This document shows, piece after piece, positions 1 through 64,000 of a stretch of DNA of 64,000 bases. The stretch covers positions 186,001-250,000 of the forward strand of contig NZ_LN909065.1 of assembly GCF_001486505.1 (NCBI RefSeq), read 5' to 3'. A program made the position numbers and the translations under genes. Source of the stretch: Paenibacillus rubinfantis. GTDB lineage: Bacteria; Bacillota; Bacilli; Paenibacillales; Paenibacillaceae. Below the pieces are notes generated by a model, which saw nothing but the letters and a program-made list of their open reading frames with translations, was not told the origin of the DNA and searched no databases. Position 1 is the first letter of the stretch. Each line of letters begins with the position of its first letter.

Positions 1-456
1 CTGCATGAACAGCCGGTTAATTAAGCCGTCCGCGTTCGTAAAATCCGTAATGATGCCGCAGATGACCACAAGCGAGATAAAATACGGCATATACGTAATC
101 GTCTGGACAACCCGTTTAAAATGGCGGCGGCGCACCTCATTAATCAGCAGCGCCAAAATAATCGGTGCCGGAAACTCAAAAATCAGCGTGTACAAGCTGA
201 TCATGATCGTATTTTTGAGCACTCGAAGGAAATAATAGCTGCCGAAAAAGTCCTCGAAATGCTTGAGTCCAACCCAATCACTCCCGAGAATCCCCTTAAT
301 CGGGGAAAAATCCTTAAAAGCGATCACCGCGCCATACATCGGGCCGTAGTGAAAAATCACATAGTAGGCGACGACGGGGATCATCATGAGATACAGATAT
401 TTGTTCATCCGGAAGTCCCGGATGAACCGGCGTTTGAAGGTGGTTGGTTTGCTCAT
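1..456 (-). CDS. Sugar ABC transporter permease, LplB/YteP type (partial)
   Basis: Only the first 152 codons are present; the gene runs off the left edge. It encodes a membrane permease of an oligosaccharide ABC importer. The start (MSKPTTFKRRF) gives a basic cytoplasmic tail followed by a first membrane helix at about residues 19-40, then segments such as FKDFSPIKGI and NTIMISLYTLIFEF that are typical of LplB-like permeases. It lies 61 bases downstream of the solute-binding lipoprotein on the same strand, so the two form one import operon. A second permease is expected outside the window. No ATPase is seen, as is usual for this class, which in Bacillota often shares one ATPase. Substrate unknown. 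Confidence 0.85.
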   Translation of the reverse strand, partial: MSKPTTFKRRFIRDFRMNKYLYLMMIPVVAYYVIFHYGPMYGAVIAFKDFSPIKGILGSDWVGLKHFEDFFGSYYFLRVLKNTIMISLYTLIFEFPAPIILALLINEVRRRHFKRVVQTITYMPYFISLVVICGIITDFTNADGLINRLFMQ

Positions 457-517
457 GCGTCTTCTGAATTCACCTCATTTCTAATCGGGAGGACTTGCTC
501 GCCCTCCCGCATGGCAA

Positions 518-2179
518 TTACCGGCTGTTATAACGCTCCAGCGCCGCGGTCTGGATCTCGATCGCCCGGTCCAGGCGAAGCGACTTCATTTTCTCCACAT
601 AGCTCTCGAACTGGTCCACGGATTCATCGCCTAAAATAATTTTGATCGTCATCTCATCCACCAGCGTGTTCATGTCGTTCATGATCGCCGCATATTCCGA
701 GCTTTCCTCGGGCGTTGGCGTAATCGGCGGCAACTGGTATTTCGCTGCATCGGTATTCTTCCAGATTTCGATGGCATCCCGCTGGGTTTGCAGGGCGAAG
801 AACTGCTCCGCATACCGCTTATCTTGCACAAACGGGCCATTGTAGCTGCCGCGGGCGTATAACGAGATCGCTTGCGCCGGTGCCAGTTTATCCGGATTTT
901 TCATCAGAAGGTCGGTGTATTTCGGATAGCCGTCCACCATCTCGTAGCTGACGCCTTCCTCCCCGAAGTTGAAGAACATATGCCCTTCCTCGCTGTACCC
1001 GTAATCGAGCATCTGGACCGCCAGTTCCGGATTCTTCGCCGCCGTCGTAATCGCAACCGTACCTTCGGACGAGTACGCTTGGTTACGTTGGCCGAATTTA
1101 GGCTTATCCCCTTTATTCAGCACCGGATAAGGGGTCGCCACCAGCACCGCTTTCGGATCGTTTGCCTCGATCAAAGGCTGCCATTTCCCCATCCCGCCGC
1201 CAGCATTGCCGATCGTGGCACCTGTAGCTCCGGAAGCGAGATTGCTGTCCAGCGCTTTACCGTCCACCGTCGCGATATTTTTATCGAGCAGCCCTTCCTT
1301 ATACCAGGATTGGAACAATCTTAAATACTCCTTAAACCCAGGTTCCGCGGGACCAAACTTGATCTTGCCGTCCTCTTGGTAAAAGCCCTGGATCACCCCA
1401 AACGCACCAAGGAACGCCCCGTTGTAGGATTCATTAAAGAAGCGCGGCTTGCTGACCATCGAGAGCGGAGCGGTTGCCCCCTTCTTCTCTTTGAACGCCT
1501 TTAACGTTGCGGTCCACTCGTCGATCGTTTCCGGCACCGGCAGTCCCAGGTCATCCAGCCAATCCTTGCGGATCATCGGTCCCTGGAAGACCCGCAGATA
1601 TTCGTCACCCCGAATGAACGGAAACACATAGTAGCTGCCGCTGTCGGTTTTCACCATTTTATCGATATCGGGATTATCCTGCAGATATTTCTTAAGGTTC
1701 GGCGCGTGCTTGTCGATCAGGTCGTTCAGGCGCAAAATATACCCGTCGCTGATCGCTTTCTCCGGTCCGCCGGGAAAACTCATGAAATTGTATTCGATCA
1801 TATCCGGCAAATCGCCCGACGCGAGCATCACGTTTAGCGCTTCACGGCCTTGGCCGGCGGGCGGGGCCAGAAATTCAAGCGGTACCCCGGTATTCTCCTG
1901 CCATTTCTTGAAAAAAGGGACGTCTTGGTGCGTGTTTTTGACGCCAACCAAATTCCCGGTCAGCTCCCCCCAATACGTTAGCGTCGTATCGGTTTGGATC
2001 GGATACGTCGCCACTGCCGAGGTCGGCGCGTTCCCGTTCCCTCCTGAGTTGGCTCCGCCTTCGTTTGCGTTGGCGCTCCCCGAATTTCCTCCATTGGAAC
2101 ATGCCAACAGCGTAGTTCCCAACATGCCGATGGCCAAAGCGGTGGAAATCCATCGGGCCATACGTCTTGTGTTCTTCAT
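518..2179 (-). CDS. Extracellular solute-binding lipoprotein of a sugar ABC importer (LplA-like)
   Basis: This 553-residue lipoprotein captures a sugar or oligosaccharide outside the cell and delivers it to the permease encoded downstream. A signal peptide with a lipobox (TLLAC, lipidated Cys27) is followed by a low-complexity Gly/Asn/Ser linker (about 28-50), which would tether the protein to the membrane, then a long type-1 solute-binding domain. The length fits the LplA/YtcQ family (500-560 residues) rather than the shorter MalE type. A strong ribosome site (GGAGGGGGAAGG) precedes the ATG. Two direct repeats at 2300-2332 may be an upstream regulator site. The substrate cannot be read from the sequence. 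Confidence 0.9.
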   Translation of the reverse strand: MKNTRRMARWISTALAIGMLGTTLLACSNGGNSGSANANEGGANSGGNGNAPTSAVATYPIQTDTTLTYWGELTGNLVGVKNTHQDVPFFKKWQENTGVPLEFLAPPAGQGREALNVMLASGDLPDMIEYNFMSFPGGPEKAISDGYILRLNDLIDKHAPNLKKYLQDNPDIDKMVKTDSGSYYVFPFIRGDEYLRVFQGPMIRKDWLDDLGLPVPETIDEWTATLKAFKEKKGATAPLSMVSKPRFFNESYNGAFLGAFGVIQGFYQEDGKIKFGPAEPGFKEYLRLFQSWYKEGLLDKNIATVDGKALDSNLASGATGATIGNAGGGMGKWQPLIEANDPKAVLVATPYPVLNKGDKPKFGQRNQAYSSEGTVAITTAAKNPELAVQMLDYGYSEEGHMFFNFGEEGVSYEMVDGYPKYTDLLMKNPDKLAPAQAISLYARGSYNGPFVQDKRYAEQFFALQTQRDAIEIWKNTDAAKYQLPPITPTPEESSEYAAIMNDMNTLVDEMTIKIILGDESVDQFESYVEKMKSLRLDRAIEIQTAALERYNSR

Positions 2180-2299
2180 GAACCTTCCCCCTCCATAAGT
2201 GTTGAAATGGGTGGTGATTAACCCAATCCCAGCATACGGGCAGCGGGAGGAGTGAGCCTATGGTCAAAACCTCCAATGGCATGTTGATTTCGCTTCGCA

Positions 2300-2332
2300 T
2301 GGATTGATGATTTGTGCAATTGGGTTGATGAT
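2300..2332 (-). promoter_or_regulatory. Direct repeats upstream of the ABC import operon
   Basis: Two copies of TGGRTTGATGAT start 21 bases apart (2300-2311 and 2321-2332), about two helical turns, upstream of the solute-binding protein gene. This spacing suits a dimeric regulator such as the AraC types that often control these operons. No clear -35/-10 pair was found next to it, so the role is inferred. Confidence 0.35.
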
Positions 2333-2335
2333 CTA

Positions 2336-2374
2336 TATAAAAAGCCCACCGAACGCTTGCGTTCAGTGAGCTTT
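2336..2374 (-). terminator. Rho-independent terminator of the Rid-family gene
   Basis: Read on the minus strand, a hairpin with arms GCTCACTGAACGC and GCGTTCGGTGGGC closed by a short AA loop is followed by a CTTTTTATATA tail. It begins 18 bases after the stop codon of the Rid-family gene. Confidence 0.8.
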
Positions 2375-2391
2375 AGGCTTGCTTGTCCCGC

Positions 2392-2775
2392 TTAATCCAG
2401 ATGGGCAACGGCGCTGATTTCGATCAGCTGTTCGGGCGATGCCAGATAAGTAACCCCAAGCAGTGTTCCCGCCGGCCGGTGTTCCCCCACAAACTCCTTA
2501 AACAATTCAAGGACTGCTTCAAAATGTTCCTGCGGTCGAGTCAAATAAATCTCCATATAAGCGAGGTTCTCCCTCTTCGCGCCAAAGCTCTCCAGTACAC
2601 GATCCAGATTGGCAAGCGTCTGCCGGGTTTGGGCCTCGATATCCCCTACGCCTACGAATACGCCTTGCGCATCGTGAGAGAACTGTCCGGAAATGTAGAG
2701 GGTGTCATTCACCGCGTACCCCTGAGAAATGCCATGATCCCACAGATCATGATTGTACGTTTGAATTTGAGCCAT
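2392..2775 (-). CDS. Rid family protein (reactive intermediate deaminase-like)
   Basis: This 127-residue protein belongs to the YjgF/YER057c/UK114 (Rid) family, cytosolic trimers. Well-studied members hydrolyse reactive enamine/imine intermediates released by PLP enzymes. Family features are the YISGQFSHDAQG segment, DIEAQTRQTLANLDRVLESFGA in the middle, and a C-terminal LIEISAVAHLD strand. The usual arginine of the RidA active site is not evident at the expected place (the text reads IYLTRPQEH), so it may be a different Rid subfamily. AAAGGAGAG precedes the ATG. It is divergent from the HxlR-type regulator, and the 105-base gap between them contains an operator-like palindrome. Confidence 0.85.
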   Translation of the reverse strand: MAQIQTYNHDLWDHGISQGYAVNDTLYISGQFSHDAQGVFVGVGDIEAQTRQTLANLDRVLESFGAKRENLAYMEIYLTRPQEHFEAVLELFKEFVGEHRPAGTLLGVTYLASPEQLIEISAVAHLD

Positions 2776-2832
2776 TGTTTTCTCTCCTTTACATCAAAGT
2801 AAGGATAGTATAAACTGGGCACAAAATATGCA

Positions 2833-2861
2833 GTAGTACGCACTATTTTGATAGGTACTAC
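2833..2861. promoter_or_regulatory. Candidate HxlR operator in the divergent Rid/HxlR promoter region
   Basis: GTAGTAC (2833-2839) and its inverse GTACTAC (2855-2861) are separated by CACTAT...GATAG, itself partly symmetrical. The palindrome lies between the two divergent genes and close to the regulator's start, as expected for an autoregulatory site. The assignment to the HxlR protein is inference. Confidence 0.45.
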
Positions 2862-2880
2862 CTGAAAGGATAGTGTCGCA

Positions 2881-3276
2881 ATGGGATTAGCGGATTATCA
2901 GGGGGAAGGCCGGGTTCAAGAAACGCCTTTTGGATATACGCTTTCGGTGATCGGCGGGAAATGGAAAATGCTGATTTTGTACCTCCTCGCTGAGGATCAG
3001 CCGGTTCGTTTTAATGAAATGAAAAGACGACTGGGGCCCGTTACTTATAAAATGCTCAGCTCCCAGCTGAAAGAACTGGAGGCGGATGGCCTCGTAGATC
3101 GGAAGGAATACCCTCAGATTCCTCCCAAAGTGGAATACCGGCTAACGCCTAAAGCAGAGACCCTCATCCCCGTCATGGAGCAGTTATGCGATTGGGGGCT
3201 CCAAAACCAACCTCAAGTCGGACAGCACAAAGGAGAATCCTATGAAATTGGAGCGACTGATCTCCATCATCTATAA
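2881..3276 (+). CDS. HxlR family winged-helix transcriptional regulator
   Basis: This 131-residue single-domain DNA-binding protein has the HxlR signature: FGYTLSVIGGKWKMLILYLL near residues 19-38, the FNEMKRRLGPVTYKMLSSQLKELEADGLVDRKEY recognition region, then the beta-wing (PPKVEYRLT). Relatives sense electrophiles or redox stress and often control a divergent enzyme gene, here the Rid-family protein. The family's sensing cysteine near the N-terminus is absent (no Cys before residue 100), so the signal is unclear. The gene overlaps the next regulator gene by 35 bases, which suggests translational coupling. Confidence 0.88.
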   Translation: MGLADYQGEGRVQETPFGYTLSVIGGKWKMLILYLLAEDQPVRFNEMKRRLGPVTYKMLSSQLKELEADGLVDRKEYPQIPPKVEYRLTPKAETLIPVMEQLCDWGLQNQPQVGQHKGESYEIGATDLHHL

Positions 3277-4159
3277 GCTTCTGAATCATGATGTATTGTC
3301 GGCGGCGATGTTAGCGAATGAGTTTCAGGTGTCGCCGCGAACGATCTATCGGGATATCGATGTGCTCTGCGCGGCCGGCTTCCCGGTCGTTGCTTACCAA
3401 GGAACCAAAGGCGGATACGGCCTGATGGACGGGTACAAAATGGACAAAAGCCTGTTAGGCTCCTACGACGTCGCCTCCCTCATTACCGTGTTGAACAGTC
3501 TATCCACCGTGTTTGAAGATGAGCGTGCACAAGGAACGATCGAACGGTTACAAACGATTGAACCGGAGATTCGAACGCCAAGCCTGGCTGTGGATTTGGA
3601 AACCCGCCGAACGGAAATAGGCGTGCTCCCTCTTCTCCGCACGTCCATCACACAGCGGAGGGTCGTGCGTTTCGATTACATCAATGCTCAAAATGAACGC
3701 CGAGCCCGCGAGCTTGAACCGCTGCGGCTTCATTTCAAATTTGGCAATTGGTACGTCTACGGGTATTGTCGGCCGCGGCAGGATTATCGGGAGTTCCGGT
3801 TATCCCGGATGCTGAATGTGCTCCTGACCCAGGATCCCTTTGAACCCCATCCCGAAGCCGCGGAGAAGCTCGAAGCGAATAAGCCGTCGTGGGACGGACA
3901 AGTGGATGACGTCGTACTCCGGGTGAGTCCAGAGGCGCTCGCGGAAGTGATGGATCAATTTCACCAGGCGGAGAAGCAATTTCATGAGGATGGGAGTATG
4001 ACCGTGCGGATTCCCGTCTACCAGCCGCTGAGCGCACGCTGGCTTTGGTCGATCCTGCTCAGCTTTGGCGGCGGCGCCGAAGTCCTCGAGCCGATCGAGC
4101 TTCGCGGCATCCTCAAAGAACAGCTCCAAAAGGCGCTAAAACTTTATGAAGAAGTATGA
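3242..4159 (+). CDS. WYL-domain (YafY-type) transcriptional regulator
   Basis: This 305-residue regulator has an N-terminal DeoR-like winged helix (LISIIYKLLNHDVLSAAMLANEFQVSPRTIYRDIDVL, residues 5-40), a central WYL domain (about 138-215, with RRVVRFDYINAQ and NWYVYGYCRPRQDYREFRLSRM) and a C-terminal WCX region. WYL proteins bind ligands or nucleic acid and act as transcription regulators. The start is set by AAAGGAGAATCCT just before the ATG, which puts it inside the end of the HxlR gene. Its own target is unknown; the DinB and YdeI-like genes follow on the same strand. Confidence 0.88.
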   Translation: MKLERLISIIYKLLNHDVLSAAMLANEFQVSPRTIYRDIDVLCAAGFPVVAYQGTKGGYGLMDGYKMDKSLLGSYDVASLITVLNSLSTVFEDERAQGTIERLQTIEPEIRTPSLAVDLETRRTEIGVLPLLRTSITQRRVVRFDYINAQNERRARELEPLRLHFKFGNWYVYGYCRPRQDYREFRLSRMLNVLLTQDPFEPHPEAAEKLEANKPSWDGQVDDVVLRVSPEALAEVMDQFHQAEKQFHEDGSMTVRIPVYQPLSARWLWSILLSFGGGAEVLEPIELRGILKEQLQKALKLYEEV

Positions 4160-4222
4160 CAGTCTGTTGTCATACTTCTTTATTTATAATTTAGACATCA
4201 ACCACCAAAGGAGAAGATCCAA

Positions 4223-4747
4223 ATGACAAAAGAAAATATTCCGTTCGACATGTACAACTATCACGCTTGGGCAAACCAAACGATTCTGGGAAGAATTCGC
4301 GAGCTCCCGTCTTCGGTGCTCCATCAAGAAGTAAACAGCTCGTACCCCACCCTTGCCCATGCGTTAAGCCATATTTATGCCGTTGATCAAATGTGGTATC
4401 TGGTGCTGACCGGGATGGAAATGCCGGAAGCCTTTCAAGCCACTCTTACGTTAAACGAACGGGTTTTGGAATCCGTGGATGCTTACGAGAGCGTCTATAG
4501 CGAGTTGGCTCAAAAGTTCAACGCTTGGTTCCAAAGCCAACCCGATCTGGAGCAGTCCGTACTGTTAAATAATCCGTTCGCCGGTCCCCGCCAAACCCGT
4601 TTCTCCGAAATGATCCTTCACGTGGTGAACCATGGGACGTATCACCGAGGAAACGTAACCACGATGCTGCGCCAGCTCGGGCACGCCTCTACGATGAATG
4701 ACTATGCGCTGTATTGGTATCAGCAACCTGCGGCTTCCCTGGGATAA
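4223..4747 (+). CDS. DinB family protein
   Basis: This 174-residue four-helix-bundle protein is of the DinB/YfiT type. Three spaced histidines form the family's metal-binding triad: one in HALSHIYAVDQMWY (about residues 46-60) and two in HVVNHGTYHRGN (about 133-144). Family members include thiol transferases (bacillithiol or mycothiol dependent) and many proteins of unknown activity. The length is normal. The start follows a good AAAGGAGAA ribosome site. It ends five bases before the next gene begins, so the two are probably cotranscribed. Confidence 0.85.
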   Translation: MTKENIPFDMYNYHAWANQTILGRIRELPSSVLHQEVNSSYPTLAHALSHIYAVDQMWYLVLTGMEMPEAFQATLTLNERVLESVDAYESVYSELAQKFNAWFQSQPDLEQSVLLNNPFAGPRQTRFSEMILHVVNHGTYHRGNVTTMLRQLGHASTMNDYALYWYQQPAASLG

Positions 4748-4752
4748 AAAGG

Positions 4753-5322
4753 ATGGAGATCGATCATCTGCTTCCTGTAAGAACCCGAGTGGAACTGAGG
4801 GAATGGCTTCAGGAGCACAGCCGGACTGCGAAGTCTTGTTGGGTTGTCGTACGCATGAAGCCTAGCCTGGATACGCTCTTCTATTTAGATGTGGTCGAAG
4901 AAGCGTTATGCTTTGGCTGGATTGACGGCATTAAGAAGAAAGTCAGTGATACGGAGACCGCCCAAAGGCTGTCTCCGCGTCAATCCAAAAGCTCGTGGAC
5001 GGAGTTAAACAAAGAACGCGTTCGTCGTCTGGAGAGGTTGGGGCTAATGACTGAGGAGGGACGGAGGGTTCTTCCCGATATGGCTCCCGAGGCTTTTCAA
5101 ATCGATAAACAGATCGAACAACGACTACGAGAAGATCCGCAAGTGTACAAGAATTTCACGAACTTCCCGGCGCTCTATCAAAGAGTTCGCATCGATACGA
5201 TCCAAAGCGTCATTCACCAACCGGAGCTCTTTCAAAGCAGGCTGGATAAATTCATCACACACACCAAGGATAATCAAATGTACGGCCAATGGCATGATGG
5301 CGGACGATTGCTGGAGGAGTAG
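4753..5322 (+). CDS. YdeI/OmpD-associated family protein
   Basis: This 189-residue cytosolic protein resembles the YdeI/OmpD-associated family. The diagnostic parts are EALCFGWIDGIKKKV (about residues 49-63), RLSPRQSKSSWTELNKERVRRLERLGLMTEEG (about 71-102) and a C-terminal helical part ending near KDNQMYGQW. The biochemical role of the family is not established. The reading frame is open 39 bases further upstream, inside the DinB gene, but the ATG at 4753 gives the family's usual N-terminus and follows a GGATAAAAAGG purine stretch, so it was chosen. Confidence 0.8.
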   Translation: MEIDHLLPVRTRVELREWLQEHSRTAKSCWVVVRMKPSLDTLFYLDVVEEALCFGWIDGIKKKVSDTETAQRLSPRQSKSSWTELNKERVRRLERLGLMTEEGRRVLPDMAPEAFQIDKQIEQRLREDPQVYKNFTNFPALYQRVRIDTIQSVIHQPELFQSRLDKFITHTKDNQMYGQWHDGGRLLEE

Positions 5323-5340
5323 ATGCCGTAAGTGCTAATT

Positions 5341-5757
5341 TTACTCTGCGGTAACCAAAATCATCTCTTGAGCTTGGGATGTCTCATCACTGCCTAAGGC
5401 TTGGACAACGATACGGTCATGCATGCTCCGTTTGCCGAAGTCCCACGTGAATGACCATCCGTCGCTTCCGTCGAGATCATAACCGATAAGCTCCCGTTCC
5501 CCCCATGTTTCCGTTCCTGTGGGTACGGCCCAAAACAAAACCGTTTCGGTATTTAGGGCTTTCACCTGAAGGGTCATCGTCGTCGTACCGTTTCGAACGA
5601 TCCACCAGCCTTCGTTTTGCGGCAAATCCGCGGTGACTTCAAGAATCTGAGCTCGTTGATCCTGGGCTTGGGGTTCTTGAGGTTCCGCGGAATAACTGCA
5701 TGCCGATAACAACAAGGACACGAATAAACAAATGCCAACTCGATGTAATTTCCTCAT
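5341..5757 (-). CDS. Small lipoprotein of unknown function
   Basis: This 138-residue protein has a short signal peptide with lipobox LLSAC (lipidated Cys20), so it should be anchored outside the membrane. The mature part has a Gln/Glu/Pro linker (about 24-36), then a compact beta-rich domain with many Trp, Thr and Val residues (GWWIVRNGTTTMTLQVKALNTETVLFW...) that looks like an immunoglobulin-like sandwich. I do not recognise a family. GGAGGTTAGG precedes the ATG. It sits 29 bases downstream of an AraC regulator gene on the same strand and might be cotranscribed with it. Confidence 0.7.
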   Translation of the reverse strand: MRKLHRVGICLFVSLLLSACSYSAEPQEPQAQDQRAQILEVTADLPQNEGWWIVRNGTTTMTLQVKALNTETVLFWAVPTGTETWGERELIGYDLDGSDGWSFTWDFGKRSMHDRIVVQALGSDETSQAQEMILVTAE

Positions 5758-5786
5758 CCTAACCTCCTGTTTAGCGACTTGAACGA

Positions 5787-6641
5787 TTATTGAGCATTTG
5801 AAAACTTGCGGGATTGATTCCGATACGTTGTCGGGGACAGCCCCTTCTTAGATGTAAACTGTTTGATGAAATAAGTATCATATTCAAACCCCGTCGCACG
5901 CGCAATATCGTTCAGGTTCATATCGGTATGGGTTAAGAGTTCACATGCGACTTTGAATCGATAGGAAAGCAAGTAACCCATCGCGGTTGTGCCACATCTA
6001 GCCTGAAACAGCTTATTTAAGCTGACGCGGTTCAAATGCGCGGTCCTCGTCAAGTCCTCCAAGATGATCTTGCGGGGATAATTGGCATGGATGTACTCTA
6101 GCACCTGATCCACCGGTGAGGGCTCCCGATTTTGGTTTAACTCCTCCAGCAAACCTAGAATTTGAATGAGATATTTCTTGATCCGGCACGCCCAGCGCTC
6201 ATCACTTTGCGCCATCACTTCCGTCCCCAACACAAAAAACCATTCAAAAATATGCGGATAAGCCTGACTCGTCATTCGGGGGAGGATCGGATACGGATCC
6301 ACGCGTTGAAAAAACGATTGCCCGGTTTGGATGCTGGGTGCAGAAGGAAAAACCTCCTCCGTTTCAGATAACCGAACGCTCTTCAGAAATTCCGGGTGAA
6401 AATGGAATGCTTGCGCAGCGATCCCCTGCATCTCGGTGACCTTCATATCATCGTCTCCAGCCAAACAGAGGACCGCAGGAGCTTCGATTGAAATTGGGTG
6501 TCCGTTGAGCGTACCTTGCAGGCGCCCCGAGGTGATTAGTACCAGGGAACGGCGTTCTGGATAAGGAAGTCGGCTTACATCCTCCATCGGGACAAACTCA
6601 ATATGGACGATGCGATTCTTGTAACGATCTATTTGCGGCAT
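5787..6641 (-). CDS. AraC family transcriptional regulator
   Basis: This 284-residue regulator has an N-terminal cupin-like sensing region and a C-terminal double helix-turn-helix (VDQVLEYIHANYPRKIILEDLTRTAHLNRVSLNKLFQARCGTTAMGYLL..., last about 100 residues), closing with the GFEYDTYFIKQFTSKKGLSPTTYRN motif. The frame also offers a GTG at 6650 and an ATG at 6647. The ATG at 6641 was chosen because AGGTGAT, matching the 16S tail, lies at proper spacing before it. The gene diverges from the epoxide hydrolase gene and may control it. Confidence 0.82.
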   Translation of the reverse strand: MPQIDRYKNRIVHIEFVPMEDVSRLPYPERRSLVLITSGRLQGTLNGHPISIEAPAVLCLAGDDDMKVTEMQGIAAQAFHFHPEFLKSVRLSETEEVFPSAPSIQTGQSFFQRVDPYPILPRMTSQAYPHIFEWFFVLGTEVMAQSDERWACRIKKYLIQILGLLEELNQNREPSPVDQVLEYIHANYPRKIILEDLTRTAHLNRVSLNKLFQARCGTTAMGYLLSYRFKVACELLTHTDMNLNDIARATGFEYDTYFIKQFTSKKGLSPTTYRNQSRKFSNAQ

Positions 6642-6748
6642 AGCCATCACCTATCAAATCGTATAGTTAGATGCTTCATTTATGCCAGTGTATCACATCT
6701 TTCCGGGGGATATAATGATCGATGTAGCATGACAAGGAGGGAAACGTT

Positions 6749-7903
6749 ATGGCACTTAAACCCTATCGCATCCACGTTCCCGAAGAGGTCCTGGATGACC
6801 TGAAGCATCGACTTCATCACGTCCGCTGGCCCGATCAACCCGAAAATACCGGTTGGGAACGGGGAACCGAGATGACGTATTTGCAATCGCTCGTGACCTA
6901 TTGGCGAGATCACTATGACTGGCGAGCTCAAGAAGCTAGGTTAAACCGCTTCTCGCAATACCGCTGCAACGTCAACGGAATCGACATTCACTTCGTCCAT
7001 GAGCGCGGGAAAGGCCCCCATCCCCTGCCTCTGATCCTCACCCATGGATGGCCGGACAGCTTCCTGCGTTATGAGAAAATCATCCCGCTCCTGATCGATC
7101 CGGCTAGTTATGGGGGCCGCGCGGAGGACGCTTTTGACGTGATCGTCCCTTCGGTGCCCGGATTCGGGTTCTCCGGCCGCCCAACACATCCCGGCATGAA
7201 CAACGCCCAAGTCGCGGAACTCTGGGTCAAGCTAATGACCGAGGAGCTAGGTTACGAGAAATTTGCTGCCGCCGGCGGAGATGTGGGCTCCGGAGTGACC
7301 AGGTACCTGGCCGCCAATCACCCCGAGTTGTTATATGGCATTCATCTCACCGACATCGGGATCATTCGGGCGCTGATGAACTCAAGCGAAGAATCGGAAC
7401 TCTCGGCGGAAGAAAGGCGTTACCAGCAAGCCGCTTCAGCTTGGGTGGCTCAAGAAGGGGGTTATATGTCCATTCAATCAACGCGCCCCCAAACGCTAGC
7501 CTATGGTCTATCCGATTCGCCCGTCGGGTTGGCTAGCTGGATCCTGGAGAAGCTCCGCACCTGGAGTGATTGCGACGGGGATCTCCGGCAACGATTCACG
7601 GAGGACGAACTGCTCACCCATATCATGATTTATTGGGTCACGAACACGGTTGGATCGGCAGCTCACCTCTATTATGAAAATACGCATACGCTGCCACCTC
7701 TCGGGTACATCACTGTCCCAACCGCTCTCGCTTTGTTCAAAGCGGACATCTTGCCTCCGCCCAAAGAATGGGTTATGCGCAATTTGAATATATCCCGCTG
7801 GACGTCTATCCCCCGCGGCGGTCATTTTACCGCCATGGAGGAGCCGGAGTTGATGGCCGACGATCTTCGGGCGTTCTTCCGATCGTATAGGGTATCACCA
7901 TAA
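6749..7903 (+). CDS. Epoxide hydrolase (alpha/beta hydrolase with EHN domain)
   Basis: This 384-residue enzyme should open epoxide rings to diols. The N-terminal EHN domain (KPYRIHVPEEVLDDLKHRLHHVRWPDQP, residues 3-30, to about 105) is typical of juvenile-hormone-type epoxide hydrolases. The alpha/beta hydrolase core follows: oxyanion motif HGWPDSF, nucleophile Asp178 in GGDVGSG, and catalytic His359 in GGHFTAMEEP. All expected landmarks are present and the length is normal. A -10-like TATAAT lies about 30 bases before the AAGGAGGG ribosome site. The gene diverges from an AraC regulator and ends at a symmetrical terminator. The natural substrate is unknown. Confidence 0.9.
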   Translation: MALKPYRIHVPEEVLDDLKHRLHHVRWPDQPENTGWERGTEMTYLQSLVTYWRDHYDWRAQEARLNRFSQYRCNVNGIDIHFVHERGKGPHPLPLILTHGWPDSFLRYEKIIPLLIDPASYGGRAEDAFDVIVPSVPGFGFSGRPTHPGMNNAQVAELWVKLMTEELGYEKFAAAGGDVGSGVTRYLAANHPELLYGIHLTDIGIIRALMNSSEESELSAEERRYQQAASAWVAQEGGYMSIQSTRPQTLAYGLSDSPVGLASWILEKLRTWSDCDGDLRQRFTEDELLTHIMIYWVTNTVGSAAHLYYENTHTLPPLGYITVPTALALFKADILPPPKEWVMRNLNISRWTSIPRGGHFTAMEEPELMADDLRAFFRSYRVSP

Positions 7904-7906
7904 GCA

Positions 7907-7936
7907 AAAAGGCTAACCGAATTCGGTTAGCCTTTT
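7907..7936. terminator. Bidirectional terminator
   Basis: A perfect palindrome with 13-base arms built on AAAAGGCTAACCG and its inverse carries A-runs before and T-runs after the stem, so it can stop transcription of the epoxide hydrolase gene from the left and of the sugar oxidoreductase operon from the right. Confidence 0.9.
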
Positions 7937-7953
7937 GAATAGAATGACTAAGG

Positions 7954-8991
7954 TCATCCTTTCTGACAAGACTTAAAAATATCGTCAATCAGCTTCATAA
8001 CCTTGCGAACTTCCTGATTCTTAACGATCGGCTCAGCGCCTTCACGTACAACCTTATAGAAGTTCTGATAGAACGGAACAAAGTCCGCTTTCGGAGCCGG
8101 GAAAGTCAATTTCTCGGTCGCTTCTTCCGAAGGAGGTGCCATCGTTTTGGTGAGTCCAACCCCTGCTTGGATCGGAGTTGGAGCTGCCACATCCGTACGG
8201 CCGGTCGCTGCGATGATTTCGCCGGACAAATCCCAATCGTTAATCTTCGCGGTCCCTTCAAGGCCCTTCACGTACCAGCGTGGAAGCTTGGTATAGTTGG
8301 TGGTCCCCACTTCAACCAGCGCCTTCACGCCATTTTCAAAGGTAATGAAGCTCATGAACCCGTCGTCCACTTCATCACCCAGGATATAACTCAAATCCGA
8401 ATGCACGCTTTGGACCGGACTATCGACCAGCCACAGCAGCTGATCCAGCAAATGGACGCCCCAATCCAGCAGCATACCGCCCCCGTGCTTCTCCAAGTGA
8501 CGCCAATCGCCTGGAATGCCGTTGGCCCCTTGAACGCGGGATTCGATTTGGAAAATATCCCCGATCATCTTGTTCTGATACAGCTGACGAATGATCAGGA
8601 AATCCGGGTCCCACCGGCGATTTTGATGCACCATAAAGACCTTACCCGTCTCTTCAGCCACCGCCAAAATTTCATCCAGCTCTTGGGTGTTCATGGCTAC
8701 GGGCTTTTCGCAAACGACATGCTTCCCCGCCCGCAAGGCTCGAATTGCAATCTCTTTATGCGAATCATTTGGGGTTGCAATCAGAACGGCTTCGATGTTT
8801 TCATCCGTCAATACCTCATCCAAGCTCGTGTAGATATGCAGGCCTTTGCCCTTGGAGATTTGCTGTCTTTCTCCGGAAATGTCGTAGGTCCCCGCCACAT
8901 GGAAGCGAGTGCTTTCCGCAGGGATCAGGTTGTGGGCATGGTACGAGCCCATACCGCCATAGCCGATTACGGCGAAATTAATGATTGACAT
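7954..8991 (-). CDS. Gfo/Idh/MocA family NAD(P)-dependent sugar oxidoreductase
   Basis: This 345-residue protein has an N-terminal Rossmann domain (NFAVIGYGGMGSYHA, residues 4-18) and a C-terminal alpha/beta sheet domain. The family motif CEKPVAMNTQELDEIL contains the usual Lys of the EKP loop, and GGGMLLDWGVHLLDQLLWL carries the catalytic-site Asp/His pair (D..VH.LD). It is the last gene of a four-gene operon (oxidoreductase, ThuA-like, isomerase, oxidoreductase) ending at the palindrome at 7907-7936. Known relatives oxidise or reduce sugars, inositols or 3-keto-sugars; the exact substrate cannot be read here. Confidence 0.9.
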   Translation of the reverse strand: MSIINFAVIGYGGMGSYHAHNLIPAESTRFHVAGTYDISGERQQISKGKGLHIYTSLDEVLTDENIEAVLIATPNDSHKEIAIRALRAGKHVVCEKPVAMNTQELDEILAVAEETGKVFMVHQNRRWDPDFLIIRQLYQNKMIGDIFQIESRVQGANGIPGDWRHLEKHGGGMLLDWGVHLLDQLLWLVDSPVQSVHSDLSYILGDEVDDGFMSFITFENGVKALVEVGTTNYTKLPRWYVKGLEGTAKINDWDLSGEIIAATGRTDVAAPTPIQAGVGLTKTMAPPSEEATEKLTFPAPKADFVPFYQNFYKVVREGAEPIVKNQEVRKVMKLIDDIFKSCQKG

Positions 8992-9004
8992 CTTGCTTGC
9001 TCCT

Positions 9005-9973
9005 TTACGCCCACCACATGGCTGAGGGTTGTTCGTGGATCATAATCGATTTCAAGTTGGTAATGGCACGGGTTAAGCCTTCGTCCACAGACATAATTGG
9101 ATCTTCATGCTCAATGCTTAACACATAGTCGTATCCATATACGCGCAAGGCGGAAATAATATCCGACCATACCTTCAAGTCGTGGCCGCAGCCTACCGAA
9201 CGGAAAGTCCAAGCCCGCGTCTTCACATTGCCGTAAGGCTGCATATCCGTCAAGCCATACATATTGATGTTGTCTTGATCGAGATACGTGTCTTTCGCAT
9301 GGAAATGGTGAATCGCGCCGGCTTCCCCAAGAATCTTGACGGCCGCCACCGGATCAATCCCTTGCCACCACAAATGGCTGGGATCCAGGTTACAACCGAT
9401 CGCTTTGCCGGTTGCTTCCCGCAATTTCAGCATGGTATATGGCGTATGCGCCAGGAAGCCGCCATGCAGTTCAATCCCGATCTTCACACCTGCCGCTTCG
9501 GCTTCGGTGTTGATCTCCTTCCAGTACGGGATCAATTTCTTCTCCCATTGGTACGTGTAGCTGTCATCATATTCCGTTGGCCAAGGCAATACCGGCCAGT
9601 TGACCTGCGTATCCCCCGCATTCCCGCCCGATACGCCGGAGAAGCCATTAACAACCGGAACGTTCATCAAGCTTGCCAGCTTGATCGTTTTGCGGAGTAA
9701 TGCGTCGGCTTCGGCAGCCACTTCCTGGACCGGGGAAATCGGATTGTTATGGCAACTAAGCGCGGAGATTTCCAATCCTTTATCCGCCAATTTGGCTAGA
9801 TATTCGGATCTAGCTTCGCTGCTGGCCAGCAATTTGTCGATATCCAGATGCGCATTGCCCGGATAGCCGCCAGTGCCGATCTCTACCGTTTGCAGGCCTT
9901 TCTTGGCTACTTCCTCAATCATGTCTTCAAAGCTTAAAGCGTTAAACAATGGCGTAAATACACCCAGTTTCAT
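9005..9973 (-). CDS. Sugar phosphate isomerase/epimerase family protein
   Basis: This 322-residue TIM-barrel protein is of the xylose-isomerase-like (AP endonuclease 2) superfamily. The start KLGVFTPLFNALSFEDMIEEVAKKGLQTVEIGTGGYPGNAHL is typical of inositol-catabolism or 3-keto-sugar-related isomerases. Metal ligands fit GIELHGGF (Glu), NLDPSHLWWQG (Asp/His), HFHAKDT (His) and SIEHEDP (Glu). The gene lies 13 bases downstream of the ThuA-like gene and 13 bases upstream of the oxidoreductase, so translation is closely linked. It probably interconverts sugar intermediates made by the neighbouring oxidoreductases. Confidence 0.88.
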   Translation of the reverse strand: MKLGVFTPLFNALSFEDMIEEVAKKGLQTVEIGTGGYPGNAHLDIDKLLASSEARSEYLAKLADKGLEISALSCHNNPISPVQEVAAEADALLRKTIKLASLMNVPVVNGFSGVSGGNAGDTQVNWPVLPWPTEYDDSYTYQWEKKLIPYWKEINTEAEAAGVKIGIELHGGFLAHTPYTMLKLREATGKAIGCNLDPSHLWWQGIDPVAAVKILGEAGAIHHFHAKDTYLDQDNINMYGLTDMQPYGNVKTRAWTFRSVGCGHDLKVWSDIISALRVYGYDYVLSIEHEDPIMSVDEGLTRAITNLKSIMIHEQPSAMWWA

Positions 9974-9986
9974 CGACCTTCACTCC

Positions 9987-10697
9987 TTATTGTTCACGTG
10001 CTTTGTAGTGGCCGTAGACCGGATACCCGTTTTGGGTTGGTGCGCACCAGCGGATCCCGTTCTTAATGACCTTTTGCACTTTCTCGTTATAATAGCTCGC
10101 ATAGGTCTCATGACCCGGTTGGAAGTAGAAAATCTTCCCGTTTCCACGGCGGAACGTACAGCCGCTGCGGAAGACTTCGCCCCCCGGGAACCAGCTGACA
10201 AAGACGAGTTCGTCTGGAGCTGGAATATCAAAATGCTCCCCGTACATCTCTTCCTTGTCCAACTCGATGAAATCACCGATGCCCTCGGCAATCGGGTGGC
10301 TTGGGTTCACATTCCAAATGCGGCAATGCTTGCCGTCCTCCCGCCATTTCAGATCGCAAGAGGTGCCCATGAGCTTTTTGAATATTTTAGAAAAATGACC
10401 CGAATGCAGCACAACCAGCCCCATGCCTTCCAGCACCCGCTTATGCACGCGGTCTACGATTTCATCCCGAACTTCATCATGGGCTACATGTCCCCACCAG
10501 ATCAGGACATCCGTATCCTCCAACACTTCTTCTGTCAGACCATGCTCCGGCTCGTCTAACGTTGCCGTCTTGACCTTAAACTGGTCTTCGCCCAAGAACT
10601 TCGCCAGTTGGCCGTGAATGCCCTCCGGATACATGTCTTGAACGGCTTTATCGGTCTTCTCATGCCGATATTCGTTCCATACGGTCACTTGAATCAT
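9987..10697 (-). CDS. ThuA-like domain protein (trehalose utilisation type)
   Basis: This 236-residue protein is of the ThuA family, which has a glutamine-amidotransferase-like fold without the usual catalytic nucleophile. Landmarks are [32 protein letters not shown] at the start, [14 protein letters not shown] (about residues 63-76), [22 protein letters not shown] (about 95-116) and [20 protein letters not shown] near the C-terminus. In Sinorhizobium, ThuA works with a Gfo/Idh-type enzyme (ThuB) in a 3-keto-trehalose route. Two such oxidoreductases flank it here, so a similar keto-sugar pathway is likely, but this is inference. Confidence 0.88.
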
Positions 10698-10715
10698 GGA
10701 TATCGCTCCTTGATC

Positions 10716-11789
10716 TTAGAGGTATACCGGCTCGCCGGTCTTCGAGGATTTGTAGATCGCTTCTAGGATTTCCGTAACGACCAAAGCTTCTTCCGGTTTT
10801 ACGACCGGTTCAGTGTCATTCAGGATGGCTTGAATCCAGGAATGAGCCTCAAGCACTTCCGGTCTCTCCCCTGCGCCATCGTAGAAGGCAACGCCCCCGG
10901 TTTGCAGTTCGACCTTCTTCTCGTACAGCAAGCTGTGGTCTTCCCCGTTGATGGTCAGGCCATTGTTCATATCGGCGCCCGCTTTGGTTCCGCACAACGT
11001 CGTTTTCGCTTCCTTCACATCCAGGCTGTTCAAGGCCCAACTGGATTCCAAGAAGATCGTTGCCCCGTTCTCCATCACTACAAAACCAAACGCAGAGTCT
11101 TCTACGGTGAATTTTTCCGGATCCCAAGGTCCCCAGGCATTGGCTGCATTTTTCGTTTGGGACAGGGCATGATACGTTTTCCCCACCACATATTTCGGCT
11201 TGTAGTTGTTCATCATCCAGAGCGTCAGGTCCAACGCGTGCGTCCCGATATCGATCAATGGACCGCCGCCTTGAGCTTCCTCATCCAGGAACACGCCCCA
11301 AGTAGGTACAGCACGGCGACGAATCGCATGGGCTTTGCCAAAATAAATCTCACCCAATCCGCCTTCTTCGCAGACTTGATGCAGGTATCTGGAATCGGTC
11401 CGGAACCGGTTCTGATAACCAATCGTTAATTTCTTGCCGGTCCGCTTGGACGCCTCGATCATGCTTCTGGCTTCCTCGGACGTCTTCGCCATCGGCTTCT
11501 CGCACATCACATGAGATCCCGCTTCCATCGCTGCAATCGAAATAAACGCATGCGAGGAGTTTGGCGTGCACACATGAACGACATCCAAATCAGTATTCGC
11601 TAACATCGCTTTATAATCATCAAACACCTTCGCGTCCGCAGTTCCAAATTTCGCTTTGGCTTCCTCCGCACGTTCCACGATCAAATCGCAAAAGGCTACC
11701 ATTTCCACTTCATCTACCTTCGAAAGAGCCGGCATATGCTTGCCGTTTGCAATCCCGCCACATCCAATAATTCCAACTTTCAATTTCAT
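10716..11789 (-). CDS. Gfo/Idh/MocA family NAD(P)-dependent sugar oxidoreductase (first gene of operon)
   Basis: This 357-residue enzyme begins KLKVGIIGCGGIANGKHMPAL, a Rossmann nucleotide-binding fold, with CEKPMAKTSEEARSMIEA at about residues 98-115 and the GGGPLIDIGTHALDLTLWMM catalytic helix. The open frame extends 27 codons further upstream, but the ATG at 11789 follows a clean GGAGGT site and starts at the fold itself; the extension overlaps the promoter. It opens the operon with the ThuA-like, isomerase and second oxidoreductase genes. The pair of different oxidoreductases suggests successive oxidation and reduction of a sugar carbon. Confidence 0.9.
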   Translation of the reverse strand: MKLKVGIIGCGGIANGKHMPALSKVDEVEMVAFCDLIVERAEEAKAKFGTADAKVFDDYKAMLANTDLDVVHVCTPNSSHAFISIAAMEAGSHVMCEKPMAKTSEEARSMIEASKRTGKKLTIGYQNRFRTDSRYLHQVCEEGGLGEIYFGKAHAIRRRAVPTWGVFLDEEAQGGGPLIDIGTHALDLTLWMMNNYKPKYVVGKTYHALSQTKNAANAWGPWDPEKFTVEDSAFGFVVMENGATIFLESSWALNSLDVKEAKTTLCGTKAGADMNNGLTINGEDHSLLYEKKVELQTGGVAFYDGAGERPEVLEAHSWIQAILNDTEPVVKPEEALVVTEILEAIYKSSKTGEPVYL

Positions 11790-11800
11790 CGTATACCTCC

Positions 11801-11815
11801 TGAAAGCGTTTCTAT
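11801..11815 (-). promoter_or_regulatory. Candidate cre (CcpA) site in the sugar oxidoreductase operon promoter
   Basis: On the minus strand ATAGAAACGCTTTCA differs at one position from the B. subtilis cre consensus WTGNAANCGNWNNCW. It lies between the -10 box and the ribosome-binding site, where CcpA would repress. One mismatch at a conserved position keeps confidence moderate. Confidence 0.4.
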
Positions 11816-11825
11816 TTTTGAATTC

Positions 11826-11878
11826 ATTATAGCCAAATCTGAAGCCGCTTTCTTCCCACATTCCCCGCAAAAAACTCC
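11826..11878 (-). promoter_or_regulatory. Promoter with AraC-type direct repeats, sugar oxidoreductase operon
   Basis: On the minus strand a -10 TATAAT (11826-11831) is preceded by GGAAGAAAG (11848-11856) and CGGGGAATG (11859-11867), imperfect direct repeats with an 11-base period, and by GGAGTTTT (11871-11878). The proximal repeat ends 18 bases before TATAAT. The same elements with the same spacing occur at 14697-14748. No good -35 box is present, which fits activator dependence. The AraC gene immediately upstream is the likely activator. Confidence 0.65.
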
Positions 11879-11903
11879 CGGATATTGCCCTTCGCCCAGA
11901 ACG

Positions 11904-11946
11904 AAAAAAAGGGCATCAACGAGGGTTCACTCGTCAATCCCCTTTA
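11904..11946 (-). terminator. Terminator of the AraC regulator gene
   Basis: On the minus strand AAAGGG...GACGAG pairs with CTCGTT...CCCTTT, followed by a seven-base T run. It lies between the AraC gene and the promoter of the sugar oxidoreductase operon and separates the two units. Confidence 0.8.
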
Positions 11947-11949
11947 TTC

Positions 11950-12816
11950 TTACGCCTTATGCAAATTTTTCCGATACTGCAGCGGCGATTGTCCAACCTC
12001 ATCCTTAAACACATGATGGAACGTTTTGACGCTGGCAAAGCCGGCTTTTTCGGCGACTTCCACCATCGGGATATTTTCGTTGGCCAAGATGAACTTGGCT
12101 TGATTCAGGCGATATTCGGTCAAGAATTGCATAAAGGTTTGTCCGGTATTCGTTTTAAAGAAACGCGTAAAATAGTAAGGGCTGAAGCCCACGAATTTGG
12201 CGACATCCTCCAACGCTATCACTTCCTGATAGCGATTTTCCACATATTCGAAGACTTGATTCAGCAAATCCAACGTTTCTTTATGCTGTACGGTAGAGCG
12301 CTTGCTCGGCAGATGTTTGGCTTGGCGTCTTGGCAAATGCAGGTAGAACTCACCCATCAATTGATGCAGATACCCTAAGGTTAAATAGTTCATGCCCAAG
12401 GGTTTGCTCTGTTCCACTTCATATAGACGAATCAACAGCTCCGTAGCTTTCTGCGCCAGCTCCCGAGGCCAATTCCGGCTTAGCGGCTCTCCGGACTCAA
12501 ACAGATTTAACAACGAATCTTCGGAAGTCCGCAGAATTCGCTCGTCAAACAGCTTGAGGTTAAACTGGTAGACATAGCGCTCACTTTCGGGAGAAGCTAA
12601 GAAATAGTGGGCCTCCCCGCTGGGAAAGAAGAAGATCTCCCCCTCCTCCAGCTGAACGATCTCTTCCTGAACCCCGATGTTCACTTTGCCTTTACGGGAA
12701 TAAATAATTTCAATCTCTTTATGCCAATGCGGATAGACAATCGTCATCCCGTCATTTAAAAACGTGCGAAACGGAATGGAATCCTCGAATTCCGGGATTT
12801 CCAAATACTCGCTCAT
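11950..12816 (-). CDS. AraC family transcriptional regulator with cupin sensor domain
   Basis: This 288-residue regulator starts MSEYLEIPEFEDSIPFRTFLN and has an AraC-type cupin sensor (HWHKEIEIIYSRKGKVNIGVQEE, EEGEIFFFPSGEAHYF) followed by a C-terminal double helix-turn-helix (LEDVAKFVGFSPYYFTRFFKTNTGQTFMQFLTEYRLNQAKFIL, FASVKTFHHVFKDEVGQSPLQYRK). The frame is open 63 codons further upstream, but that part does not look like the family and overlaps the terminator of the preceding gene. It sits directly upstream of the sugar oxidoreductase operon and is the best candidate to bind the repeats at 11848-11867 and 14719-14738. Confidence 0.88.
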   Translation of the reverse strand: MSEYLEIPEFEDSIPFRTFLNDGMTIVYPHWHKEIEIIYSRKGKVNIGVQEEIVQLEEGEIFFFPSGEAHYFLASPESERYVYQFNLKLFDERILRTSEDSLLNLFESGEPLSRNWPRELAQKATELLIRLYEVEQSKPLGMNYLTLGYLHQLMGEFYLHLPRRQAKHLPSKRSTVQHKETLDLLNQVFEYVENRYQEVIALEDVAKFVGFSPYYFTRFFKTNTGQTFMQFLTEYRLNQAKFILANENIPMVEVAEKAGFASVKTFHHVFKDEVGQSPLQYRKNLHKA

Positions 12817-12960
12817 AACCCTGTTGACTCCCCGTTCGTCGTATTTTGTCGTGTCCAGTTTGATTATAAAGGGACGCACTCCTCCAGACAACTTATTTCC
12901 TTGATTACTTTGTTGCGCTACGGTATCAACAGGCAAGAAGAGGTCCCAGATGTGCGGAAG

Positions 12961-13003
12961 CAAAAAAAGGGCCCATTCTCTCTGAATCCAGAGGAATCGG
13001 CCC
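12961..13003 (-). terminator. Rho-independent terminator of the GyrI-like gene
   Basis: Read on the minus strand, GGGCCGATTC pairs with GAGAATGGGCCC (an imperfect stem with an inner TCTGGATTCAGA hairpin), followed by a seven-base T run. It begins nine bases after the stop codon of the small effector-binding-domain gene. Confidence 0.85.
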
Positions 13004-13011
13004 AATGAAGT

Positions 13012-13374
13012 TTAAACCTCGTTGTCCTTAAGCTTTATGGGGATAAAGGCTTCCATTTGAGCTTCCCCAGTTGCCTTAATGACTTCCGGAGGCGTAATAA
13101 TATGGCCCATGGGATAATGATCAGCTCTTTGGTCCAACTCGAAAAATTCGGATTGTGCTATCCAAGTCAGAGCATAGACCCATACGAGGCCTTCCTGTTC
13201 TGCATCATAATACAAGAAGTCCCTCGGCATAAAGCGATCACGCGGCCCAGGTTCTAACTTGGAAAAGTAAGCATTGAACTTGCCAAGCCCCCCACTTTCC
13301 GAGAAATCCTGGTTCGGATCGACCCCAGAGGATACCGCCTGAAATGGCGGGATCGATATGATCCGGAATTGCAT
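13012..13374 (-). CDS. GyrI-like small-molecule-binding (AraC effector-binding-like) protein
   Basis: This 120-residue protein looks like a free-standing GyrI/AraC effector-binding domain: FRIISIPPFQAVSSGVD at the start, FNAYFSKLEPGPRDRFMPRDFLYYDAEQEGLVWVYAL in the middle and a C-terminal EAFIPIKLK strand. Such proteins bind drugs or other planar molecules. The open frame extends 31 codons upstream, but the ATG at 13374 has GGAGGGGAACAG before it. It lies 29 bases after the VOC-family gene on the same strand, so the two are probably one transcript ending at 12961-13003. Confidence 0.72.
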   Translation of the reverse strand: MQFRIISIPPFQAVSSGVDPNQDFSESGGLGKFNAYFSKLEPGPRDRFMPRDFLYYDAEQEGLVWVYALTWIAQSEFFELDQRADHYPMGHIITPPEVIKATGEAQMEAFIPIKLKDNEV

Positions 13375-13403
13375 CTGTTCCCCTCCTTCAGTTAGATCGA
13401 AGC

Positions 13404-13784
13404 TCATATCGCGATCCACCAAAAGACGCCATAACGGTCGATCACATTCGAGCAATAAGCGTTCCAATCACACGGACCCGGCGGGTCGAGGACCGTACCG
13501 CCTTCTTGTAGAAGATCAAACGCCCGCTGGACCGCCTCCTTGCTCCCCATGTCGTAAACATTAAAGGCCATGGTCTGCCACGTTGTTTTGGAGCTGGTAT
13601 CGCAATCCTTCGGCGCTTCACTGACAGCCATGAACAGCTGGCCGTTTCGTATCAACTCGCAGTGCATGTACTCATTTCCCGCTTCATTTTTGATCTCAAG
13701 CCCTTTTTCTAACTCGAAGGCCCGACAATATCGGTCAACCGCATCCAAACTGCCTCTAACATAGACCTGTGAACTGATTTTCAT
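13404..13784 (-). CDS. VOC superfamily protein (PhnB/glyoxalase-like)
   Basis: This 126-residue protein starts MKISSQVYVRGSLDAVDRYCRAFELEKGLEIKNEAGNEYMHCELIRNG, has a second half with VQRAFDLLQEGGTVLDPPGPCDWNAYCSNVIDRYGVFWWIAI, and fits the PhnB-like branch of the vicinal-oxygen-chelate superfamily, where two beta-alpha-beta modules form a small-molecule pocket. The longer open frame (to 13877) was rejected because GGAGGTGAGAAG immediately precedes the ATG at 13784. Function unknown; the neighbour is a GyrI-like binding protein, so a role in small-molecule resistance is possible. Confidence 0.8.
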   Translation of the reverse strand: MKISSQVYVRGSLDAVDRYCRAFELEKGLEIKNEAGNEYMHCELIRNGQLFMAVSEAPKDCDTSSKTTWQTMAFNVYDMGSKEAVQRAFDLLQEGGTVLDPPGPCDWNAYCSNVIDRYGVFWWIAI

Positions 13785-13875
13785 TAAGAGCTTCTCACCT
13801 CCACTTGAGTAAGTGCTCTGGGACTGACGAATCGCTAGTAATCTCTTATGTATGCAGTACAGTCGATTTTGTGGC

Positions 13876-13914
13876 AAAACCCACCTTCGGCGCTAACCTC
13901 AAGGTGGGTTTTTT
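13876..13914. terminator. Symmetrical terminator hairpin resembling that of the type I toxin-antitoxin locus
   Basis: AAAACCCACCTT and AAGGTGGGTTTT pair around the loop CGGCGCTAACCTC, with T-runs on both strands. It ends the isomerase gene on the minus strand, and could also end a plus-strand RNA. It is almost the same as the shared terminator at 17272-17312 (same stem and the same CGGCGCTAACC loop core), so it may descend from such a locus. Confidence 0.8.
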
Positions 13915-13922
13915 AGGATCAA

Positions 13923-14672
13923 TTAGGCATACACCTCATCAACCATCACTCGAAGCCGCTGGCAATCGATCGCTGTAGCTTCTAGCGGCGGATAACTCTG
14001 AAATTCCTCTTGCTCAACAATTAACCAAGGGATCTCCATTCGTTTGGCGATTTGAACGTATTCTTTCATCGGCAGAATGCCGGAGCCAATTTCCGTACTT
14101 TCTCGCGGGGAATCCTGCATATCTTTCAGGTGAAAAAGACCAATCCGATCCTGATGCACTTCTAACCAAGGAAATGCATCCACGCCGGCATCAGCCAGCC
14201 AGTAGAGGTCCACTTCCAAGTTGATCTTGTTCGTACGTTGAACCATTTCATGTAGGATGTCACGGCCGGGGATCTCCGTAAACTCATTGGCGTGATTATG
14301 GTAGTAAAACTCGAAACCTTCCTCTGCCGCCTTTTGCGCGATCTCCTCCATCTCGGCAATAAAACCCTGCCAGCCTTCAAAGGTTTCAAAGGTAGCATAA
14401 GGGATCACAAGCCGAGAATTCCCAATCGTTTTTTCGAAAGCCAACGTTTGCTCGAGATCCTTTTTCAGGGTCTCAAAAGAGAGGTGAGAAGCCGCAACCT
14501 GCAGTCCCAGTTCCTCAAGGTAACCTCTCACTTCAGCAGCACTTTTCCCATGGTAACCGGCAAATTCAACGCCATCATAACCGCTCTGTTTCACTTTCTT
14601 GAGCGCCTCATAAAAGTTGTCTTTGCATGCCTCCTGAATACTCCATAACTGCAAGGCAATTTGGGGTTTCAT
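13923..14672 (-). CDS. Sugar phosphate isomerase/epimerase family protein
   Basis: This 249-residue TIM-barrel protein begins KPQIALQLWSIQEACKDNFYEALKKVKQSGYDGVEFAGYHG and carries the superfamily's metal-site pieces: FEFYYHNHANEF, INLEVDLYWLADAGVD, IGLFHLKDMQ and WLIVEQEEF. The start was placed at the ATG after GGGAGGCGG rather than at the longer frame start at 14732, which would cover the promoter. It is a single-gene unit whose promoter shares AraC-type repeats with the four-gene sugar operon at 7.9-11.8 kb, so it probably serves the same pathway, perhaps at a different isomerisation step. Confidence 0.88.
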   Translation of the reverse strand: MKPQIALQLWSIQEACKDNFYEALKKVKQSGYDGVEFAGYHGKSAAEVRGYLEELGLQVAASHLSFETLKKDLEQTLAFEKTIGNSRLVIPYATFETFEGWQGFIAEMEEIAQKAAEEGFEFYYHNHANEFTEIPGRDILHEMVQRTNKINLEVDLYWLADAGVDAFPWLEVHQDRIGLFHLKDMQDSPRESTEIGSGILPMKEYVQIAKRMEIPWLIVEQEEFQSYPPLEATAIDCQRLRVMVDEVYA

Positions 14673-14696
14673 TAAACCGCCTCCCTTCTCGAGTTC

Positions 14697-14748
14697 ATTA
14701 TAGCGAAAACCCCTCCCCCATTCTTCCTGCATTCTTCCATAAAACTCC
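14697..14748 (-). promoter_or_regulatory. Promoter with AraC-type direct repeats, second isomerase gene
   Basis: On the minus strand, -10 TATAAT (14697-14702) is preceded by two perfect copies of GGAAGAATG (14719-14727 and 14730-14738; 11-base period) and GGAGTTTT (14741-14748). The proximal repeat ends 18 bases from the -10, exactly as in the promoter at 11826-11878. Confidence 0.7.
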
Positions 14749-14769
14749 TGAATAATGCGCTTTCAAAAG

Positions 14770-14810
14770 GAAATAAAATAAGGCTACAACAAACTATCTT
14801 GTTGTAGCCT
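14770..14810 (-). terminator. Terminator of the SDR/azoreductase operon
   Basis: On the minus strand GGCTACAACAAG pairs with TTGTTGTAGCC, followed by TTATTTTATTT. It begins 18 bases after the azoreductase stop codon. Confidence 0.85.
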
Positions 14811-14826
14811 AACCGGACTAACTTTA

Positions 14827-15477
14827 TTAAAAGGTCTTGGCTGTGGATACCGCTTGCTGGATCGCTTGTTCCATGATGCTTTGCGCTTGATCCGGATACT
14901 CACTGGTCCCCTCAGCATATATCGCCTGTACATCTTCGATCCCGATGAAGTTCATGGCCGCCTTGATATAACGATGGCTAAATTCCACATCTTCAAACTT
15001 CCCATGGGAAAGTACCGTGCCGGAAGCTTGAATATGCATGACCTTCTTCCCTTGCTGCGTTCCTGTCAGACCGGATAATCCCCGCATTCCATTGTTGGCT
15101 CGCGTGAAGGTTTTACCCGGAACCAAAACAGCGTCAAGGTACATTTTCAAGATGGAAGGGAAAGAATAGTTCCATACTGGGTTCACAATGACGATTTTAT
15201 CCGCCGCCATAAATTGTTCTACCAGTTCGCTCATTCGCACCGCTTTTTGCTTTGATTCCTCGCTAAGTTCATCAAAGGAAGGACCACTTGCCGGTTGTCC
15301 CCAACGTCTCAGAAGATCCGCGTCGATTTGCGGAAGATCCAGGCGATACAGATCCAGATGAATCACTTCATCATCCGGGTTGGCTTCCTGATAAGTTTCG
15401 ATAAAATGTCTCCCCACCCGCAGGCTATGAGAATCATCTTGGAAAGGATGGGCGGTCACATACAACACTGTTGCCAT
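14827..15477 (-). CDS. azoR: FMN-dependent NADH:quinone oxidoreductase / azoreductase
   Basis: This 216-residue flavodoxin-fold enzyme should transfer two electrons from NADH through FMN to quinones or azo compounds. It shows VLYVTAHPFQDDSHSLRVG at the N-terminus (phosphate-binding), VNPVWNYSFPSILKMYLDAVLVPGKTF (about residues 98-124, typical AzoR) and the HIQASGTVLS segment near the flavin. Length matches the family. It lies 14 bases downstream of the SDR gene, so both are one operon controlled by the TetR regulator at 16471-17055, which fits a response to electrophiles or quinones. Confidence 0.9.
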   Translation of the reverse strand: MATVLYVTAHPFQDDSHSLRVGRHFIETYQEANPDDEVIHLDLYRLDLPQIDADLLRRWGQPASGPSFDELSEESKQKAVRMSELVEQFMAADKIVIVNPVWNYSFPSILKMYLDAVLVPGKTFTRANNGMRGLSGLTGTQQGKKVMHIQASGTVLSHGKFEDVEFSHRYIKAAMNFIGIEDVQAIYAEGTSEYPDQAQSIMEQAIQQAVSTAKTF

Positions 15478-15491
15478 TCACATTCCACTCC

Positions 15492-16199
15492 TTATTTATC
15501 TTGTTGGAATAATTGAGGATACACGGTCTGCACGCCGCCAGCAAGATCCTGTTGCACTTTGCGGCTCCAGTCATCCGCCACAATTTCATAGCTGTCGGCT
15601 GCTACCCCGTCGATTGCAATTCGGGCAATATCTGCAGGACTAGCTTTAGGTGCTTTTACATTTGCCGTCATATCCGTGTCCATAAATGCCACATGTAACC
15701 CGGCTACTCTGATATTCTTCTCGGCCAGAGCCAAACGAAGTGTATTGGTCAAATTCCATTCGGCAGATTTTGCGGCAGGATATGCCGTTGCGCCCACACT
15801 AAACCAGGACAGGATGGAAAGGATATTGAGAATTGAACCGCCGCCGTTTTTTTCAATAATCGGAGCAAAAGTACGAATCATCGACAAAGTGCCAAAGAAG
15901 TGAGTTTCCATATCCAATCGAATCTGATCAAAATCGCCATCCAGTAAGGAAGCCCCCGAGTGGGATCCTGCATTGTTCACCAACAAAGTCAAATCAGGAA
16001 TAGCTTTCGCCGCTTCAGCTACCGATTGGGGATTCGTAATATCCAGTTGGACGGGGATCACTCCCGGTAATTGAATGGTTTTGGGATCTCTCGCACCGGC
16101 ATAAACTTTCGCCCCTCTAGAAAGAAGTTCATTTGCCAGGTGGTGACCCAACCCCCGGTTCGCACCCGAAACCAACGCAACTTGTTTTGTAATATCCAT
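15492..16199 (-). CDS. SDR family NAD(P)-dependent oxidoreductase
   Basis: This 235-residue short-chain dehydrogenase has the glycine-rich VALVSGANRGLGHHL motif, DITNPQSV, LLVNNAGSHSG and the catalytic segment SILSWFSVGATAYPAAKSAEWNLTNTLR with the Ser, Tyr and Lys of the active site. The ATG at 16199 follows AGGAGCTG; a start seven codons upstream is less likely. It is the first gene of a two-gene operon with the azoreductase. Three operator-like sites (16260, 16344, 16407) lie between it and the TetR gene, which strongly suggests control by that regulator. Substrate unknown. Confidence 0.9.
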   Translation of the reverse strand: MDITKQVALVSGANRGLGHHLANELLSRGAKVYAGARDPKTIQLPGVIPVQLDITNPQSVAEAAKAIPDLTLLVNNAGSHSGASLLDGDFDQIRLDMETHFFGTLSMIRTFAPIIEKNGGGSILNILSILSWFSVGATAYPAAKSAEWNLTNTLRLALAEKNIRVAGLHVAFMDTDMTANVKAPKASPADIARIAIDGVAADSYEIVADDWSRKVQQDLAGGVQTVYPQLFQQDK

Positions 16200-16259
16200 T
16201 GTTAAACAGCTCCTTTTCACATATTTAGGATGTATTGATATTATTTCCCTTTTCTTACT

Positions 16260-16273
16260 AGAACGATCGTTCT
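16260..16273. promoter_or_regulatory. TetR operator, perfect palindrome
   Basis: AGAACGATCGTTCT is a perfect 14-base palindrome with half-sites GAACG and CGTTC around a two-base centre. It lies 60 bases upstream of the SDR start, downstream of the main promoter, where bound repressor would block elongation or a second promoter. Confidence 0.75.
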
Positions 16274-16343
16274 TTATTGATTAAAAAAATATTCCTAATT
16301 AAGAAGTTGCTGCTCCCCCCTCTGCGATATCAACTTCATATCT

Positions 16344-16357
16344 AGAATGATCGTTCT
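16344..16357. promoter_or_regulatory. TetR operator, near-perfect palindrome
   Basis: AGAATGATCGTTCT repeats the previous site with one substitution. It lies 84 bases (eight helical turns) from the first operator, so cooperative binding or looping is possible. Confidence 0.7.
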
Positions 16358-16391
16358 CTAATATGCAACAGGAAGTTCAACCTCCTGGGTT

Positions 16392-16421
16392 ATCATACAC
16401 GATTTAAGAACGATCAGTCAA
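16392..16421 (-). promoter_or_regulatory. Promoter of the SDR/azoreductase operon with embedded TetR half-site
   Basis: On the minus strand -35 TTGACT and -10 TATGAT are separated by 18 bases; the half-site CGTTCT lies in the spacer (plus 16407-16412). The same arrangement recurs at the TetR gene's own promoter at 17082-17110. Confidence 0.7.
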
Positions 16422-16470
16422 CTATAAAAAAATGTCGTCCCTCTACTGGCGGTTTTCCTAACCTCTCAGA

Positions 16471-17055
16471 TCACAGGATAATGGACATGGCAACTTTAGC
16501 GGTATCCTCCAACACCTTGCGGTCTGTAGCTGTTTTAGCAAGCACATAAAGCCCATGTCTCGTCCCCACAAGGAATCTGGCCGTCTCACGGACATTCAGC
16601 TTTGCCTTTAATTTACCTGACTGCTGAGCACGCATCAGAAATTTATTAAAAGCCATCTCCATATCTAACGTATAAGCTTCGATCCGTGAGGAAATCGCCG
16701 AATCCACTGCCCCCAGTTCCATTGCGGTATTCGCGATAAAACAGCCTCTACGTCCCGTTTCGTTGCTTAAAGCCACATCGATCAAAGCATCGAAAAAACG
16801 ATGTAACCGTTCCCGAGGTTCCCCGTCCTCCTCAAGAATACGAAAAGCTCGGTCTTTCGTCACTTCCCGGAAGCGATCCAAACAGGTGAGGAACAATTGA
16901 CTTTTATCGCCAAACGTATCGTATAGGCTTCCCCTATGAACTCCGGTTCGATCGACCAAATCCTGAATGGACGTTCTCTCATACCCTTTCTCCCAGAACA
17001 ATTCCATAGCTTGTTGAAGTGCGGTCTCCTGATCAAATTCCCTAGGTCTCGCCAT
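16471..17055 (-). CDS. TetR/AcrR family repressor of the SDR/azoreductase operon
   Basis: This 194-residue regulator starts MARPREFDQETALQQAMELFWEKGYERTSIQDLVDRTGVHRGSLYDTFGDKSQLF, a canonical TetR helix-turn-helix, followed by a helical ligand-binding domain containing CFIANTAMELG with a conserved Cys. It is closely similar to the TetR protein at 35121-35696, which also neighbours an SDR gene. Operators with half-sites GAAYG are found at its own promoter and at the downstream operon, so autoregulation and repression of SDR and azoR are the simplest reading. The inducer is unknown. Confidence 0.92.
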   Translation of the reverse strand: MARPREFDQETALQQAMELFWEKGYERTSIQDLVDRTGVHRGSLYDTFGDKSQLFLTCLDRFREVTKDRAFRILEEDGEPRERLHRFFDALIDVALSNETGRRGCFIANTAMELGAVDSAISSRIEAYTLDMEMAFNKFLMRAQQSGKLKAKLNVRETARFLVGTRHGLYVLAKTATDRKVLEDTAKVAMSIIL

Positions 17056-17081
17056 TTTACAGCCTCCTCCTTTCTTCGTTT

Positions 17082-17110
17082 ATCATACTGGTTTAAGAAT
17101 GATTAGTAAA
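17082..17110 (-). promoter_or_regulatory. TetR autoregulated promoter
   Basis: On the minus strand -35 TTTACT and -10 TATGAT are 17 bases apart, with half-site CATTCT in the spacer eight bases from the -10. The position of the half-site is the same in the second TetR promoter at 35721-35749. Confidence 0.7.
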
Positions 17111-17198
17111 GAATGAGTGCTAATTTGCCAAGCACCTGTATATTCTTCTACGGACTTTCCTGGTTCACTTCTTTTTCCAATTGTGTTATCATATTTTA

Positions 17199-17312
17199 AA
17201 AGAGGCCGAGTGCGGCTAACACTCGGCTCAACAATTGGCTTGGATGGGATATCCCTTCTGAGTTTATGAGGAAAAACCCACCTTCGGCGCTAACCTTGGG
17301 GTGGGTTTTTTA
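17199..17312 (+). ncRNA. Candidate antitoxin RNA of a type I toxin-antitoxin locus
   Basis: A plus-strand promoter (TTCACT at 17164, TATCAT at 17187, 17-base spacer) would start a transcript of about 114 bases. It contains a stem of GCCGAGTG and CACTCGGC with loop CGGCTAA (17205-17227) and ends at the hairpin at 17272-17312, whose loop contains CGGCGCTAACC. The RNA is convergent with the toxin gene and overlaps the 3' end of its mRNA by about 35 bases at the shared terminator, as in txpA/RatA and related loci. No protein frame is evident. Function is inferred from the layout. Confidence 0.65.
17272..17312. terminator. Shared bidirectional terminator of toxin mRNA and antitoxin RNA
   Basis: AAACCCACC and GGTGGGTTT pair around a loop containing CGGCGCTAACC, with A/T runs on both flanks. 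It directly follows the toxin stop codon on the minus strand and would end the opposing RNA on the plus strand. Confidence 0.85.
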
Positions 17313-17405
17313 CTTTCTCTTGTTGTTCGAATTAATGTATGTTAGAAGTGCGAGGATGAACGATCCAAATAAAAACATGATCGTCAACGCATCTTTAACG
17401 TCCAT
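17310..17405 (-). CDS. Holin-like small membrane toxin (type I toxin-antitoxin)
   Basis: This 31-residue peptide begins MDVKDALTIMFLFGSFILAL, continues LTYINS and ends NNKRK. That is an acidic N-terminus, one membrane helix (about residues 7-24) and a basic tail, the layout of the putative holin-like toxins related to TxpA and BsrG. Family members insert in the cell's own membrane. The ribosome site AAAGGAGGTG is very strong, but it and the ATG lie inside a 14-position stem at 17403-17435. The mRNA would start near 17456 from tandem TATAAT boxes and end at the shared terminator. The convergent RNA at 17199-17312 is the likely antitoxin. Confidence 0.8.
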   Translation of the reverse strand: MDVKDALTIMFLFGSFILALLTYINSNNKRK

Positions 17406-17435
17406 GGCTTCACCTCCTTTTGAAGGGAAACCATG
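17403..17435 (-). promoter_or_regulatory. mRNA hairpin hiding the toxin ribosome site and start codon
   Basis: In the toxin mRNA CATGGTTTCCCTTC pairs with GGAGGTGAAGCCATG: 13 of 14 positions pair (including two G-U pairs) around an AAAAG loop. The whole Shine-Dalgarno sequence and the AUG are inside the stem. Such self-sequestering leaders are typical of type I toxin mRNAs. Confidence 0.75.
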
Positions 17436-17462
17436 ACCACCCAAGGTTCAATTGTCTTTCCT

Positions 17463-17490
17463 ATTATACCATTATATACCATAATAACAA
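17463..17490 (-). promoter_or_regulatory. Toxin mRNA promoter
   Basis: On the minus strand TTGTTA (plus 17485-17490) and TATAAT (17463-17468) are 16 bases apart; a second TATAAT lies eight bases upstream (17471-17476). Transcription would start about 50 bases before the toxin ATG. Confidence 0.65.
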
Positions 17491-17546
17491 AGAACAAATG
17501 TTCCGATCATTTAGGTCTCAAATGCCCGTAGTAGGTATACTAAGTG

Positions 17547-17837
17547 TTATTTGGAAATTTCTATCCCCCCATCCCCATCAAACACCTCCACCATCATCAA
17601 CGCCCCCATCCTAAACCCTTGCACAAAAGCTTCACTTGTTACCATTGAACTGGATTCACCGTTCAAATCCAAAATTTGCTCAAGAAGTTCGAAATCCCTT
17701 TCCGAAAACTTCTTCTTGGCTTCTTCCATTAGGTCGGAAATATGTCGATTAAGTGGCCGATAAGCAGGAGTTGCCGGAATCATGCGTTCTTCAGGCTTCA
17801 GGTTGCCGTAATAAAATTCTTCGATAATCCTCTTCAT
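17547..17837 (-). CDS. Small uncharacterised protein (possibly DUF6809-like)
   Basis: This 96-residue soluble protein begins KRIIEEFYYGNLKPEERMIP and has a helical middle (LNRHISDLMEEAKKKFSERDFELLEQILDLNGESSSMVTSEAFVQGFRMGALMMVEVF). Small proteins starting with an EExYYGN-like motif and ending with an FxxGFRxGxxLMxE helix occur widely in Bacillota and near mobile elements; I relate it to them from memory, with moderate confidence. Function unknown. It is alone, upstream of the toxin locus on the same strand, and has no obvious partner. Confidence 0.7.
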   Translation of the reverse strand: MKRIIEEFYYGNLKPEERMIPATPAYRPLNRHISDLMEEAKKKFSERDFELLEQILDLNGESSSMVTSEAFVQGFRMGALMMVEVFDGDGGIEISK

Positions 17838-18025
17838 GGAACTTCACCCTCTAATAGCTATGTAGGAAGCTAGCTGCGAACCTACTACCTCACCTTCCTC
17901 AAGACAAGTTTAAACCAAGCTATCCTAGTGAATACGATTTTATGCAGGATTCGCATATCTCTCAGAAGTTTGATCAGCACCTATGTTAAAATAGTTGCAT
18001 TAACCTACAAACCCGAGGTGAACCC

Positions 18026-18532
18026 ATGATCACAGTCAGACCGTTGGAACCCCAGGAGTTTGATTTCTTCACAGATATGCACTACGAATCGATTCATATC
18101 CCGAAGGGGAAGCCACCGAAGCATGAGCTATTAAATGAACCACATCTGAAGAAATATCACGAAGATTGGGGACGAAAAGGAGACCGAGCTATCGTCGCCC
18201 TGAAGGACGACCAGCTTGCGGGGGCGGCGTGGTACAGGGTGTTCGACGAGGCGAATCCAGGTTATGGTTACGTCGATAACGAGACACCGGAACTCGGAAT
18301 CGCCATACACCCGAATTTTCGAGGGATGGGAATCGGACGGCTCTTAATGAAGGAACTCATCCAACAGGCCGCACGTGATGGGTACCATTCGCTGTCTCTA
18401 AGTGTTGATCCTCAAAATGCTCCCGCCGTAGAGCTTTATCAGAAGTTAGGATTCATCTACTTCGGGATCTCTGGGACCTCTTGGACGATGAAACATGAAC
18501 TCATTCCTAAAACGAAACCCACGTCTTCATGA
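18026..18532 (+). CDS. GNAT family N-acetyltransferase
   Basis: This 168-residue enzyme shows the GNAT fold: ITVRPLEPQEFDFFTDMHYES at the start, the acetyl-CoA site in LGIAIHPNFRGMGIGRLLMKELIQQAARDGYHSLSLSVDPQNAPAVELYQKLGFIYFG (about residues 98-155, R-G-M-G-I-G loop) and a closing strand. Acceptor substrate unknown. GAGGTG precedes the ATG. The last codons form the left arm of the terminator and the TGA stop lies in its loop, an arrangement seen twice more in this window. Confidence 0.88.
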   Translation: MITVRPLEPQEFDFFTDMHYESIHIPKGKPPKHELLNEPHLKKYHEDWGRKGDRAIVALKDDQLAGAAWYRVFDEANPGYGYVDNETPELGIAIHPNFRGMGIGRLLMKELIQQAARDGYHSLSLSVDPQNAPAVELYQKLGFIYFGISGTSWTMKHELIPKTKPTSS

Positions 18533-18546
18533 TAAGACGTGGGTTT
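18515..18546. terminator. Bidirectional terminator containing the GNAT stop codon
   Basis: AAACCCACGTCTT pairs with AAGACGTGGGTTT around loop CATGAT, which contains the TGA stop of the GNAT gene. It also lies just after the stop of the convergent chitinase gene and has A/T flanks on both sides. Confidence 0.9.
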
Positions 18547-18557
18547 CTCTTGCTCCC

Positions 18558-20123
18558 TTATTTCAACTTCCACAAAGCCGGTACATTGGCAGGTTCCCAT
18601 CCTGGAAGGGAAGTATGGGCTTGAATACAGATATAAATGCTGCCATTGTAGGATACTTCATCGTTGATATTATAGGATACCCAGGCTTGCCAAGGTTGAG
18701 CATCACCCGGAGTGCCGGATGTCGACGTTGTCCCTTGCACGGTGGACCCTGCGGAGACGTTGCCGGCAGCGTCTTTCGCTGTAACGGTAAAGGTATACGT
18801 CGTGTTCGGCAACAAGCCGCTAATGGTTGCCTTGGTACTCGTCGCATTCAAATTGCCAGCACCATAAGAAATGGAATAGCCAACAACGCCCACATTATCA
18901 GTGGAAGCTGCCCACTCCAGTGTAATACTGTTTGTCGTAACCTCGGTTACCCGAAGTTGACTTGGAGCAGTTGGTGCCGTTGTGTCCGGTGTTGGATCTG
19001 GATCAGGATCCGGCCCTGGGTTCGACCCCAAACCGTCCAAATACGCCCGGTGGGAACGGGAGAATTCAAAATTTGCCGCCTTATCCCAGTTGATCGACCA
19101 GGTCATCAAGCCTTTGAAGCCAGGATACCCTTGCGGTTGTCGTAAAGTGTAGCTGCCGCCAAACGATTTACCATGGATCAGGTAATCCAATGCCTTGTGT
19201 ACGTTGGCTGGCGTCGTATAACCTCCCCCTGCTGCCGCTTGCGTGGCCGGAAGGCCGATGAGCAATTGGTCCTGACGGAGTGCCGGGAATTTATAGTTTG
19301 CATTGCCACCAACATCAAATCCTTGCAGCAGCATTTCCGCCATAGCCACTTGGAAGTCTGCCGTACCCTGAACATAAGTTTTGCCGTCAAGGGCCGTCAT
19401 CGGACCGGAGTTGTAATGCTGTACATGGAGATAGTCCAGTTGATCCCGTAAAGCGTAAATAACCGGTAGATAAGCGCCCCAAGGACCGCCATATGCCACA
19501 TAACCACCTTGAACGTAAGCCGTCTCCGGCGCCATGGTCAACATGAAGTCCGGACCATAGCTGTTCAGAATATCACGCACCCCGGAAATTAAATTTACGA
19601 TTCTTGGCGTCGTCGGATTTCGAAAATCCACATCTCCCCCGTTTAAGGATAATGAACTTCCTTCGAGGTCAATGTCGATCCCGTTAAACCCATAAGTATC
19701 GATGATGCTCTTCATCGTCTGAACAAAGGTTTGCCGAGCTTGCTCCGTAGACAGGTCCACGGTTCCATTAGCCCCGCCAATAGAAATGAGGACCTTTTTG
19801 CCTTTCCCTTGCAGTTCACGGATATCCGCTTTGAAGTCGTTAACGGTCGCATTATAGGGAGCAAACGCCATATTCCCGCTAGACGGTCCCCCAATCGGTT
19901 CGGCGAACGCAACCTGAATGACATCAAAATCCGGTGAGACTTCCCGCAGTCGAATATTACTGGACCCGTTATCGAAATTATGCCAATACCCAAAGATCTT
20001 ACGCTCTCCTGCAGCTCCGGCCGGCTTGCCATCCACATAAGCAAGTGTTGAAAAAAGCGGAACCACGAGAGCCATGGCAAGCAACCAAATCTTCGACTTC
20101 GATAAAAATCTAGCTTGGATCAT
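18558..20123 (-). CDS. Secreted GH18 chitinase with FnIII and CBM5/12 domains
   Basis: This 521-residue exoenzyme should hydrolyse chitin. After a signal peptide (about residues 1-38) comes a GH18 barrel with the DxxDxDxE motif (FNGIDIDLEG, catalytic Glu154), then a Pro/Asp/Thr linker (GPDPDPDPTPDTTAP), one fibronectin-III domain (about 385-470) and a C-terminal CBM5/12 chitin-binding module (QPWQAWVSYNINDEVSYNGSIYICIQAHTSLPGWEPANVPALWKL). The order resembles ChiD-type enzymes of bacilli. The start at 20123 has GAGGAGGAAT before it; a start 13 codons upstream is unlikely. An inverted repeat CGTTTC/GAAACG at 20151-20168 lies in the leader and could be a regulatory site. Confidence 0.93.
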   Translation of the reverse strand: MIQARFLSKSKIWLLAMALVVPLFSTLAYVDGKPAGAAGERKIFGYWHNFDNGSSNIRLREVSPDFDVIQVAFAEPIGGPSSGNMAFAPYNATVNDFKADIRELQGKGKKVLISIGGANGTVDLSTEQARQTFVQTMKSIIDTYGFNGIDIDLEGSSLSLNGGDVDFRNPTTPRIVNLISGVRDILNSYGPDFMLTMAPETAYVQGGYVAYGGPWGAYLPVIYALRDQLDYLHVQHYNSGPMTALDGKTYVQGTADFQVAMAEMLLQGFDVGGNANYKFPALRQDQLLIGLPATQAAAGGGYTTPANVHKALDYLIHGKSFGGSYTLRQPQGYPGFKGLMTWSINWDKAANFEFSRSHRAYLDGLGSNPGPDPDPDPTPDTTAPTAPSQLRVTEVTTNSITLEWAASTDNVGVVGYSISYGAGNLNATSTKATISGLLPNTTYTFTVTAKDAAGNVSAGSTVQGTTSTSGTPGDAQPWQAWVSYNINDEVSYNGSIYICIQAHTSLPGWEPANVPALWKLK

Positions 20124-20367
20124 AGATATTCCTCCTCGCAGTATAAATTTCGTTTCTCGCATGAAACGTTACAACGATGGGGCTATCCATTAACCTCCTT
20201 TGCTTGGATCGTCAATCTCGTAAATATCATGAAATGTGAGATTGCAACACATATCTTATTTTACATATTCCACCATATTTCCTGCTAGATTTTACACATT
20301 TATATATTTTTTGAGATTACAGAGCGAGCTAGGAATTGAGGAATTTAAGAGAAACTACATCTAGGAT

Positions 20368-20396
20368 TTGACAGTTTTGGGATTGTGATATAAAAT
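20368..20396 (+). promoter_or_regulatory. Sigma-A promoter of the structured RNA upstream of cgt
   Basis: TTGACA (20368-20373) and TAAAAT (20391-20396) with a 17-base spacer form one of the best promoters in the window. Transcription would begin near 20400. Confidence 0.75.
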
Positions 20397-20409
20397 GAAA
20401 GCGCATCCT
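20395..20409 (+). promoter_or_regulatory. Candidate cre site overlapping the transcription start
   Basis: ATGAAAGCGCATCCT fits the B. subtilis cre consensus WTGNAANCGNWNNCW at every defined position and covers the expected start of transcription, where CcpA binding represses. Carbon catabolite repression of a starch-degrading locus would make sense. Confidence 0.55.
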
Positions 20410-20540
20410 TAATTTGCCATAACATATGGTATAAGGATGGGTGTCGATCCCACAATTTGAGGGCGCTGCTTTCCTGATCTCTCCCTATCAGGAACAACCC
20501 CGTAATCTTCTAGTGAAGATTGCGGGGTTCTTTGTTTTTT
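20400..20540 (+). ncRNA. Structured small RNA or attenuator leader upstream of cgt
   Basis: A good promoter precedes about 140 bases of structured, apparently non-coding sequence. Helices seen: CATCCTTA with TAAGGATG (20404-20439), enclosing CCATA with TATGG; GGG with CCC around TGTCGAT (20439-20451); CCTGAT with ATCAGG around the C-rich loop CTCTCCCT (20473-20492); and a strong terminator (20496-20529: ACCCCGTAATCTTC with GAAGATTGCGGGGT) followed by TTTGTTTTTT. The UCUCCC loop could pair with ribosome-binding sites, as in C-rich small RNAs of Gram-positives. Alternatively it is an attenuating leader for the CGTase gene 105 bases downstream. It matches no riboswitch class I can recall. Confidence 0.6.
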
Positions 20541-20644
20541 GGCAGCGGGAAAGGAGGAACCGAAGGTTCATCAGCGGTTGGCTTAAAGTCAAATGAAGTC
20601 CGTGTGCAGAAACAGTCTAAAAAGCTGGAAAGGTGGTTTGATCT

Positions 20645-22804
20645 ATGAAACCGTTTTTAAAAAAATCCATTATCACCCTGCTCGCTTCCACCTGTCTCTT
20701 TACAGCATGGCTCATCCCCACCGTCGCCGTTCCTACGGCAAGCGCCGCTCCCGATACATCGGTTCTTAACAAACAAAACTTCTCTACCGATGTGATCTAT
20801 CAGATTGTGACCGATCGCTTCGCGGATGGAGATCCTTCCAACAACCCGTCCGGCGCGGCCTATTCGCCGGGCTGTACGAATCTGAAGCTGTACTGCGGCG
20901 GGGATTGGCGGGGAATTATCAACAAGATCAACGAGGGTTATTTTGCCGGTATGGGGGTCAGCGCCCTTTGGATTTCACAACCCGTGGAGAATATTTACAG
21001 CGTCATCAACTACTCCGGTGTGAACAACACGGCTTACCATGGCTATTGGGCCCGCGATTTCAAACGGACAAACCCGGCGTTTGGCAGCATGAGCGATTTT
21101 CAAGAGCTAATCAACACGGCTCATGCCCACAATATTAAGATCATTATTGACTTCGCGCCTAACCACACCTCCCCTGCTTCCGAGACCCAACCTTCCTTCG
21201 CCGAGAACGGTCAGTTGTACGATAATGGCAACTTGATTGCCGGCTACACGGGGGATACCAACGGAATCTTTCATCATAATCAAGGCACGAATTTCTCCTC
21301 GCTGGAGGATGGCATCTATCGGAATCTCTATGACTTGGCCGACATCAATCACCACAACAACGCGACAGATACCTACTTTAAAGAGGCGATCAAGCTTTGG
21401 CTGGATATGGGGATCGATGGCATCCGGGTGGATGCGGTGAAGCATATGCCGGAGGGGTGGCAGAAGAACTGGGTCGCTTCGATCACAGGGGATCAACCCG
21501 TGTTTACCTTTGGAGAATGGTTCCTAGGCGTTGGCGAAAATGATCCGAATAACATCCGCTTCGCCAATGAATCCGGGATGAGTCTGCTAGACTTCCAATT
21601 CGGGCAAAAGGTCCGGCAGGTCTTCCGCGACAATACGGATACGATGTACGGTTTGAATAGCATGTTGACCACTACCGCTGCCAACTACAAACATATTCAT
21701 GACCAAGTCACGTTTATCGACAACCATGATATGGATCGCTTTAAGCTCGGCAACAATGAGCGCCGTCTGGAGCAAGCGCTAGCCTTCACCCTGACGTCTC
21801 GCGGCGTTCCGGCCATCTATTACGGTACGGAGCAATATATGGCAGGGAACGGCGATCCGGACAACCGGGGTTATATGAGCGGCTTCTCGACTTCCACCAC
21901 CGCATATCAGGTCATCGGTAAGCTAGCGCCGCTTCGCAAGTCGAATCCGGCTCTGGCCTATGGAACCACGCAGGAACGCTGGATTAATGATGATGTATAT
22001 GTTTACGAACGCAAATTCGGAAACAGCTCAGCGCTTGTAGCGATTAACCGTAGCACGACTACCGCCGCCTCGATCACCGGCTTGCAGACCTCTCTTCCGG
22101 CCGGTACTTACGCTGATGAGTTAAGCGGACTGCTGAACGGCAGCAGCATTACGGTAAGTGCCGCCGGTACCGTGTCTGCCTTTAACCTGCCGGCAGGAGC
22201 GGTCGCCGTATGGCAATTTGCTGCGAACGATTCCGCACCGGTGATCGGTAATATCGGAACGGACCTGGGGAAAGCAGGCACAACACTGACGATTGATGGC
22301 CGAGGGTTTGGCAACGCGAGTGGGACCGTCTACTTCGGTACTACGGCAGTCACCGGTAACCAGATTGTGCAGTGGGAGGATACCCAGATTCAAGTGGAGG
22401 TTCCGGCGATCACCCCAGGACAATATAACATCAAAGTCCGCAACGCCTCCTCCGTGGACAGCAACAGCTATAGCAGCTTTAACCTTCTGACAGGGGATCA
22501 AGTCTCGGTCCGTTTCATCATAAACAGTGCTAGTACACAATTAGGCGAAAATGTCTACCTTACAGGCAACACGGCTGAACTCGGCAACTGGGATCCGAAC
22601 AAAGCGATAGGTCCGTTCTTTAATCAGATCATCACGACCTATCCAACCTGGTACTACGATGTTAGCGTGCCGGCTGGGACAACCCTGGAGTTCAAATTTA
22701 TCAAGAAGAACGGGGCGGTCGTTACCTGGGAAGGCGGCGCAAACCATAGCTTCACCACGCCAAGCAGCGGTGTCGGTACCGTCCAGGTTAACTGGCAGCC
22801 GTAA
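20645..22804 (+). CDS. cgt: Cyclodextrin glucanotransferase (GH13)
   Basis: This secreted 719-residue enzyme converts starch to cyclodextrins by intramolecular transglycosylation. A signal peptide ends near Ala35. The GH13 barrel has nucleophile Asp263 ([10 protein letters not shown]), acid/base Glu291 (FGEWFLG) and Asp362 ([10 protein letters not shown]). Each residue is offset by 34 from the classical Bacillus CGTase numbering 229/257/328, and Tyr229 (NLYDLAD) matches the central aromatic residue that favours cyclisation. A domain-C sandwich, an IPT/TIG domain (about 535-620) and a C-terminal CBM20 starch-binding domain (about 622-719, [23 protein letters not shown]) follow. The structured RNA with a cre-like box lies just upstream. 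Confidence 0.95.
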
Positions 22805-22836
22805 AGCTCCAGGTGGGTGACGGCCAATCTCCAAAA

Positions 22837-22880
22837 GAACCAGCCGGAGAGATATCCTCCTCGGCTGGTTCTTTCTTTTT
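22837..22880 (+). terminator. Terminator of cgt
   Basis: AGAACCAGCCG and CGGCTGGTTCT form a stem with an inner GAGGATATCCTC-like part, followed by TTCTTTTT. It begins 33 bases after the CGTase stop codon. Confidence 0.85.
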
Positions 22881-23012
22881 GGATATCACGCTGGAGCAAG
22901 AGTATCCTCTCCAGCAATGGAACAATTGCGGACCGAGTTAGGGTTGCCCAATGCCCCGCCGTTTGGGTTCCATCTCACCCTCGGACGACTTCTTCGCTGA
23001 GACTCCCAGCGT

Positions 23013-23582
23013 TCATTGCCCCCTCTCTCCCGCCGGCATCTGAAAATGACGCAGGAGTAAGGTATACAGCTGATCCACCATCTCCGATGGCGAAAACGGC
23101 ATGCCCTCCTCAACCCACCATTCCATCAGACTTACGGCAGCGGAAGTCAGAAACTGCACTTCCACCTCCCTGCTTACGGCAGATGGGATGCTATAACTGC
23201 TCAGAAAGTCCGTGATCCCTTGCCGCATGAAATCCATCATCCGTTCCCGGAAGATGGGATTCCCTTTTCCGGTCATTAAGATGGAATAAATCGCTGCATG
23301 GGCTCGTAGGAACTCGAACGATTGCAGCAGGAGCTGTCTGGACGAAACCGGCGTCATTTCCCCCTCCGGCAGACAACTCTCCGCCAACTGCTGCAAATAC
23401 GTCTCGATACACTGATCCCGCAAGTCGAACTTATCCGTAAAATGCAAATAGACCGTCCCACGGTTTACATTGGCACGATCAGCGATATCGTTGATGGTCA
23501 TTTTTTCGAACCCTTTCTCGCCGAGTAAGGAAACGAAAGCTTCCATGATCGCCTGACGCGATTTTTGAATTCTTCTGTCCAT
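23013..23582 (-). CDS. TetR/AcrR family transcriptional regulator
   Basis: This 189-residue regulator starts MDRRIQKSRQAIMEAFVSLLGEKGFEKMTINDIADRANVNRGTVYLHFTDKFDL, a canonical TetR DNA-binding domain (residues 1-60), followed by a helical domain ending EEGMPFSPSEMVDQLYTLLLRHFQ. The C-terminal part fits the TetR_C_33/YfiR-like group. It diverges from the ketopantoate-reductase-like gene, and three palindromic sites with half-sites GTTGAT/ATCAAC lie in the 178-base gap. It should repress itself and that gene; the inducer is unknown. Confidence 0.9.
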   Translation of the reverse strand: MDRRIQKSRQAIMEAFVSLLGEKGFEKMTINDIADRANVNRGTVYLHFTDKFDLRDQCIETYLQQLAESCLPEGEMTPVSSRQLLLQSFEFLRAHAAIYSILMTGKGNPIFRERMMDFMRQGITDFLSSYSIPSAVSREVEVQFLTSAAVSLMEWWVEEGMPFSPSEMVDQLYTLLLRHFQMPAGERGQ

Positions 23583-23628
23583 GCGGCCACCCCCTTATGC
23601 TTCAAAATGAACAAATTCCCATCCATCT

Positions 23629-23742
23629 GTTGATTTATCAACAACACTCCATCGGATTAACGATTGATGCCCAACCAGCGACAATGCTAAGGTAATTTTA
23701 TTAGATCATCGTTGATTATTCAACAATTGTTGATTATATCAA
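23629..23742. promoter_or_regulatory. Three TetR operator-like palindromes between divergent genes
   Basis: GTTGATTTATCAAC (23629-23642), GTTGATTATTCAAC (23711-23724) and GTTGATTATATCAA (23729-23742) are copies of the same dyad. The first lies near the regulator's start, the last two sit side by side (18-base period) just before the reductase gene, covering its probable promoter. Confidence 0.7.
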
Positions 23743-23760
23743 GAAAGGATGAACAAGTTC

Positions 23761-24693
23761 ATGAAGATTCTAGTTTACGGAGCAGGAGTACTCGGCAGTT
23801 ATTTGGCACATGCCTTAATTCGCGGAGGAAATGAGGTTTCTGTGTTAGCCCGGGGAGCTCGAGCCGATGAATTGGAGCGGGATGGCATCGTTCTGCGTCA
23901 TTATTTTCAACGGAAAACAACGGTGGATTCAGTTCATGTCATTCGGACGCTGGAGAAGGAGGATGTGTATGACCTCATCTTTGTTGTTATGAAATATACC
24001 GATTTTCGGGCGGTTTTGCCGATCTTAGCCAGTAACCCTAGCCGGAATCTGGTCCTAATCGGGAACAATGCCGAAGCGAGGGAAATGCAAGCGGAGCTGC
24101 TGGAGTCCAGCGAGATGGAGAAAAGAATCGCCTTTGGTTTCCAATTATCCGGAGGACGCCGGGAACCAAGACACACCTTAATTATCCGCGGTCGCGGGGA
24201 GATGCTGCTTGGCGGGTTAGACGGGCCGATTTCTTTTCAAGCGGAGCTTGGTCAAGCTTTCGCCCAAACCAGATACAAACTCACCTACATAGATAATATG
24301 GAGGCCTGGTTAAAAAATCACCTCGTCCCGATCGTGATGCTAAATTCTCTGTCGCAAATCCATAACGGCCAAATGAAGCGAGTTGCCCGTGACGGCAAGC
24401 TAATCCGCGATGCGGTGATTGCCATGGGTGAAGGCTTCCACGTGTTGGAGACGCTGGGAGTTCCGTTGATCCCTGCCGCTCAGGCTTCCGTCATTCGCAA
24501 ACACAAGCGGCTTGTCCAAGGCTTCCTGAAGCTCTACCACCTGCTGCCGGTCAGCCGAATGATTGACGGGAGCTTTGCCGAAGTCGAAGCGTTGGCCGAG
24601 AAATTGCAAGAGTGGTCAAAACAAGCCAAGGTCCGTACGCCCCATTGGGAGGAATTAAACCGGAGGCTGCAATTGATAAAGGCTGGCGAGTAA
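23761..24693 (+). CDS. Ketopantoate reductase (ApbA/PanE)-like protein
   Basis: This 310-residue protein has an N-terminal NADP-binding Rossmann fold (MKILVYGAGVLGSYLAHALIRGGNEVSVLARG, residues 1-32) and a helical C-terminal domain. The PanE active-site lysine in the middle helix could be in WLKNHLVPIVMLNSLS, but the classical KLxxNxxxN motif is not clear, so it may act on another alpha-keto acid. The frame also offers an ATG four codons earlier, but it directly abuts AAAGG with no spacing, so 23761 is preferred. Control by the divergent TetR regulator argues for a specialised, inducible enzyme rather than pantothenate synthesis. Confidence 0.85.
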   Translation: MKILVYGAGVLGSYLAHALIRGGNEVSVLARGARADELERDGIVLRHYFQRKTTVDSVHVIRTLEKEDVYDLIFVVMKYTDFRAVLPILASNPSRNLVLIGNNAEAREMQAELLESSEMEKRIAFGFQLSGGRREPRHTLIIRGRGEMLLGGLDGPISFQAELGQAFAQTRYKLTYIDNMEAWLKNHLVPIVMLNSLSQIHNGQMKRVARDGKLIRDAVIAMGEGFHVLETLGVPLIPAAQASVIRKHKRLVQGFLKLYHLLPVSRMIDGSFAEVEALAEKLQEWSKQAKVRTPHWEELNRRLQLIKAGE

Positions 24694-24702
24694 TCGCCAG
24701 CC
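24681..24702. terminator. Hairpin at the ends of convergent genes, containing a stop codon
   Basis: GGCTGGCGA pairs with TCGCCAGCC around GTAA, whose TAA is the stop of the reductase-like gene. On the minus strand a TTTATCAATT tail follows, so it probably terminates the sstT transcript; on the plus strand the U tract is poor. Confidence 0.65.
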
Positions 24703-24711
24703 CCTTGAGAG

Positions 24712-25953
24712 TTAGTCCAAGCTTGCCGTGTTTGCAAGCGGCAACGCCTCTTCTTTGCGTTTCTTCGCATACTCTGCGGTTGCTGTAAACAGCACATCGG
24801 AGGAAGAGTTCAGCGCCGTTTCGCACGAATCCTGTACAACCCCGATAATAAAACCTACCCCAACCACTTGCATCGCGATGTCATTCGAAATCCCGAACAA
24901 GCTGCACGCCAGAGGAATAAGCAACAGCGAACCGCCAGCCACACCGGAGGCGCCTGCCGCAGAGATCGCTGATAATACGCTGAGGATCACCGCAGTACCG
25001 AAGTCCACCTCGATACCTAACGTATGGACGGCTGCCAGCGTCAGGACCGATATCGTGACCGCAGCCCCTGCCATATTAATCGTCGCTCCCAAAGGGATGG
25101 ATACGGAATAGGTATCCTTATTCAGTCTCAATTTTTCGCTCAGACGCATATTCACAGGGATATTCGCTGCCGAGCTGCGGGTGAAGAACGCCGTAATTCC
25201 ACTCTCCTTCAAACAGGTAATGACGAGCGGATACGGATTGCGGCGAATGTTGAGGTAAACGATCAGCGGATTAACAACCAAAGCAATGAATAGCATGCAA
25301 CCCACTAAGACAACCAACAGCTTGCCGTAATCCAATAGGGACTCAAGTCCGCTTACCGTAATGGATTCAAACACAAGCCCCAGAATCCCGAACGGCGCCA
25401 GTTGAATAACCCACTTGACGATTTGCGAAACGGCGTCGGATGCCTGCGTGAGTAAGCTTTTGGTCTGATCGCCCGCACCTTTCAACGCGACACCAAGCAG
25501 GATCGCCCAAGCCAAAATCCCGATGTAATTGGCATTCATCAAAGCGCGAACCGGATTATCCACCACATTAAGCAGCAACCCCTTAAGAACTTCAACGATG
25601 CCGCCGGGCGGAGTTATACCTTCGGTTGCCCCTGCCAAGGACAAGCTGACCGGAAACAGGAAACTGGCTGCCACAGCACTTGCTCCAGCAAGAAACGTAC
25701 CAACCGCGTACAACAAGAGAATCGACTTCATATTGGTTTGACGTCCTTTTTGATGATTCGCGATCGCGGCCATCACCAGCAACAGGACCAGAACCGGCGC
25801 TACCGCCTTTAATGCGGACACAAACAACGTCCCCAGAAGCGCAATGCCGCTGGCTTGCGGTACGATCAACGCCAGGACGATCCCCACCACCATGCCTGCA
25901 AAAATTCGCTTCACAAGACTCACTTCATTCCATTTCAGTAAGATTGCCTTCAT
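24712..25953 (-). CDS. sstT: Serine/threonine:sodium symporter SstT
   Basis: This 413-residue membrane protein of the dicarboxylate/amino acid:cation symporter family starts [32 protein letters not shown] and has about eight to nine helices. SstT-typical parts are [62 protein letters not shown] (serine-rich hairpin and NMAGAA motif), [24 protein letters not shown] and the closing [25 protein letters not shown]. It should import serine and threonine with sodium. The gene is a single unit. A family-level assignment is firm; the exact amino acids are inferred. Confidence 0.93.
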
Positions 25954-26056
25954 GTTTCTCCCCCATATGTTTATGATTTCACATCAATGCATAGCGATAG
26001 TATACCACGCGCTATGGACACATGTCCTCCTGGTGGAAACATTTGTGCAATACTTT

Positions 26057-27196
26057 TCACAGATTGTCAGAAGTTGCGGAGGCGAGTGCCAGCTCTAGAC
26101 GGTAGTTCTCCAATTGGATTTCCGTCACCCGATCAAGCATAATTTGGGCCAGCTGTGCGCCGATATACGGCCCCATCGTTAATCCAGACGCCCCTAAACC
26201 GTTGGCCGCATAGATTCCCTTCCATCCTGGCAAAGCACCAATGACCGGGAGAAATCCCGGCGTGAACGGACGGAACCCCACTCTCGCTTCCAAGAAGCTA
26301 CCGTCCTTCAGCCCTGGCGCTACGGTCAGCGCCTTGTTGATTACCTCTTGCAAGCCGCCCACGGTCACACTCGTGTCATAGCCAGGCAGATCGTTTTCAT
26401 GTGTCGCCCCAATCACGATCCGGCTATTGTCGAACGCCAGGATGTACTGATCTCCCGGCGGCATGACGACGGGCCAACGCTCGGTCGCAGCATCGGACAG
26501 AGTCAAATGAACGATCTGGGCTTTCTGGTACGTCACCTGGAATTCCAAGCCCAGCGGGGCGAGTAACTGACGGCCCCAAGCCCCGGCGCATACGGCAATG
26601 GCATCGGCGCCAATCTCTTCCTTACCGATACGGACTCCGGTCACGGACGATTCGTCATGTAGTAGCGTCGCCTCGCCGTGGACCAACACCGCCCCATGCC
26701 GAACCGCCGCCCTGAGGAGCGACTCACGGAGTGCACGCCCGTCCACACGAGCGGCACCGCTCACGTAAAGAGCGTAAAAACCTTCATCCAACGGAGGGAA
26801 ACGTCGCTTCACTTCATCCGGTTCTAACAACTGGATCTCGCCCATCTCTGGGGCTTCATACCTGCGCTCAGCGGCTAGCTTCTCCAAAGCCGCCAGCTTC
26901 TCGCGCTCCCTATGGAGGCGGAGCGCTCCGACGCGGGCATAACCGGTATCATGCTCTCCTTCTGCCTCTAGCTCTTGAATCAGTGACCCGTAATAACGCG
27001 CCCCAGCTCGGGCCAAGGTATACCAGTCCTGATTGCGCCGCTGCGATATCCACGGGCAAATGATCCCGGCCGCCGCATCGGTCGCTTGTCCCGGCATACC
27101 GCTGTCGACGACCGTCACGTCCGCTCCAAGCTTGGCTAACTGGTACGCCGTCGACGCACCCAGAATCCCGGAGCCGATTACGATAGTTTTTTTCAC
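26057..27196 (-). CDS. FAD-dependent oxidoreductase (D-amino acid oxidase/glycine oxidase-like)
   Basis: This 379-residue flavoprotein starts (GTG) KKTIVIGSGILGASTAYQLAKLGADVTVVDSG, a Rossmann dinucleotide-binding motif, with a second FAD contact in ADAIAVCAGAWGRQLLAPLG and a closing IYAANGLGASGLTMGPYIGAQLAQIML motif. These are hallmarks of the DAO family (glycine oxidase, sarcosine oxidase and D-amino acid dehydrogenase types). The GGGAGGCGG ribosome site supports the GTG start. The gene is flanked by sstT on the same strand and a divergent YbjQ-like gene, so oxidation of an amino acid is plausible; the substrate is not known. Confidence 0.88.
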   Translation of the reverse strand: MKKTIVIGSGILGASTAYQLAKLGADVTVVDSGMPGQATDAAAGIICPWISQRRNQDWYTLARAGARYYGSLIQELEAEGEHDTGYARVGALRLHREREKLAALEKLAAERRYEAPEMGEIQLLEPDEVKRRFPPLDEGFYALYVSGAARVDGRALRESLLRAAVRHGAVLVHGEATLLHDESSVTGVRIGKEEIGADAIAVCAGAWGRQLLAPLGLEFQVTYQKAQIVHLTLSDAATERWPVVMPPGDQYILAFDNSRIVIGATHENDLPGYDTSVTVGGLQEVINKALTVAPGLKDGSFLEARVGFRPFTPGFLPVIGALPGWKGIYAANGLGASGLTMGPYIGAQLAQIMLDRVTEIQLENYRLELALASATSDNL

Positions 27197-27295
27197 CCTG
27201 CCGCCTCCCTTTCACATCTTCTAGTTTAAGCTGAAACCAATATGGTAAACCTGCGTAACATCATGTAACGGTTTAATAATAAGGAGGACACTCGT

Positions 27296-27607
27296 ATGAT
27301 TATGACCACCACCACAACCATTGAGGGCTCGCCGGTTAGACAATACATCGGAATCGTCACCGGAGAGGTGATTATGGGTGCTAACGTCGTCCGCGATTTT
27401 TTAGCTTCGATTACCGATATCGTTGGCGGACGTTCAGGTGCTTATGAGAACAAGCTTCAAGAAGCCCGGGACACCGCATTCGCAGAAATGAACGAGAAAG
27501 CTTCGCGTCTCGGAGCCAACGCCATCATCGGCGTCGATATCGATTATGAAGTCATTCGCGAAGGGATGCTGATGGTTTCCGTCAGCGGAACGGCCGTCGT
27601 TGTGTAA
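27296..27607 (+). CDS. YbjQ/UPF0145 family protein
   Basis: This 103-residue protein starts [54 protein letters not shown] and continues [31 protein letters not shown], the full pattern of the UPF0145 family (sometimes called heavy-metal-binding domain proteins), thought to form pentamers with a central pore. Function is not established. The AAGGAGGACACTCGT sequence sets the start at 27296. It has its own terminator. Confidence 0.9.
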
Positions 27608-27635
27608 ACCTTCCCCGTCGACCCCGAATAAAAAG

Positions 27636-27664
27636 CCAAAAACCCGCGAAATGCGGGTTTTTGG
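27636..27664. terminator. Bidirectional terminator
   Basis: CCAAAAACCCGC and GCGGGTTTTTGG pair around GAAAT. It stops the YbjQ-like gene and, on the other strand, the GNAT gene. Confidence 0.9.
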
Positions 27665-27685
27665 AATTTCACGGGATGGCCCCGT

Positions 27686-28144
27686 TTATATGGCCTTCGT
27701 CATAAACACACTATTCGGATCCTCTATATAATCCCCAAAGGGTCCGCAATACGTAAACCCGAAGCTTTCGTACAGCTTACGAGCCGGAGCAAAAGCCTCC
27801 ATGGAACCGGTCTCCAGGCTGACTCGCCGATATCCGCGCCGCACCGCCTCCTCAAGGAGATGAGCCAGCACTTGTTTGGCAACGCCCTTCCCCCGGTGTG
27901 CCAGAGCGGTTCGCATGGATTTGACCTCGCCGTGCTCGCCATCCAGCTCTTTAAGTGCACCGCATCCCACGAGCTCGCCGTTGATCCAGGCACTCCAAAA
28001 CGTGACGTCCGGCCTCTTTAGTCCGTCCACATTTAACGCGTGGATGCTTTCGGGGGGTGAGTTCTCGGCCATGTTCGACAAATGCTCGCCGATAAAAGCT
28101 ATGATTTCAGATCCGCTTAAATCATCCAATTGAATCGTTACCAA
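27686..28144 (-). CDS. GNAT family N-acetyltransferase
   Basis: This 152-residue protein is a GNAT acetyltransferase: VGCGALKELDGEHGEVKSMRTALAHRGKGVAKQVLAHLLEEAVRRGYRRVSLETGSMEAFAPARKLYESFGFTYCGPF contains the acetyl-CoA loop (HRGKGVA) and the beta-bulge strand, resembling the PanM/YbaX-type small acetyltransferases. It appears to start with TTG, since GGGAGGG lies at proper spacing before it and no ATG is near. It sits 32 bases after asd on the same strand and could be cotranscribed with it. Confidence 0.85.
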   Translation of the reverse strand: MVTIQLDDLSGSEIIAFIGEHLSNMAENSPPESIHALNVDGLKRPDVTFWSAWINGELVGCGALKELDGEHGEVKSMRTALAHRGKGVAKQVLAHLLEEAVRRGYRRVSLETGSMEAFAPARKLYESFGFTYCGPFGDYIEDPNSVFMTKAI

Positions 28145-28176
28145 CCGGCTCCCTCCCTATGCTTCGGACAAACTCT

Positions 28177-29262
28177 TTATTTCGCTTGAATGTATCCTTC
28201 CGCCTTCAGCAGTTCGGCAATCAGCACCGCGCCTCCTGCGGCTCCGCGCAGCGTATTGTGCGAAAGCCCCACAAACTTATAATCATACAGCGAATCCTCG
28301 CGCAAACGACCGACAGATACGCCCATCCCTTGCTCAATATCCCGGTCAAGCTTCGTCTGCGGACGATTTTCTTCTTCAAAATAAGTGATAAATTGCTTTG
28401 GCGCGCTTGGCAAACCCAGCTCCTGTGGACGGCCTTGGAATTGCTGCCAGCGCTGAATGATTTCTTCTTTCGACGGTTTGTTCTTAAACGAGACAAATAC
28501 GGTAGCCAAGTGACCGTCCGTTACGGGAACGCGGATGCACTGGGTTGTGATTAAAGGCGCGCTTGCCTTCACGATCTGTCCACCATCCACATGCCCCCAA
28601 ATGCGCAGCGGTTCCTGCTCGCTCTTCTCTTCCTCGCCGCCGATATAAGGAATCACGTTATCCAGCATTTCCGGCCAGTCGGTGAAGTTCTTCCCGGCTC
28701 CGGAGATCGCCTGATACGTCGAAGCCACCACGGTTGTTGGTTCAAATCCAAGCAACGCGTTTAATGCCGGCACGTAGCTCTGAATCGAGCAGTTCGGCTT
28801 TACAGCAATAAACCCGGTACTCGTTCCAAGACGTTTACGCTGCGCAGCGATCACTTCGATATGCTGCGGGTTCACTTCCGGAATCACCATCGGCACGTCC
28901 GGCGTCCAGCGGTGTGCTGAGTTGTTCGAGATGACCGGTGTTCCGGTTTTTGCATAAGCTTCCTCCAACGCTTGGATTTCGGCCTTTTTCATATCAACCG
29001 CACAGAAGACAAAGTCCACGTCCGCCGTCACTTCCTCGACCTTGGCCGCATCCTGAACGACGATGGATTTCACCGCTTCGGGAATCGGCGTCGCCATTTT
29101 CCAACGTCCCTGTACGGATTCTTCATAGGTTTTGCCTGCGGAATTGGCGCTGGCCGCGATTCCTGTGACCTCAAACCAAGGGTGCTGATCCAACAGCTGT
29201 ACGAACCGCTGCCCTACCATTCCTGTCCCACCAACGATGCCTACTTTCAATCTTTCACCCAT
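28177..29262 (-). CDS. asd: Aspartate-semialdehyde dehydrogenase (archaeal/fungal-type)
   Basis: This 361-residue cytosolic enzyme reduces aspartyl phosphate to aspartate semialdehyde, the branch point to lysine, threonine, methionine and diaminopimelate. The Rossmann motif VGIVGGTGMVGQRFV, active-site Cys158 in PNCSIQSY, and the ATTVVASTYQAISGAGK and CIRVPVTDGHLATVFV (histidine) segments match the type found in archaea, fungi and some Gram-positives rather than the E. coli type. A T-box leader precedes it, so expression should respond to an uncharged tRNA. Initiation is at the ATG after a weak purine stretch. Confidence 0.95.
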   Translation of the reverse strand: MGERLKVGIVGGTGMVGQRFVQLLDQHPWFEVTGIAASANSAGKTYEESVQGRWKMATPIPEAVKSIVVQDAAKVEEVTADVDFVFCAVDMKKAEIQALEEAYAKTGTPVISNNSAHRWTPDVPMVIPEVNPQHIEVIAAQRKRLGTSTGFIAVKPNCSIQSYVPALNALLGFEPTTVVASTYQAISGAGKNFTDWPEMLDNVIPYIGGEEEKSEQEPLRIWGHVDGGQIVKASAPLITTQCIRVPVTDGHLATVFVSFKNKPSKEEIIQRWQQFQGRPQELGLPSAPKQFITYFEEENRPQTKLDRDIEQGMGVSVGRLREDSLYDYKFVGLSHNTLRGAAGGAVLIAELLKAEGYIQAK

Positions 29263-29289
29263 TTGTTACATTCCGTCCTTTCCCTGTAC

Positions 29290-29612
29290 GTATTGGATCT
29301 TCCTCAAAATAAAAAATCCCACCTCCAAGACGAGTCTTCCGTCTTGGGGGCGAGATTGGTATGCCCGCGGTACCACCCCAGCTTCGTTAATATGTCGCCA
29401 TATTAACCTCTTCAAGTACAGCCCGGCCCAGCCAAGCCTATACCCTAGCTCTATAACAGGAGCTCCTGTCACACCATCCCGCCGTTTAAACGTTCCGATG
29501 CGCTGCTCAGAGGCTTTCTTCGATAAAGTCACGCTTTGCTCCTTCTCAGCTTACCGGAGCTCTCTGGGAAAGGTTCCATTTACCTACTCTTCTCATCATC
29601 GCATTTCATGTT
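29290..29612 (-). promoter_or_regulatory. T-box riboswitch leader of asd
   Basis: On the minus strand the leader holds the conserved T-box AAGCTGGGGTGGTACCGCG (plus 29365-29384), a Stem I apical part with AGAGAG...GGTAAGCTGAGA, and a rho-independent terminator (AAGACGGAAGACTCGTCTT stem, then ATTTTTTATTTT, plus 29310-29352). Binding of an uncharged tRNA would stabilise the antiterminator. The codon in the specifier loop lies near plus 29508-29521 (reads GAAGAAAGCCTCTGAG); GAA, AAA or AGC depend on the exact fold, so I do not assign the amino acid. Confidence 0.92.
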
Positions 29613-29618
29613 GCGATA

Positions 29619-29647
29619 ATATTACCAGATTCACGCCGGAACGTAAA
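29619..29647 (-). promoter_or_regulatory. Promoter of the asd T-box leader
   Basis: On the minus strand TTTACG and TAATAT are separated by 17 bases, just upstream of the leader's first helix. Confidence 0.6.
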
Positions 29648-29683
29648 CCGGTTTGAACAAATTTTCTGGGCCCAATTGTTCCC

Positions 29684-30562
29684 TTAGTCCATCCGAATAA
29701 CGCGGTATCTTCGCCGGTACGCTCCCGGGGTGAAGGAGGTCTCCCGTTTGAACAAACGGGCGAAATAATTCGGATCCGGGAACCCGCATTGCTCCCCGAT
29801 CCGTTTCAGCGGTTCATCGGTATGGGCGAGCAGCCGCTTGGCCCGTTCGATTTGCTGATGATGACGGTATTGCAGCGGACTCATCCCCGTATGCTGCTTC
29901 AAACATCTTGCCAAATAATCGAAATGAAAATGCAGATCGCGCTCCATCACCCCTGCGTCGAAAGGAAGGTCCAGTCGATCTTCCAAGTAGGTGGCGACCC
30001 GCTCGCTGAGTTCATAAGACCTGGACTGCGGACCGCCATGTCGTATCCCTTCTTGCAGTTGGAGAAGCAGCTCTCCAAACCGAAGCTGCAGCTCGAAGGA
30101 ACGGTACGGCGTGAGCGAACGGTGCAACGTAATCATTTCGTCCAACAAAGGGCGAAGCGTTCGGAGCTCCACGTCGGCAAATTTCGGAATATCCACCAAG
30201 GCCGGGCGCGGCTCCGTGTCCTGATCGGTTCGCGCCAGCGGGGCCTGCTGCCCCCCTTGCTTCTCTATCCGCTTAGGCGGGAGATGGTTGGGATGGCAAA
30301 AATGGATCCAATACACCTCCGTCTCCTCCTCGGTGGGGTGGTACCCGCGGTGTCTTTTGCCCGGTTCCAGCACCAGCAGCTTCCCGGCATGGATCTCGTA
30401 GGTAATCCCTTCCTCTTCCATAAATAAAGCGCCCTTCGTGCAAAGGATCAGATCGTACGCCTCGAAGACCCGTTCGGCATGGGTGACTCCCGGCTTCCAT
30501 AATGCATAACCCACCGTGGCCAGCAGCGGGAACGGCGGCGCCTCGAACTCCAATACGAGCAT
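29684..30562 (-). CDS. AraC family transcriptional regulator
   Basis: This 292-residue protein has a cupin sensor domain (FEAYDLILCTKGALFMEEEGITYEIHAGKLLVLEPGKRHRGYHP) and a C-terminal double helix-turn-helix (DLHFHFDYLARCLKQHTGMSPLQYRHHQQIERAKRLLAHTDEPLKRIGEQCGFPDPNYFARLFKRETSFTPGAYRR). It diverges from the glycosidase gene at 30696 across a 133-base gap, so it is the likely activator of that gene, with a sugar as inducer. The start follows GGAGGCGATGAC. Confidence 0.88.
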   Translation of the reverse strand: MLVLEFEAPPFPLLATVGYALWKPGVTHAERVFEAYDLILCTKGALFMEEEGITYEIHAGKLLVLEPGKRHRGYHPTEEETEVYWIHFCHPNHLPPKRIEKQGGQQAPLARTDQDTEPRPALVDIPKFADVELRTLRPLLDEMITLHRSLTPYRSFELQLRFGELLLQLQEGIRHGGPQSRSYELSERVATYLEDRLDLPFDAGVMERDLHFHFDYLARCLKQHTGMSPLQYRHHQQIERAKRLLAHTDEPLKRIGEQCGFPDPNYFARLFKRETSFTPGAYRRRYRVIRMD

Positions 30563-30695
30563 GTCATCGCCTCCCTATCTTATGTAGAAATTGTACTATA
30601 TTTAGTCGCATTTATCAGCTGTATCAAGTAATCAAACCATCTAGAATGGTAGGTATCGTACGATAAATAAAAATGTTCACACGGGAGGAATACCC

Positions 30696-32654
30696 ATGAG
30701 ATTTCGTCAGGTTCATCTTGATTTTCATACTTCTGAAGCGATCGAAGAGATCGGCAGCCACTTTTCTAAACAGCAATTTCAAGAGATGCTCCAACTCGGT
30801 CACGTGGATTCGATCACGGTGTTCTCCAAATGTCATCATGGCTGGGCTTATCATCCCTCGACCGCTAATGAAATGCATCCGCATCTATCCTTCGACTTGC
30901 TGGGTGCACAAATCGAAGCCGCGCATGAAATCGGCGTTAAAACGCCGGTGTACCTTTCTGCCGGACTCGATGAGAAGCTGGCGCGTCGTCACCCCGAGTG
31001 GTTGATCCGCGACCCGCAGGAGAAGTTAAGCTGGTCGCCCGACTTTATGACGCCGGGATATCATCAATTTTGCATGAACACCCCCTACCTGGACATCCTG
31101 GCCGCACAAGTTCGGGAAGTCGTCACCCGTTACGATGCGGATGGGATCTTCCTCGATATCGTTGGAGTACGCGAATGCTATTGTCAATCCTGTGTCGCCG
31201 AAATCCGCAGACGCGGCTTCGATCCCCGCGATCTGGAAGCGATGAGAACCCTTTGGGAAGAGACCTATTTCCGTTATGCCAAAGCGATGGACGAGGCCGT
31301 TCATGCCATCAAACCCGGCCTGCCGGTCTTTCATAACAGCGGTCATGTCAAGCGCGGTCGGCGGGATCTTGCGAAGCTGAACACCCATCTGGAGCTGGAG
31401 TCCCTGCCAACGGGCGGTTGGGGGTATGATCATTTTCCGCTCTCCGCGCGGTATGCTCAAGGGCTAGGAATGGATGTCCTCGGGATGACGGGAAAATTTC
31501 ACACCTCATGGGGCGAATTCGGCGGCTACAAACATCCAAATGCGTTGAAATACGAGACGGCGCTGAGCTTGGCCAACGGGGCGCGTATCTCCATCGGCGA
31601 TCAACTTCATCCGACCGGCTTGATGGACCTGGCCACCTATACGCTGATTGGCGAAGCATTCCGTGAAGTCGAAGCGAAGGAAGCGTGGTGCGCGGACGTA
31701 ACCTCCATTGCTGACGTAGCTCTCTTGTCTGCGGAGGCGGCAGGGGAGCCGGGCACCGCCGGGCAACAAGCTGACACGGGTGCCGTCCGGATCTTGCTGG
31801 AAGGCCATTATCTATTTGATGTCGTAGATACGGAAAGCGACCTCAGCTCCTATTCCGTTGTCATCCTGCCGGACGTAATCACCATCGACGAACCGTTGAA
31901 GACGAAACTTACGGCGTATCTCGCCCAAGGCGGCAAAATCCTGGCTACGGGCCGCTCCGGCCTGTCCCCGGATGGTTCACGGTTTGAGCTGGATTTTGGG
32001 GCCACCCCACACGGGGCTTTCGTATCGAACCCGTCCTATTTTCGGCCGGATTTTGAGCTACCTTCCTTAAGGAACGCTTCCTTCGTCATTTACGCCGACG
32101 GTCAGGACATTCAACTGAATTCCAACGGAACCCAACTTGGCAGCCGGGAAAATTCTTATTTCAACCGTGACCTGTTCACCTTTTGCTCGCACCAGCATAC
32201 GCCATCCAACCTGCAGGACGCCGGTCCCGGAATGGTTGAAGGCCCTGCCGGCATTTATGCGGCTTGGAATCTGTTTGCGGATTATGCCTTGAAGGGCAGC
32301 TTGCCCGTAAAGGAGATTCTGCATTACGCCTTAGACCGCCTGCTGGAGCGCAAAACGGTGCGCACGAACCTTCCGGCACAAGGAGTGACGACGCTGCAGG
32401 CTCAGACGGACAACAACCGCTGGATTCACCACCTGCTGTATGCCTCTCCGGTACGCCGGGGCCAAAACGTCGAGGTCATCGAAGACCTGCCTGTCCTGAG
32501 CGACATCGCAGCAACGGTGACCGTCCCCGCACAGGTACGGGAAGTCTACCTGGCACCTCAGCGGACGCCGCTCCCCTTCCGTCAGGAGAACGGCAGCGTT
32601 CATTACACCCTGCCGTCGTGGTCCTGCCATCAAATGGTGGTACTGCAATTTTGA
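30696..32654 (+). CDS. Putative glycoside hydrolase with barrel and trimerisation-like domain
   Basis: This 652-residue cytosolic protein (no signal peptide) begins MRFRQVHLDFHTSEAIEEIGSHFSKQQFQEMLQLGHVDSITVFSKCHHGWAYHPS, with a barrel-type domain (about 1-330; YDADGIFLDIVGVRECYCQSCVAEIRRRGF contains conserved acids and a Cys pair) and a Rossmann-like domain (about 340-460; YSVVILPDVITIDEPLKTKLTAYLAQGGKILATG) as in beta-galactosidase trimerisation domains, then a beta sandwich. It belongs to the large group annotated as alpha-L-fucosidase-like or alpha-amylase-like proteins. The true substrate is not known. The divergent AraC gene suggests sugar-induced expression. Confidence 0.8.
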   Translation: MRFRQVHLDFHTSEAIEEIGSHFSKQQFQEMLQLGHVDSITVFSKCHHGWAYHPSTANEMHPHLSFDLLGAQIEAAHEIGVKTPVYLSAGLDEKLARRHPEWLIRDPQEKLSWSPDFMTPGYHQFCMNTPYLDILAAQVREVVTRYDADGIFLDIVGVRECYCQSCVAEIRRRGFDPRDLEAMRTLWEETYFRYAKAMDEAVHAIKPGLPVFHNSGHVKRGRRDLAKLNTHLELESLPTGGWGYDHFPLSARYAQGLGMDVLGMTGKFHTSWGEFGGYKHPNALKYETALSLANGARISIGDQLHPTGLMDLATYTLIGEAFREVEAKEAWCADVTSIADVALLSAEAAGEPGTAGQQADTGAVRILLEGHYLFDVVDTESDLSSYSVVILPDVITIDEPLKTKLTAYLAQGGKILATGRSGLSPDGSRFELDFGATPHGAFVSNPSYFRPDFELPSLRNASFVIYADGQDIQLNSNGTQLGSRENSYFNRDLFTFCSHQHTPSNLQDAGPGMVEGPAGIYAAWNLFADYALKGSLPVKEILHYALDRLLERKTVRTNLPAQGVTTLQAQTDNNRWIHHLLYASPVRRGQNVEVIEDLPVLSDIAATVTVPAQVREVYLAPQRTPLPFRQENGSVHYTLPSWSCHQMVVLQF

Positions 32655-32739
32655 CCGTACTTAACGAATCCGATCATTCACCGCAACCTCTCCCCCTGTG
32701 AGGACGTAGAACAAGTATCTGAGTCAGGGAGGAACTATT

Positions 32740-33465
32740 GTGAGGTGGAAACCTTGGGTTGCTCGGTGGATCAAGAATACGAAAACCCAGCTGTTGATTG
32801 CACTCCTCGTGATCTTTGGGATTAGCGTCTGGACTGCACCTTATTTTTCGGAAGCGGTGTTTTATATGCACGGGGACAAATTTAGACCCACCCATCAAAA
32901 GCCGCAGGCATTAACGTATCGCTCCTATGACGGTCAAGAGATCGCAGTCATGAACGGCAAAGATCATGACCATAAGAGGGTAAGCATCGATCAACAGGAA
33001 TATATAGTGAACATGCTCAATTCCCCACCCGTTCCCCGTTATGAGGTGATCTATCCATCCGGGGAGCGGTACCAAGTGGAATCACATAACGAGATACTGT
33101 TGTGGTTGGACGATCAAGGCAACATGGTCCCGGAAATCTCATGGGCCATCAATGGCGTTCCTCAGCCCATCGACGAGAAAGTTGGCTTATATAGTCCGAG
33201 TATGATCGTCCGGGCGGCGTTCTCCGAATATCACACCAAACAGGGGAGCCTGCTGCTCTACTACAGTTCCTATGTCCTTATGGTTTTCGGATGGTGCTTA
33301 TTCCGTTACGAGAAGCTGCAAAACGTCCTGTTCCACCTTTCCTTGCACAGCTTATGGGTGCGGGATGCGGAACCCAGTGATTTCTATTATGTCTCCAGTA
33401 AAATAAGCGGTATTGCGATCATCGGAATCGGGATCTACGTCTTCGTACAATCGTTTCTCATCTAA
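32740..33465 (+). CDS. Membrane protein of unknown function
   Basis: This 241-residue protein starts with GTG (good GGGAGG before it) and has an N-terminal membrane helix (about residues 16-38), a large extracytoplasmic part with EVIYPSGERYQVESHNEILLWLDDQGNMVPE (about 98-130), and two membrane helices in the C-terminal part (about 165-185 and 215-240). I do not recognise a family; short bacilli membrane proteins of DUF type are the likely relatives. No clear partner: it lies between a glycosidase gene and a terminator. Confidence 0.65.
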   Translation: MRWKPWVARWIKNTKTQLLIALLVIFGISVWTAPYFSEAVFYMHGDKFRPTHQKPQALTYRSYDGQEIAVMNGKDHDHKRVSIDQQEYIVNMLNSPPVPRYEVIYPSGERYQVESHNEILLWLDDQGNMVPEISWAINGVPQPIDEKVGLYSPSMIVRAAFSEYHTKQGSLLLYYSSYVLMVFGWCLFRYEKLQNVLFHLSLHSLWVRDAEPSDFYYVSSKISGIAIIGIGIYVFVQSFLI

Positions 33466-33470
33466 AAAAC

Positions 33471-33496
33471 AAGGCCAACCGCATGCGGTTGGCCTT
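33471..33496. terminator. Bidirectional terminator
   Basis: AAGGCCAACCGC and GCGGTTGGCCTT form a perfect palindrome around AT, between the convergent membrane-protein and lipoprotein genes, with an A-run on its left and CGTTATT on its right. Confidence 0.85.
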
Positions 33497-33516
33497 CGTT
33501 ATTGTAAGTATTGGAC

Positions 33517-34059
33517 TTATTTTACTTCCGTTGCACCCGTCACTTTGCCATCGATTTTCGCGGTGGCTTGAACATCGGCATTGGCGAAGTAAAGGTTGCC
33601 GTCGATCGTAGAATTCTCGTACAGGTTGAAGCCGTTTGCTTCTACGTAAACATCACCTTTCACGGTACCGCCTTGGATTCTCAGGTTTTCACTTTGCACC
33701 GTCAATTTAGGAACCGTTAACGTGTAAGAAGCAGTGACATTGTGATCTTCGTCTTGAGCATACAGAGCGATCTTCCGGTAGATATCTTTCGAAGCATCGT
33801 TCTTGTCGTGGAATTCACCGGCAACAACCACATCTTTATCCACCGTCAAGTCGTCTAGAATCGCAATGATCCAAGTCCCTTTCTCGCTAACTGCGCTCGT
33901 GAACGCGTCCGCTTGATTCACGATCGAAGCCGTCGTCGTAGCGTCGGTTTGCTCTGCGGGTTTATTTGTATTTGCCGCCGAGTTATCGCTGTTCGAACCA
34001 CAACCTGCCAGCAGTGCTGCTGCAAGCCCTGCCACTACCAATCCTTTGACCATTTTCAT
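33517..34059 (-). CDS. Lipoprotein with beta-solenoid (polymer-forming-like) domain
   Basis: This 180-residue lipoprotein has a lipobox (LLAGC, Cys20), a low-complexity Asn/Ala/Thr linker to about residue 45, then regularly repeated short beta units such as LTVQSENLRIQGGTVKGDVYVEANGFNLYENSTIDGNLYFANADVQATAKIDGKVTGATEV. The GTVxGDVYV and STIDGNLYF units look like rungs of a beta-helix as in bactofilin (polymer-forming cytoskeletal) proteins, here exported and anchored. Function unknown. An AGGAGGG ribosome site supports the start. Confidence 0.7.
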   Translation of the reverse strand: MKMVKGLVVAGLAAALLAGCGSNSDNSAANTNKPAEQTDATTTASIVNQADAFTSAVSEKGTWIIAILDDLTVDKDVVVAGEFHDKNDASKDIYRKIALYAQDEDHNVTASYTLTVPKLTVQSENLRIQGGTVKGDVYVEANGFNLYENSTIDGNLYFANADVQATAKIDGKVTGATEVK

Positions 34060-34213
34060 GTTTGTTTCCCTCCTGTTTTTATCTTCAGTTTGAATTATAA
34101 AAAAAAGTGCAATTGGATAATGTGATTTATTTCACTTTTAATGTGCTTTTTTTCACATATATAGACACAGCTTGTTCACCTTTAAGACCCCCTCCTCTTT
34201 TCTCGTCTAAACA

Positions 34214-34237
34214 AGCCGACCGGTCACCCGATCGGCC
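34214..34237 (-). terminator. Probable terminator of the SDR gene
   Basis: On the minus strand GGCCGATCGG and CCGGTCGGC pair around GTGA, followed by TTGTTT. It lies about 40 bases after the SDR stop codon; the U tract is short. Confidence 0.5.
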
Positions 34238-34276
34238 GTGATCTATGTGAACTCCCGGATGGGAGGTATTGTATAT

Positions 34277-35053
34277 TTATCGTTGCGTATGAATCGGCGT
34301 TCCCATCGGGGAGGAACCTGCGCCCCCATCTACACTGATCTCCGCTCCGTTGACGTAGGACGAATCGTCCGATGCCAAGAACAGCACGGCATTGGCCAGT
34401 TCCTCCGGCTCCCCCATACGGTTCAACGGGATGTCGCGTTTCAAATATTCTTCTTTTGGGTTAAACTCCGGAACTGCGGTATTCCCCCAAATCGGTGTTT
34501 TGGTGGCGCCGGGAACGACCGTATTCACGCGGATGTCGCGTGGGGACAACTCCGATACCAAGACCCGGGCCATGCTCGTGACAGCTCCTTTACTGGCGGC
34601 ATATGCGGAATACCCCGGATGACCGGCCTTCGCCAGCACAGAGCCATTCAGGATGACGGAGCCACCTTTTCTGATATAAGGGGAAGCTGCTTGAATTGTG
34701 AAGAACACACCGGTGACGTTAATATCCAGAATATTCTTAAACAGCGTTGGGTCCGCACTGCCGAGTGGCGTACTGCCGCTGATACCGGCATTGGCGAACA
34801 CGATATCTAAACCGCCAAAAGCGTTCACGGCAGCCGCGGCCGCTTTCTCCGCATTCGCCGGATCAGAGGCATCCGACACTACACCAAGGCTGTTGGCCGT
34901 GCCTAGCTTTTCTACCGCTTTTTTCAGGTTTTCCGGATTCCGCCCTGTGATGACGACCTTCGCTCCCTCGGCTACGAACAATTGGGCCGTCGAAAACCCT
35001 ATGCCGCTGCTTCCTCCCGTAATTAAGGCTACTTTACCTTCCAATTTTCCCAT
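34277..35053 (-). CDS. SDR family oxidoreductase (glucose 1-dehydrogenase-like)
   Basis: This 258-residue short-chain dehydrogenase has the cofactor motif VALITGGSSGIGFSTA, DIVFANAGISG (the usual NNAG replaced by FANAG), SVILNGSVLAKAGHPGYSAYAASKGAVTSMARVL with the active-site Ser, Tyr and Lys, and the PRDIRVNTVVPGATKTP loop. The TetR gene at 35121 lies just upstream on the same strand, and a clear operator (35087-35102) sits in the gap; the two are like the SDR/TetR pair at 15.5-17 kb. Substrate unknown; not closely related in sequence to the other SDR. Confidence 0.92.
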   Translation of the reverse strand: MGKLEGKVALITGGSSGIGFSTAQLFVAEGAKVVITGRNPENLKKAVEKLGTANSLGVVSDASDPANAEKAAAAAVNAFGGLDIVFANAGISGSTPLGSADPTLFKNILDINVTGVFFTIQAASPYIRKGGSVILNGSVLAKAGHPGYSAYAASKGAVTSMARVLVSELSPRDIRVNTVVPGATKTPIWGNTAVPEFNPKEEYLKRDIPLNRMGEPEELANAVLFLASDDSSYVNGAEISVDGGAGSSPMGTPIHTQR

Positions 35054-35086
35054 GTGAATCTCTCCTTATTGTAAAATGTATTTTTT

Positions 35087-35102
35087 GAGAATGTTCATTC
35101 TC
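35087..35102. promoter_or_regulatory. TetR operator in front of the second SDR gene
   Basis: GAGAATGTTCATTCTC is palindromic with half-sites GAATG/CATTC around two bases, the same architecture as AGAACGATCGTTCT at 16260. It lies 34 bases before the SDR start. Confidence 0.75.
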
Positions 35103-35120
35103 ATTTTGGCAAAAAAAAGA

Positions 35121-35696
35121 TTACTTCAGTGCGTTCATCGTCGTATCGACGATCCGGACAAGCTTTTCCTTGTCTTCCACCGTCTTCACCATCACTCTCA
35201 GGCCGGCCAAGGCATTATTAAAATAGGAAGCCAACTCTACCGCGTTCAGCGAAGGGTCTAATTCACCCGATTGTTGTCCCGCTTCAATCAGACCGCGGAT
35301 CATGTGTTCGGAATGCTCCCAGCCATCAGTAACGAAAGCTCTGGCATCGGCATCTCCCGATGCCAGCTCTACCGCCGTGTTCACCATGAGGCATCCGACC
35401 GGAGATCCCTCCTCGGGATAGATCGCCATATCAAACAAGCCGCGGATCGCCGCCTTCGCAGAACGAGCTTCGCTCAGCACCTTTGACATCCGCGTCGAGA
35501 TCACTTCTTGATACCGGTTCAGCGCCCGGACATAGAGAGAATGCTTATCGCCGAACGTGTCGTACATACTGCGCTTATGAACGCCCATATGCTCGACCAA
35601 ATCCTGGATCGACGTTCTCTCGTAGCCTTGTTCCCAAAACAGCTTCATCGCTTTCAGCAATACCGTATCCTCGTCATATTCTTTGGCCCTGGCCAA
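35121..35696 (-). CDS. TetR/AcrR family repressor paired with an SDR gene
   Basis: This 191-residue regulator begins MARAKEYDEDTVLLKAMKLFWEQGYERTSIQDLVEHMGVHKRSMYDTFGDKHSLY, nearly the same recognition helix region as the TetR at 16471-17055 (GVHRGSLYDTFGDK there). The ligand domain contains GCLMVNTAVELASGD with the same conserved Cys. It likely represses the SDR gene downstream and itself. The two regulators are paralogues with similar operators, so cross-regulation is possible. Confidence 0.92.
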   Translation of the reverse strand: MARAKEYDEDTVLLKAMKLFWEQGYERTSIQDLVEHMGVHKRSMYDTFGDKHSLYVRALNRYQEVISTRMSKVLSEARSAKAAIRGLFDMAIYPEEGSPVGCLMVNTAVELASGDADARAFVTDGWEHSEHMIRGLIEAGQQSGELDPSLNAVELASYFNNALAGLRVMVKTVEDKEKLVRIVDTTMNALK

Positions 35697-35720
35697 TGGG
35701 CGGTCCCTCCTTCCAAAGTG

Positions 35721-35749
35721 AGTTTACCATAATGAGAACGTTTGGTAAA
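35721..35749 (-). promoter_or_regulatory. TetR autoregulated promoter (second pair)
   Basis: On the minus strand TTTACC and TAAACT are 17 bases apart, with half-site CGTTCT in the spacer eight bases from the -10, just as in the promoter at 17082-17110. Confidence 0.65.
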
Positions 35750-35798
35750 GAATTATTTTAGATCTAACGTTCTTAAATAAATGAGGCCGAAACCTAAC

Positions 35799-35832
35799 AG
35801 CCCCCGGCACGGGTAACCCGTCCGGGAGCTGC
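35799..35832 (-). terminator. Probable terminator of the GH81 gene
   Basis: On the minus strand CAGCTCCCGGACGGGT pairs with ACCCGTGCCGGGGGCTG, a strong GC-rich hairpin 22 bases after the stop codon. The following TTAGGTTT is a poor U tract. Confidence 0.55.
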
Positions 35833-35853
35833 ATTGTTCCCTATATCTATTCC

Positions 35854-38800
35854 TTACCGATAGAGATTCAGTTCGGCGATCGACCACCACCACTCCGGGG
35901 TTGTGGAAGTTTGCACGATTTTAACGTATCGAGCGGTTTGCTGCGGGAAGGTCGTCACGATTTGATTACTCCTTCCGACGTCTTCCGTGACTGTCGTCCA
36001 GTTGTCCGCATCTTCCGAGATCAGGACCTGGAAGCTGCGGGCATAATCGTTGTCGCTGCCGCCCGAGTCCATGCTCAACCGGCTGAATTGCCGCTCGCCG
36101 CCGAGGTCAATCTGGATCCACTGATCTGGGGACTGTCCCGCGCCGGAGGTCCAGCGGCTGCCCAGGTTATCGTCCAGCAGTGCCGAGACATCGGTATAAG
36201 TCGAAGCCGTAACCGTCCAGACCGAACGGTCTAACTCACTGAGGAACAAGTCGTTCCCGTCGATTGGTTCCGGTACCCAAGGCGTCTGATCCGCCGTAAA
36301 TACCTTCACTTCATGAATGGACCACCAGTGGGAATCGGTGCCTGTTTGCACGACTTTAATAAACCGTGCCGTCTGCAACGGGAACGCTGCCGTTACCAGG
36401 GGACCCTCGCCCGTACCCAAAGCGACAGGATCTCCCCAAGACTGACCGTCAAGCGAAACGTACACCTCGTAGCCATGAGCGTAATCCTCATGGCTGTGGC
36501 CGCTGTCCATGACGATTTGGTCTACCGGCTGGGCAACGCCCAAATCCAGCTGGAACCATTCGCCGCTCGATTGCTCGCGTCCATTTGTCCAGCGGGAACC
36601 TTGGTCGCCGTCCAGCATCGCCTCCGCGCCGTCGCCAGAGGAGGCCGTTACAGCCCAACCGTCAGGCACCAGTTCTTTTTGCTTGCCGATGCCATCATCA
36701 TTGACCTCAAGCTCAGCGATGGACCACCATCGACTTGCTTCACCGAGTTGGACCAGCTTCAGGTAACGAGCGGTTTGCGTTGGGAAAGTGATCGACAGGC
36801 GTCCCGGTTGACCCGAGCCTCCGATGACCGGCTCTCCCCAGTTCTCGCCGTCGTTGGAAACATACAGTCGATATGCGCGAGGGTAATCCTCGCCTGCGTT
36901 GCCCGGGTCGATCACGACGGAATCAAAGCGATGCACTGCGCCCAAATCCACCTTCACCCATTGGCCGCTTGCCTGCTCTCTTCCGTTTGTCCAAAGCGTG
37001 TCGCGGTTCCCGTCCAGCATATTTGCCGTCACATCCAGACCTTGTGTGGAGGAGGCAGTCACGACCCAACCGGATCGATCCCCAAGTGAACCGTCACCGT
37101 CCACCGGCGGCAAAATGACTGGTGTCGAAGCGCCAAACTCAGCCAACTTAAGCTCCGAGATGGACCACCATCTGTCCGAAGGGGCGGTCAGCACGATTTT
37201 TACATAACGGGCTTGCTGCTTATTCAGGGAGACAGCCAAGCTTGGCGAAGTTCCGGTGTCAGTCGCTACCGGCTCATTCCAGTTCTCACCGTCAGCCGAG
37301 ACGTAAACTTCATAGCCATGCGCGTAATCTCCCCAGTTTGTGCCGGAGTTCATAAACAAGGTATCAAAGGTTTGCTCCGAGCCTAGATCCATTTGCAGCC
37401 AATCCCCGGGAGCTTGCAAGCGACCCGAGGACCAGCGGGTGGACAAGTCGCCGTCTACAAGGCGTTCAACGCTTTCTGAGCTGGAGGAAGCCGTGATGGT
37501 CCATCCGCTGCGATCCAGATATTTTACGCCTTGCGACGGATCCGGACCTTCCAGCACCGTCTCTTCAAGCGGATTGACTTTTACTTGGGCTTTGGCGTAT
37601 ACCGTTGCTGAACCCAATGGCCCGTTCGCATTATAGAAGTGGACCGTTTTGGCACTGTCCGACGGATTCCAGATTTGCGCCGTGTAGACGCCGCCTTTTT
37701 CATATACGGTTACGGCCGGATCGTCCGCCCAAATCTCCATGGTGCGGGTCCCCGTCGAAACCATGCTGTGAATAAACCAGTAGGCGTTAAATACTTCGTT
37801 TTGCTGCATTTCGCGGGTATCCCACTTCGCCAGCGCTCCTTCCGGATCGCCGATCGATTGGAACGGCCAGATGATATGCTGCCATGAACGCTCCTGCTGG
37901 CCGCCGAGGTCTTTGATCAGACCGGCATACAGTTCATTCGTTTTTTTCGGGTCCCGACCATAATAAGTCATCCATTCCGCCGGCGGGAGCCAGTGAATGC
38001 CATAAATCTGCTCCGGATCTCCGGAGAAATACGTACCGTACAAATAGGCGCTGCCGTAGACATGGCCTACCGTCGCATGATTGTAGCCTTCCACCCAATT
38101 GTCGTGATCATAGTTAAACCAATATTGCTCGGCCGCTTTTTCCTCGGTCGTAAAGCCCCAAATGCCGGTATCCCGATATTCGTCGTTGCCGGTTACGAGG
38201 CCCCACATGTATTCGCCAACCCAACTGAACAGGGCTTCTCCGGCCGCTTCCTGATTGTTGCCGCTGCGGTTGTCGGCATAGCCGCCCGCCCAGGAGTGGC
38301 CCTCGTACGGGTCGAAGTTGCGAAGCCAAGGGAATTGGCTGTCCGTCTTCGACGGATTCGCATAGTCGCGAATCAATACTTCCACCATATCGCGGTAATC
38401 GTGGAGGAACTGCGGATCATACGTCGCGAGTACGGCGGAAGCAAAAATGTAATAACCATAGGTGAAATGGTGATCCGTCAGCCCCGTATTTACGCCAAAG
38501 CCGCTGCCATACGGGAAGATAGAGCCCCACTCATCCGAGTAATGGAAATAGTACGAATGCAGCCGTTCCTCCGGCGAATAGGTGTACCAGTCCGTCAAAA
38601 TGTCCCTCAACTTGGAAAGATAATATTCTCTCCGTTCCGTATCGCCAAGCTGATCACTGATCAGAACGCCTAGTGCCAAGGGATGGAGCTTTTTGCCTTG
38701 CCAATAAGGATCATCGCTCATGATGTTCCCCGACACATCCGCATCCAATTGATCCAGGTACGCGATCATCTGTGCCCGGGAATAGGTCGGATCGTTAGGT

Positions 38801-40833
38801 TCAACGAACTGCGGAATAATTCCGTAGAAACGGTCTTGCGTCGTAAAAGAATTCCCTTCGCTCACCTTCATCAAGCCGCGAATCGATGGATAGCTTAGAT
38901 CGGTTAGCGGTGTGGCGGCGATTTTCCATTGATGCGAAAGCAACGCCATCAACGTCTCCGAAGAGAAGCCCGGGCGCTTCAGCTCTGTGACCGAACGGAA
39001 ATCGGTTGTTACGAGCGAAGTTGCCTCATCGTAACGGTAGTCGACGACCGTATCCGATACGAACGCATAGGCATGCTGATAATAGTTAGCAAGCTCGTTG
39101 GCAGACGGAAGCGTCGCCAGAGACAGATAATTCCCGCCCGGGCTAAGTTTGATCTTGATCGTATTGCCCAGCTTCATGAACACCGTCCCCTCCGGAGCGA
39201 ACACCCCGTAATGACGGACGAACGTCTGCGGTTGCGGCGCCTTATCCTGGTTGGTCACTTCGATTCCGATATGGTCGGTTGTCAGGATGTCGCCGTCATT
39301 GAGCAGGATCGGCTGGTTGTGATCGTCATACAATCGGGTGATGTACTGCGATTGCAGAATCGCTGCATCCGGATTCTCGAAGGTGTTGTAAAGGAACGGT
39401 GAACCTTTAATGAACGTCGTGCTCATTTTTGCCGTATTGTCGTCACTCATTACCACCGTGGCGGAGTAGTCACCATAGCCGGAAATTTTCGTAACCACAT
39501 CAGCTGGGTTGATGTTATTCGTCGACAGGATCAAATCCGGTTCGCCGTCGGCGTTAATCGAACCTCCATCAGCGGAAGCATAACCGGCCCCCGGATTCAA
39601 AATGTTCAGCCCCTGCTTGGTGTACCAGTTCTTCAGCGGGAGCGTCACTAAACCGTTGCCATCGCCCAAATTGGAGATCAGAATCGACTGCCACCAATCG
39701 TTGGAAGGAATCGGACCTTGCACGTCGGATGTGCGGAATTTCGGATTTTTTGGCTCCAGCATCGTCACATCGTTGATTTCATAACTGCCCGCACCAACCT
39801 GAACGGGGGAAACGGCCGGAATTTCCGGGATGTCGTAAGTGGATTTCGGATCGCCCTCGCGATAAGCGTAGACACCAAATTCGTATAAAGAATAACCATT
39901 GGTCGTGCCGCGGCCGAGCCCAGCCATTTTTACGTAACGAGCCTTCGCATAGACCTGAATGGTTTCTCGTCCTCCCGATCCATTTAGCTCACGGTAGACG
40001 GTCGTCCAGTGACTCGCATCCTCTGACACTTGAATATCGTAAGCGCGCCCGTAAGCGGTCTCCCAGTTGAAGGATACGCTGCCGATTTCCCGGCTTTCGC
40101 CCAAGTCGACGTAAATCCATTCGTTATCCTTATAAATCGAAGACCAGCGGGTATCGTTGCTGCCGTCGGTCGCGTTGATTGCCAAATAGTTTTTTTCTTC
40201 CATATTGGCTTTATCTTCGGCCGACTTGCTAGGCTCATCAATTTCCAACGACGAAGCCGTTACCGGCTTACCCAGCGCCAGATTTACCGCCGCCGGTTTC
40301 GGAGGTAGGCTGACGCCGCCGGTGCCGTAGACGTTAAACTCGTAAATCGACACTCCGTAGGCTTCCTGGGCCCGTTTCGTGCTAAACACGCGGACATAAC
40401 GGGCTTTTGCAGCCACCTCAACTTCGGTTAATCCGCCCTTCCCTTCCGTTGTGGAATAGACCGGCTTCCAGTGAACCTCGTCGTCCGACACTTCAAACGC
40501 AAACGCGCTGGCATAAGCGTTTTCCCATTTGACAGAAATCTTCGAGATGGTGGCGCTGGCCCCCAAATCGACGTAGATCCATTGTGGATCTTTCTTCCAA
40601 ACGCTTTCCCACCGGGTGTTCTCATTGCCGTCAACCACCATGTCCGGTGTATTGCCGCCTAACGCAGAAGAACTGTAGACCGGTCTATATAGGGACAGTA
40701 AATAATCTCCCTCTGCCGCTTGGGCCACCGGTGCGGGGAAAACTTGTACGCTGCTGATCACTAAAAGGATAGCGGTCAATAAATGCGCCCAAATGAACCT
40801 GGACTTATGCTTTCTCACGAACGCTCGCTCCAT
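35854..40833 (-). CDS. Secreted GH81 endo-beta-1,3-glucanase with six F5/8 type C domains
   Basis: This 1659-residue exoenzyme should cut beta-1,3-glucans such as laminarin or fungal cell wall. A signal peptide (cleaved near VAQAA, residue 39) is followed by two discoidin (F5/8 type C) modules (about 45-172 and 182-330), the GH81 catalytic region (about 345-1090, with DHHFTYGYYIFASAVLATYDP and EGHSWAGGYADNRSGNNQEAAGEALFSW, the conserved acid cluster), and four more discoidin modules (starting near 1137, 1270, 1402 and 1535), each with a D-R-S-G-W-x-V-T-A-S-like start, an LDGxxxxRWTxG core and a WWSI close. Multiple carbohydrate-binding-like modules suggest avid attachment to insoluble glucan. 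No S-layer domain is present, so it is released. Confidence 0.93.
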   Translation of the reverse strand: MERAFVRKHKSRFIWAHLLTAILLVISSVQVFPAPVAQAAEGDYLLSLYRPVYSSSALGGNTPDMVVDGNENTRWESVWKKDPQWIYVDLGASATISKISVKWENAYASAFAFEVSDDEVHWKPVYSTTEGKGGLTEVEVAAKARYVRVFSTKRAQEAYGVSIYEFNVYGTGGVSLPPKPAAVNLALGKPVTASSLEIDEPSKSAEDKANMEEKNYLAINATDGSNDTRWSSIYKDNEWIYVDLGESREIGSVSFNWETAYGRAYDIQVSEDASHWTTVYRELNGSGGRETIQVYAKARYVKMAGLGRGTTNGYSLYEFGVYAYREGDPKSTYDIPEIPAVSPVQVGAGSYEINDVTMLEPKNPKFRTSDVQGPIPSNDWWQSILISNLGDGNGLVTLPLKNWYTKQGLNILNPGAGYASADGGSINADGEPDLILSTNNINPADVVTKISGYGDYSATVVMSDDNTAKMSTTFIKGSPFLYNTFENPDAAILQSQYITRLYDDHNQPILLNDGDILTTDHIGIEVTNQDKAPQPQTFVRHYGVFAPEGTVFMKLGNTIKIKLSPGGNYLSLATLPSANELANYYQHAYAFVSDTVVDYRYDEATSLVTTDFRSVTELKRPGFSSETLMALLSHQWKIAATPLTDLSYPSIRGLMKVSEGNSFTTQDRFYGIIPQFVEPNDPTYSRAQMIAYLDQLDADVSGNIMSDDPYWQGKKLHPLALGVLISDQLGDTERREYYLSKLRDILTDWYTYSPEERLHSYYFHYSDEWGSIFPYGSGFGVNTGLTDHHFTYGYYIFASAVLATYDPQFLHDYRDMVEVLIRDYANPSKTDSQFPWLRNFDPYEGHSWAGGYADNRSGNNQEAAGEALFSWVGEYMWGLVTGNDEYRDTGIWGFTTEEKAAEQYWFNYDHDNWVEGYNHATVGHVYGSAYLYGTYFSGDPEQIYGIHWLPPAEWMTYYGRDPKKTNELYAGLIKDLGGQQERSWQHIIWPFQSIGDPEGALAKWDTREMQQNEVFNAYWFIHSMVSTGTRTMEIWADDPAVTVYEKGGVYTAQIWNPSDSAKTVHFYNANGPLGSATVYAKAQVKVNPLEETVLEGPDPSQGVKYLDRSGWTITASSSSESVERLVDGDLSTRWSSGRLQAPGDWLQMDLGSEQTFDTLFMNSGTNWGDYAHGYEVYVSADGENWNEPVATDTGTSPSLAVSLNKQQARYVKIVLTAPSDRWWSISELKLAEFGASTPVILPPVDGDGSLGDRSGWVVTASSTQGLDVTANMLDGNRDTLWTNGREQASGQWVKVDLGAVHRFDSVVIDPGNAGEDYPRAYRLYVSNDGENWGEPVIGGSGQPGRLSITFPTQTARYLKLVQLGEASRWWSIAELEVNDDGIGKQKELVPDGWAVTASSGDGAEAMLDGDQGSRWTNGREQSSGEWFQLDLGVAQPVDQIVMDSGHSHEDYAHGYEVYVSLDGQSWGDPVALGTGEGPLVTAAFPLQTARFIKVVQTGTDSHWWSIHEVKVFTADQTPWVPEPIDGNDLFLSELDRSVWTVTASTYTDVSALLDDNLGSRWTSGAGQSPDQWIQIDLGGERQFSRLSMDSGGSDNDYARSFQVLISEDADNWTTVTEDVGRSNQIVTTFPQQTARYVKIVQTSTTPEWWWSIAELNLYR

Positions 40834-41131
40834 GATCTCTCTCCTTTTTATTTTGAAACTGTAAAGCGTCCTACCTGTTTTCTATCCGGTTCTGGTTTCA
40901 CCTCTGCACTCTCGCCATCGCATGTCTCCTAACATTAAAAATTCGCATCGAGCAGTCCTATTGTGGAAAAAAGTACCACTCCAACATGGATTATCGTCCG
41001 ATGCTGCCCTTTATTGTAGAGGCGATCTCTTCGTTGTCAAAAAACAGGAAAATAGCACTACTCTCGATCACTGGATCGCATTTCGAAAGTCGCAGAACAA
41101 ACAAACGAACGAGATGGGGTGTATATTTGAA
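40834..41131. other. Non-coding region upstream of the GH81 and ABC transporter genes
   Basis: A divergent promoter region. The GH81 gene has a GGAGAGAG ribosome site preceded by an AT-rich stretch (TTTACAGTTTCAAAATAAAA on the minus strand) that could be its -10 region. An 86-codon plus-strand frame at 40922-41182 has no ribosome site and no protein-like features and is not called. I see no further structure. Confidence 0.5.
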
Positions 41132-41179
41132 TTGACGAAACATATGTATACGTCATATACTGTTTATATTATATACAGT
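41132..41179 (+). promoter_or_regulatory. Promoter and operator of the drug-efflux ABC operon
   Basis: TTGACG (41132-41137) and TATACT (41156-41161), 18 bases apart, form the promoter. An inverted repeat ACTGT...ACAGT (41159-41179, eleven A/T bases between) overlaps the -10 and the start of transcription, the usual place for a repressor. The probable repressor is the TetR protein at 44856-45644. Confidence 0.6.
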
Positions 41180-41207
41180 TAATTAGAATGAGGAGGGAAT
41201 AAATGAT

Positions 41208-42089
41208 ATGAATCATGCCATCGAAGTCTGTGGTTTACACAAAAGCTTTGGCAACCAATCGATATTAAACGGCGTTGACCTTGTCGTACCAGCAGGTACG
41301 GTCTATGCTTTGCTTGGCCCGAATGGCGCCGGCAAAACCACATTGATCCGTATCCTCTCAACGCTGACCGCGCCGGATGCAGGAACGGTACGGGTAGCCG
41401 GGTACGATGTAGTTGCCCAAAAGCGTGACGTCAAGCGCTCGATCAGTCTCACCGGACAATTTACCGCCGTTGATGAGGTGTTAACTGGCGAGGAAAATTT
41501 GGTGATGATGGGACGTCTCTCGGGCCTTTCCTCCAAAGCGGCCCGTTTGCGTGCAACAGAACTGCTGGAACGATTCGACCTGACTGATGCGGCCCGCAAG
41601 CGGGTAAAGACCTATTCCGGCGGCATGCGTCGACGCCTCGATCTTGCCATCAGCCTGATTGTCAGCCATCCGGTCATCTTCCTGGACGAACCGACGACCG
41701 GCCTCGATACACGGAGCCGACGGGTGCTGTGGGACGGCATTACGGAATTGGCGCGGCAGGGCCATACGATTTTTCTGACAACGCAGTATTTGGAGGAAGC
41801 CGATCAGTTGGCGGACACGGTTGCCGTCCTCAAGGACGGACAAATCGTTGCAACCGGTACGGCGGAGCAACTGAAAGCTCAAGTTCGCAGCGATCGGGTG
41901 GAGCTTCGGGACGCCGAAGATCGGCTGGTTTCCCGAGTGCCAACCGACGGCACCATCCGTGATTTGCTGGGCATTTTGAATCATCTACACTCCCAGGTGC
42001 CTGCAGATACGCGTGTCAGCATTCAGCGCCCAACGATGGATGATGTCTTTATTACTCTAACTGCCGGCGAGAAGGAGGTATCCGCATGA
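41208..42089 (+). CDS. ABC transporter ATP-binding protein (DrrA-like, drug efflux)
   Basis: This 293-residue ATPase contains Walker A GPNGAGKTTLI (about residues 38-48), signature YSGGMRRRLDLA, Walker B VIFLDEPTTGLD and a switch His in TIFLTTQYLEEADQLAD. The C-terminal extension (VRSDRVELRDAEDRLV..., PTMDDVFITLTAG) is typical of the daunorubicin-resistance DrrA family. It powers export through the permease encoded next, whose start overlaps its stop by four bases. The promoter has an operator-like inverted repeat; the convergent TetR gene beyond the intron is the likely regulator. Confidence 0.92.
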   Translation: MNHAIEVCGLHKSFGNQSILNGVDLVVPAGTVYALLGPNGAGKTTLIRILSTLTAPDAGTVRVAGYDVVAQKRDVKRSISLTGQFTAVDEVLTGEENLVMMGRLSGLSSKAARLRATELLERFDLTDAARKRVKTYSGGMRRRLDLAISLIVSHPVIFLDEPTTGLDTRSRRVLWDGITELARQGHTIFLTTQYLEEADQLADTVAVLKDGQIVATGTAEQLKAQVRSDRVELRDAEDRLVSRVPTDGTIRDLLGILNHLHSQVPADTRVSIQRPTMDDVFITLTAGEKEVSA

Positions 42090-42874
42090 GAGAAGCGCAA
42101 TTCTCCGTTCAACCCGCTTCGTCCTGGACGACGAATTGGGTCTTTATCGGCCGCGGCATTCGCCATAGCCTGAGAGACGTGGACGCGATGGTCATGGCGA
42201 TCGCACTTCCGGTGATGCTGATGCTGCTGTTTACGTATGTTTTTGGAGGTGCCCTTGACCCTACCGGTAATTACGTCGACTATGTGGTTCCCGGAATTAT
42301 CTTGCTCTGTGCCGGATTTGGCGCCTCGGGGACGGCGGTCAAAGTCGCCGAGGACATCTCCAACGGCGTGATCGAGCGATTCCGCACAATGCCGATCCAA
42401 AGCCTTGGCGTGATCACCGGGCATGTTGCGGCCAGCCTGGTCCGGAACCTGGTTGCCACGGCGATTGTCATTGGCGTTGCCCTCCTTGTCGGCTTCCGTC
42501 CTTCCGTTGGCCTAGGGGCATGGCTTGGGGCTGCAGGTGTTATCGTCTTATTTATCCTTGCCATCACCTGGCTGTTCGCCGCCATAGGCTTAGTTGCCGG
42601 GAGCGCCTCCGCCGCTAGCGGTTACGGGTTTATCCTGCTGTTCCTGCCCTACTTGTCCAGCGCCTTCGTCCCCACGCGGTCGATGCCCCAATGGCTCCAG
42701 GGCTTCGCAACCCATCAGCCGATCACGCCGGCGATCGAAACGATCCGCGGCTTGCTGACCGGCCTCCCTATCGGCACCAACGCCTGGTGGGCCGTTGGTT
42801 GGTGTCTGCTCCTTATCGTCGGAGCCTTCGTTTGGTGCCGGGTGTCCTTTCATCAACGGTCAGGGCAACGATAA
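42086..42874 (+). CDS. ABC-2 type permease (DrrB-like, drug efflux)
   Basis: This 262-residue membrane protein has about six helices and the ABC-2 permease pattern: ALPVMLMLLFTYVFGGALDPTGNYVDYVVPGIILLCAGFGASGTAVKVAEDISNGVIERFRTMPIQSLGVITGHVAASLVRNLVATAIVIGVALLVGF with the ERFRTMPI loop typical of DrrB. It forms the export channel with the ATPase gene that overlaps it by four bases. A group II intron lies directly after the stop codon and separates the gene from the terminator it would once have shared with the TetR gene. Confidence 0.92.
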   Translation: MREAQFSVQPASSWTTNWVFIGRGIRHSLRDVDAMVMAIALPVMLMLLFTYVFGGALDPTGNYVDYVVPGIILLCAGFGASGTAVKVAEDISNGVIERFRTMPIQSLGVITGHVAASLVRNLVATAIVIGVALLVGFRPSVGLGAWLGAAGVIVLFILAITWLFAAIGLVAGSASAASGYGFILLFLPYLSSAFVPTRSMPQWLQGFATHQPITPAIETIRGLLTGLPIGTNAWWAVGWCLLLIVGAFVWCRVSFHQRSGQR

Positions 42875-42882
42875 CACCATAA

Positions 42883-44783
42883 ATCGGGTAGGAGGCTACC
42901 CATTAATTGAGTAGCCGACCTCCCACACCACCGTACGTACCGTTCGGTATACGGCGGTTCCTAAGTTTTCGCAGTTACTTGTCGATAATAATCCGAGAAG
43001 AAGAGAAATCCTAAGCCCTTGAGAGTGTTATTTCCGAGGGACTTCGAGAGGACGGGGCTATTGGAGATTCTCCAGTAGCCCTTTCTCGTGTTTGCGTATT
43101 CCCATGCTTTTTGTCCTTGGATTCCGAGCGATTGCAGTTTCTCGAATTTCGTCCTCACTCGTTTCCACTGCTTCCAGAAGATCATGCGAATCCGCCTTCT
43201 CATCCATTCATCCGTGGATTGGAGCATACTTTTCATATCCGCTATTTTGTAGTAGTTGATCCACCCCATGATGTAGCGTCTAAGCTTTTCGGCTCGTTCT
43301 TCATTTCCCATCCCGTTGCTTCTGGACGTGAGCTCCTTTACTTTGGCTTTCATCTTGGCAGCGGATTTCGGATGAATGCGGACTCGTGTCTCTCCTTTCC
43401 TTTTGTAGAAGGAGAACCCAAGAAATTTAACCTTCCACGCCTCGTCCACCACTGTCTTTTCCCGGTTCACTTTGAGAAACAACTTCTTTTCAATGAAGGG
43501 AAGAATGTTCTCCAGTGTCCGTTCCGCGCTCCTTTTGCTTTTGCTGAAGATCAGGAGATCGTCCGCATAGCGCACGAAGCGGTGCCCGCGGCTTTCCAGT
43601 TCCTTGTCCAGTTCGTTCAGCATAATGTTGCTGAGAATTGGACTCAGATTGCCCCCTTGCGGTACGCCGATTTCCGTATCCTCGAAGCGGTGCTTCACGA
43701 CAACGCCGGCTTTCAGGTACTTGTGGATGAGCGAGATGACCCGCCCGTCTTTAATGGTTCGGGATAAGACTTCCACCAATTTGCTTTGGTTAACGGTGTC
43801 AAAGAATTTCTCCAAGTCCATATCGACCACGTATTTGTACCCTTCTTCGATGTTTGATTGGCTTCTCTGAATAGCGTTATGTGCGCTTCTCTTGGGTCGG
43901 AATCCGAAACTGTTCTCCGAAAACTGTTTTTCGTAGATCGGGGTAAGCACTTGAGCGATCGCCTGTTGGATAACTCGGTCAACAACCGTAGGAATTCCCA
44001 GGTTTCTCTTCTTTCCGTTCTCTTTCGGGATTTCTACCCTTCGAACAGGATTCGGACGGTAGGTTCCGTCCAGAATGGATTCCTTGATGGTTTCTCCGTT
44101 CTCTCGGAGATATTGTAGAAGTTCATCTACTCCCATCCCGTCGATTCCGTGAGATCCTTTGTTAGTTTTGACCCGCTTGAACGCTTCGTTCATGTTGTCT
44201 CTGCTAACGATTTTCTCAAGCAACTCGTCCTTCGACTCGGTTGCGTCGGTGCTGTCGGTTTCAGGTATCCGCTCAGGACTGTGCGCTCCCGCATATTCTC
44301 CATGTTCCGCATGTACGTTTTGCGTCGAGCCTTCTCTTCGAAGTTGGCTGCACTTGACTCCTGTTTCGGTACCATTCATTAACCCACACCTCCTTAGGTT
44401 CAGCCCTTCCCTCAAGTTGTCGACTAACCGAGGTACTATGGCGTCTGCTGACTTCTCATGATAAATCTTGTTTCAACCATGATTTGAAATTCATCTCCTC
44501 ACGTCCATGAGACCTCCCACGGTAAGACGCGTAACTTTCATCCCGTATACCCGCCGCATTTACATCCGCGTGTCCGTGCAGTTTATTGGATTTCGTCTTG
44601 TTTAGCAGACTCATCCCACTTTGGATGCCTGATGCGATTCGTGTTCCTCAGGCCGGGACTTTGCCTCCAGCTTCCTTCAGATTCCACCTCACGATGGACA
44701 CCCTTGCTCTTGGCTAATGGTTGGCAACTGCCAGCCCCCATAGCGGACTTTCACCGCCTAGCTACGCGCCATGCGTGGCGCAC
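42883..44783 (-). mobile_element. Group IIC intron inserted next to a terminator hairpin
   Basis: On the minus strand the intron begins GTGCGCCACGC (5' consensus GTGYG) directly after the TetR gene's terminator hairpin, carries the RNA domains (44380-44783), the maturase gene, domain V (plus 42928-42957, CCGCCGTATACC...GGTACGTACGGTGG), and a domain VI hairpin (GGGAGG...CCTCC, with a bulged A in CCTACCCGAT). It ends at CCGAT (42883) or four bases later at TTTAT (42879). Length about 1.9 kb and insertion beside a terminator stem are classical for class C introns. The intron is antisense to the ABC operon and lies between its permease and the shared terminator. Confidence 0.88.
42961..44379 (-). 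CDS. ltrA: Group IIC intron reverse transcriptase/maturase
   Basis: This 472-residue protein splices and mobilises the intron. The start is at the ATG after AAGGAGGTGTGGG. It has the RT palm with FVRYADDLLIF (Y271-A-D-D274), the GVPQGGNLSPILSNIMLNELD segment, the PTVVDRVIQQAIAQVL finger part, a maturase (X) domain and the C-terminal RTRFEKLQSLGIQGQKAWEYANTRKGYWRISNSPVL-type motif of class C enzymes. There is no HNH endonuclease domain, consistent with class C. The reading frame is intact, so the intron could still be mobile. Confidence 0.95.
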   Translation of the reverse strand: MNGTETGVKCSQLRREGSTQNVHAEHGEYAGAHSPERIPETDSTDATESKDELLEKIVSRDNMNEAFKRVKTNKGSHGIDGMGVDELLQYLRENGETIKESILDGTYRPNPVRRVEIPKENGKKRNLGIPTVVDRVIQQAIAQVLTPIYEKQFSENSFGFRPKRSAHNAIQRSQSNIEEGYKYVVDMDLEKFFDTVNQSKLVEVLSRTIKDGRVISLIHKYLKAGVVVKHRFEDTEIGVPQGGNLSPILSNIMLNELDKELESRGHRFVRYADDLLIFSKSKRSAERTLENILPFIEKKLFLKVNREKTVVDEAWKVKFLGFSFYKRKGETRVRIHPKSAAKMKAKVKELTSRSNGMGNEERAEKLRRYIMGWINYYKIADMKSMLQSTDEWMRRRIRMIFWKQWKRVRTKFEKLQSLGIQGQKAWEYANTRKGYWRISNSPVLSKSLGNNTLKGLGFLFFSDYYRQVTAKT

Positions 44784-44784
44784 T

Positions 44785-44822
44785 AAAACAGGGAAATCGA
44801 ATCGCTTCGATTTCCCTGTTTT
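44785..44822. terminator. Bidirectional terminator, group IIC intron target
   Basis: AAAACAGGGAAATCGAA pairs with its inverse TTCGATTTCCCTGTTTT around TCGC, with A/T runs on both strands. It terminates the TetR gene and once also the ABC operon, until the intron inserted one base after the stem. Confidence 0.9.
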
Positions 44823-44855
44823 CCGTTGATCGCCTTCCTCTTCCACTTAATACGT

Positions 44856-45644
44856 TCACTTCGCGGCGCTAGTTAAATATTGTTCCACTCCGTCAAGAAT
44901 CCGCTCCAACCCAAATTCGATGTCGTTCCCCACATCGCTCTCGGCTTCATTTTCACCGGTGTATTCTCCGGACATCACAAGCGGATGCAGATACGGAAAA
45001 CGCTCCGGGGTGACGAGCTCCTTCAGCGCCGCACTATAGCTGAACCCGCTAAATTCATCCAGGCTCGTACCGGAGCTTATCGCTCGGTCCATATCGCGTT
45101 GCAGGATGCCACAGGCCCGCGCATAACTGCTTAACAGCAGGACGATCGACATTTTGGCGTAACCGCTGATGGGAAAGTTCTCCATCCCCTGCAGGGCCCA
45201 ATCAACGAAACGCAGGCTGTTGGGGGTGATCGGCGCCCCGTAAATCGGAAGATCGGCAAACCAGGGATGCTCCCGATAGACTTGCACCGTACTCCAAACA
45301 AAAGTGCGCATCATACCCCGCCAATCATCCGGATCGGGGTTCTCCGGCAGAGGGATGTCACAGATAGCCTCCTGCATCAGCAGCAGCAAATCGTCTTTGC
45401 TTGGAATATATCGATACAGCGACATGGCCGTATACCCCAATGCTCCGGCGACCCGATTCATGGACACGGCAGCGAGTCCGTCCTTATCTGCAAGTTCAAC
45501 CGCGGTACGGACAATTTCCGGGATGCTCATTTCCCGTTTGGGACCCCGCTTGGGTTCCTTAACCAACCCCCAAGTCAAGGCTACGCCGTGAGGAAGGCCC
45601 TTGGTGTCGTGGCGATCGTCCGCTTTGTTTCCTTTTTCGTTCAT
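44856..45644 (-). CDS. TetR/AcrR family regulator of the ABC efflux operon
   Basis: This 262-residue regulator has an unusually long N-terminal extension (about 35 residues), then the helix-turn-helix (EIVRTAVELADKDGLAAVSMNRVAGALGYTAMSLYRYIPSKDDLLLLMQEA, about 43-92) and a large C-terminal domain with PLPENPDPDDWRGMMRTFVWSTVQVYREHPWFADLP, typical of the TetR_C_1 class that sits beside drug-efflux pumps. It is convergent with the ABC operon; the group IIC intron now lies between them. Probable operator: the inverted repeat at 41159-41179. Confidence 0.88.
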   Translation of the reverse strand: MNEKGNKADDRHDTKGLPHGVALTWGLVKEPKRGPKREMSIPEIVRTAVELADKDGLAAVSMNRVAGALGYTAMSLYRYIPSKDDLLLLMQEAICDIPLPENPDPDDWRGMMRTFVWSTVQVYREHPWFADLPIYGAPITPNSLRFVDWALQGMENFPISGYAKMSIVLLLSSYARACGILQRDMDRAISSGTSLDEFSGFSYSAALKELVTPERFPYLHPLVMSGEYTGENEAESDVGNDIEFGLERILDGVEQYLTSAAK

Positions 45645-45741
45645 CTCTGTGTCTCCTCATTTTGCATAAGGTCATGCGATAAACTGCTTATTCTATAAGC
45701 AATATACCATAAATCGAAGGACAACATCCATGAACGTTGCA

Positions 45742-46431
45742 TCAAGAATCCGTCTCTGCAGCACCCAAGGGAATTCTCCAGAACTCGTCCTGCGCAGGGA
45801 AGCTCAATCGCCCAAAGCCGGCGGCGGTTATTTCGACCGGATAGAAGCGAGCCGGGGTCTGGTTAGAGAAGTACCACTCCCGGTGATCCCTGACAACGAT
45901 CAGCAGCCCGTACTCGTCCCCGACCGGGGTTAGCCCGGGATCGTCCGCTTTCCAGTTCGCGAGTCCGGCCTCGTTCAGCTGGTGAACAAACGGGATCACC
46001 TCTGAAGCGATGATGCCGATTTCGCTGACACCCATGATGTCGTCGATCGTAAAATCATGGTTGATCCCGCTGGGCAAGTTATGCCGGGCGATCCATTCCA
46101 CGATATTGCCGGAGGGGTCCTTGAAATACACGGCATGTGCATTCCAGGAGGTGAAGAACACTTCGTCCTCCTCTTGTTCACGGATCAGAGGGACTCTCGC
46201 CGCCAACCATTGCTTGGCTTCCGCGAACTTATTTTCCGGCACATTTAACGCAAAATGATAAAACGGAGATTCGTGTTCCTTCGCCATACGGAACGTAATC
46301 AGCGTCGCACCGGCTTGAATCGTAAAATGCTCGAGCCCTTGCTCGACAAGGGCAAACCCCAAGGTTTCGGTATAAAAAACCTCCGTCTCCTGCAGTTGCC
46401 CCGATCTTAAGGTCATTTCCGTAAACTTCAT
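45742..46431 (-). CDS. VOC superfamily protein (glyoxalase/dioxygenase-like)
   Basis: This 229-residue protein has two VOC modules. The first (MKFTEMTLRSGQLQETEVFYTETLGFALVEQ ... NAHAVYFKDPSGNIVEWIARH) contains the metal-site His/Glu pattern typical of catechol-dioxygenase-like VOC proteins; the second is weaker. A longer frame reaching 46734 was rejected: it runs through the thioredoxin-like gene, while GAGAGGAAC lies just before the ATG at 46431. Activity unknown. Confidence 0.82.
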   Translation of the reverse strand: MKFTEMTLRSGQLQETEVFYTETLGFALVEQGLEHFTIQAGATLITFRMAKEHESPFYHFALNVPENKFAEAKQWLAARVPLIREQEEDEVFFTSWNAHAVYFKDPSGNIVEWIARHNLPSGINHDFTIDDIMGVSEIGIIASEVIPFVHQLNEAGLANWKADDPGLTPVGDEYGLLIVVRDHREWYFSNQTPARFYPVEITAAGFGRLSFPAQDEFWRIPLGAAETDS

Positions 46432-46486
46432 GTTCCTCTCTCCCATCTCAGGTGACGGACGATGAGTCTTCCTTTTTACCGAAGAA

Positions 46487-46804
46487 TTAAGCCAAGCTCT
46501 CCAGGTATTCGCGGATTTGCCCCGGCGTTTTGGCGAATTTGCTATGCAGGTGGGCGATTTTCTCTCCGTTTTTGTAGACGAGCAGGCTCGGAATCCCCCG
46601 CACCTCGTTGGCTTCAGCCAGCGGCTGGAATTCCTCCGCATCCATCGCGTAGAACTCTTTGTCCGTATGCTCTTGGATAATATCTCCGATAAACCGGTCA
46701 AGGTTTTTGCAGTCCGGGCACCAGGTCGTATCAAATTTAATGACCGTATACTGGTCTCTTTGAATCAATTGATCGAATTGCGTTTCCGATTGGACGCGTT
46801 CCAT
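46487..46804 (-). CDS. Thioredoxin-like protein
   Basis: This 105-residue protein has a thioredoxin fold with redox motif W28-C29-P-D-C32 (TTWCPDCKNL) and the cis-proline segment RGIPSLLVYKNG. The active-site CPDC differs from the classical CGPC and suggests a reductase role with a different redox potential. GGAGTGGATCC precedes the ATG. It lies 55 bases upstream of the VOC gene on the same strand, so it may be cotranscribed. Confidence 0.88.
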   Translation of the reverse strand: MERVQSETQFDQLIQRDQYTVIKFDTTWCPDCKNLDRFIGDIIQEHTDKEFYAMDAEEFQPLAEANEVRGIPSLLVYKNGEKIAHLHSKFAKTPGQIREYLESLA

Positions 46805-46973
46805 CCGGATCCACTCCTTTAATGGTAGATTTGATAGTTTAAATTTGAATATTTGCTACACCTTGATTATAGCGCATTCGCGCAAAGACGCCATAGTCTT
46901 CATTAAGGTTTCATCTTGGTGGATCCATGGTACAATCTTTGGTAAAAATAACGCGAAAGGATGGGGCACCAAC

Positions 46974-47300
46974 ATGCTTCTCGCGATACTCTTATTTCTT
47001 GTTGCCGGACTCGCCGAAATCGGCGGCGGCTACTTGGTCTGGCTGTGGCTTCGTGAATCCAGACCGCTGTGGTACGGTATTGTGGGCGGGCTGATCTTGA
47101 TCGTCTATGGAATGATTCCGACGTTGCAGAAGTTTCCTTCCTTTGGCCGTGTTTATGCAGCCTACGGCGGAGTGTTCATCGCGCTGGCCGTGTTATGGGG
47201 CTGGTGGGTGGACAAGAAGACCCCCGATCTTTACGACTGGCTTGGCGCCGCGGTTTGCCTCGTAGGCGTCTCGATCATCCTCTGGGCACCACGACATTAG
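46974..47300 (+). CDS. YnfA/UPF0060 family membrane protein
   Basis: This 108-residue protein has four membrane helices and the YnfA pattern: LLFLVAGLAEIGGGYLVWLWLRE at the start, GRVYAAYGGVFIALAVLWGWWVDKKTPDLYDWLGAAVCLVGVSIILWAPR at the end. Members resemble small-multidrug-resistance type efflux proteins; transport activity is not established for most. A longer frame (to 46845) lacks a ribosome site; GAAAGGATGGG before the ATG at 46974 supports the chosen start. It is closely followed by a serine hydrolase gene. Confidence 0.88.
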   Translation: MLLAILLFLVAGLAEIGGGYLVWLWLRESRPLWYGIVGGLILIVYGMIPTLQKFPSFGRVYAAYGGVFIALAVLWGWWVDKKTPDLYDWLGAAVCLVGVSIILWAPRH

Positions 47301-47316
47301 AAAGGACAATGATGTC

Positions 47317-48240
47317 ATGAATCTCACTTCCATTACCGAAGCCATCACGCCGCTTCATTTGCGAAGCTGCCTTATTCGTCGGGAAGGTCGGCTCGTCTTC
47401 GAACATTACCGAAACGCGCAAATCGCCGACCAACTTGCTAAGACCAACTCTTGTACAAAAAGCTTTTTGTCCGCCCTGATCTGCATCGCTTTTGACCAAG
47501 GGCTGCTGCCGCCGCCCGATACGGCCATCCGTACCTTCTTCCCCCAATTGGAAAAGGACCCCGACGAGCGGAAACGGGAGATTACTTTGCGGCATCTCCT
47601 CACCATGTCGGGCGGTTGGAATTGGACAGAATTCGGCGGGCATAATTCGTTTCCGCGGATGACTCGCTCGCCCGATTGGGTCCAGTTCGCGCTGGAACAG
47701 CCGATGGCCGATCGCCCTGGGGACCGGATGGAATACAACTCCGGCGGCTCTCAGCTGTTGTCGGCGATCCTGGTCCAAGCGGCCGGCACGCCGGTGACCC
47801 GGTTTGCCGAAGAGTATCTGTTTGGCCCGCTTGGCATCGAGAAGTTCCGATGGGAGCACGACCCGCAAGGCATCCATACCGGCGGGTTTGGCTTGTGGCT
47901 CCGACCGGACGATATGATGAAGTTTGGTCTGCTGTATTTGCAACAAGGCGTCTGGAACGGACGCCAGCTGATCAGCCGGGAACGCTTGGCGGAATCCGTC
48001 CGGCCCGCCATCGACGTCGAAGCGCCAAGGCGCGGCTGCTATGCCTGGCATTGGTGGACGGACGTGTATCAGAAGGAAGGAGCGAAATCGTTTGATTTCT
48101 TCTACGCCCGCGGTTACGGGGGGCAGTTTATTTATGTCATTCCCAGCCTGGAGACCGTTGTTGTCCTGACCGATGATAAGCTGAAACGAGACCGTCCTCC
48201 GGCTGAGGTATTCCGATTGGGGATTGCGCCTTATTTATAA
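47317..48240 (+). CDS. Serine hydrolase (class C beta-lactamase-like)
   Basis: This 307-residue cytosolic protein (no signal peptide) has the serine beta-lactamase/esterase fold: SxxK motif S45-C-T-K48, Tyr140 in the YNSGGSQLL (YxN) motif, and YGGQFIYVIP near the C-terminus. It resembles cytoplasmic penicillin-binding-like esterases rather than true beta-lactamases. It lies 16 bases after the YnfA-like gene, so the two may be one transcript ending at the hairpin at 48246. Confidence 0.87.
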   Translation: MNLTSITEAITPLHLRSCLIRREGRLVFEHYRNAQIADQLAKTNSCTKSFLSALICIAFDQGLLPPPDTAIRTFFPQLEKDPDERKREITLRHLLTMSGGWNWTEFGGHNSFPRMTRSPDWVQFALEQPMADRPGDRMEYNSGGSQLLSAILVQAAGTPVTRFAEEYLFGPLGIEKFRWEHDPQGIHTGGFGLWLRPDDMMKFGLLYLQQGVWNGRQLISRERLAESVRPAIDVEAPRRGCYAWHWWTDVYQKEGAKSFDFFYARGYGGQFIYVIPSLETVVVLTDDKLKRDRPPAEVFRLGIAPYL

Positions 48241-48245
48241 CGAAA

Positions 48246-48290
48246 AGAGGGGCTGTTTCGTCCGTAGACGATGAGACAGTCCCTCTTATT
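48246..48290 (+). terminator. Terminator of the YnfA/serine hydrolase unit
   Basis: AAGAGGGGCTGT and ACAGTCCCTCTT pair, with an inner TTTCGTC/GACGATGA part, followed by ATTAAA. It begins five bases after the hydrolase stop. Confidence 0.75.
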
Positions 48291-48294
48291 AAAG

Positions 48295-48414
48295 TTATAC
48301 GGTAGGAATCGTTCCTCCGTCGATGACATATTCGCTGCCGTTAATGGATCCCGCCCGATCGGAGACGAGGAATGCGACAAGCTCGGCAACTTCTTCCGGC
48401 AGGTTCGGTTCGAA
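48295..48414 (-). pseudogene. C-terminal remnant of an SDR gene
   Basis: On the minus strand an in-frame segment encodes [21 protein letters not shown], then [17 protein letters not shown] and a stop, the typical C-terminus of a short-chain dehydrogenase. Upstream the frame meets a stop at 48415 at once, and nothing SDR-like continues. The 5' two-thirds are missing, so this is a stub left by a deletion. Confidence 0.82.
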
Positions 48415-48418
48415 TTAA

Positions 48419-48757
48419 CGCAGGGGAATCTCGGCGTTTGTGGGGCTTAAAAACAACTGCGGGTTAAAGGCTACCATTTTGGACCGGTTTCAAAACACCG
48501 GGTTTACGCTGGCATCGACGTACGACGCCGAGGATTTAATCACGGTGGCGGGGTTCATCAAGGCCGGCCTTGGCGTGTCCGTCCTTCCGAAAACGATGGG
48601 CTTGGAACTTGACGGGCTCGTGTGGATTCCGATTCAGGAGGAAGGTTGGCAATGGGAGCTGGGCTTGAAATGGCGTAAGGACCGCTACGTGTCGCCAGTA
48701 GCCAAGCGGTTTATCGATTACGTACAAAGTCTGTGCTATGATAAAACAAGTAACTAA
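48419..48757 (+). pseudogene. C-terminal remnant of a LysR-type regulator gene
   Basis: In frame from 48419 the text reads RRGISAFVGLKNNCGLKATI, then LDRFQNTGFTLASTYDAEDLITVAGFIKAGLGVSVLPKTMGLELDGL, which is the second half of a LysR effector-binding domain. The N-terminal helix-turn-helix and first half are gone. A GTG at 48440 has no ribosome site. It is back-to-back with the SDR stub, so one deletion removed the shared promoter and both 5' parts. Confidence 0.85.
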
Positions 48758-48789
48758 CGAAATGATCATGTGATGAAAAGGAGATCCCA

Positions 48790-49773
48790 ATGAAAGCACT
48801 TGTCCTTCCGAAACCGGGGAAACCCGATACGCTGAATATCGCCGAGTTGCCTTTGCCTGAACCGGGTCCCGGCGAAATCCGGGTGCGCGTCCAGGCCGCC
48901 GGCCTGAATCCGATCGATTACAAAGTATCGCCCAATGGGCATCCGGCTTGGAATTATCCGTTTGTCCTCGGCATCGACGTAGCCGGTGTCGTTGACGCCG
49001 TCGGCGAAGGTGTCACCACCTGGAAGCCGGGAGATCGGGTCGCCTATATGGCCGATTTCACCAAGCCGGGAGGTTTTGCCGAATATACCGTGACCGTCGC
49101 CCATACCGTGGCGGCGATTCCGGACGGCGTATCCTTTACGGATGCGGCTGCCTTTCCTTGCGCCGGGTTGACGGCGTACCAGGTTTTAACCCGCAAAATG
49201 CAGCTCCGTGCAGGGCAATCCATCCTGGTCCATGCCGGCGCGGGCGGGGTGGGTGGATACGCCATCCAACTTGCGAAGCTGTACGGCGCCTCCCCGATCA
49301 TCGCAACGGCTTCACCGCACAATGCGGAATATGTCCGCAGCCTTGGAGCGGATCATGTCATCGACTACACAACGGAAAATGTTCAGGAACGCGTGTTGGC
49401 CCTCACCAACGGAGTTGGGGTTGACTTGATCCTCAACTCGCTGAACCGGGCAACCGCCCAGCAGGATTTGAGTACATTGGCTTTCGGCGGACAGTTAGCC
49501 TGCATCGCCGGGGCGCCGGAGACCGTAGCTGACTTCCAACCGTCCAGCAAATCGTTTACGCTGCACAAGCTGATGATTGCCGGCGCTTATGGATCGGGAA
49601 GCCGCAAGGCCGAAGAAGAGCTCGCCATCCTGGCGGGAGAATTTATGGCCCTGCTGCAGCAGAACAAAGTTAGCGCGATGGTGCAGGAAATCATCGAGCT
49701 GGAGCAGGTGCCGGACGCCTTAATCCGCCTGTCGCAGCGGCATGTCCGCGGCAAAATCGTTGCGAAGCTGTAA
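48790..49773 (+). CDS. Zinc-binding-type alcohol dehydrogenase/quinone oxidoreductase (MDR)
   Basis: This 327-residue enzyme is a medium-chain dehydrogenase/reductase: GroES-like N-terminal part (KALVLPKPGKPDTLNIAELPLPEPGPGEIRVRVQAAGLNPIDYKVS), then the nucleotide-binding motif AGAGGVGGYAIQLAKLYGASPIIATAS and a late catalytic domain ending QRHVRGKIVAKL. No zinc-site Cys pattern is visible, so it is of the quinone oxidoreductase/enoyl reductase type. AAAAGGAGATCCC sets the start. It has its own terminator. Confidence 0.9.
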   Translation: MKALVLPKPGKPDTLNIAELPLPEPGPGEIRVRVQAAGLNPIDYKVSPNGHPAWNYPFVLGIDVAGVVDAVGEGVTTWKPGDRVAYMADFTKPGGFAEYTVTVAHTVAAIPDGVSFTDAAAFPCAGLTAYQVLTRKMQLRAGQSILVHAGAGGVGGYAIQLAKLYGASPIIATASPHNAEYVRSLGADHVIDYTTENVQERVLALTNGVGVDLILNSLNRATAQQDLSTLAFGGQLACIAGAPETVADFQPSSKSFTLHKLMIAGAYGSGSRKAEEELAILAGEFMALLQQNKVSAMVQEIIELEQVPDALIRLSQRHVRGKIVAKL

Positions 49774-49799
49774 CTAGGGCGCTAAGCCATCAGCGTACA

Positions 49800-49842
49800 A
49801 ATAAGCCCATTCCAAGAGGTTGGAATGGGCTTATTATTTTTT
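49800..49842. terminator. Bidirectional terminator
   Basis: AATAAGCCCATTCCAA pairs with TTGGAATGGGCTTATT around GAGG, followed by ATTTTTT. It serves the MDR gene and, on the minus strand, the HD-domain gene. Confidence 0.92.
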
Positions 49843-49866
49843 GGGTGCAACTTCATACTACAGACT

Positions 49867-50526
49867 TTAGACTCTAGGCGCCACTGCTTGCTCCAGCGCT
49901 TCCTGGGTGATCTGCTTGATATCAATCGGGGAGGTTGTCCCCTCGTTGACCATGTCGGTCAAAATTTCGCGAAGAAAGTAATCGACGCAATGGAGCCGAA
50001 TGTTTTTGATTTTGACCAGTGCATCGCGGTACATCTTCACGAATTCCTTCTCTGTGTTCCCGCGCTGCAGCTCGGCAAATGCTTCATACACCTGATCCAG
50101 CTTGTCAGCTACCTCCAGGATCAACCCCTCGACGGTGTTGTCTTTTCCCTCCCGCAGTTGGCTGCGAAAGATCGGTTTAAACTCCTCGGGGATGTGCTCG
50201 TCGATGAAATTATGCACCATGCCCTCTTCAACCTGTTGAATTAAGTTGCGCAGCTCGATGGACGCATGCTTGACCGGGGTTTTGATATCCCCGATAAAAA
50301 TCTCGCCGTAGTCATGACTGCTCGTAATTTCGTATAGCTTCTTCCAGTCAACCGCCACGCCATGCTGCTCTTCAATATCGGCTAACGTCTTGGCGTATTG
50401 CACGACCTTCCAGGAGTGTGCCGCCACGCTATGTTCTTCGAACTTGAACCTTCCGGGACAGCGATAGATGCGTTCCAATTCGTTTAAGGAGCGAAAATAA
50501 GCATGAATGCCCATCGGATCAGCCAT
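49867..50526 (-). CDS. HD-domain phosphohydrolase (YfbR-like)
   Basis: This 219-residue cytosolic protein has HD-domain metal ligands: His in EEHSVAAHSWKVVQYA, the HD pair in YEITSSHDYGEIFIGDI, and a later Asp in LEVADKLDQVYEAFAEL. It is close to YfbR-type 5'-deoxynucleotidases (HD_3), which hydrolyse deoxyribonucleoside monophosphates. The start ATG follows only a weak AGAAAG, so initiation is less certain. Confidence 0.88.
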   Translation of the reverse strand: MADPMGIHAYFRSLNELERIYRCPGRFKFEEHSVAAHSWKVVQYAKTLADIEEQHGVAVDWKKLYEITSSHDYGEIFIGDIKTPVKHASIELRNLIQQVEEGMVHNFIDEHIPEEFKPIFRSQLREGKDNTVEGLILEVADKLDQVYEAFAELQRGNTEKEFVKMYRDALVKIKNIRLHCVDYFLREILTDMVNEGTTSPIDIKQITQEALEQAVAPRV

Positions 50527-50607
50527 CTTTCTATTTAGGGTTTACCCTCAGTATAGACGGCGATTGTTAGAGCCATGTCAAATCTATCGTTTCCCGCCAG
50601 CTTCTCC

Positions 50608-51108
50608 TTATTCCGTTTCCTCTCCGGCCCCGCCCTCGCGGATGAGCGGCGCGAACTTCCCATTGACTTGTGCCGCAAGCAGCCGGGGCGTTAGTTCCAT
50701 TTGTAAGCCAATCCGTCCGGCGGACACAAGGAAGGTCTCCAACTGTTCGGCCCGGCTGTCAATAAAGGTTGGGAACAGCTTCTTCATCCCGATCGGTGAG
50801 CAGCCCCCGCGGATATAACCGGTGTGCTGCTGTAAATCCTTTAGCGGCAGCATTTCGATTTTCTTCACCCCTGCGGCTTTAGCTGCCTTTTTCAGGTCCA
50901 ACTCCTCGGCTACAGGCACAATAAACACAAATAACGCCGAGCCCTGATGAGCTACCAGCGTTTTATATACTTGGTCCACGGGTTTGCCGATCTTTTCAGC
51001 TACCGCAGTTCCATGAATTTGTCCGTCCTCCGCGTCGTAAGCAAAAATCTGGTAAGGCGTTTTGGACTTGTCCAGCATCCGCATGGCATTGGTTTTGATC
51101 TCGGCCAT
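50608..51108 (-). CDS. ybaK: Cys-tRNA(Pro)/Cys-tRNA(Cys) deacylase YbaK
   Basis: This 166-residue protein trims mischarged Cys-tRNA(Pro). The YbaK signature is clear: AMRMLDKSKTPYQIFAYDAEDGQIHGTAVAEKIGKPVDQVYKTLVAH at the start, LDLKKAAKAAGVKKIEMLPLKDLQQHTGYIRGGCSPIGMKKLFPTFIDS in the middle (GxCSPIG with the catalytic Lys earlier). The length is normal. GGAGTGGG precedes the ATG. Confidence 0.93.
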   Translation of the reverse strand: MAEIKTNAMRMLDKSKTPYQIFAYDAEDGQIHGTAVAEKIGKPVDQVYKTLVAHQGSALFVFIVPVAEELDLKKAAKAAGVKKIEMLPLKDLQQHTGYIRGGCSPIGMKKLFPTFIDSRAEQLETFLVSAGRIGLQMELTPRLLAAQVNGKFAPLIREGGAGEETE

Positions 51109-51240
51109 TGGTTGGTTCCCACTCCTTTGAAATTCCAGGTTTCTCTATGGACATAATCCTAGCATTTTCGCAGGAAGGATGACAGGTCCGGGACGGTTTA
51201 ATTTGTTTTTTCGATGTGGCCTTCAATCGGACTTCTCATT

Positions 51241-51275
51241 ATTAATTTAATTGATTATCTAAAATTAATTTAATT
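51241..51275 (+). promoter_or_regulatory. AT-rich direct repeats in front of the Lrp/AsnC gene
   Basis: Two copies of ATTAATTTAATT (51241-51252 and 51264-51275) lie 23 bases apart, about two helical turns, in the gap before the Lrp-type regulator. AT-rich phased sites are usual for Lrp/AsnC proteins, so autoregulation is plausible. Confidence 0.4.
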
Positions 51276-51363
51276 ATTAACTTATTTACGCAACAGGATT
51301 TACATGATTTAAGATCCCTTCTATTCTAGATGTAATTATTCTGTTTTAGAGAGAAGGATTCCT

Positions 51364-51804
51364 ATGGACATAACTGATCAACGAATTCTTGAGTCACTCA
51401 AGCAAAACAGCCGCATGACCGCCTCCGAAATTGGCAAGCGGGTTGGCTTGTCTGTTCCCGCCGTATCCGAGCGGATCCGCAAGCTGGAGGAAGCCGGGAT
51501 CATCGAGGCCTATACGGTAAAAATCAACCGCACCAAAACCGGCCACAAGCTGCTGGCCTTCGTATTTGTTGGCATCGAACATACTAGGTATATCGAAGCG
51601 TTCCGCACCAAGATCATCGCCTGCGGACCGGTTCTGGAATGCCACCATCTCGCCGGTGAATATGATTATTTGCTAAAAGTGCTGGTAGAAGATACCGCGC
51701 ATTTGGAGTATTTTTTGACGGAGACGTTAAAGAAGATTCCCGGGGTCGTAAAGAGCAACACGATGATCTCCCTCTCTACCCTCAAGGAAAACATCAATCT
51801 ATGA
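51364..51804 (+). CDS. Lrp/AsnC family transcriptional regulator
   Basis: This 146-residue regulator starts MDITDQRILESLKQNSRMTASEIGKRVGLSVPAVSERIRKLEEAGIIEAYTVKI, the Lrp helix-turn-helix, followed by an RAM (effector) domain (ALLAFVFVGIEHTRYIEAF ... ECHHLAGEYDYLLKVLVEDTAHLEYFLTETLKKIPGVVKSNTMISLSTLKE). It overlaps the LysE-type exporter gene by four bases. Lrp/LysE pairs are a known unit for amino-acid export, with an amino acid as signal. Confidence 0.93.
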   Translation: MDITDQRILESLKQNSRMTASEIGKRVGLSVPAVSERIRKLEEAGIIEAYTVKINRTKTGHKLLAFVFVGIEHTRYIEAFRTKIIACGPVLECHHLAGEYDYLLKVLVEDTAHLEYFLTETLKKIPGVVKSNTMISLSTLKENINL

Positions 51805-52442
51805 AAAGAAGCGTGCGCCCCCTCTTGCACGGCTTCAGATTTGGGATGCTGCTGCAATTGGCCGTTGGCCCGGTCTGCTTGTTTATTTTTCAAACCGGCT
51901 CTCGGCTGGGCTATCCGGCAGCGGCCGCAGGCGTTCTTGGGGTCACGCTGGTGGACGCCTTGTATATGGCGGCTGCAGTGCTGGGACTCTCCTCCCTCCT
52001 AGGCAGGGGGCGCGTGCAATCGCTGCTGAAGGGGTTCAGCGCCATCGTTGTGAGCCTGTTCGGGCTGAGTACATTGCTAAGTGCTTTTCAGGTGGAGATC
52101 CTGCCGGACTTTAGGTTGGCGGAGAATGGGGTTGGCGGAAGCTACGGGGGATTCACCGCAATCCTGCTTACCGCCTCCAATCCACTAACGATCCTCTTCT
52201 GGGCGGGAGTCTTTGGCTCTAAAATTAACGAGCCGGGCTTCAGCTTAAACCGCATCCAGTTGCGTTGGTTTGCTTTCGGCGCTTTATTGGCGACCTTCAT
52301 TTTTTTGAACGTAATCGCGTGGATCGGCAGCCTGGCTAATGCCTTTATTGCACCGCAGGTGTCGGTTGTTTTGAACGTTATCGTTGGCCTTGCCCTGATG
52401 TTCTACGCCGTGCGTATCGCAACAGCGGGCCGCAGCTCCTAG
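51801..52442 (+). CDS. LysE family amino acid exporter
   Basis: This 213-residue membrane protein has about five to six helices with the LysE/RhtB pattern: LLQLAVGPVCLFIFQTGSRLGYPAAAAGVLGVTLVDALYMAAAVLG at the start (conserved GP and D), LTASNPLTILFWAGVFGSKI in the middle (LTxxNPxTILFW) and AWIGSLANAFIAPQVSVVLNVIVGLALMFYAVR at the end. It should export amino acids or related compounds. The start overlaps the stop of the Lrp/AsnC gene, which is the presumed regulator. Confidence 0.9.
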   Translation: MKRSVRPLLHGFRFGMLLQLAVGPVCLFIFQTGSRLGYPAAAAGVLGVTLVDALYMAAAVLGLSSLLGRGRVQSLLKGFSAIVVSLFGLSTLLSAFQVEILPDFRLAENGVGGSYGGFTAILLTASNPLTILFWAGVFGSKINEPGFSLNRIQLRWFAFGALLATFIFLNVIAWIGSLANAFIAPQVSVVLNVIVGLALMFYAVRIATAGRSS

Positions 52443-52515
52443 CCGGAAACCCGTTCTCTATCACTTAGCTCGTCACCTGCGTCTTTCGTTTTGGCTTTGG
52501 GGCTTACGCTGCATC

Positions 52516-53778
52516 CTAGCGCAAAGCGTCGGCTTTGCCTCGATCCAGGTTTAGTTTCATCACGACGGCGATCCCTAGGCCAAAAAACAGCAGCAGCGAC
52601 AAAATCCCCAGCCGCGGATTGCCAGTGATCTGCCCGATAAGGCCAAACGCAAACGGACCAAAGATGGAAGAGAATTTACTCGTAATGTTCACGAAGCCGA
52701 AAAACTCGCCCGTCCGGCTCGCCGGCATCAAATCGCTGAGGATCGAACGGGAGATCGATTGGCTTCCCCCCTGCACCACCCCGACCATAACCGCCAAAAT
52801 GTAAAAATGTAACGCGCTGTTCATGGCGAAACCAAGAAGCACAATCAGCACATAAATCCCTAGCGAGGCAATCAAGACCCGCTTCGGGCCAAGTCGTCCC
52901 GCCGCTTTTCCTAGCAGGATCGTGCTGGGAAACCCTACAAATTGCGTAATCAGCAACGCTAAGATCAAATCGCTCGTGCCGATGCCAAGGGTGGTTCCGT
53001 AGATCGTAGCCATCAGAATGATCGTATTGATCCCGTCATTGTAAAACCAGAACGCCGCGATCATCCGAAACAGCTGCGGATAGCGCCGGATATCCCGGAA
53101 CGTACCGCCGATGCGTTGACTCGCCGCCCGTACATAACCGCCTGCCGTTAGTCCGGACGATTGTTTAGGCAAATTCGGCACCTTGCGCATGATCGGCAGC
53201 GAGAAGACCAGCCACCAAAGGCCTACGCTGAGAAAAGAAAGCCGGGTGCCCGCCAACTCGTCGCTCAGACCAATCCACTGCGGCTGTTGAATCATCAGCA
53301 GATTCAGTGCCAGCAAAATTCCTCCGCCGACATATCCTGCGGCATATCCTTTGGCCGATATGTCGTCCCGGTCTCTGGATGGCACTAGATCCGGTAACAT
53401 GGCGTCATAAAATGTCAGGCTTCCGGAAAACCCCACCGTCGTGATGACCAGCAACGCCGAGGCGAGTAGCCAGTCCCCCGGTCCAACCATCGCGAACCCG
53501 GTTGTTGCTACGATACCTAGCAGGGCAAACCAGGTCAGGAACGTAGTCTTGCGCCCCGATATGTCTGCGATTGATCCTAACAATGGCGATATGACGGCCA
53601 CCAGCGCCATACCGATGGAATGCGTATAGGCTAAATAGGAACTCGCCGTAGTTTCATTTAAACCTTGTGCTGCCACACCCGCGTAAAAGATCGGCAGTAC
53701 CGCCGCCAACACCGTGGTGGAGTAAGCTGAATTTGCCCAATCATACAGAATCCAGGCGCGTATCGCCGATTTGTTCAT
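52516..53778 (-). CDS. MFS transporter, UMF1 family
   Basis: This 420-residue protein has twelve predicted helices and starts MNKSAIRAWILYDWANSAYSTTVLAAVLPIFYAGVAAQG, the UMF1 (vacuole-effluxer-like) family signature (YDWANSAY), with SPLLGSIADISGRKTTFLTWFALLG and a later QFVGFPSTILLGKAAGRLGPKRVLI loop. Family members are putative exporters whose substrate is unknown. It stands alone; GGAAGGGGC precedes the ATG. Confidence 0.88.
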   Translation of the reverse strand: MNKSAIRAWILYDWANSAYSTTVLAAVLPIFYAGVAAQGLNETTASSYLAYTHSIGMALVAVISPLLGSIADISGRKTTFLTWFALLGIVATTGFAMVGPGDWLLASALLVITTVGFSGSLTFYDAMLPDLVPSRDRDDISAKGYAAGYVGGGILLALNLLMIQQPQWIGLSDELAGTRLSFLSVGLWWLVFSLPIMRKVPNLPKQSSGLTAGGYVRAASQRIGGTFRDIRRYPQLFRMIAAFWFYNDGINTIILMATIYGTTLGIGTSDLILALLITQFVGFPSTILLGKAAGRLGPKRVLIASLGIYVLIVLLGFAMNSALHFYILAVMVGVVQGGSQSISRSILSDLMPASRTGEFFGFVNITSKFSSIFGPFAFGLIGQITGNPRLGILSLLLFFGLGIAVVMKLNLDRGKADALR

Positions 53779-53929
53779 AGGTAATTTGCCCCTTCCCTCT
53801 CAAATGGTTAAATTATAGTAAAATAGCATTAACGGCGTGTTTAGCAAGTGTTTGCGCGGAATAAAACCATCCGTGTAAATTAGAAATCTAACTCTCTCGA
53901 TTACAGTTTGCAGGAAACGGAGAATGAAA

Positions 53930-55067
53930 ATGGCCGATACTTTAAAATCAATGTATAACGAAGCCTTTTTATGCAGCTTCGGCAACAAAGTGAAGGGGGC
54001 CTATGCCCCGTTTGAGGTGGAGCGGTTCGTTGCCGAAGTTATGGACGACACATGGGACAGTCTGGAATTGAAGGCGCGGATGCGCCAGATTACGTTAAAG
54101 TTGGGGGCCCTACTTCCGCCTAGTTTTGAAAAAGCGCTAGCCGTTCTATATGCCATTGACGAAACCTGTGAGGGGTTTCCTTACTTGTTCTTTCCCGATT
54201 TCGTTGAGGTGTTCGGAAGCGCCGAAACAGACTGGACGCTGGCCATGCAGGCGTTGGAGCGCTTTACGGCGAAGTCATCCGCGGAGTTTGCCGTCCGCTC
54301 GTTTATCGAACGGGACCCCGAGCGGATGATGCGGCAGATGGCGGCATGGGCAGAGCACGACAACGAGCATGTCCGCCGTTTGGCTAGTGAAGGCTGCCGA
54401 CCGCGCCTTCCATGGGGACAAGCCTTGCTGATGTTCAAACGCGATCCGGGGCCGATCCTGCCGATTTTGGAACGGCTCAAGGCTGATCCCAGCTTGTACG
54501 TCCGCAAAAGCGTGGCCAACAATTTAAATGATATCGCCAAGGACCATCCAGACTTGGTTCTGGAGCTCGCGCGGCGCTGGAAAGACACGCACCCGCACAC
54601 CGACTGGATCGTGCGTCACGGCTGCCGCACCTTGATCCGCCGCGGCGGCCCCGAGGCGCTGGAGCTGTTCGGCTACGCCGCCGGCGATGACGGCGTACGC
54701 CGCCGGCGATGACGGCGAGCCGCTAGTGGCCGAGGCCACGCTAGCGATCGCCCCGGACTCGGTGCGCATCGGCGACAGCACGGAGCTTCGCTACGAGCTG
54801 ACGATCCGCGAGGGCGAATCGGCCAAGGTGCGCGTCGAGTACGGCATCGACTTCGTCAAAGCCGGCGGCCGCACCTCGCGTAAGCTGTTCCTGCTGTCGG
54901 ACAAAACCGTGCCCGGCGGTTCACGGATCGGCGGTACGCGGCGCCACAGCTGGGCCGACCTGTCGACCCGCCGCCATTACCCCGGCGAGCACTGCATCGT
55001 GCTGCTGGTGAACGGCGTCGAGGTTGGCGAGACCGTATTGTTGCTGCAAGCGGACGGAGAAGCATAA
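53930..55067 (+). pseudogene. HEAT-repeat DNA alkylation repair-type protein, frameshifted by a 22-bp duplication
   Basis: Two overlapping frames together form a 370-codon-sized gene of the AlkD-like HEAT-repeat family. The first frame (from MADTLKSMYNEAFLCSFGNKVKGAYAPFEVERF, to LFGYAAGDDGVRRRR) carries helices such as WAEHDNEHVRRLASEGCRPRLPWG and DPSLYVRKSVANNLNDIAKDHPDLVLELARRW; the second continues from residue 250 (EPLVAEATLAIAPDSVRIGDSTELRYELTIREGES) to the normal C-terminus. A perfect 22-bp tandem duplication (54674-54717) breaks the frame; removing one unit restores one gene. The start at 53930 has GGAG at proper spacing; the earlier ATG at 53924 does not. Confidence 0.88.
54674..54717 (+). 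repeat. Perfect 22-bp tandem duplication causing a frameshift
   Basis: The 22-base unit beginning TACGCCGCCGGCGATGACGG occurs twice with no change. As 22 is not a multiple of three, the duplication shifts the reading frame; excision of one copy by slippage would restore it. Confidence 0.95.
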
Positions 55068-55068
55068 C

Positions 55069-55100
55069 AAAGACCTGGCCAGGTTGGCCAGGTCTTTTGC
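55069..55100 (+). terminator. Terminator of the HEAT-repeat gene
   Basis: AAAGACCTGGCC and GGCCAGGTCTTT pair around AGGTT, followed by TGCTTTT. It begins two bases after the stop. Confidence 0.88.
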
Positions 55101-55129
55101 TTTTCCACACGCGAACCCCTGCGCGCGTG

Positions 55130-55316
55130 CCAACTGCAAAAGTGCAGTTATTTGGGCTGAAATCCCTTACTAAGGGCTTTTCAGATGTAAAAGTGCAGTT
55201 CATTTCCGCCCAAAACCGCCGTTTCGGCCAAAAACCCCCTCAATGAAATGCACTTTTACACTTCATCCCCCTAAATTCGGGGTTTTGCCCATTTTGAAAT
55301 GCACTTTTGCAGTTGG
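55130..55316. repeat. 187-bp nested palindromic element, copy 1
   Basis: A perfect 17-bp terminal inverted repeat (CCAACTGCAAAAGTGCA and its inverse) encloses a second inverted repeat (TGTAAAAGTGCAGTTCATT, 19 bp, one mismatch here), so AAAAGTGCA appears in two direct and two inverted arms. Between the first and second arms is the hairpin CTGAAA...CCCTT-ACT-AAGGG...TTTCAG. It has no reading frame. See the near-identical copy at 55758-55939. Confidence 0.9.
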
Positions 55317-55757
55317 AGCTGCTAAGGTTGATGCTTTGGGCTGGGGAGTTGACTACTGCTACTGGGGGTTGAGCTCTTGTAGTTAAGTTAGTTGGTTGCA
55401 GTTCCCCTCCCTGTAGTTGGATCTACTGTATGGATTATACTGTTGGAGTTTGCTCTATTGTTGTGGTTATTTACTATTGTTGTGATTAGTTTCTATTGTT
55501 GTGATTAGTTTCTATTGTTGTGATCAGTTTCTAATGTTGCGATTAGTCCTACTGTTGTAGTTGGTACAACTGTTGCGGTTCGATTTACTATTGTGGTTAT
55601 TTCTACTGTTGTAGTTTGTTCTACTGTTTGGCGGCTAGTTCGACTATTGTGGTGGTTCGACAGCTGCAATTAGTTTTACTTGTTTCGATTAGTTCTATCG
55701 TTGGCGATTAGTTCTACGATTGTGTTTGGTTCTACTGCGATTTGAACAGGATTAACA
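55317..55757. repeat. Decayed TG-rich tandem repeat between two palindromic elements
   Basis: From about 55430 to 55745 a pattern close to TGTTGTGATTAGTTTCTA recurs at about 18-19 bases with increasing divergence. The plus strand is T/G-rich and C-poor, unlike the neighbouring genes. No credible reading frame or promoter is seen. It looks like an expanded minisatellite in decay. Confidence 0.7.
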
Positions 55758-55939
55758 GCAAAAGTGCAGTTATTTGGGCTAAAATCCCTTGCCAAGGGCT
55801 CTTTAGATGTAAAAGTGCAGTTCATTTCCGCCCAAAACCGCCGTTTCGGCCAAAAACACCCTCAATGAACTGCACTTTTACACTTCATCCCCCTTGAAAT
55901 CACGATATTACCCATTTTGAAATGCACTTTTGCAGTTGG
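55758..55939. repeat. Nested palindromic element, copy 2
   Basis: This copy, in the same orientation as copy 1, has the inner 19-bp inverted repeat (TGTAAAAGTGCAGTTCATT at 55808-55826, inverse at 55864-55882) without any mismatch, while the left outer arm is shortened to GCAAAAGTGCA. In the first internal hairpin it reads CTAAAA...TTTAG instead of CTGAAA...TTTCAG, so a G-C pair has become A-T with pairing kept. Confidence 0.9.
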
Positions 55940-55972
55940 TGCTTAAGAGGTTAGTTTGTTGCACTTAGGATT

Positions 55973-56014
55973 ACTGCAGTTGTGTTACTGCAGTTGTGTT
56001 GCTGCAGTTGTGTT
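55973..56014. repeat. Three 14-bp tandem repeats
   Basis: ACTGCAGTTGTGTT occurs twice and GCTGCAGTTGTGTT once, adjacent to each other. It lies just after palindromic element 2, about 100 bases before the next gene. Confidence 0.9.
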
Positions 56015-56115
56015 GTTATGGTTAGTGTAGTTAGATTGATCTTGGCCCATTCTGGGTAAAATGGGGAAGGAGTTACTAGTAAATAAGGTGAGATCACGAG
56101 GAGGAATAGAATCAC

Positions 56116-56547
56116 ATGCCGATTGATGCTTATTTGTATTTCGACGGCAACTGCCGGGAGGCGGTTGCATTTTATGCCCAGGCGTTTGGCGTGGAGCGGC
56201 CGCAAATCCTGACGTACGGCGAAGCGCACTCGGCCGAGCCGGAATATACGCTTCCGGAAGAAGCGAAAGACCGAGTCATGCACGCCAACCTGAAGGTGAG
56301 CGGCAGTAACCTGATGTTCTCCGACGTGTTCCCAGGCTCCCCTTACACCGTCGGAACCAACCTCAGTTTAGCGCTGGTCAGTTCCAACCGGGAGGAGATC
56401 ACCTCCGCATTTGAGCGCCTGAAGGAAGGCGGCTCGGTTAAAATGGAGCTGCAAGAAACGTTCTGGAGTCCTTGTTACGGCAATGTAAAGGACAAGTACG
56501 GCATCGAATGGCAACTCAGTTATGACGACGGAAGAAACGGCATGTAA
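56116..56547 (+). CDS. PhnB-like VOC family protein
   Basis: This 143-residue protein is a typical PhnB/3-demethylubiquinone-methyltransferase-like VOC protein: MPIDAYLYFDGNCREAVAFYAQAFGVERPQILTYGEAH at the start, DRVMHANLKVSGSNLMFSDVFPGSPYTVGTN in the middle and YGNVKDKYGIEWQLSYD at the end. Family members are widespread and mostly uncharacterised; metal-dependent enzymatic or resistance roles are known for relatives. GAGGAGGAAT precedes the ATG. The TAA stop lies in the loop of the terminator hairpin. Confidence 0.9.
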   Translation: MPIDAYLYFDGNCREAVAFYAQAFGVERPQILTYGEAHSAEPEYTLPEEAKDRVMHANLKVSGSNLMFSDVFPGSPYTVGTNLSLALVSSNREEITSAFERLKEGGSVKMELQETFWSPCYGNVKDKYGIEWQLSYDDGRNGM

Positions 56548-56563
56548 GCATGCCGTTTCTTCC
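56530..56563. terminator. Bidirectional terminator containing the VOC gene's stop codon
   Basis: GGAAGAAACGGCATG and CATGCCGTTTCTTCC pair perfectly (15 bp) around TAAG, whose TAA is the stop codon. On the opposite strand it lies just after the amidase gene's stop. Confidence 0.9.
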
Positions 56564-56569
56564 ATAAAC

Positions 56570-57292
56570 TTACTTTCCGAAGTATTCCCTCAACGCTTCT
56601 ACAATTGCGTGGGCCGCCTTGTCCTGCCCTGCTTCGCTTAACAGGACTGACTCATTCTCCGCATTCGTCAGAAACCCGATTTCCGCCAGGACCGCAGGAA
56701 CTTCGCTCGTTCGCAGCACTTTCCAGTCCTCTTGACGTACCCCTCTGTCCCGAAAACCCAAGGCCTCGATTAAGTGCTGATGAATGTCCTTCGCCAGTTC
56801 ATGACTGCCGTCTCCCTCGTTATTGTAATACGTCTCCGTACCGGACACCGTCTCCGGCCCTTCATACGTGTTGCCGTGAAGCGAAATCAACGCATCGGCA
56901 TTGAGATCGTTGGCCACCTTGGAACGGTCCTCCAACTCGATAAACTCGTCACTTGTCCGAGTTAAGGTAGGTTCAAACATCGGATCCTGCCGCAGCAACT
57001 CATACACTTTCTGAGCTAGAGCCAGCGTAAAATCCTTCTCTTCCTTGCCGCTTGCGCTAGTCGCTCCCGGGTCTTTCCCGCCGTGCCCGGGGTCGATGAC
57101 GATCCGGTACTTTCCTTCTGCTCCGCCGGGAACCGGCTTATCCTCCCCAGCCGACGGCCCGGACGATAAGAACGGATGAACGTAACCTGCGTTCCCCTCA
57201 CTGCCAAGGGTAATCACACCTCCTAAGGACAATAAAACAAAAATGATCCCCAAGGTAGCCATAAAATACGCGACTTTCCCACTTTTCCCCAT
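56570..57292 (-). CDS. N-acetylmuramoyl-L-alanine amidase (Amidase_3) with membrane anchor
   Basis: This 240-residue protein (MGKSGKVAYFMATLGIIFVLLSLGG start) has an N-terminal membrane helix (about residues 7-27) and an Amidase_3 domain: YRIVIDPGHGGKDPGATSASGKEEKDFTLALAQKV, LTRTSDEFIELEDRSKVANDLNADALISLHGNTYEG and VPAVLAEIGFLTNAENESVLLSEAGQDKAAHAIVEAL, with the zinc-site His/Glu/His and catalytic Glu. It should cleave the bond between muramic acid and the peptide stem. The start was set by GGGAGGAGAGC. It follows the adaptor gene on the same strand, so it is the last gene of an envelope operon. Confidence 0.92.
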   Translation of the reverse strand: MGKSGKVAYFMATLGIIFVLLSLGGVITLGSEGNAGYVHPFLSSGPSAGEDKPVPGGAEGKYRIVIDPGHGGKDPGATSASGKEEKDFTLALAQKVYELLRQDPMFEPTLTRTSDEFIELEDRSKVANDLNADALISLHGNTYEGPETVSGTETYYNNEGDGSHELAKDIHQHLIEALGFRDRGVRQEDWKVLRTSEVPAVLAEIGFLTNAENESVLLSEAGQDKAAHAIVEALREYFGK

Positions 57293-57324
57293 ATGCTCTC
57301 CTCCCGATTTTCTCCTCTTCACCC

Positions 57325-58470
57325 TCAATAACGGACACGGCTGCCATCCAGAATCGGATCCGTGCTGTCAACAATCACCAACTGCCCTTCAAACAGCCCG
57401 CTGCTGATCGCGGTGTTATGCCCATTGCTCCCCGCCACTTCGACCGAGGTTCGCGCAACGTAGTAGGCATTCCCAAGCGGGCCTTCTCTCGGTTCAACTG
57501 TGTACACATAAGCACCGGCATCATCCTCATGAATCGCCGCATTAGGTACAAGAAGCGTCCCCTCGCCTCCTGTTTTCGTCAAAATAACTCGCGCCTTCAT
57601 TCCGCTGCGCAACAGGTCTCCTTGAAGCGAAATCGTCAAGATTTGATCAGCCTTCCTATTTGGATCCTTCTGGTCTGCCGCGTCACCGGACAAGCCGCTG
57701 TTCGCGCCTGCCTCCAGGTTGATGATCTGTCCCTGAATGATGGAGTTCTCCTGATCCGGGAGCAGGACGTCCAGCTGATCCCCGATGCGCAGTAGCTCTG
57801 CGACATCATTCGGAATCGGCAGTTCAAGACGAAACCCTTTGGAGTTGTCGGATAAACGGATATCCGCCCCTCCGAGTGAGGCTTGTCCTTCAACCGCGGA
57901 GATCTCGATGATGATGCCATCAACCGGAGCAACTAGCTGGCGGTCATCCGCAATCTCTTTTTGTAAAGCATCGAGATGTTGTTCCTGCGTGGTGATATCG
58001 ATTTTCGCAGTCTGGATGGCGGTCTTTGCAGTTTGCTTAGCCGCTTCATCCCCCGCCTGTGCCGCTTGTTTGTAAGCTTCCTCTCCATTGGCCAGCGACA
58101 GCTTCAGCTTCTCAAGATTCGCCTTCATGTCGGCCAGTTCCAGGGCTGCGTCACGATCGTCATACTCGACCAGAACCTCGCCCTTGTGCACCGCTTCCCC
58201 TTCTTTTACATGCACCCGGGTCACTTTCCAACCGGCCGGGTTCACCAAATCCCGCTCGACTCCATATTTCAACAGCGCAGTACCTTCATATGAATGCTCC
58301 AGCTCGCCAGGACTCGCAACGCCTACCAGCACTTTAGGCAGCGTCAGGTTCTGCAGCGTGTTGCCAAGAAGCGTACAAACCAGCAGCAAGCCGGTGAACC
58401 CTCCGGCAAGCCATCGGATATTTCGCTGCCTGACACGTTGCCGCGACTCTTCATTCCATTGCGTTTCCAA
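57325..58470 (-). CDS. HlyD/MacA-like membrane adaptor protein
   Basis: This 381-residue membrane-anchored adaptor starts (TTG, GGAGGG before it) METQWNEESRQRVRQRNIRWLAGGFTGLLLVCTLLGN with one membrane helix (about 20-40). A barrel/lipoyl part (VTRVHVKEGEAVHKGEVLVEYDDRDAALELADMKANLEKLKLSLANGEEAYKQAAQ), a helical hairpin rich in Ala/Gln (about 120-160) and LVAPVDGIIIEISAVEGQASLG follow, then a C-terminal barrel (IILTKTGGEGTLLVPNAAIHEDDAGAYVYTVEPREGPLG). It is of the periplasmic adaptor (MacA/HlyD) family. No partner MacB-type transporter is adjacent; instead it sits between sugar permeases and an amidase, so its job here is unclear. Confidence 0.88.
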   Translation of the reverse strand: METQWNEESRQRVRQRNIRWLAGGFTGLLLVCTLLGNTLQNLTLPKVLVGVASPGELEHSYEGTALLKYGVERDLVNPAGWKVTRVHVKEGEAVHKGEVLVEYDDRDAALELADMKANLEKLKLSLANGEEAYKQAAQAGDEAAKQTAKTAIQTAKIDITTQEQHLDALQKEIADDRQLVAPVDGIIIEISAVEGQASLGGADIRLSDNSKGFRLELPIPNDVAELLRIGDQLDVLLPDQENSIIQGQIINLEAGANSGLSGDAADQKDPNRKADQILTISLQGDLLRSGMKARVILTKTGGEGTLLVPNAAIHEDDAGAYVYTVEPREGPLGNAYYVARTSVEVAGSNGHNTAISSGLFEGQLVIVDSTDPILDGSRVRY

Positions 58471-58488
58471 TGCGATCCCTCCAACCTG

Positions 58489-59373
58489 CTAACCTTTAAT
58501 CCCCGACAATTGCACCCCTTGAATGAAATACGACTCCGCATAGAAGAACAGTAACAGCATCGGCGTCATGTACAAGACGGAAGCCGCAAAGCCAACTCCT
58601 CGCTCCTCCTCCGCAATTCGCGCCAAATATAACGACAATGGCTGTTTAAAAGAATCCTCAAGAAAAAGAAGCGGTTGTTCGATCATATTCCAATAGTCCA
58701 CAAACAACAGCACCGCCAGTGCCGCCAATCCGGGCTTGGCCAACGGGAGAACGATTTGCCGGTATACCGTCCATTCCCCAGCTCCATCGATTTTTGCAGC
58801 TTCCGTATAGGCACCGGGGATATGCGCCATAAATTGACGCAACATAAACACTCCAAACGCACCAAAGATACCAGGCAAAATAATGGCCGCTTCCGTGTTC
58901 ATCAAACCTAGCGCATTCGCCACCAAATAGTTCGGCACTAACGTCACTTGAAACGGCATCAGCATCGTCAAGAGATAGAGCAAAAACAGCTTGTCCCTTC
59001 CGCGAAAGCGCAGCTTTGCAAAAGCATACGCTGCCAGAGAAGCCACCAGTGTTTGACCGACGATAATGGGCACCACCATCCCCACCGAATTCCAGAACAT
59101 CCGCAGGAACTTGGAATTCATGATTAAGACCTCCCGGTACTGCCCCAGGCTAAGCCAATCGGGGAGCAACTTTAAATTGACAAAACGGGCAGTGCCTCCC
59201 GCTCCCGCCGCGACATCCGTCATCTGTCCGATCAGCCCGTAATTCATGCCGATCTCCTGCTCCGTCATCAACGAATTCGTAAAGGTCACGATCAATGGAA
59301 TGGACATTAAGGCGGCTATCAAGCCGATTCCTGCCGTTAGCGCCAGCTTCGGAAGCCGCTTCGCCTTTTTCAT
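58489..59373 (-). CDS. Sugar ABC transporter permease, MalG type
   Basis: This 294-residue inner-membrane permease has about six helices: LTAGIGLIAALMSIPLIVTFTNSLMTEQEI at the start, the EAA loop AYTEAAKIDGAGEWTVYRQIVLPLAKPGLAALAVLLFVDYWNMIEQPLLFL and a final SYFIQGVQLSGIKG. It pairs with the MalF-type permease to form the channel of a carbohydrate importer. It lies 15 bases after the MalF-type gene and before the adaptor gene. Good AAAGGAGGG ribosome site. Confidence 0.92.
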   Translation of the reverse strand: MKKAKRLPKLALTAGIGLIAALMSIPLIVTFTNSLMTEQEIGMNYGLIGQMTDVAAGAGGTARFVNLKLLPDWLSLGQYREVLIMNSKFLRMFWNSVGMVVPIIVGQTLVASLAAYAFAKLRFRGRDKLFLLYLLTMLMPFQVTLVPNYLVANALGLMNTEAAIILPGIFGAFGVFMLRQFMAHIPGAYTEAAKIDGAGEWTVYRQIVLPLAKPGLAALAVLLFVDYWNMIEQPLLFLEDSFKQPLSLYLARIAEEERGVGFAASVLYMTPMLLLFFYAESYFIQGVQLSGIKG

Positions 59374-59388
59374 CGGCCTTTCCCTCCT

Positions 59389-60270
59389 TTAATCCAGCAC
59401 ATCGCGGAACCGCCGCTCCAACGAGAGGAGAACCGTAACCAGGATGGCGATACATAGAACCATCAAGGTCGCCGCCGCCGTCAGCTTCTGAATCTCCAGC
59501 GCCGCAAACATGTTGTTCATGTAATGCTGCAGGATATAAATGCGGTCAAACGGATAATCCCCGGCGAGTAAATACGTTTCGCGGAACACTTTAAACGAGT
59601 TGATAATCGAGATCAGGACAACGAAGAACAAGGTTGGCGTCAAATACACCAACGTAATCCGTGTGAACTGATGCCACCTTCCCGCTCCCTCAATTCGCGC
59701 GGTTTCGTAGTAATCCCGGGGGATTTGCTGCAAACCGGCCAGAAATAAAATCAAGTTGTAACCGAGGTTCTTCCATAAATAAAGCACCACCAGCACCCCC
59801 ATCGACGCCCCCGATTGCAGCCAATCCACTCGGCTATGGCCCGCATGATCAAGCCAAGCGTTCAATGTACCGTTCCAGTCAACGAAAATTTGCCAGACCA
59901 AGACGACCGATGCGACAGGGACCACCAGCGGCAGGATCAGAGCGGTCTGCAAGCCTTGTCGGAAGAACGGTCCCTTGTTGATCAACAACGCCAAACCCAG
60001 GGACAAAACGATCAGGAGCGGAACGCTGATGCTCGTAAATAGCAGCGTGTTGGCAGCGGCTTTGCGGAAGGAGCCGCTGGCCAGCAGCTCCGCATAGTTG
60101 GTCAATCCGGTGAAGTGGCCGCCAAGCGTACGGTTCGTCAAGGATTGAGAGATGCCCAACACGAATGGAATCAAGTAAAACACCGAAAACCCAAGGACAC
60201 TCGGAGCCAAAAACAACATTACCGCCGCGGATTCCCGCCGGAGGGCCACAAGCCGCCGCCGGTTATTCAT
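59389..60270 (-). CDS. Sugar ABC transporter permease, MalF type
   Basis: This 293-residue permease has six helices: MLFLAPSVLGFSVFYLIPFVLGISQSLTNRTLGGHFTGLTNYAELLASGSFRKAAANTLLF at the start and the EAA loop QQIPRDYYETARIEGAGRWHQFTRITLVYLTPTLFFVVLISIINSFKVFRETYLLAGDYP. It partners the MalG-type permease. Its start overlaps the end of the solute-binding protein gene by eight bases, so translation is coupled. Confidence 0.92.
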   Translation of the reverse strand: MNNRRRLVALRRESAAVMLFLAPSVLGFSVFYLIPFVLGISQSLTNRTLGGHFTGLTNYAELLASGSFRKAAANTLLFTSISVPLLIVLSLGLALLINKGPFFRQGLQTALILPLVVPVASVVLVWQIFVDWNGTLNAWLDHAGHSRVDWLQSGASMGVLVVLYLWKNLGYNLILFLAGLQQIPRDYYETARIEGAGRWHQFTRITLVYLTPTLFFVVLISIINSFKVFRETYLLAGDYPFDRIYILQHYMNNMFAALEIQKLTAAATLMVLCIAILVTVLLSLERRFRDVLD

Positions 60271-61645
60271 TGAGATACGTCGTGACCTTGTTTTGGATCA
60301 AGTCGGCGACGGCCTCGGCGGATTTTTGCCCGCTGAAGAAAGCTTTGGATTGCTCCGTGATAATCTCCGCCAGCTGATCCGGTTGAAATTTAGACACCAG
60401 ATGGGTTGCTCCGGTCAGAACCTGTTCAAGCGCATCCAGCTCGTCCGGGTCCACCTTAATGGGAACTCCCTTCAAAGGGCCCTCCTTGGCGGTCTGCACG
60501 GAGCCTTCTTTCTTCAACTGTTGGATTTCCTGTGCGTAAAGCTGTTTATTTAGCGGGAAGCCGGCATGGTTTGGTTCGACCGGCACTTGATCGGAGATCA
60601 TGAATTTTACGAAATCCCAGGCTTGTTCCTTGGCCTTGGAGCTGGCATTTAAGCCAATGCTTCGATACGGTTGGAAATACCCTCCGGTGCCTCCATCTTG
60701 GGCATGAGGCTTCACATACAGCTTCATGTTAGGGCTCAGATAGCTTTTTAACGATTCGAAATAATCAGCGGGCGAATTGATCTGCACCGGGAAGAAATAA
60801 GGGATTCCTTCCAGACCGATCACCCCGTCCTCGGACATGTCCTGCACTTGCTTCATTAATCCGGTAAAACTGGCCGTGTTGAATTTGGCCGTTCCCTTAG
60901 GCTCATCCACGAACAGTGATAAATTGTCGGATACCATCCAGTTCAGCATGTATTGGGGTTCAGTACGAATGACATGCGGATACGTTTGGTTGACCAATTG
61001 TTGGGAGAGGACCGCAAAATCGTTCCAAGACCAGGATTGATCGTTGATCTCAACCCCTGCCTTCGCGAGCGCTTCTTCGTCGCCGGCTAGTCCGTGCAGG
61101 AAGAACGAAGTGGGCATCGCGTACAAGCCGCCGCCGATCTTGGCATTGTCCAGAATATTCGAGAAATAGTCCGCCTTCTTAAAGGTGGAATCCTGTGCGA
61201 TCAGCTCATCGAAATTAACCAGCAGTCCGTTCTTCACATAACTCGCCGCCGGCAAATCATCCAGCACCAGCAAATCCGGCCCCTTTCCTGCCAGCATGGC
61301 CGTATTCGTTTGGGTCAGATATTTCTCCATTTCCGCCTCCAGATGGGCATCGTCCGTCTGCACAGCCTGGAGCTGAATCTCCACCTCCGGGTGTAAGGCT
61401 TCATATTGGTTGACCAGCTCCTGCAAACGATTGTCTGGAAAAAGGGTCGAGAAGACCAACGTTGTCTTCCCTGTCTTGGTGGGAGCTTGGATTGTCGTTT
61501 CGGACCCGGGATTCCCGGATTCGCCGATTTGGATCTGGGAGGGTTTCCCTCCCCCGCCGCTGCATGCGGCAAGTGCAAACAACAGGATGAAACTAGCCGC
61601 CGCAGTAGCCCTAGTTCTTTTCTTGATGAAGGTCTTCACGTCCAT
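60263..61645 (-). CDS. Extracellular solute-binding lipoprotein (sugar ABC importer)
   Basis: This 460-residue lipoprotein begins MDVKTFIKKRTRATAAASFILLFALAAC, with lipidated Cys28, then a Gly/Ser linker and a type-1 sugar-binding fold (STLFPDNRLQELVNQYEALHPEVEIQLQAV, GKGPDLLVLDDLPAASYVKNGLLVNFDEL, DFVKFMISDQVPVEPNHAGFPLNKQL). Length and motifs fit MalE-like family 1 proteins. AAAGGAGTA sets the start. It is the first gene of a transport operon; the beta-propeller-like lipoprotein and sensor kinase lie just upstream with a terminator between. The substrate is unknown, and no ATPase is encoded nearby. Confidence 0.92.
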   Translation of the reverse strand: MDVKTFIKKRTRATAAASFILLFALAACSGGGGKPSQIQIGESGNPGSETTIQAPTKTGKTTLVFSTLFPDNRLQELVNQYEALHPEVEIQLQAVQTDDAHLEAEMEKYLTQTNTAMLAGKGPDLLVLDDLPAASYVKNGLLVNFDELIAQDSTFKKADYFSNILDNAKIGGGLYAMPTSFFLHGLAGDEEALAKAGVEINDQSWSWNDFAVLSQQLVNQTYPHVIRTEPQYMLNWMVSDNLSLFVDEPKGTAKFNTASFTGLMKQVQDMSEDGVIGLEGIPYFFPVQINSPADYFESLKSYLSPNMKLYVKPHAQDGGTGGYFQPYRSIGLNASSKAKEQAWDFVKFMISDQVPVEPNHAGFPLNKQLYAQEIQQLKKEGSVQTAKEGPLKGVPIKVDPDELDALEQVLTGATHLVSKFQPDQLAEIITEQSKAFFSGQKSAEAVADLIQNKVTTYLNE

Positions 61646-61769
61646 TACTCCTTTCGGCCTCATTACGTTAGAGCGAATCATGTTTTACGGCCTACTTCAT
61701 CGTAAAGGGGAGATGTCACCATCGTTTAACCAAGTTGTCAACAAAATGTCTCCAAACTGCCGAACACGC

Positions 61770-61804
61770 AAAAAAACAGGAGCGTTCTCGTTCACGCTCC
61801 TGTT
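61770..61804 (-). terminator. Terminator of the kinase/lipoprotein unit
   Basis: On the minus strand AACAGGAGCG pairs with CGCTCCTGTT (loop TGAACGAGAA), followed by TTTTTTTGCG. It begins 12 bases after the lipoprotein gene's stop and separates it from the transport operon. Confidence 0.9.
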
Positions 61805-61816
61805 CATGGAAAGACG

Positions 61817-62971
61817 TTATTTCATTTCGATGATGAAGGGCAGCCATTCGGTTTCCTGAACCGCTGTTTCTGCGCTTTGCCCGACGGATGGGGCCGGAGT
61901 CCCGCGAAATAGACTTCTCCCACCGAAGATCAGCAGTCTCCGGTTATCCCGGCTCCAGGACATCTGTGATGGAAATACCCCCTGATAGATTGGCCTAGCA
62001 TTTAGTACATTGTTCCCCTGTACCCTGCCGGCGAGCAAAGTGCCGTCTCCCTTGCTGTAGGCAATGGTCTGACGGTCCCCGGACAACTCAAAGCTGAAGG
62101 CGTTGTCCAACAGCACGGCTACCGCCTCATTCCGCAGGTCGTAGGTGTACAACGTCCCATCGTGTGCCAGGAAAGCAACTTGATCGTTATTTAACCAAGC
62201 GGCTTGACCGTTTTGGGCTAACTCATGCTCATATTGGGCAACGAATTCCCCCTCCTTCAATTTCCCAATGACCAGCCGCGTTTCATCCAACCGCTGGACA
62301 AGAAGGAACCCGTTGTTCCCGTCATCGGTGATATGAACGGAGCTGTACAGCTCTGCCCTTTGGTCCTTAGGTATCGGAATCTTGTAGATCACAGAGGTTC
62401 CGTTTTGCGTATCGTACACCCTAATTTCGGATTCACCCTTGGTCCGGGGTTCCGAAGTAAAGTTAGCGAAGGAGAGATACCGGCTGTTATCCGACCAGGT
62501 AAACCATTTTGTCGTGAGTTGGGAAGTGTCAAAAGTAATTAGCTTTTGATCCGTCCCCCCGGTAAGAGACAGCAGCTGGAGTTCATATTGTCCCGCCTTC
62601 TCCTCAAGCGCGGCAACTCGCTGTCCGTCCGGAGACAAATTGAAAACGAACTGCTTGGCTTTCGTGTTGAGGACCTGCTGCAACTCCTCATAAGGGGGCT
62701 TGATTACTTGGAGGCTTTCCGATCCGTTAGGTCCGGAGAAATTCGCAAGCAACGAATCCGATTCAAACCAGCCCAACAGCCCGCCTTTGGCGGCGAGGGG
62801 AATTCGGTAGATCTTCTCGACTTCAAAGGGACCCGATGGCCCGTTCGCATCTTGGCTCTCCTCCGTGTCCGGGATGATGATGGTCTTGGTCTGGGGTCTC
62901 CCGACGCAGCCGGACAGCAGAGTGACACCGATGAATAACCACACCGCAGTCATCCAAAACCGCGTGTTCAT
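61817..62971 (-). CDS. Lipoprotein with beta-propeller-like (TolB-type) repeats
   Basis: This 384-residue lipoprotein has a signal peptide with lipobox LLSGC (Cys22), a Pro/Asp linker, then repeated blade-like units: QFVFNLSPDGQRVAALEEKAGQYELQLLSL, WFTWSDNSRYLSFANFTSE and SWSRDNRRLLIFGGRS, which fit WD40-like/TolB propellers of the outer face. Function unknown; its start overlaps the stop of the sensor kinase gene by four bases (ATGA), so it is likely an accessory or sensing partner of that kinase. Confidence 0.82.
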   Translation of the reverse strand: MNTRFWMTAVWLFIGVTLLSGCVGRPQTKTIIIPDTEESQDANGPSGPFEVEKIYRIPLAAKGGLLGWFESDSLLANFSGPNGSESLQVIKPPYEELQQVLNTKAKQFVFNLSPDGQRVAALEEKAGQYELQLLSLTGGTDQKLITFDTSQLTTKWFTWSDNSRYLSFANFTSEPRTKGESEIRVYDTQNGTSVIYKIPIPKDQRAELYSSVHITDDGNNGFLLVQRLDETRLVIGKLKEGEFVAQYEHELAQNGQAAWLNNDQVAFLAHDGTLYTYDLRNEAVAVLLDNAFSFELSGDRQTIAYSKGDGTLLAGRVQGNNVLNARPIYQGVFPSQMSWSRDNRRLLIFGGRSLFRGTPAPSVGQSAETAVQETEWLPFIIEMK

Positions 62972-64000
62972 GCCAGCCCCCCTTCCGACTTCATCAAAGG
63001 CAAATCCACAACAACGGTTGTTATTTCGTTTTCGCTGGTCATGCGAATGCCCCCTCCATGATCGTCAACGATTGATTTCACAATGCCCAGTCCCAATCCG
63101 ACGCTTCCCGTCTCCTTGGCACCGTGCCGGTCGGGAATATAATATGGCTCGAAAACTTCCCTTAATTGGTCCGGTGGAATCGTTTCTCCACAATTGGTAA
63201 AGAGGAATCGAACCGTCTCCCCCACCCGGGTCGCTTGGACCGTAATCTCCGAATGCGGCTTGCTGTACTTAATCGCGTTGTCCAGCAAATTAATGAAGAT
63301 CTGACGGATACGGTCTTCCTGTCCGTAGACCTCCAGCTCTTCCTCGATTTCGCTGTGAATCGATTTATGGTAGCGCTTGGCTTTAAACGCCAAAGCCTCG
63401 CAAGTGTCGCTCAATACTTGCCCCGTCTCGACCCGTTTGAACTCCTCGCCACCCGAAGTTTCCTGCGATAACTCTAACAATCTCAGCACCATCCCATGCA
63501 ATCGCTCGCTTTCCTGAACGACATGGTTCATGCCTTTCTCGAAAAAAGCCCGATCCGACTCGCCTTGCTGGCGGATCATCTCCGCATACCCCAAAATGGA
63601 GGTGAGCGGGGTTTTCAACTCATGGGTCACATTGTCGAAGAAGGTCTTCCGCTGCCGATTTAAGCGCTCCAGGCGGTCACGGTCCCGTTCGATGCGGGCG
63701 ATCTGCTGCTTGATCTGCCCGATCATCTCGTTGAAATTGGCGGCCAATCGGCCAATTTCATCGCGCCGCGTCCGTTTGACATCGATGCGCACGTCCAAAT
63801 TTCCGTTCATTACTTCTCCCGAGGCTTTGCTAAGCTTGACCAAGGGAATCGTCATGTTGCGGGACAGAATATACGAAAACAGGAAAGCGGCAGCCAAGAT
63901 GCCAAAGGCCAAATACGTGATGGTCTTCAGAATCGTATCGCTTTGCTCATACAGCAACGTGAAATCCTTGGCAAAGCGCAGAATCCCCACCTTGGTTCCG
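62968..64000 (-). CDS. Sensor histidine kinase (partial)
   Basis: The gene runs off the right edge; the N-terminal part is missing. What is seen: a membrane helix (ILKTITYLAFGILAAAFLFSYILSRNMTIPLVKL), a HAMP-like segment, a dimerisation/phosphoacceptor helix with FFDNVTHELKTPLTSILGYAEMI (His in THELK) and a HATPase domain with LLDNAIKYS (N-box) and VGLGLGIVKSIVDDHGGGIRMTS (G-box). An in-frame GTG at 63990 is not taken as the start, because the frame continues to the edge (GTK before it). The partner response regulator should lie outside the window. It overlaps the lipoprotein gene downstream. Confidence 0.93.
   Translation of the reverse strand, partial: GTKVGILRFAKDFTLLYEQSDTILKTITYLAFGILAAAFLFSYILSRNMTIPLVKLSKASGEVMNGNLDVRIDVKRTRRDEIGRLAANFNEMIGQIKQQIARIERDRDRLERLNRQRKTFFDNVTHELKTPLTSILGYAEMIRQQGESDRAFFEKGMNHVVQESERLHGMVLRLLELSQETSGGEEFKRVETGQVLSDTCEALAFKAKRYHKSIHSEIEEELEVYGQEDRIRQIFINLLDNAIKYSKPHSEITVQATRVGETVRFLFTNCGETIPPDQLREVFEPYYIPDRHGAKETGSVGLGLGIVKSIVDDHGGGIRMTSENEITTVVVDLPLMKSEGGLA

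Follow-up and report, generated by a model that had tools for sequence, protein, structure and literature searches.

Bacterial dispersed repeats are usually accounted for by hairpins and single-strand transposases, whereas in the element described here the shape of the double helix is conserved and base identity is free. BIME-2/REP elements of enterobacteria are, like this element, dispersed intergenic palindromic repeats, and BIME-2 elements are targets of gyrase (PMC6379681). The gyrase motif of E. coli has a 10-bp phased variation in G/C content, explained by minor grooves that face the protein (PMC6379681); the element is phased in this way too. REPINs with RAYT transposases share with it inverted conserved boxes around less conserved spacers and a lineage-specific sequence (PMC3116915), and MITEs share its short, non-coding form, inverted termini, dispersal, and tandem duplications (PMC10969869).

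Layout and dispersal of the four-box element

The window, i.e., the whole 64-kb stretch of DNA that was analysed, contains two nested palindromic units in direct orientation around a decayed minisatellite, as a sequence-only reading had described them, and no transposase frame was found at either unit. Each unit has four 12-nt boxes TGYAAAAGTRCA in the order + + − −, with their dyads 51, 62, and 51 nt apart; boxes with the core AAAAGTGCA occupy eight sites within the two copies and no others in the window. The features are listed below.

55132–55314, unstranded: family A four-box element, copy 1 (inverted repeats; alignment; homology of dispersed copies ends 0–9 nt outside the outer boxes)
55135–55146, + strand: copy 1 box 1, TGCAAAAGTGCA (18-nt arm 55132–55149)
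55150–55182, unstranded: copy 1 spacer 1, with 10-bp A/T–G/C phasing; contains the hairpin with the proposed compensatory change
55186–55197, + strand: copy 1 box 2, TGTAAAAGTGCA (arm 55183–55200)
55201–55245, unstranded: copy 1 central spacer, with the strongest 10-bp phasing
55249–55260, − strand: copy 1 box 3, TGCACTTTTACA (arm 55246–55263)
55264–55296, unstranded: copy 1 spacer 3, phased
55300–55311, − strand: copy 1 box 4, TGCACTTTTGCA (arm 55297–55314)
55438–55737, unstranded: decayed 19-nt minisatellite separating copies 1 and 2, without 10-bp phasing
55754–55937, unstranded: family A four-box element, copy 2 (inverted repeats; alignment)
55757–55768, + strand: copy 2 box 1, AGCAAAAGTGCA, one mismatch
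55808–55819, + strand: copy 2 box 2
55871–55882, − strand: copy 2 box 3
55923–55934, − strand: copy 2 box 4

The copies lie 622 nt apart and are 94% identical over 141 nt, and this pair is one of several loci with tandem duplicates of the element plus its flank. The outer inverted repeats measure 20 nt at 95% and 18 nt at 89% and the inner ones 19 nt at 95% and 100%; the outer boxes of the two copies thus form terminal inverted repeats (18–20 nt, 89–95%) like those of MITEs. Since the minisatellite has no 10-bp phasing, it apparently lies outside the element, and the idea that the rhythm is a by-product of the minisatellite was ruled out on the same ground.

Several other features were seen in the window. 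A 14-nt tandem repeat (TTACTGCAGTTGTG, 3.1 copies, 55971–56014) just downstream of copy 2 resembles the 19-nt minisatellite in style. A short tandem duplication at 54674–54720 (repeated TACGCCGCCGGCGATGACGGCG) seems to have broken an AlkD/HEAT-like gene into two frames that overlap (53924–54712 and 54687–55067). At 51364–52442, 2.7 kb from the element, an Lrp/AsnC-family regulator stands immediately upstream of a LysE-type exporter; we found no evidence tying this regulator to the element.

The element is not confined to the window. The exact 12-mer AAAAGTGCAGTT, suggested in the earlier description, occurs 63 times in the same genome against 0 for a reversed-pattern control, which rules out chance. 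That description was right in naming a dispersed, MITE- or REP-like intergenic element without a transposase frame; recognisable four-box sets stand at no fewer than 20 loci of this genome (at least 27 elements), the counts for each box family being lower bounds. In a scan with one genome per species, the inner box pair was found mainly in Paenibacillus and Cohnella records (including P. gorillae, P. oralis, P. macerans, P. phocaensis, P. timonensis, P. radicis, and others). The outer boxes, which are absent from the search pattern, sit at 50–52 nt in most Paenibacillaceae matches, and scattered inner-pair matches in other phyla have no outer boxes. Of 39 genomes of the genus, 12 have the family A inner pair. 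IMG/VR yielded 14 box-pattern matches, and blastn gave no match to plasmid or phage copies of the element. A search of open-access papers for the boxes and for repeats of Paenibacillus returned nothing relevant.

Homology between copies at different sites extends no further than about 0–9 nt beyond the outer boxes, so that the unit measures approximately 182–185 bp. Two copies at different sites in Cohnella OV330 (L086 and L175) are 91% alike, and L091 and L128, collinear over 990 bp, represent an orthologous insertion. One subfamily of the elements in P. oralis, P. macerans, and genome G011 (L230–L261, L288–L307) has extra conserved flanking sequence (left, about 65 nt; right, about 30 nt), which may come from an element of larger size or from the decayed end of a gene.

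The discrete unit ending at the outer boxes, the inverted ends, the similar Cohnella copies at different sites, near-identical central segments in P. macerans and P. oralis, and the patchy presence across the genus all suit the main rival explanation, by which the element would be a non-autonomous MITE consisting of two transposon ends only, with two transposase boxes each. Its spacing and bending phase would then be there for the transposition complex, and the different families would be MITEs of related transposons. We consider this unlikely. Target-site duplications, which would have matched the MITE-like description, were absent from 74 elements, no offset or length showing a convincing excess, and no transposase recurs beside the elements among 122 neighbouring proteins. 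Nor does any other gene family recur as a neighbour or partner in that set; the nearest genes are ordinary and varied. Movement is also not recent, because the element at most of the examined sites is common to P. macerans and its approximately 92% identical relative G011; clean empty sites were not found between the two, the element being usually common to both or partly deleted. Orthologs have lost boxes through deletions that remove a single 51-nt period between boxes of the same orientation, which implies that any single copy is dispensable.

Conserved boxes, fixed spacing, and the 10-bp rhythm

The distances between boxes are 51 nt (+ +), 62 nt (+ −), and 51 nt (− −), within ±1 nt, and they hold in loci of the same genome that were chosen without a spacing criterion. 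At 10.3 bp per turn, these spacings correspond to 4.95, 6.02, and 4.95 turns; the boxes, 5, 6, and 5 helix turns apart, therefore lie on one face of the DNA. The spacing is kept to ±1 nt despite turnover of the spacer sequence.

We compared 19 ortholog pairs between P. macerans (G059) and G011, which are about 92% identical. Divergence was 2.8% in the outer boxes (9/324), 11.4% in the spacers (219/1923), and 9.7% outside (663/6844), the difference between outer boxes and outside DNA being significant (Fisher p = 3 × 10−6; p = 0.046 against a strict half-rate null). It should be noted that the conservation of the inner boxes is explained by ascertainment (p = 0.36), since these boxes served to find the loci.

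The bases flanking the box core covary as a dyad across species (z = 3–6.5), and they do so between lineages only; within genomes or within elements there is no excess, and the boxes of one genome share one dialect (CTATCG..CGATAG in Cohnella, TCAAAA..TTTTGA in P. gorillae). Such lineage-wise dialects are what a dimeric trans-acting recogniser, not independent hairpins, would give.

The A/T content of the spacers rises and falls between about 17% and about 96% roughly every 10 bp, locked in the same phase in elements of this and foreign genomes, and the rhythm is flat outside the outer boxes. Its power exceeds that of dinucleotide shuffles with z = 10–20 in the source genome and z = 20–30 in all 83 elements, and its phase coherence exceeds that of rotated spacers with z = 20–26 (z = 12–18 in 40 representatives less than 50% alike). 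At the peaks A and T are nearly interchangeable, as are G and C at the troughs. If the elements had decayed neutrally from one ancestor, the substitution matrix that we measured would give, at 34% identity, an agreement in class of 0.53 (0.625 observed) and an agreement in base given class of 0.64 (0.549 observed). Bases are thus swapped within a preserved class, the opposite of what neutral decay would leave. In the orthologs, flips between A/T and G/C amount to 7.9% at peaks and troughs and 7.7% outside, with fit and misfit sites together changing at the background rate; as to present-day selection on the rhythm, the ortholog comparison alone is not decisive. A sequence-blind scan for the rhythm placed the two units first and second in the 64-kb window (4.99 and 4.97, with the next place at 2.51), and phasing scans can locate elements of this kind even when no sequence is given in advance.

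The most strongly periodic part of the element is its central spacer. Phasing that runs through the centre is unneeded for an end-only function and thus argues against the MITE explanation. It also bears on the proposal of a gyrase-loading element similar to BIME-2 or the strong gyrase site of Mu, in which the phased DNA would wrap on gyrase with the boxes as accessories. In the gyrase motif of E. coli, G/C content varies in 10-bp phase over 130 bp, and the status of BIME-2 as a gyrase target is a further point in favour (PMC6379681). The same holds for gene context, for which the counts rest on heuristic ORFs: in the source genome, elements of the three box families (A, and B and C described below) lie between convergent genes in 17 cases, divergent genes in 6, and codirectional genes in 40 (p = 0.035), and family A including other species gives 16, 3, and 32. 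However, the central 36 bp of the E. coli motif are set apart from two periodic flanks, and gyrase binding leaves unexplained the four sequence-specific boxes, the three box families, and the genome dialects. Gyrase is, moreover, general, whereas the elements occur in only a sixth to a half of genomes, and we regard a gyrase site as improbable.

Folded form, parallel families, and the preferred explanation

The sequence-only reading had taken a compensatory base change in the spacer 1 hairpin as a sign of selection for the folded form. The double difference from G-C to A-T does exist in the window pair, but the adjacent A-T pair becomes A-C in copy 2, and the change is a single event in a hairpin that other copies do not support. 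When 21 copies from the same genome were aligned, none of three structures showed covariation beyond shuffles, contrary to the claim of selection: standard pairs made up 87.6% in the long-range arms (1–4, 2–3), equal to the mean of the shuffles, 275 of 500 of which reached this value, 82.8% in the box hairpins against 82.9% in shuffles, and 45.5% in the spacer 1 hairpin against 41.7% (reached by 25 of 500), where double changes were not in excess. No covariation-backed consensus fold for a structured RNA was obtained, and Rfam gave no match above the gathering score, the best lying far below it. The predicted RNA fold of either strand is strong (z = −8.9 and −8.0) because the inverted boxes alone give it.

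The constraint lies on box sequence, box spacing, and the 10-bp A/T–G/C rhythm, all of which are properties of duplex DNA, and not on the fold. A structured RNA or single-stranded DNA hairpin element of the REPIN kind, kept for its fold as was first proposed, would agree with the strong fold on both strands, with boxes that are small dyads, and with the one double change in the window pair. The covariation and Rfam results speak against it, as do the 10-bp A/T rhythm, which single strands do not feature, and the absence of a Y1 (RAYT) transposase from the element-bearing genomes G007, G011, G013, G015, and G022, so that we hold it to be very improbable. Identity with RAYT/REPIN systems was rejected on this absence and on the lack of any RAYT link. 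In genome G000, four Y1 (IS200-like) copies with identical scores (C4:20490, C15:296954, C17:581279, and C18:874662) look like ordinary IS200; one of them lies about 600 nt from a family A element, apparently by chance.

A rhythm scan over neighbouring DNA of the source genome revealed two further high-scoring places, whose box is not that of family A and defines family B. Its box TAACGGAMCTNNNNGNCNTTATT (TAACGGA[AC]CT....G.C.TTATT) occurs 149 times in this genome with one mismatch allowed (control 0) and forms at least 38 full + + − − elements in 28 loci with a spacing of 50/60/50. The spacers are phased (coherence z = 11–21) and the flanks flat. Family B is present in 19 of 39 genomes in genome-wide dialects (among the boxes listed, GGAACT in G014 and G022, GGACCT in G006, G011, and G059). 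Its loci in G000 are L356–L388 (e.g., L380:1510–1683); it is genus-wide, and as many as five elements follow one another in tandem (L373).

A blueprint scan revealed family C, whose box is the symmetric dyad AATGTTGYANNNNNTRCAACATT (AATGTTGYA.....TRCAACATT), with 206 strand matches against 1 in the control. Exactly four boxes occur in 15 of 19 arrays, mostly about 52 nt apart (52/52/52), the spacers are phased (coherence z = 15.6), and 6 of 39 genomes carry the family. Its symmetric boxes lack the + + − − polarity, a further point against the MITE explanation. In G000 it occupies L401–L420 (e.g., L416:1027–1205), and in L062 one family C array appears to begin about 20 nt downstream of a family A element (blueprint match 3745). 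Two genomes have A but lack B and nine have B but lack A, so that the families do not represent a single type of locus; A, B, and C have unrelated box sequences and share the same plan in the same genome.

Related arrays with boxes like TAACTGCA....TGCAGTTA and similar spacing were seen at L039:700–1100, L041:3863–4260, L065:3400–3960, and L067:3186–3640 and in L053/L056 around 3480–3700. The 10-bp rhythm is clear in those tested, except L067, whose array adjoins an apparent 5S rRNA gene.

Dyad boxes, integral-turn spacing, rotational A/T phasing, and sharp ends together point to DNA that is bent or wrapped by a protein. On balance we favour, with somewhat more confidence than doubt, a DNA-level docking or wrapping site in intergenic DNA, a nucleoprotein or topology site bound by dimers of a putative protein and spread as a repeat. 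Four dyad boxes, each shaped like a protein-dimer site, would be presented on one DNA face with the two-fold symmetry + + − −, and the spacers, with A/T triplets every ~10 bp and G/C between, would be tuned to bend toward the box face. A putative trans-acting protein, or a paralogue family whose members differ in the box they recognise, most likely occupies the four boxes together and would bend or wrap the ~185 bp; the site would be depleted between divergent genes and would multiply by tandem duplication and dispersal. We infer the protein, the wrapping, and the role from the conservation of boxes, spacing, and phasing, the dispersal of a discrete unit, the genome-wide dialects, and the two further families built on the same plan. 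Counting against this reading are the lack of a recurrent partner family among the neighbouring genes, the loss of boxes from orthologous elements, the inner-box conservation that ascertainment accounts for together with the p = 0.046 of the outer boxes under the half-rate null, and the background rate of A/T–G/C flips in the orthologs.

More tentatively, these elements may constitute an unrecognised bacterial class, a possibility that we rate short of probable, in which four dimer sites 5–6 turns apart lie on nucleosomal-like wrapping DNA and at least three parallel families in one genome, with different boxes and each with its own member of a putative wrapping-protein family, multiply as intergenic repeats. 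That three unrelated box families follow one plan suggests that Paenibacillaceae have a dedicated machinery for wrapping DNA, with tens of loci in each genome, and the elements give a testable route to a new family of nucleoid or mobile-DNA proteins.

Comparison with known systems

LrpC, a DNA-wrapping protein of Firmicutes, could bend or wrap DNA at repeated sites and is a lead only. RemA, another DNA-wrapping protein of Firmicutes, could do the same and is likewise a lead only (PMC8481266); this analysis yielded no evidence tying RemA or LrpC to these boxes.

REPINs have two boxes (PMC3116915) and our element has four, with neither a RAYT association nor compensatory pairing in the spacers. 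Unlike MITEs (PMC10969869), it showed no target-site duplication in 74 elements and no parent transposon among 122 neighbouring proteins, and its internal geometry and phasing are conserved. The E. coli gyrase motif has a distinct central cleavage region of about 36 bp, whereas in the element, judged by its phasing, periodicity is highest in the central spacer. In contrast to BIME-2 and gyrase sites, the centre of the element is fully phased and there are several box families, and binding of gyrase to the element would be hypothetical. Finally, BIME-2/REP elements are mosaics of alternating REPs, whereas the element uses one kind of box in the fixed order + + − − at 5, 6, and 5 helix turns.
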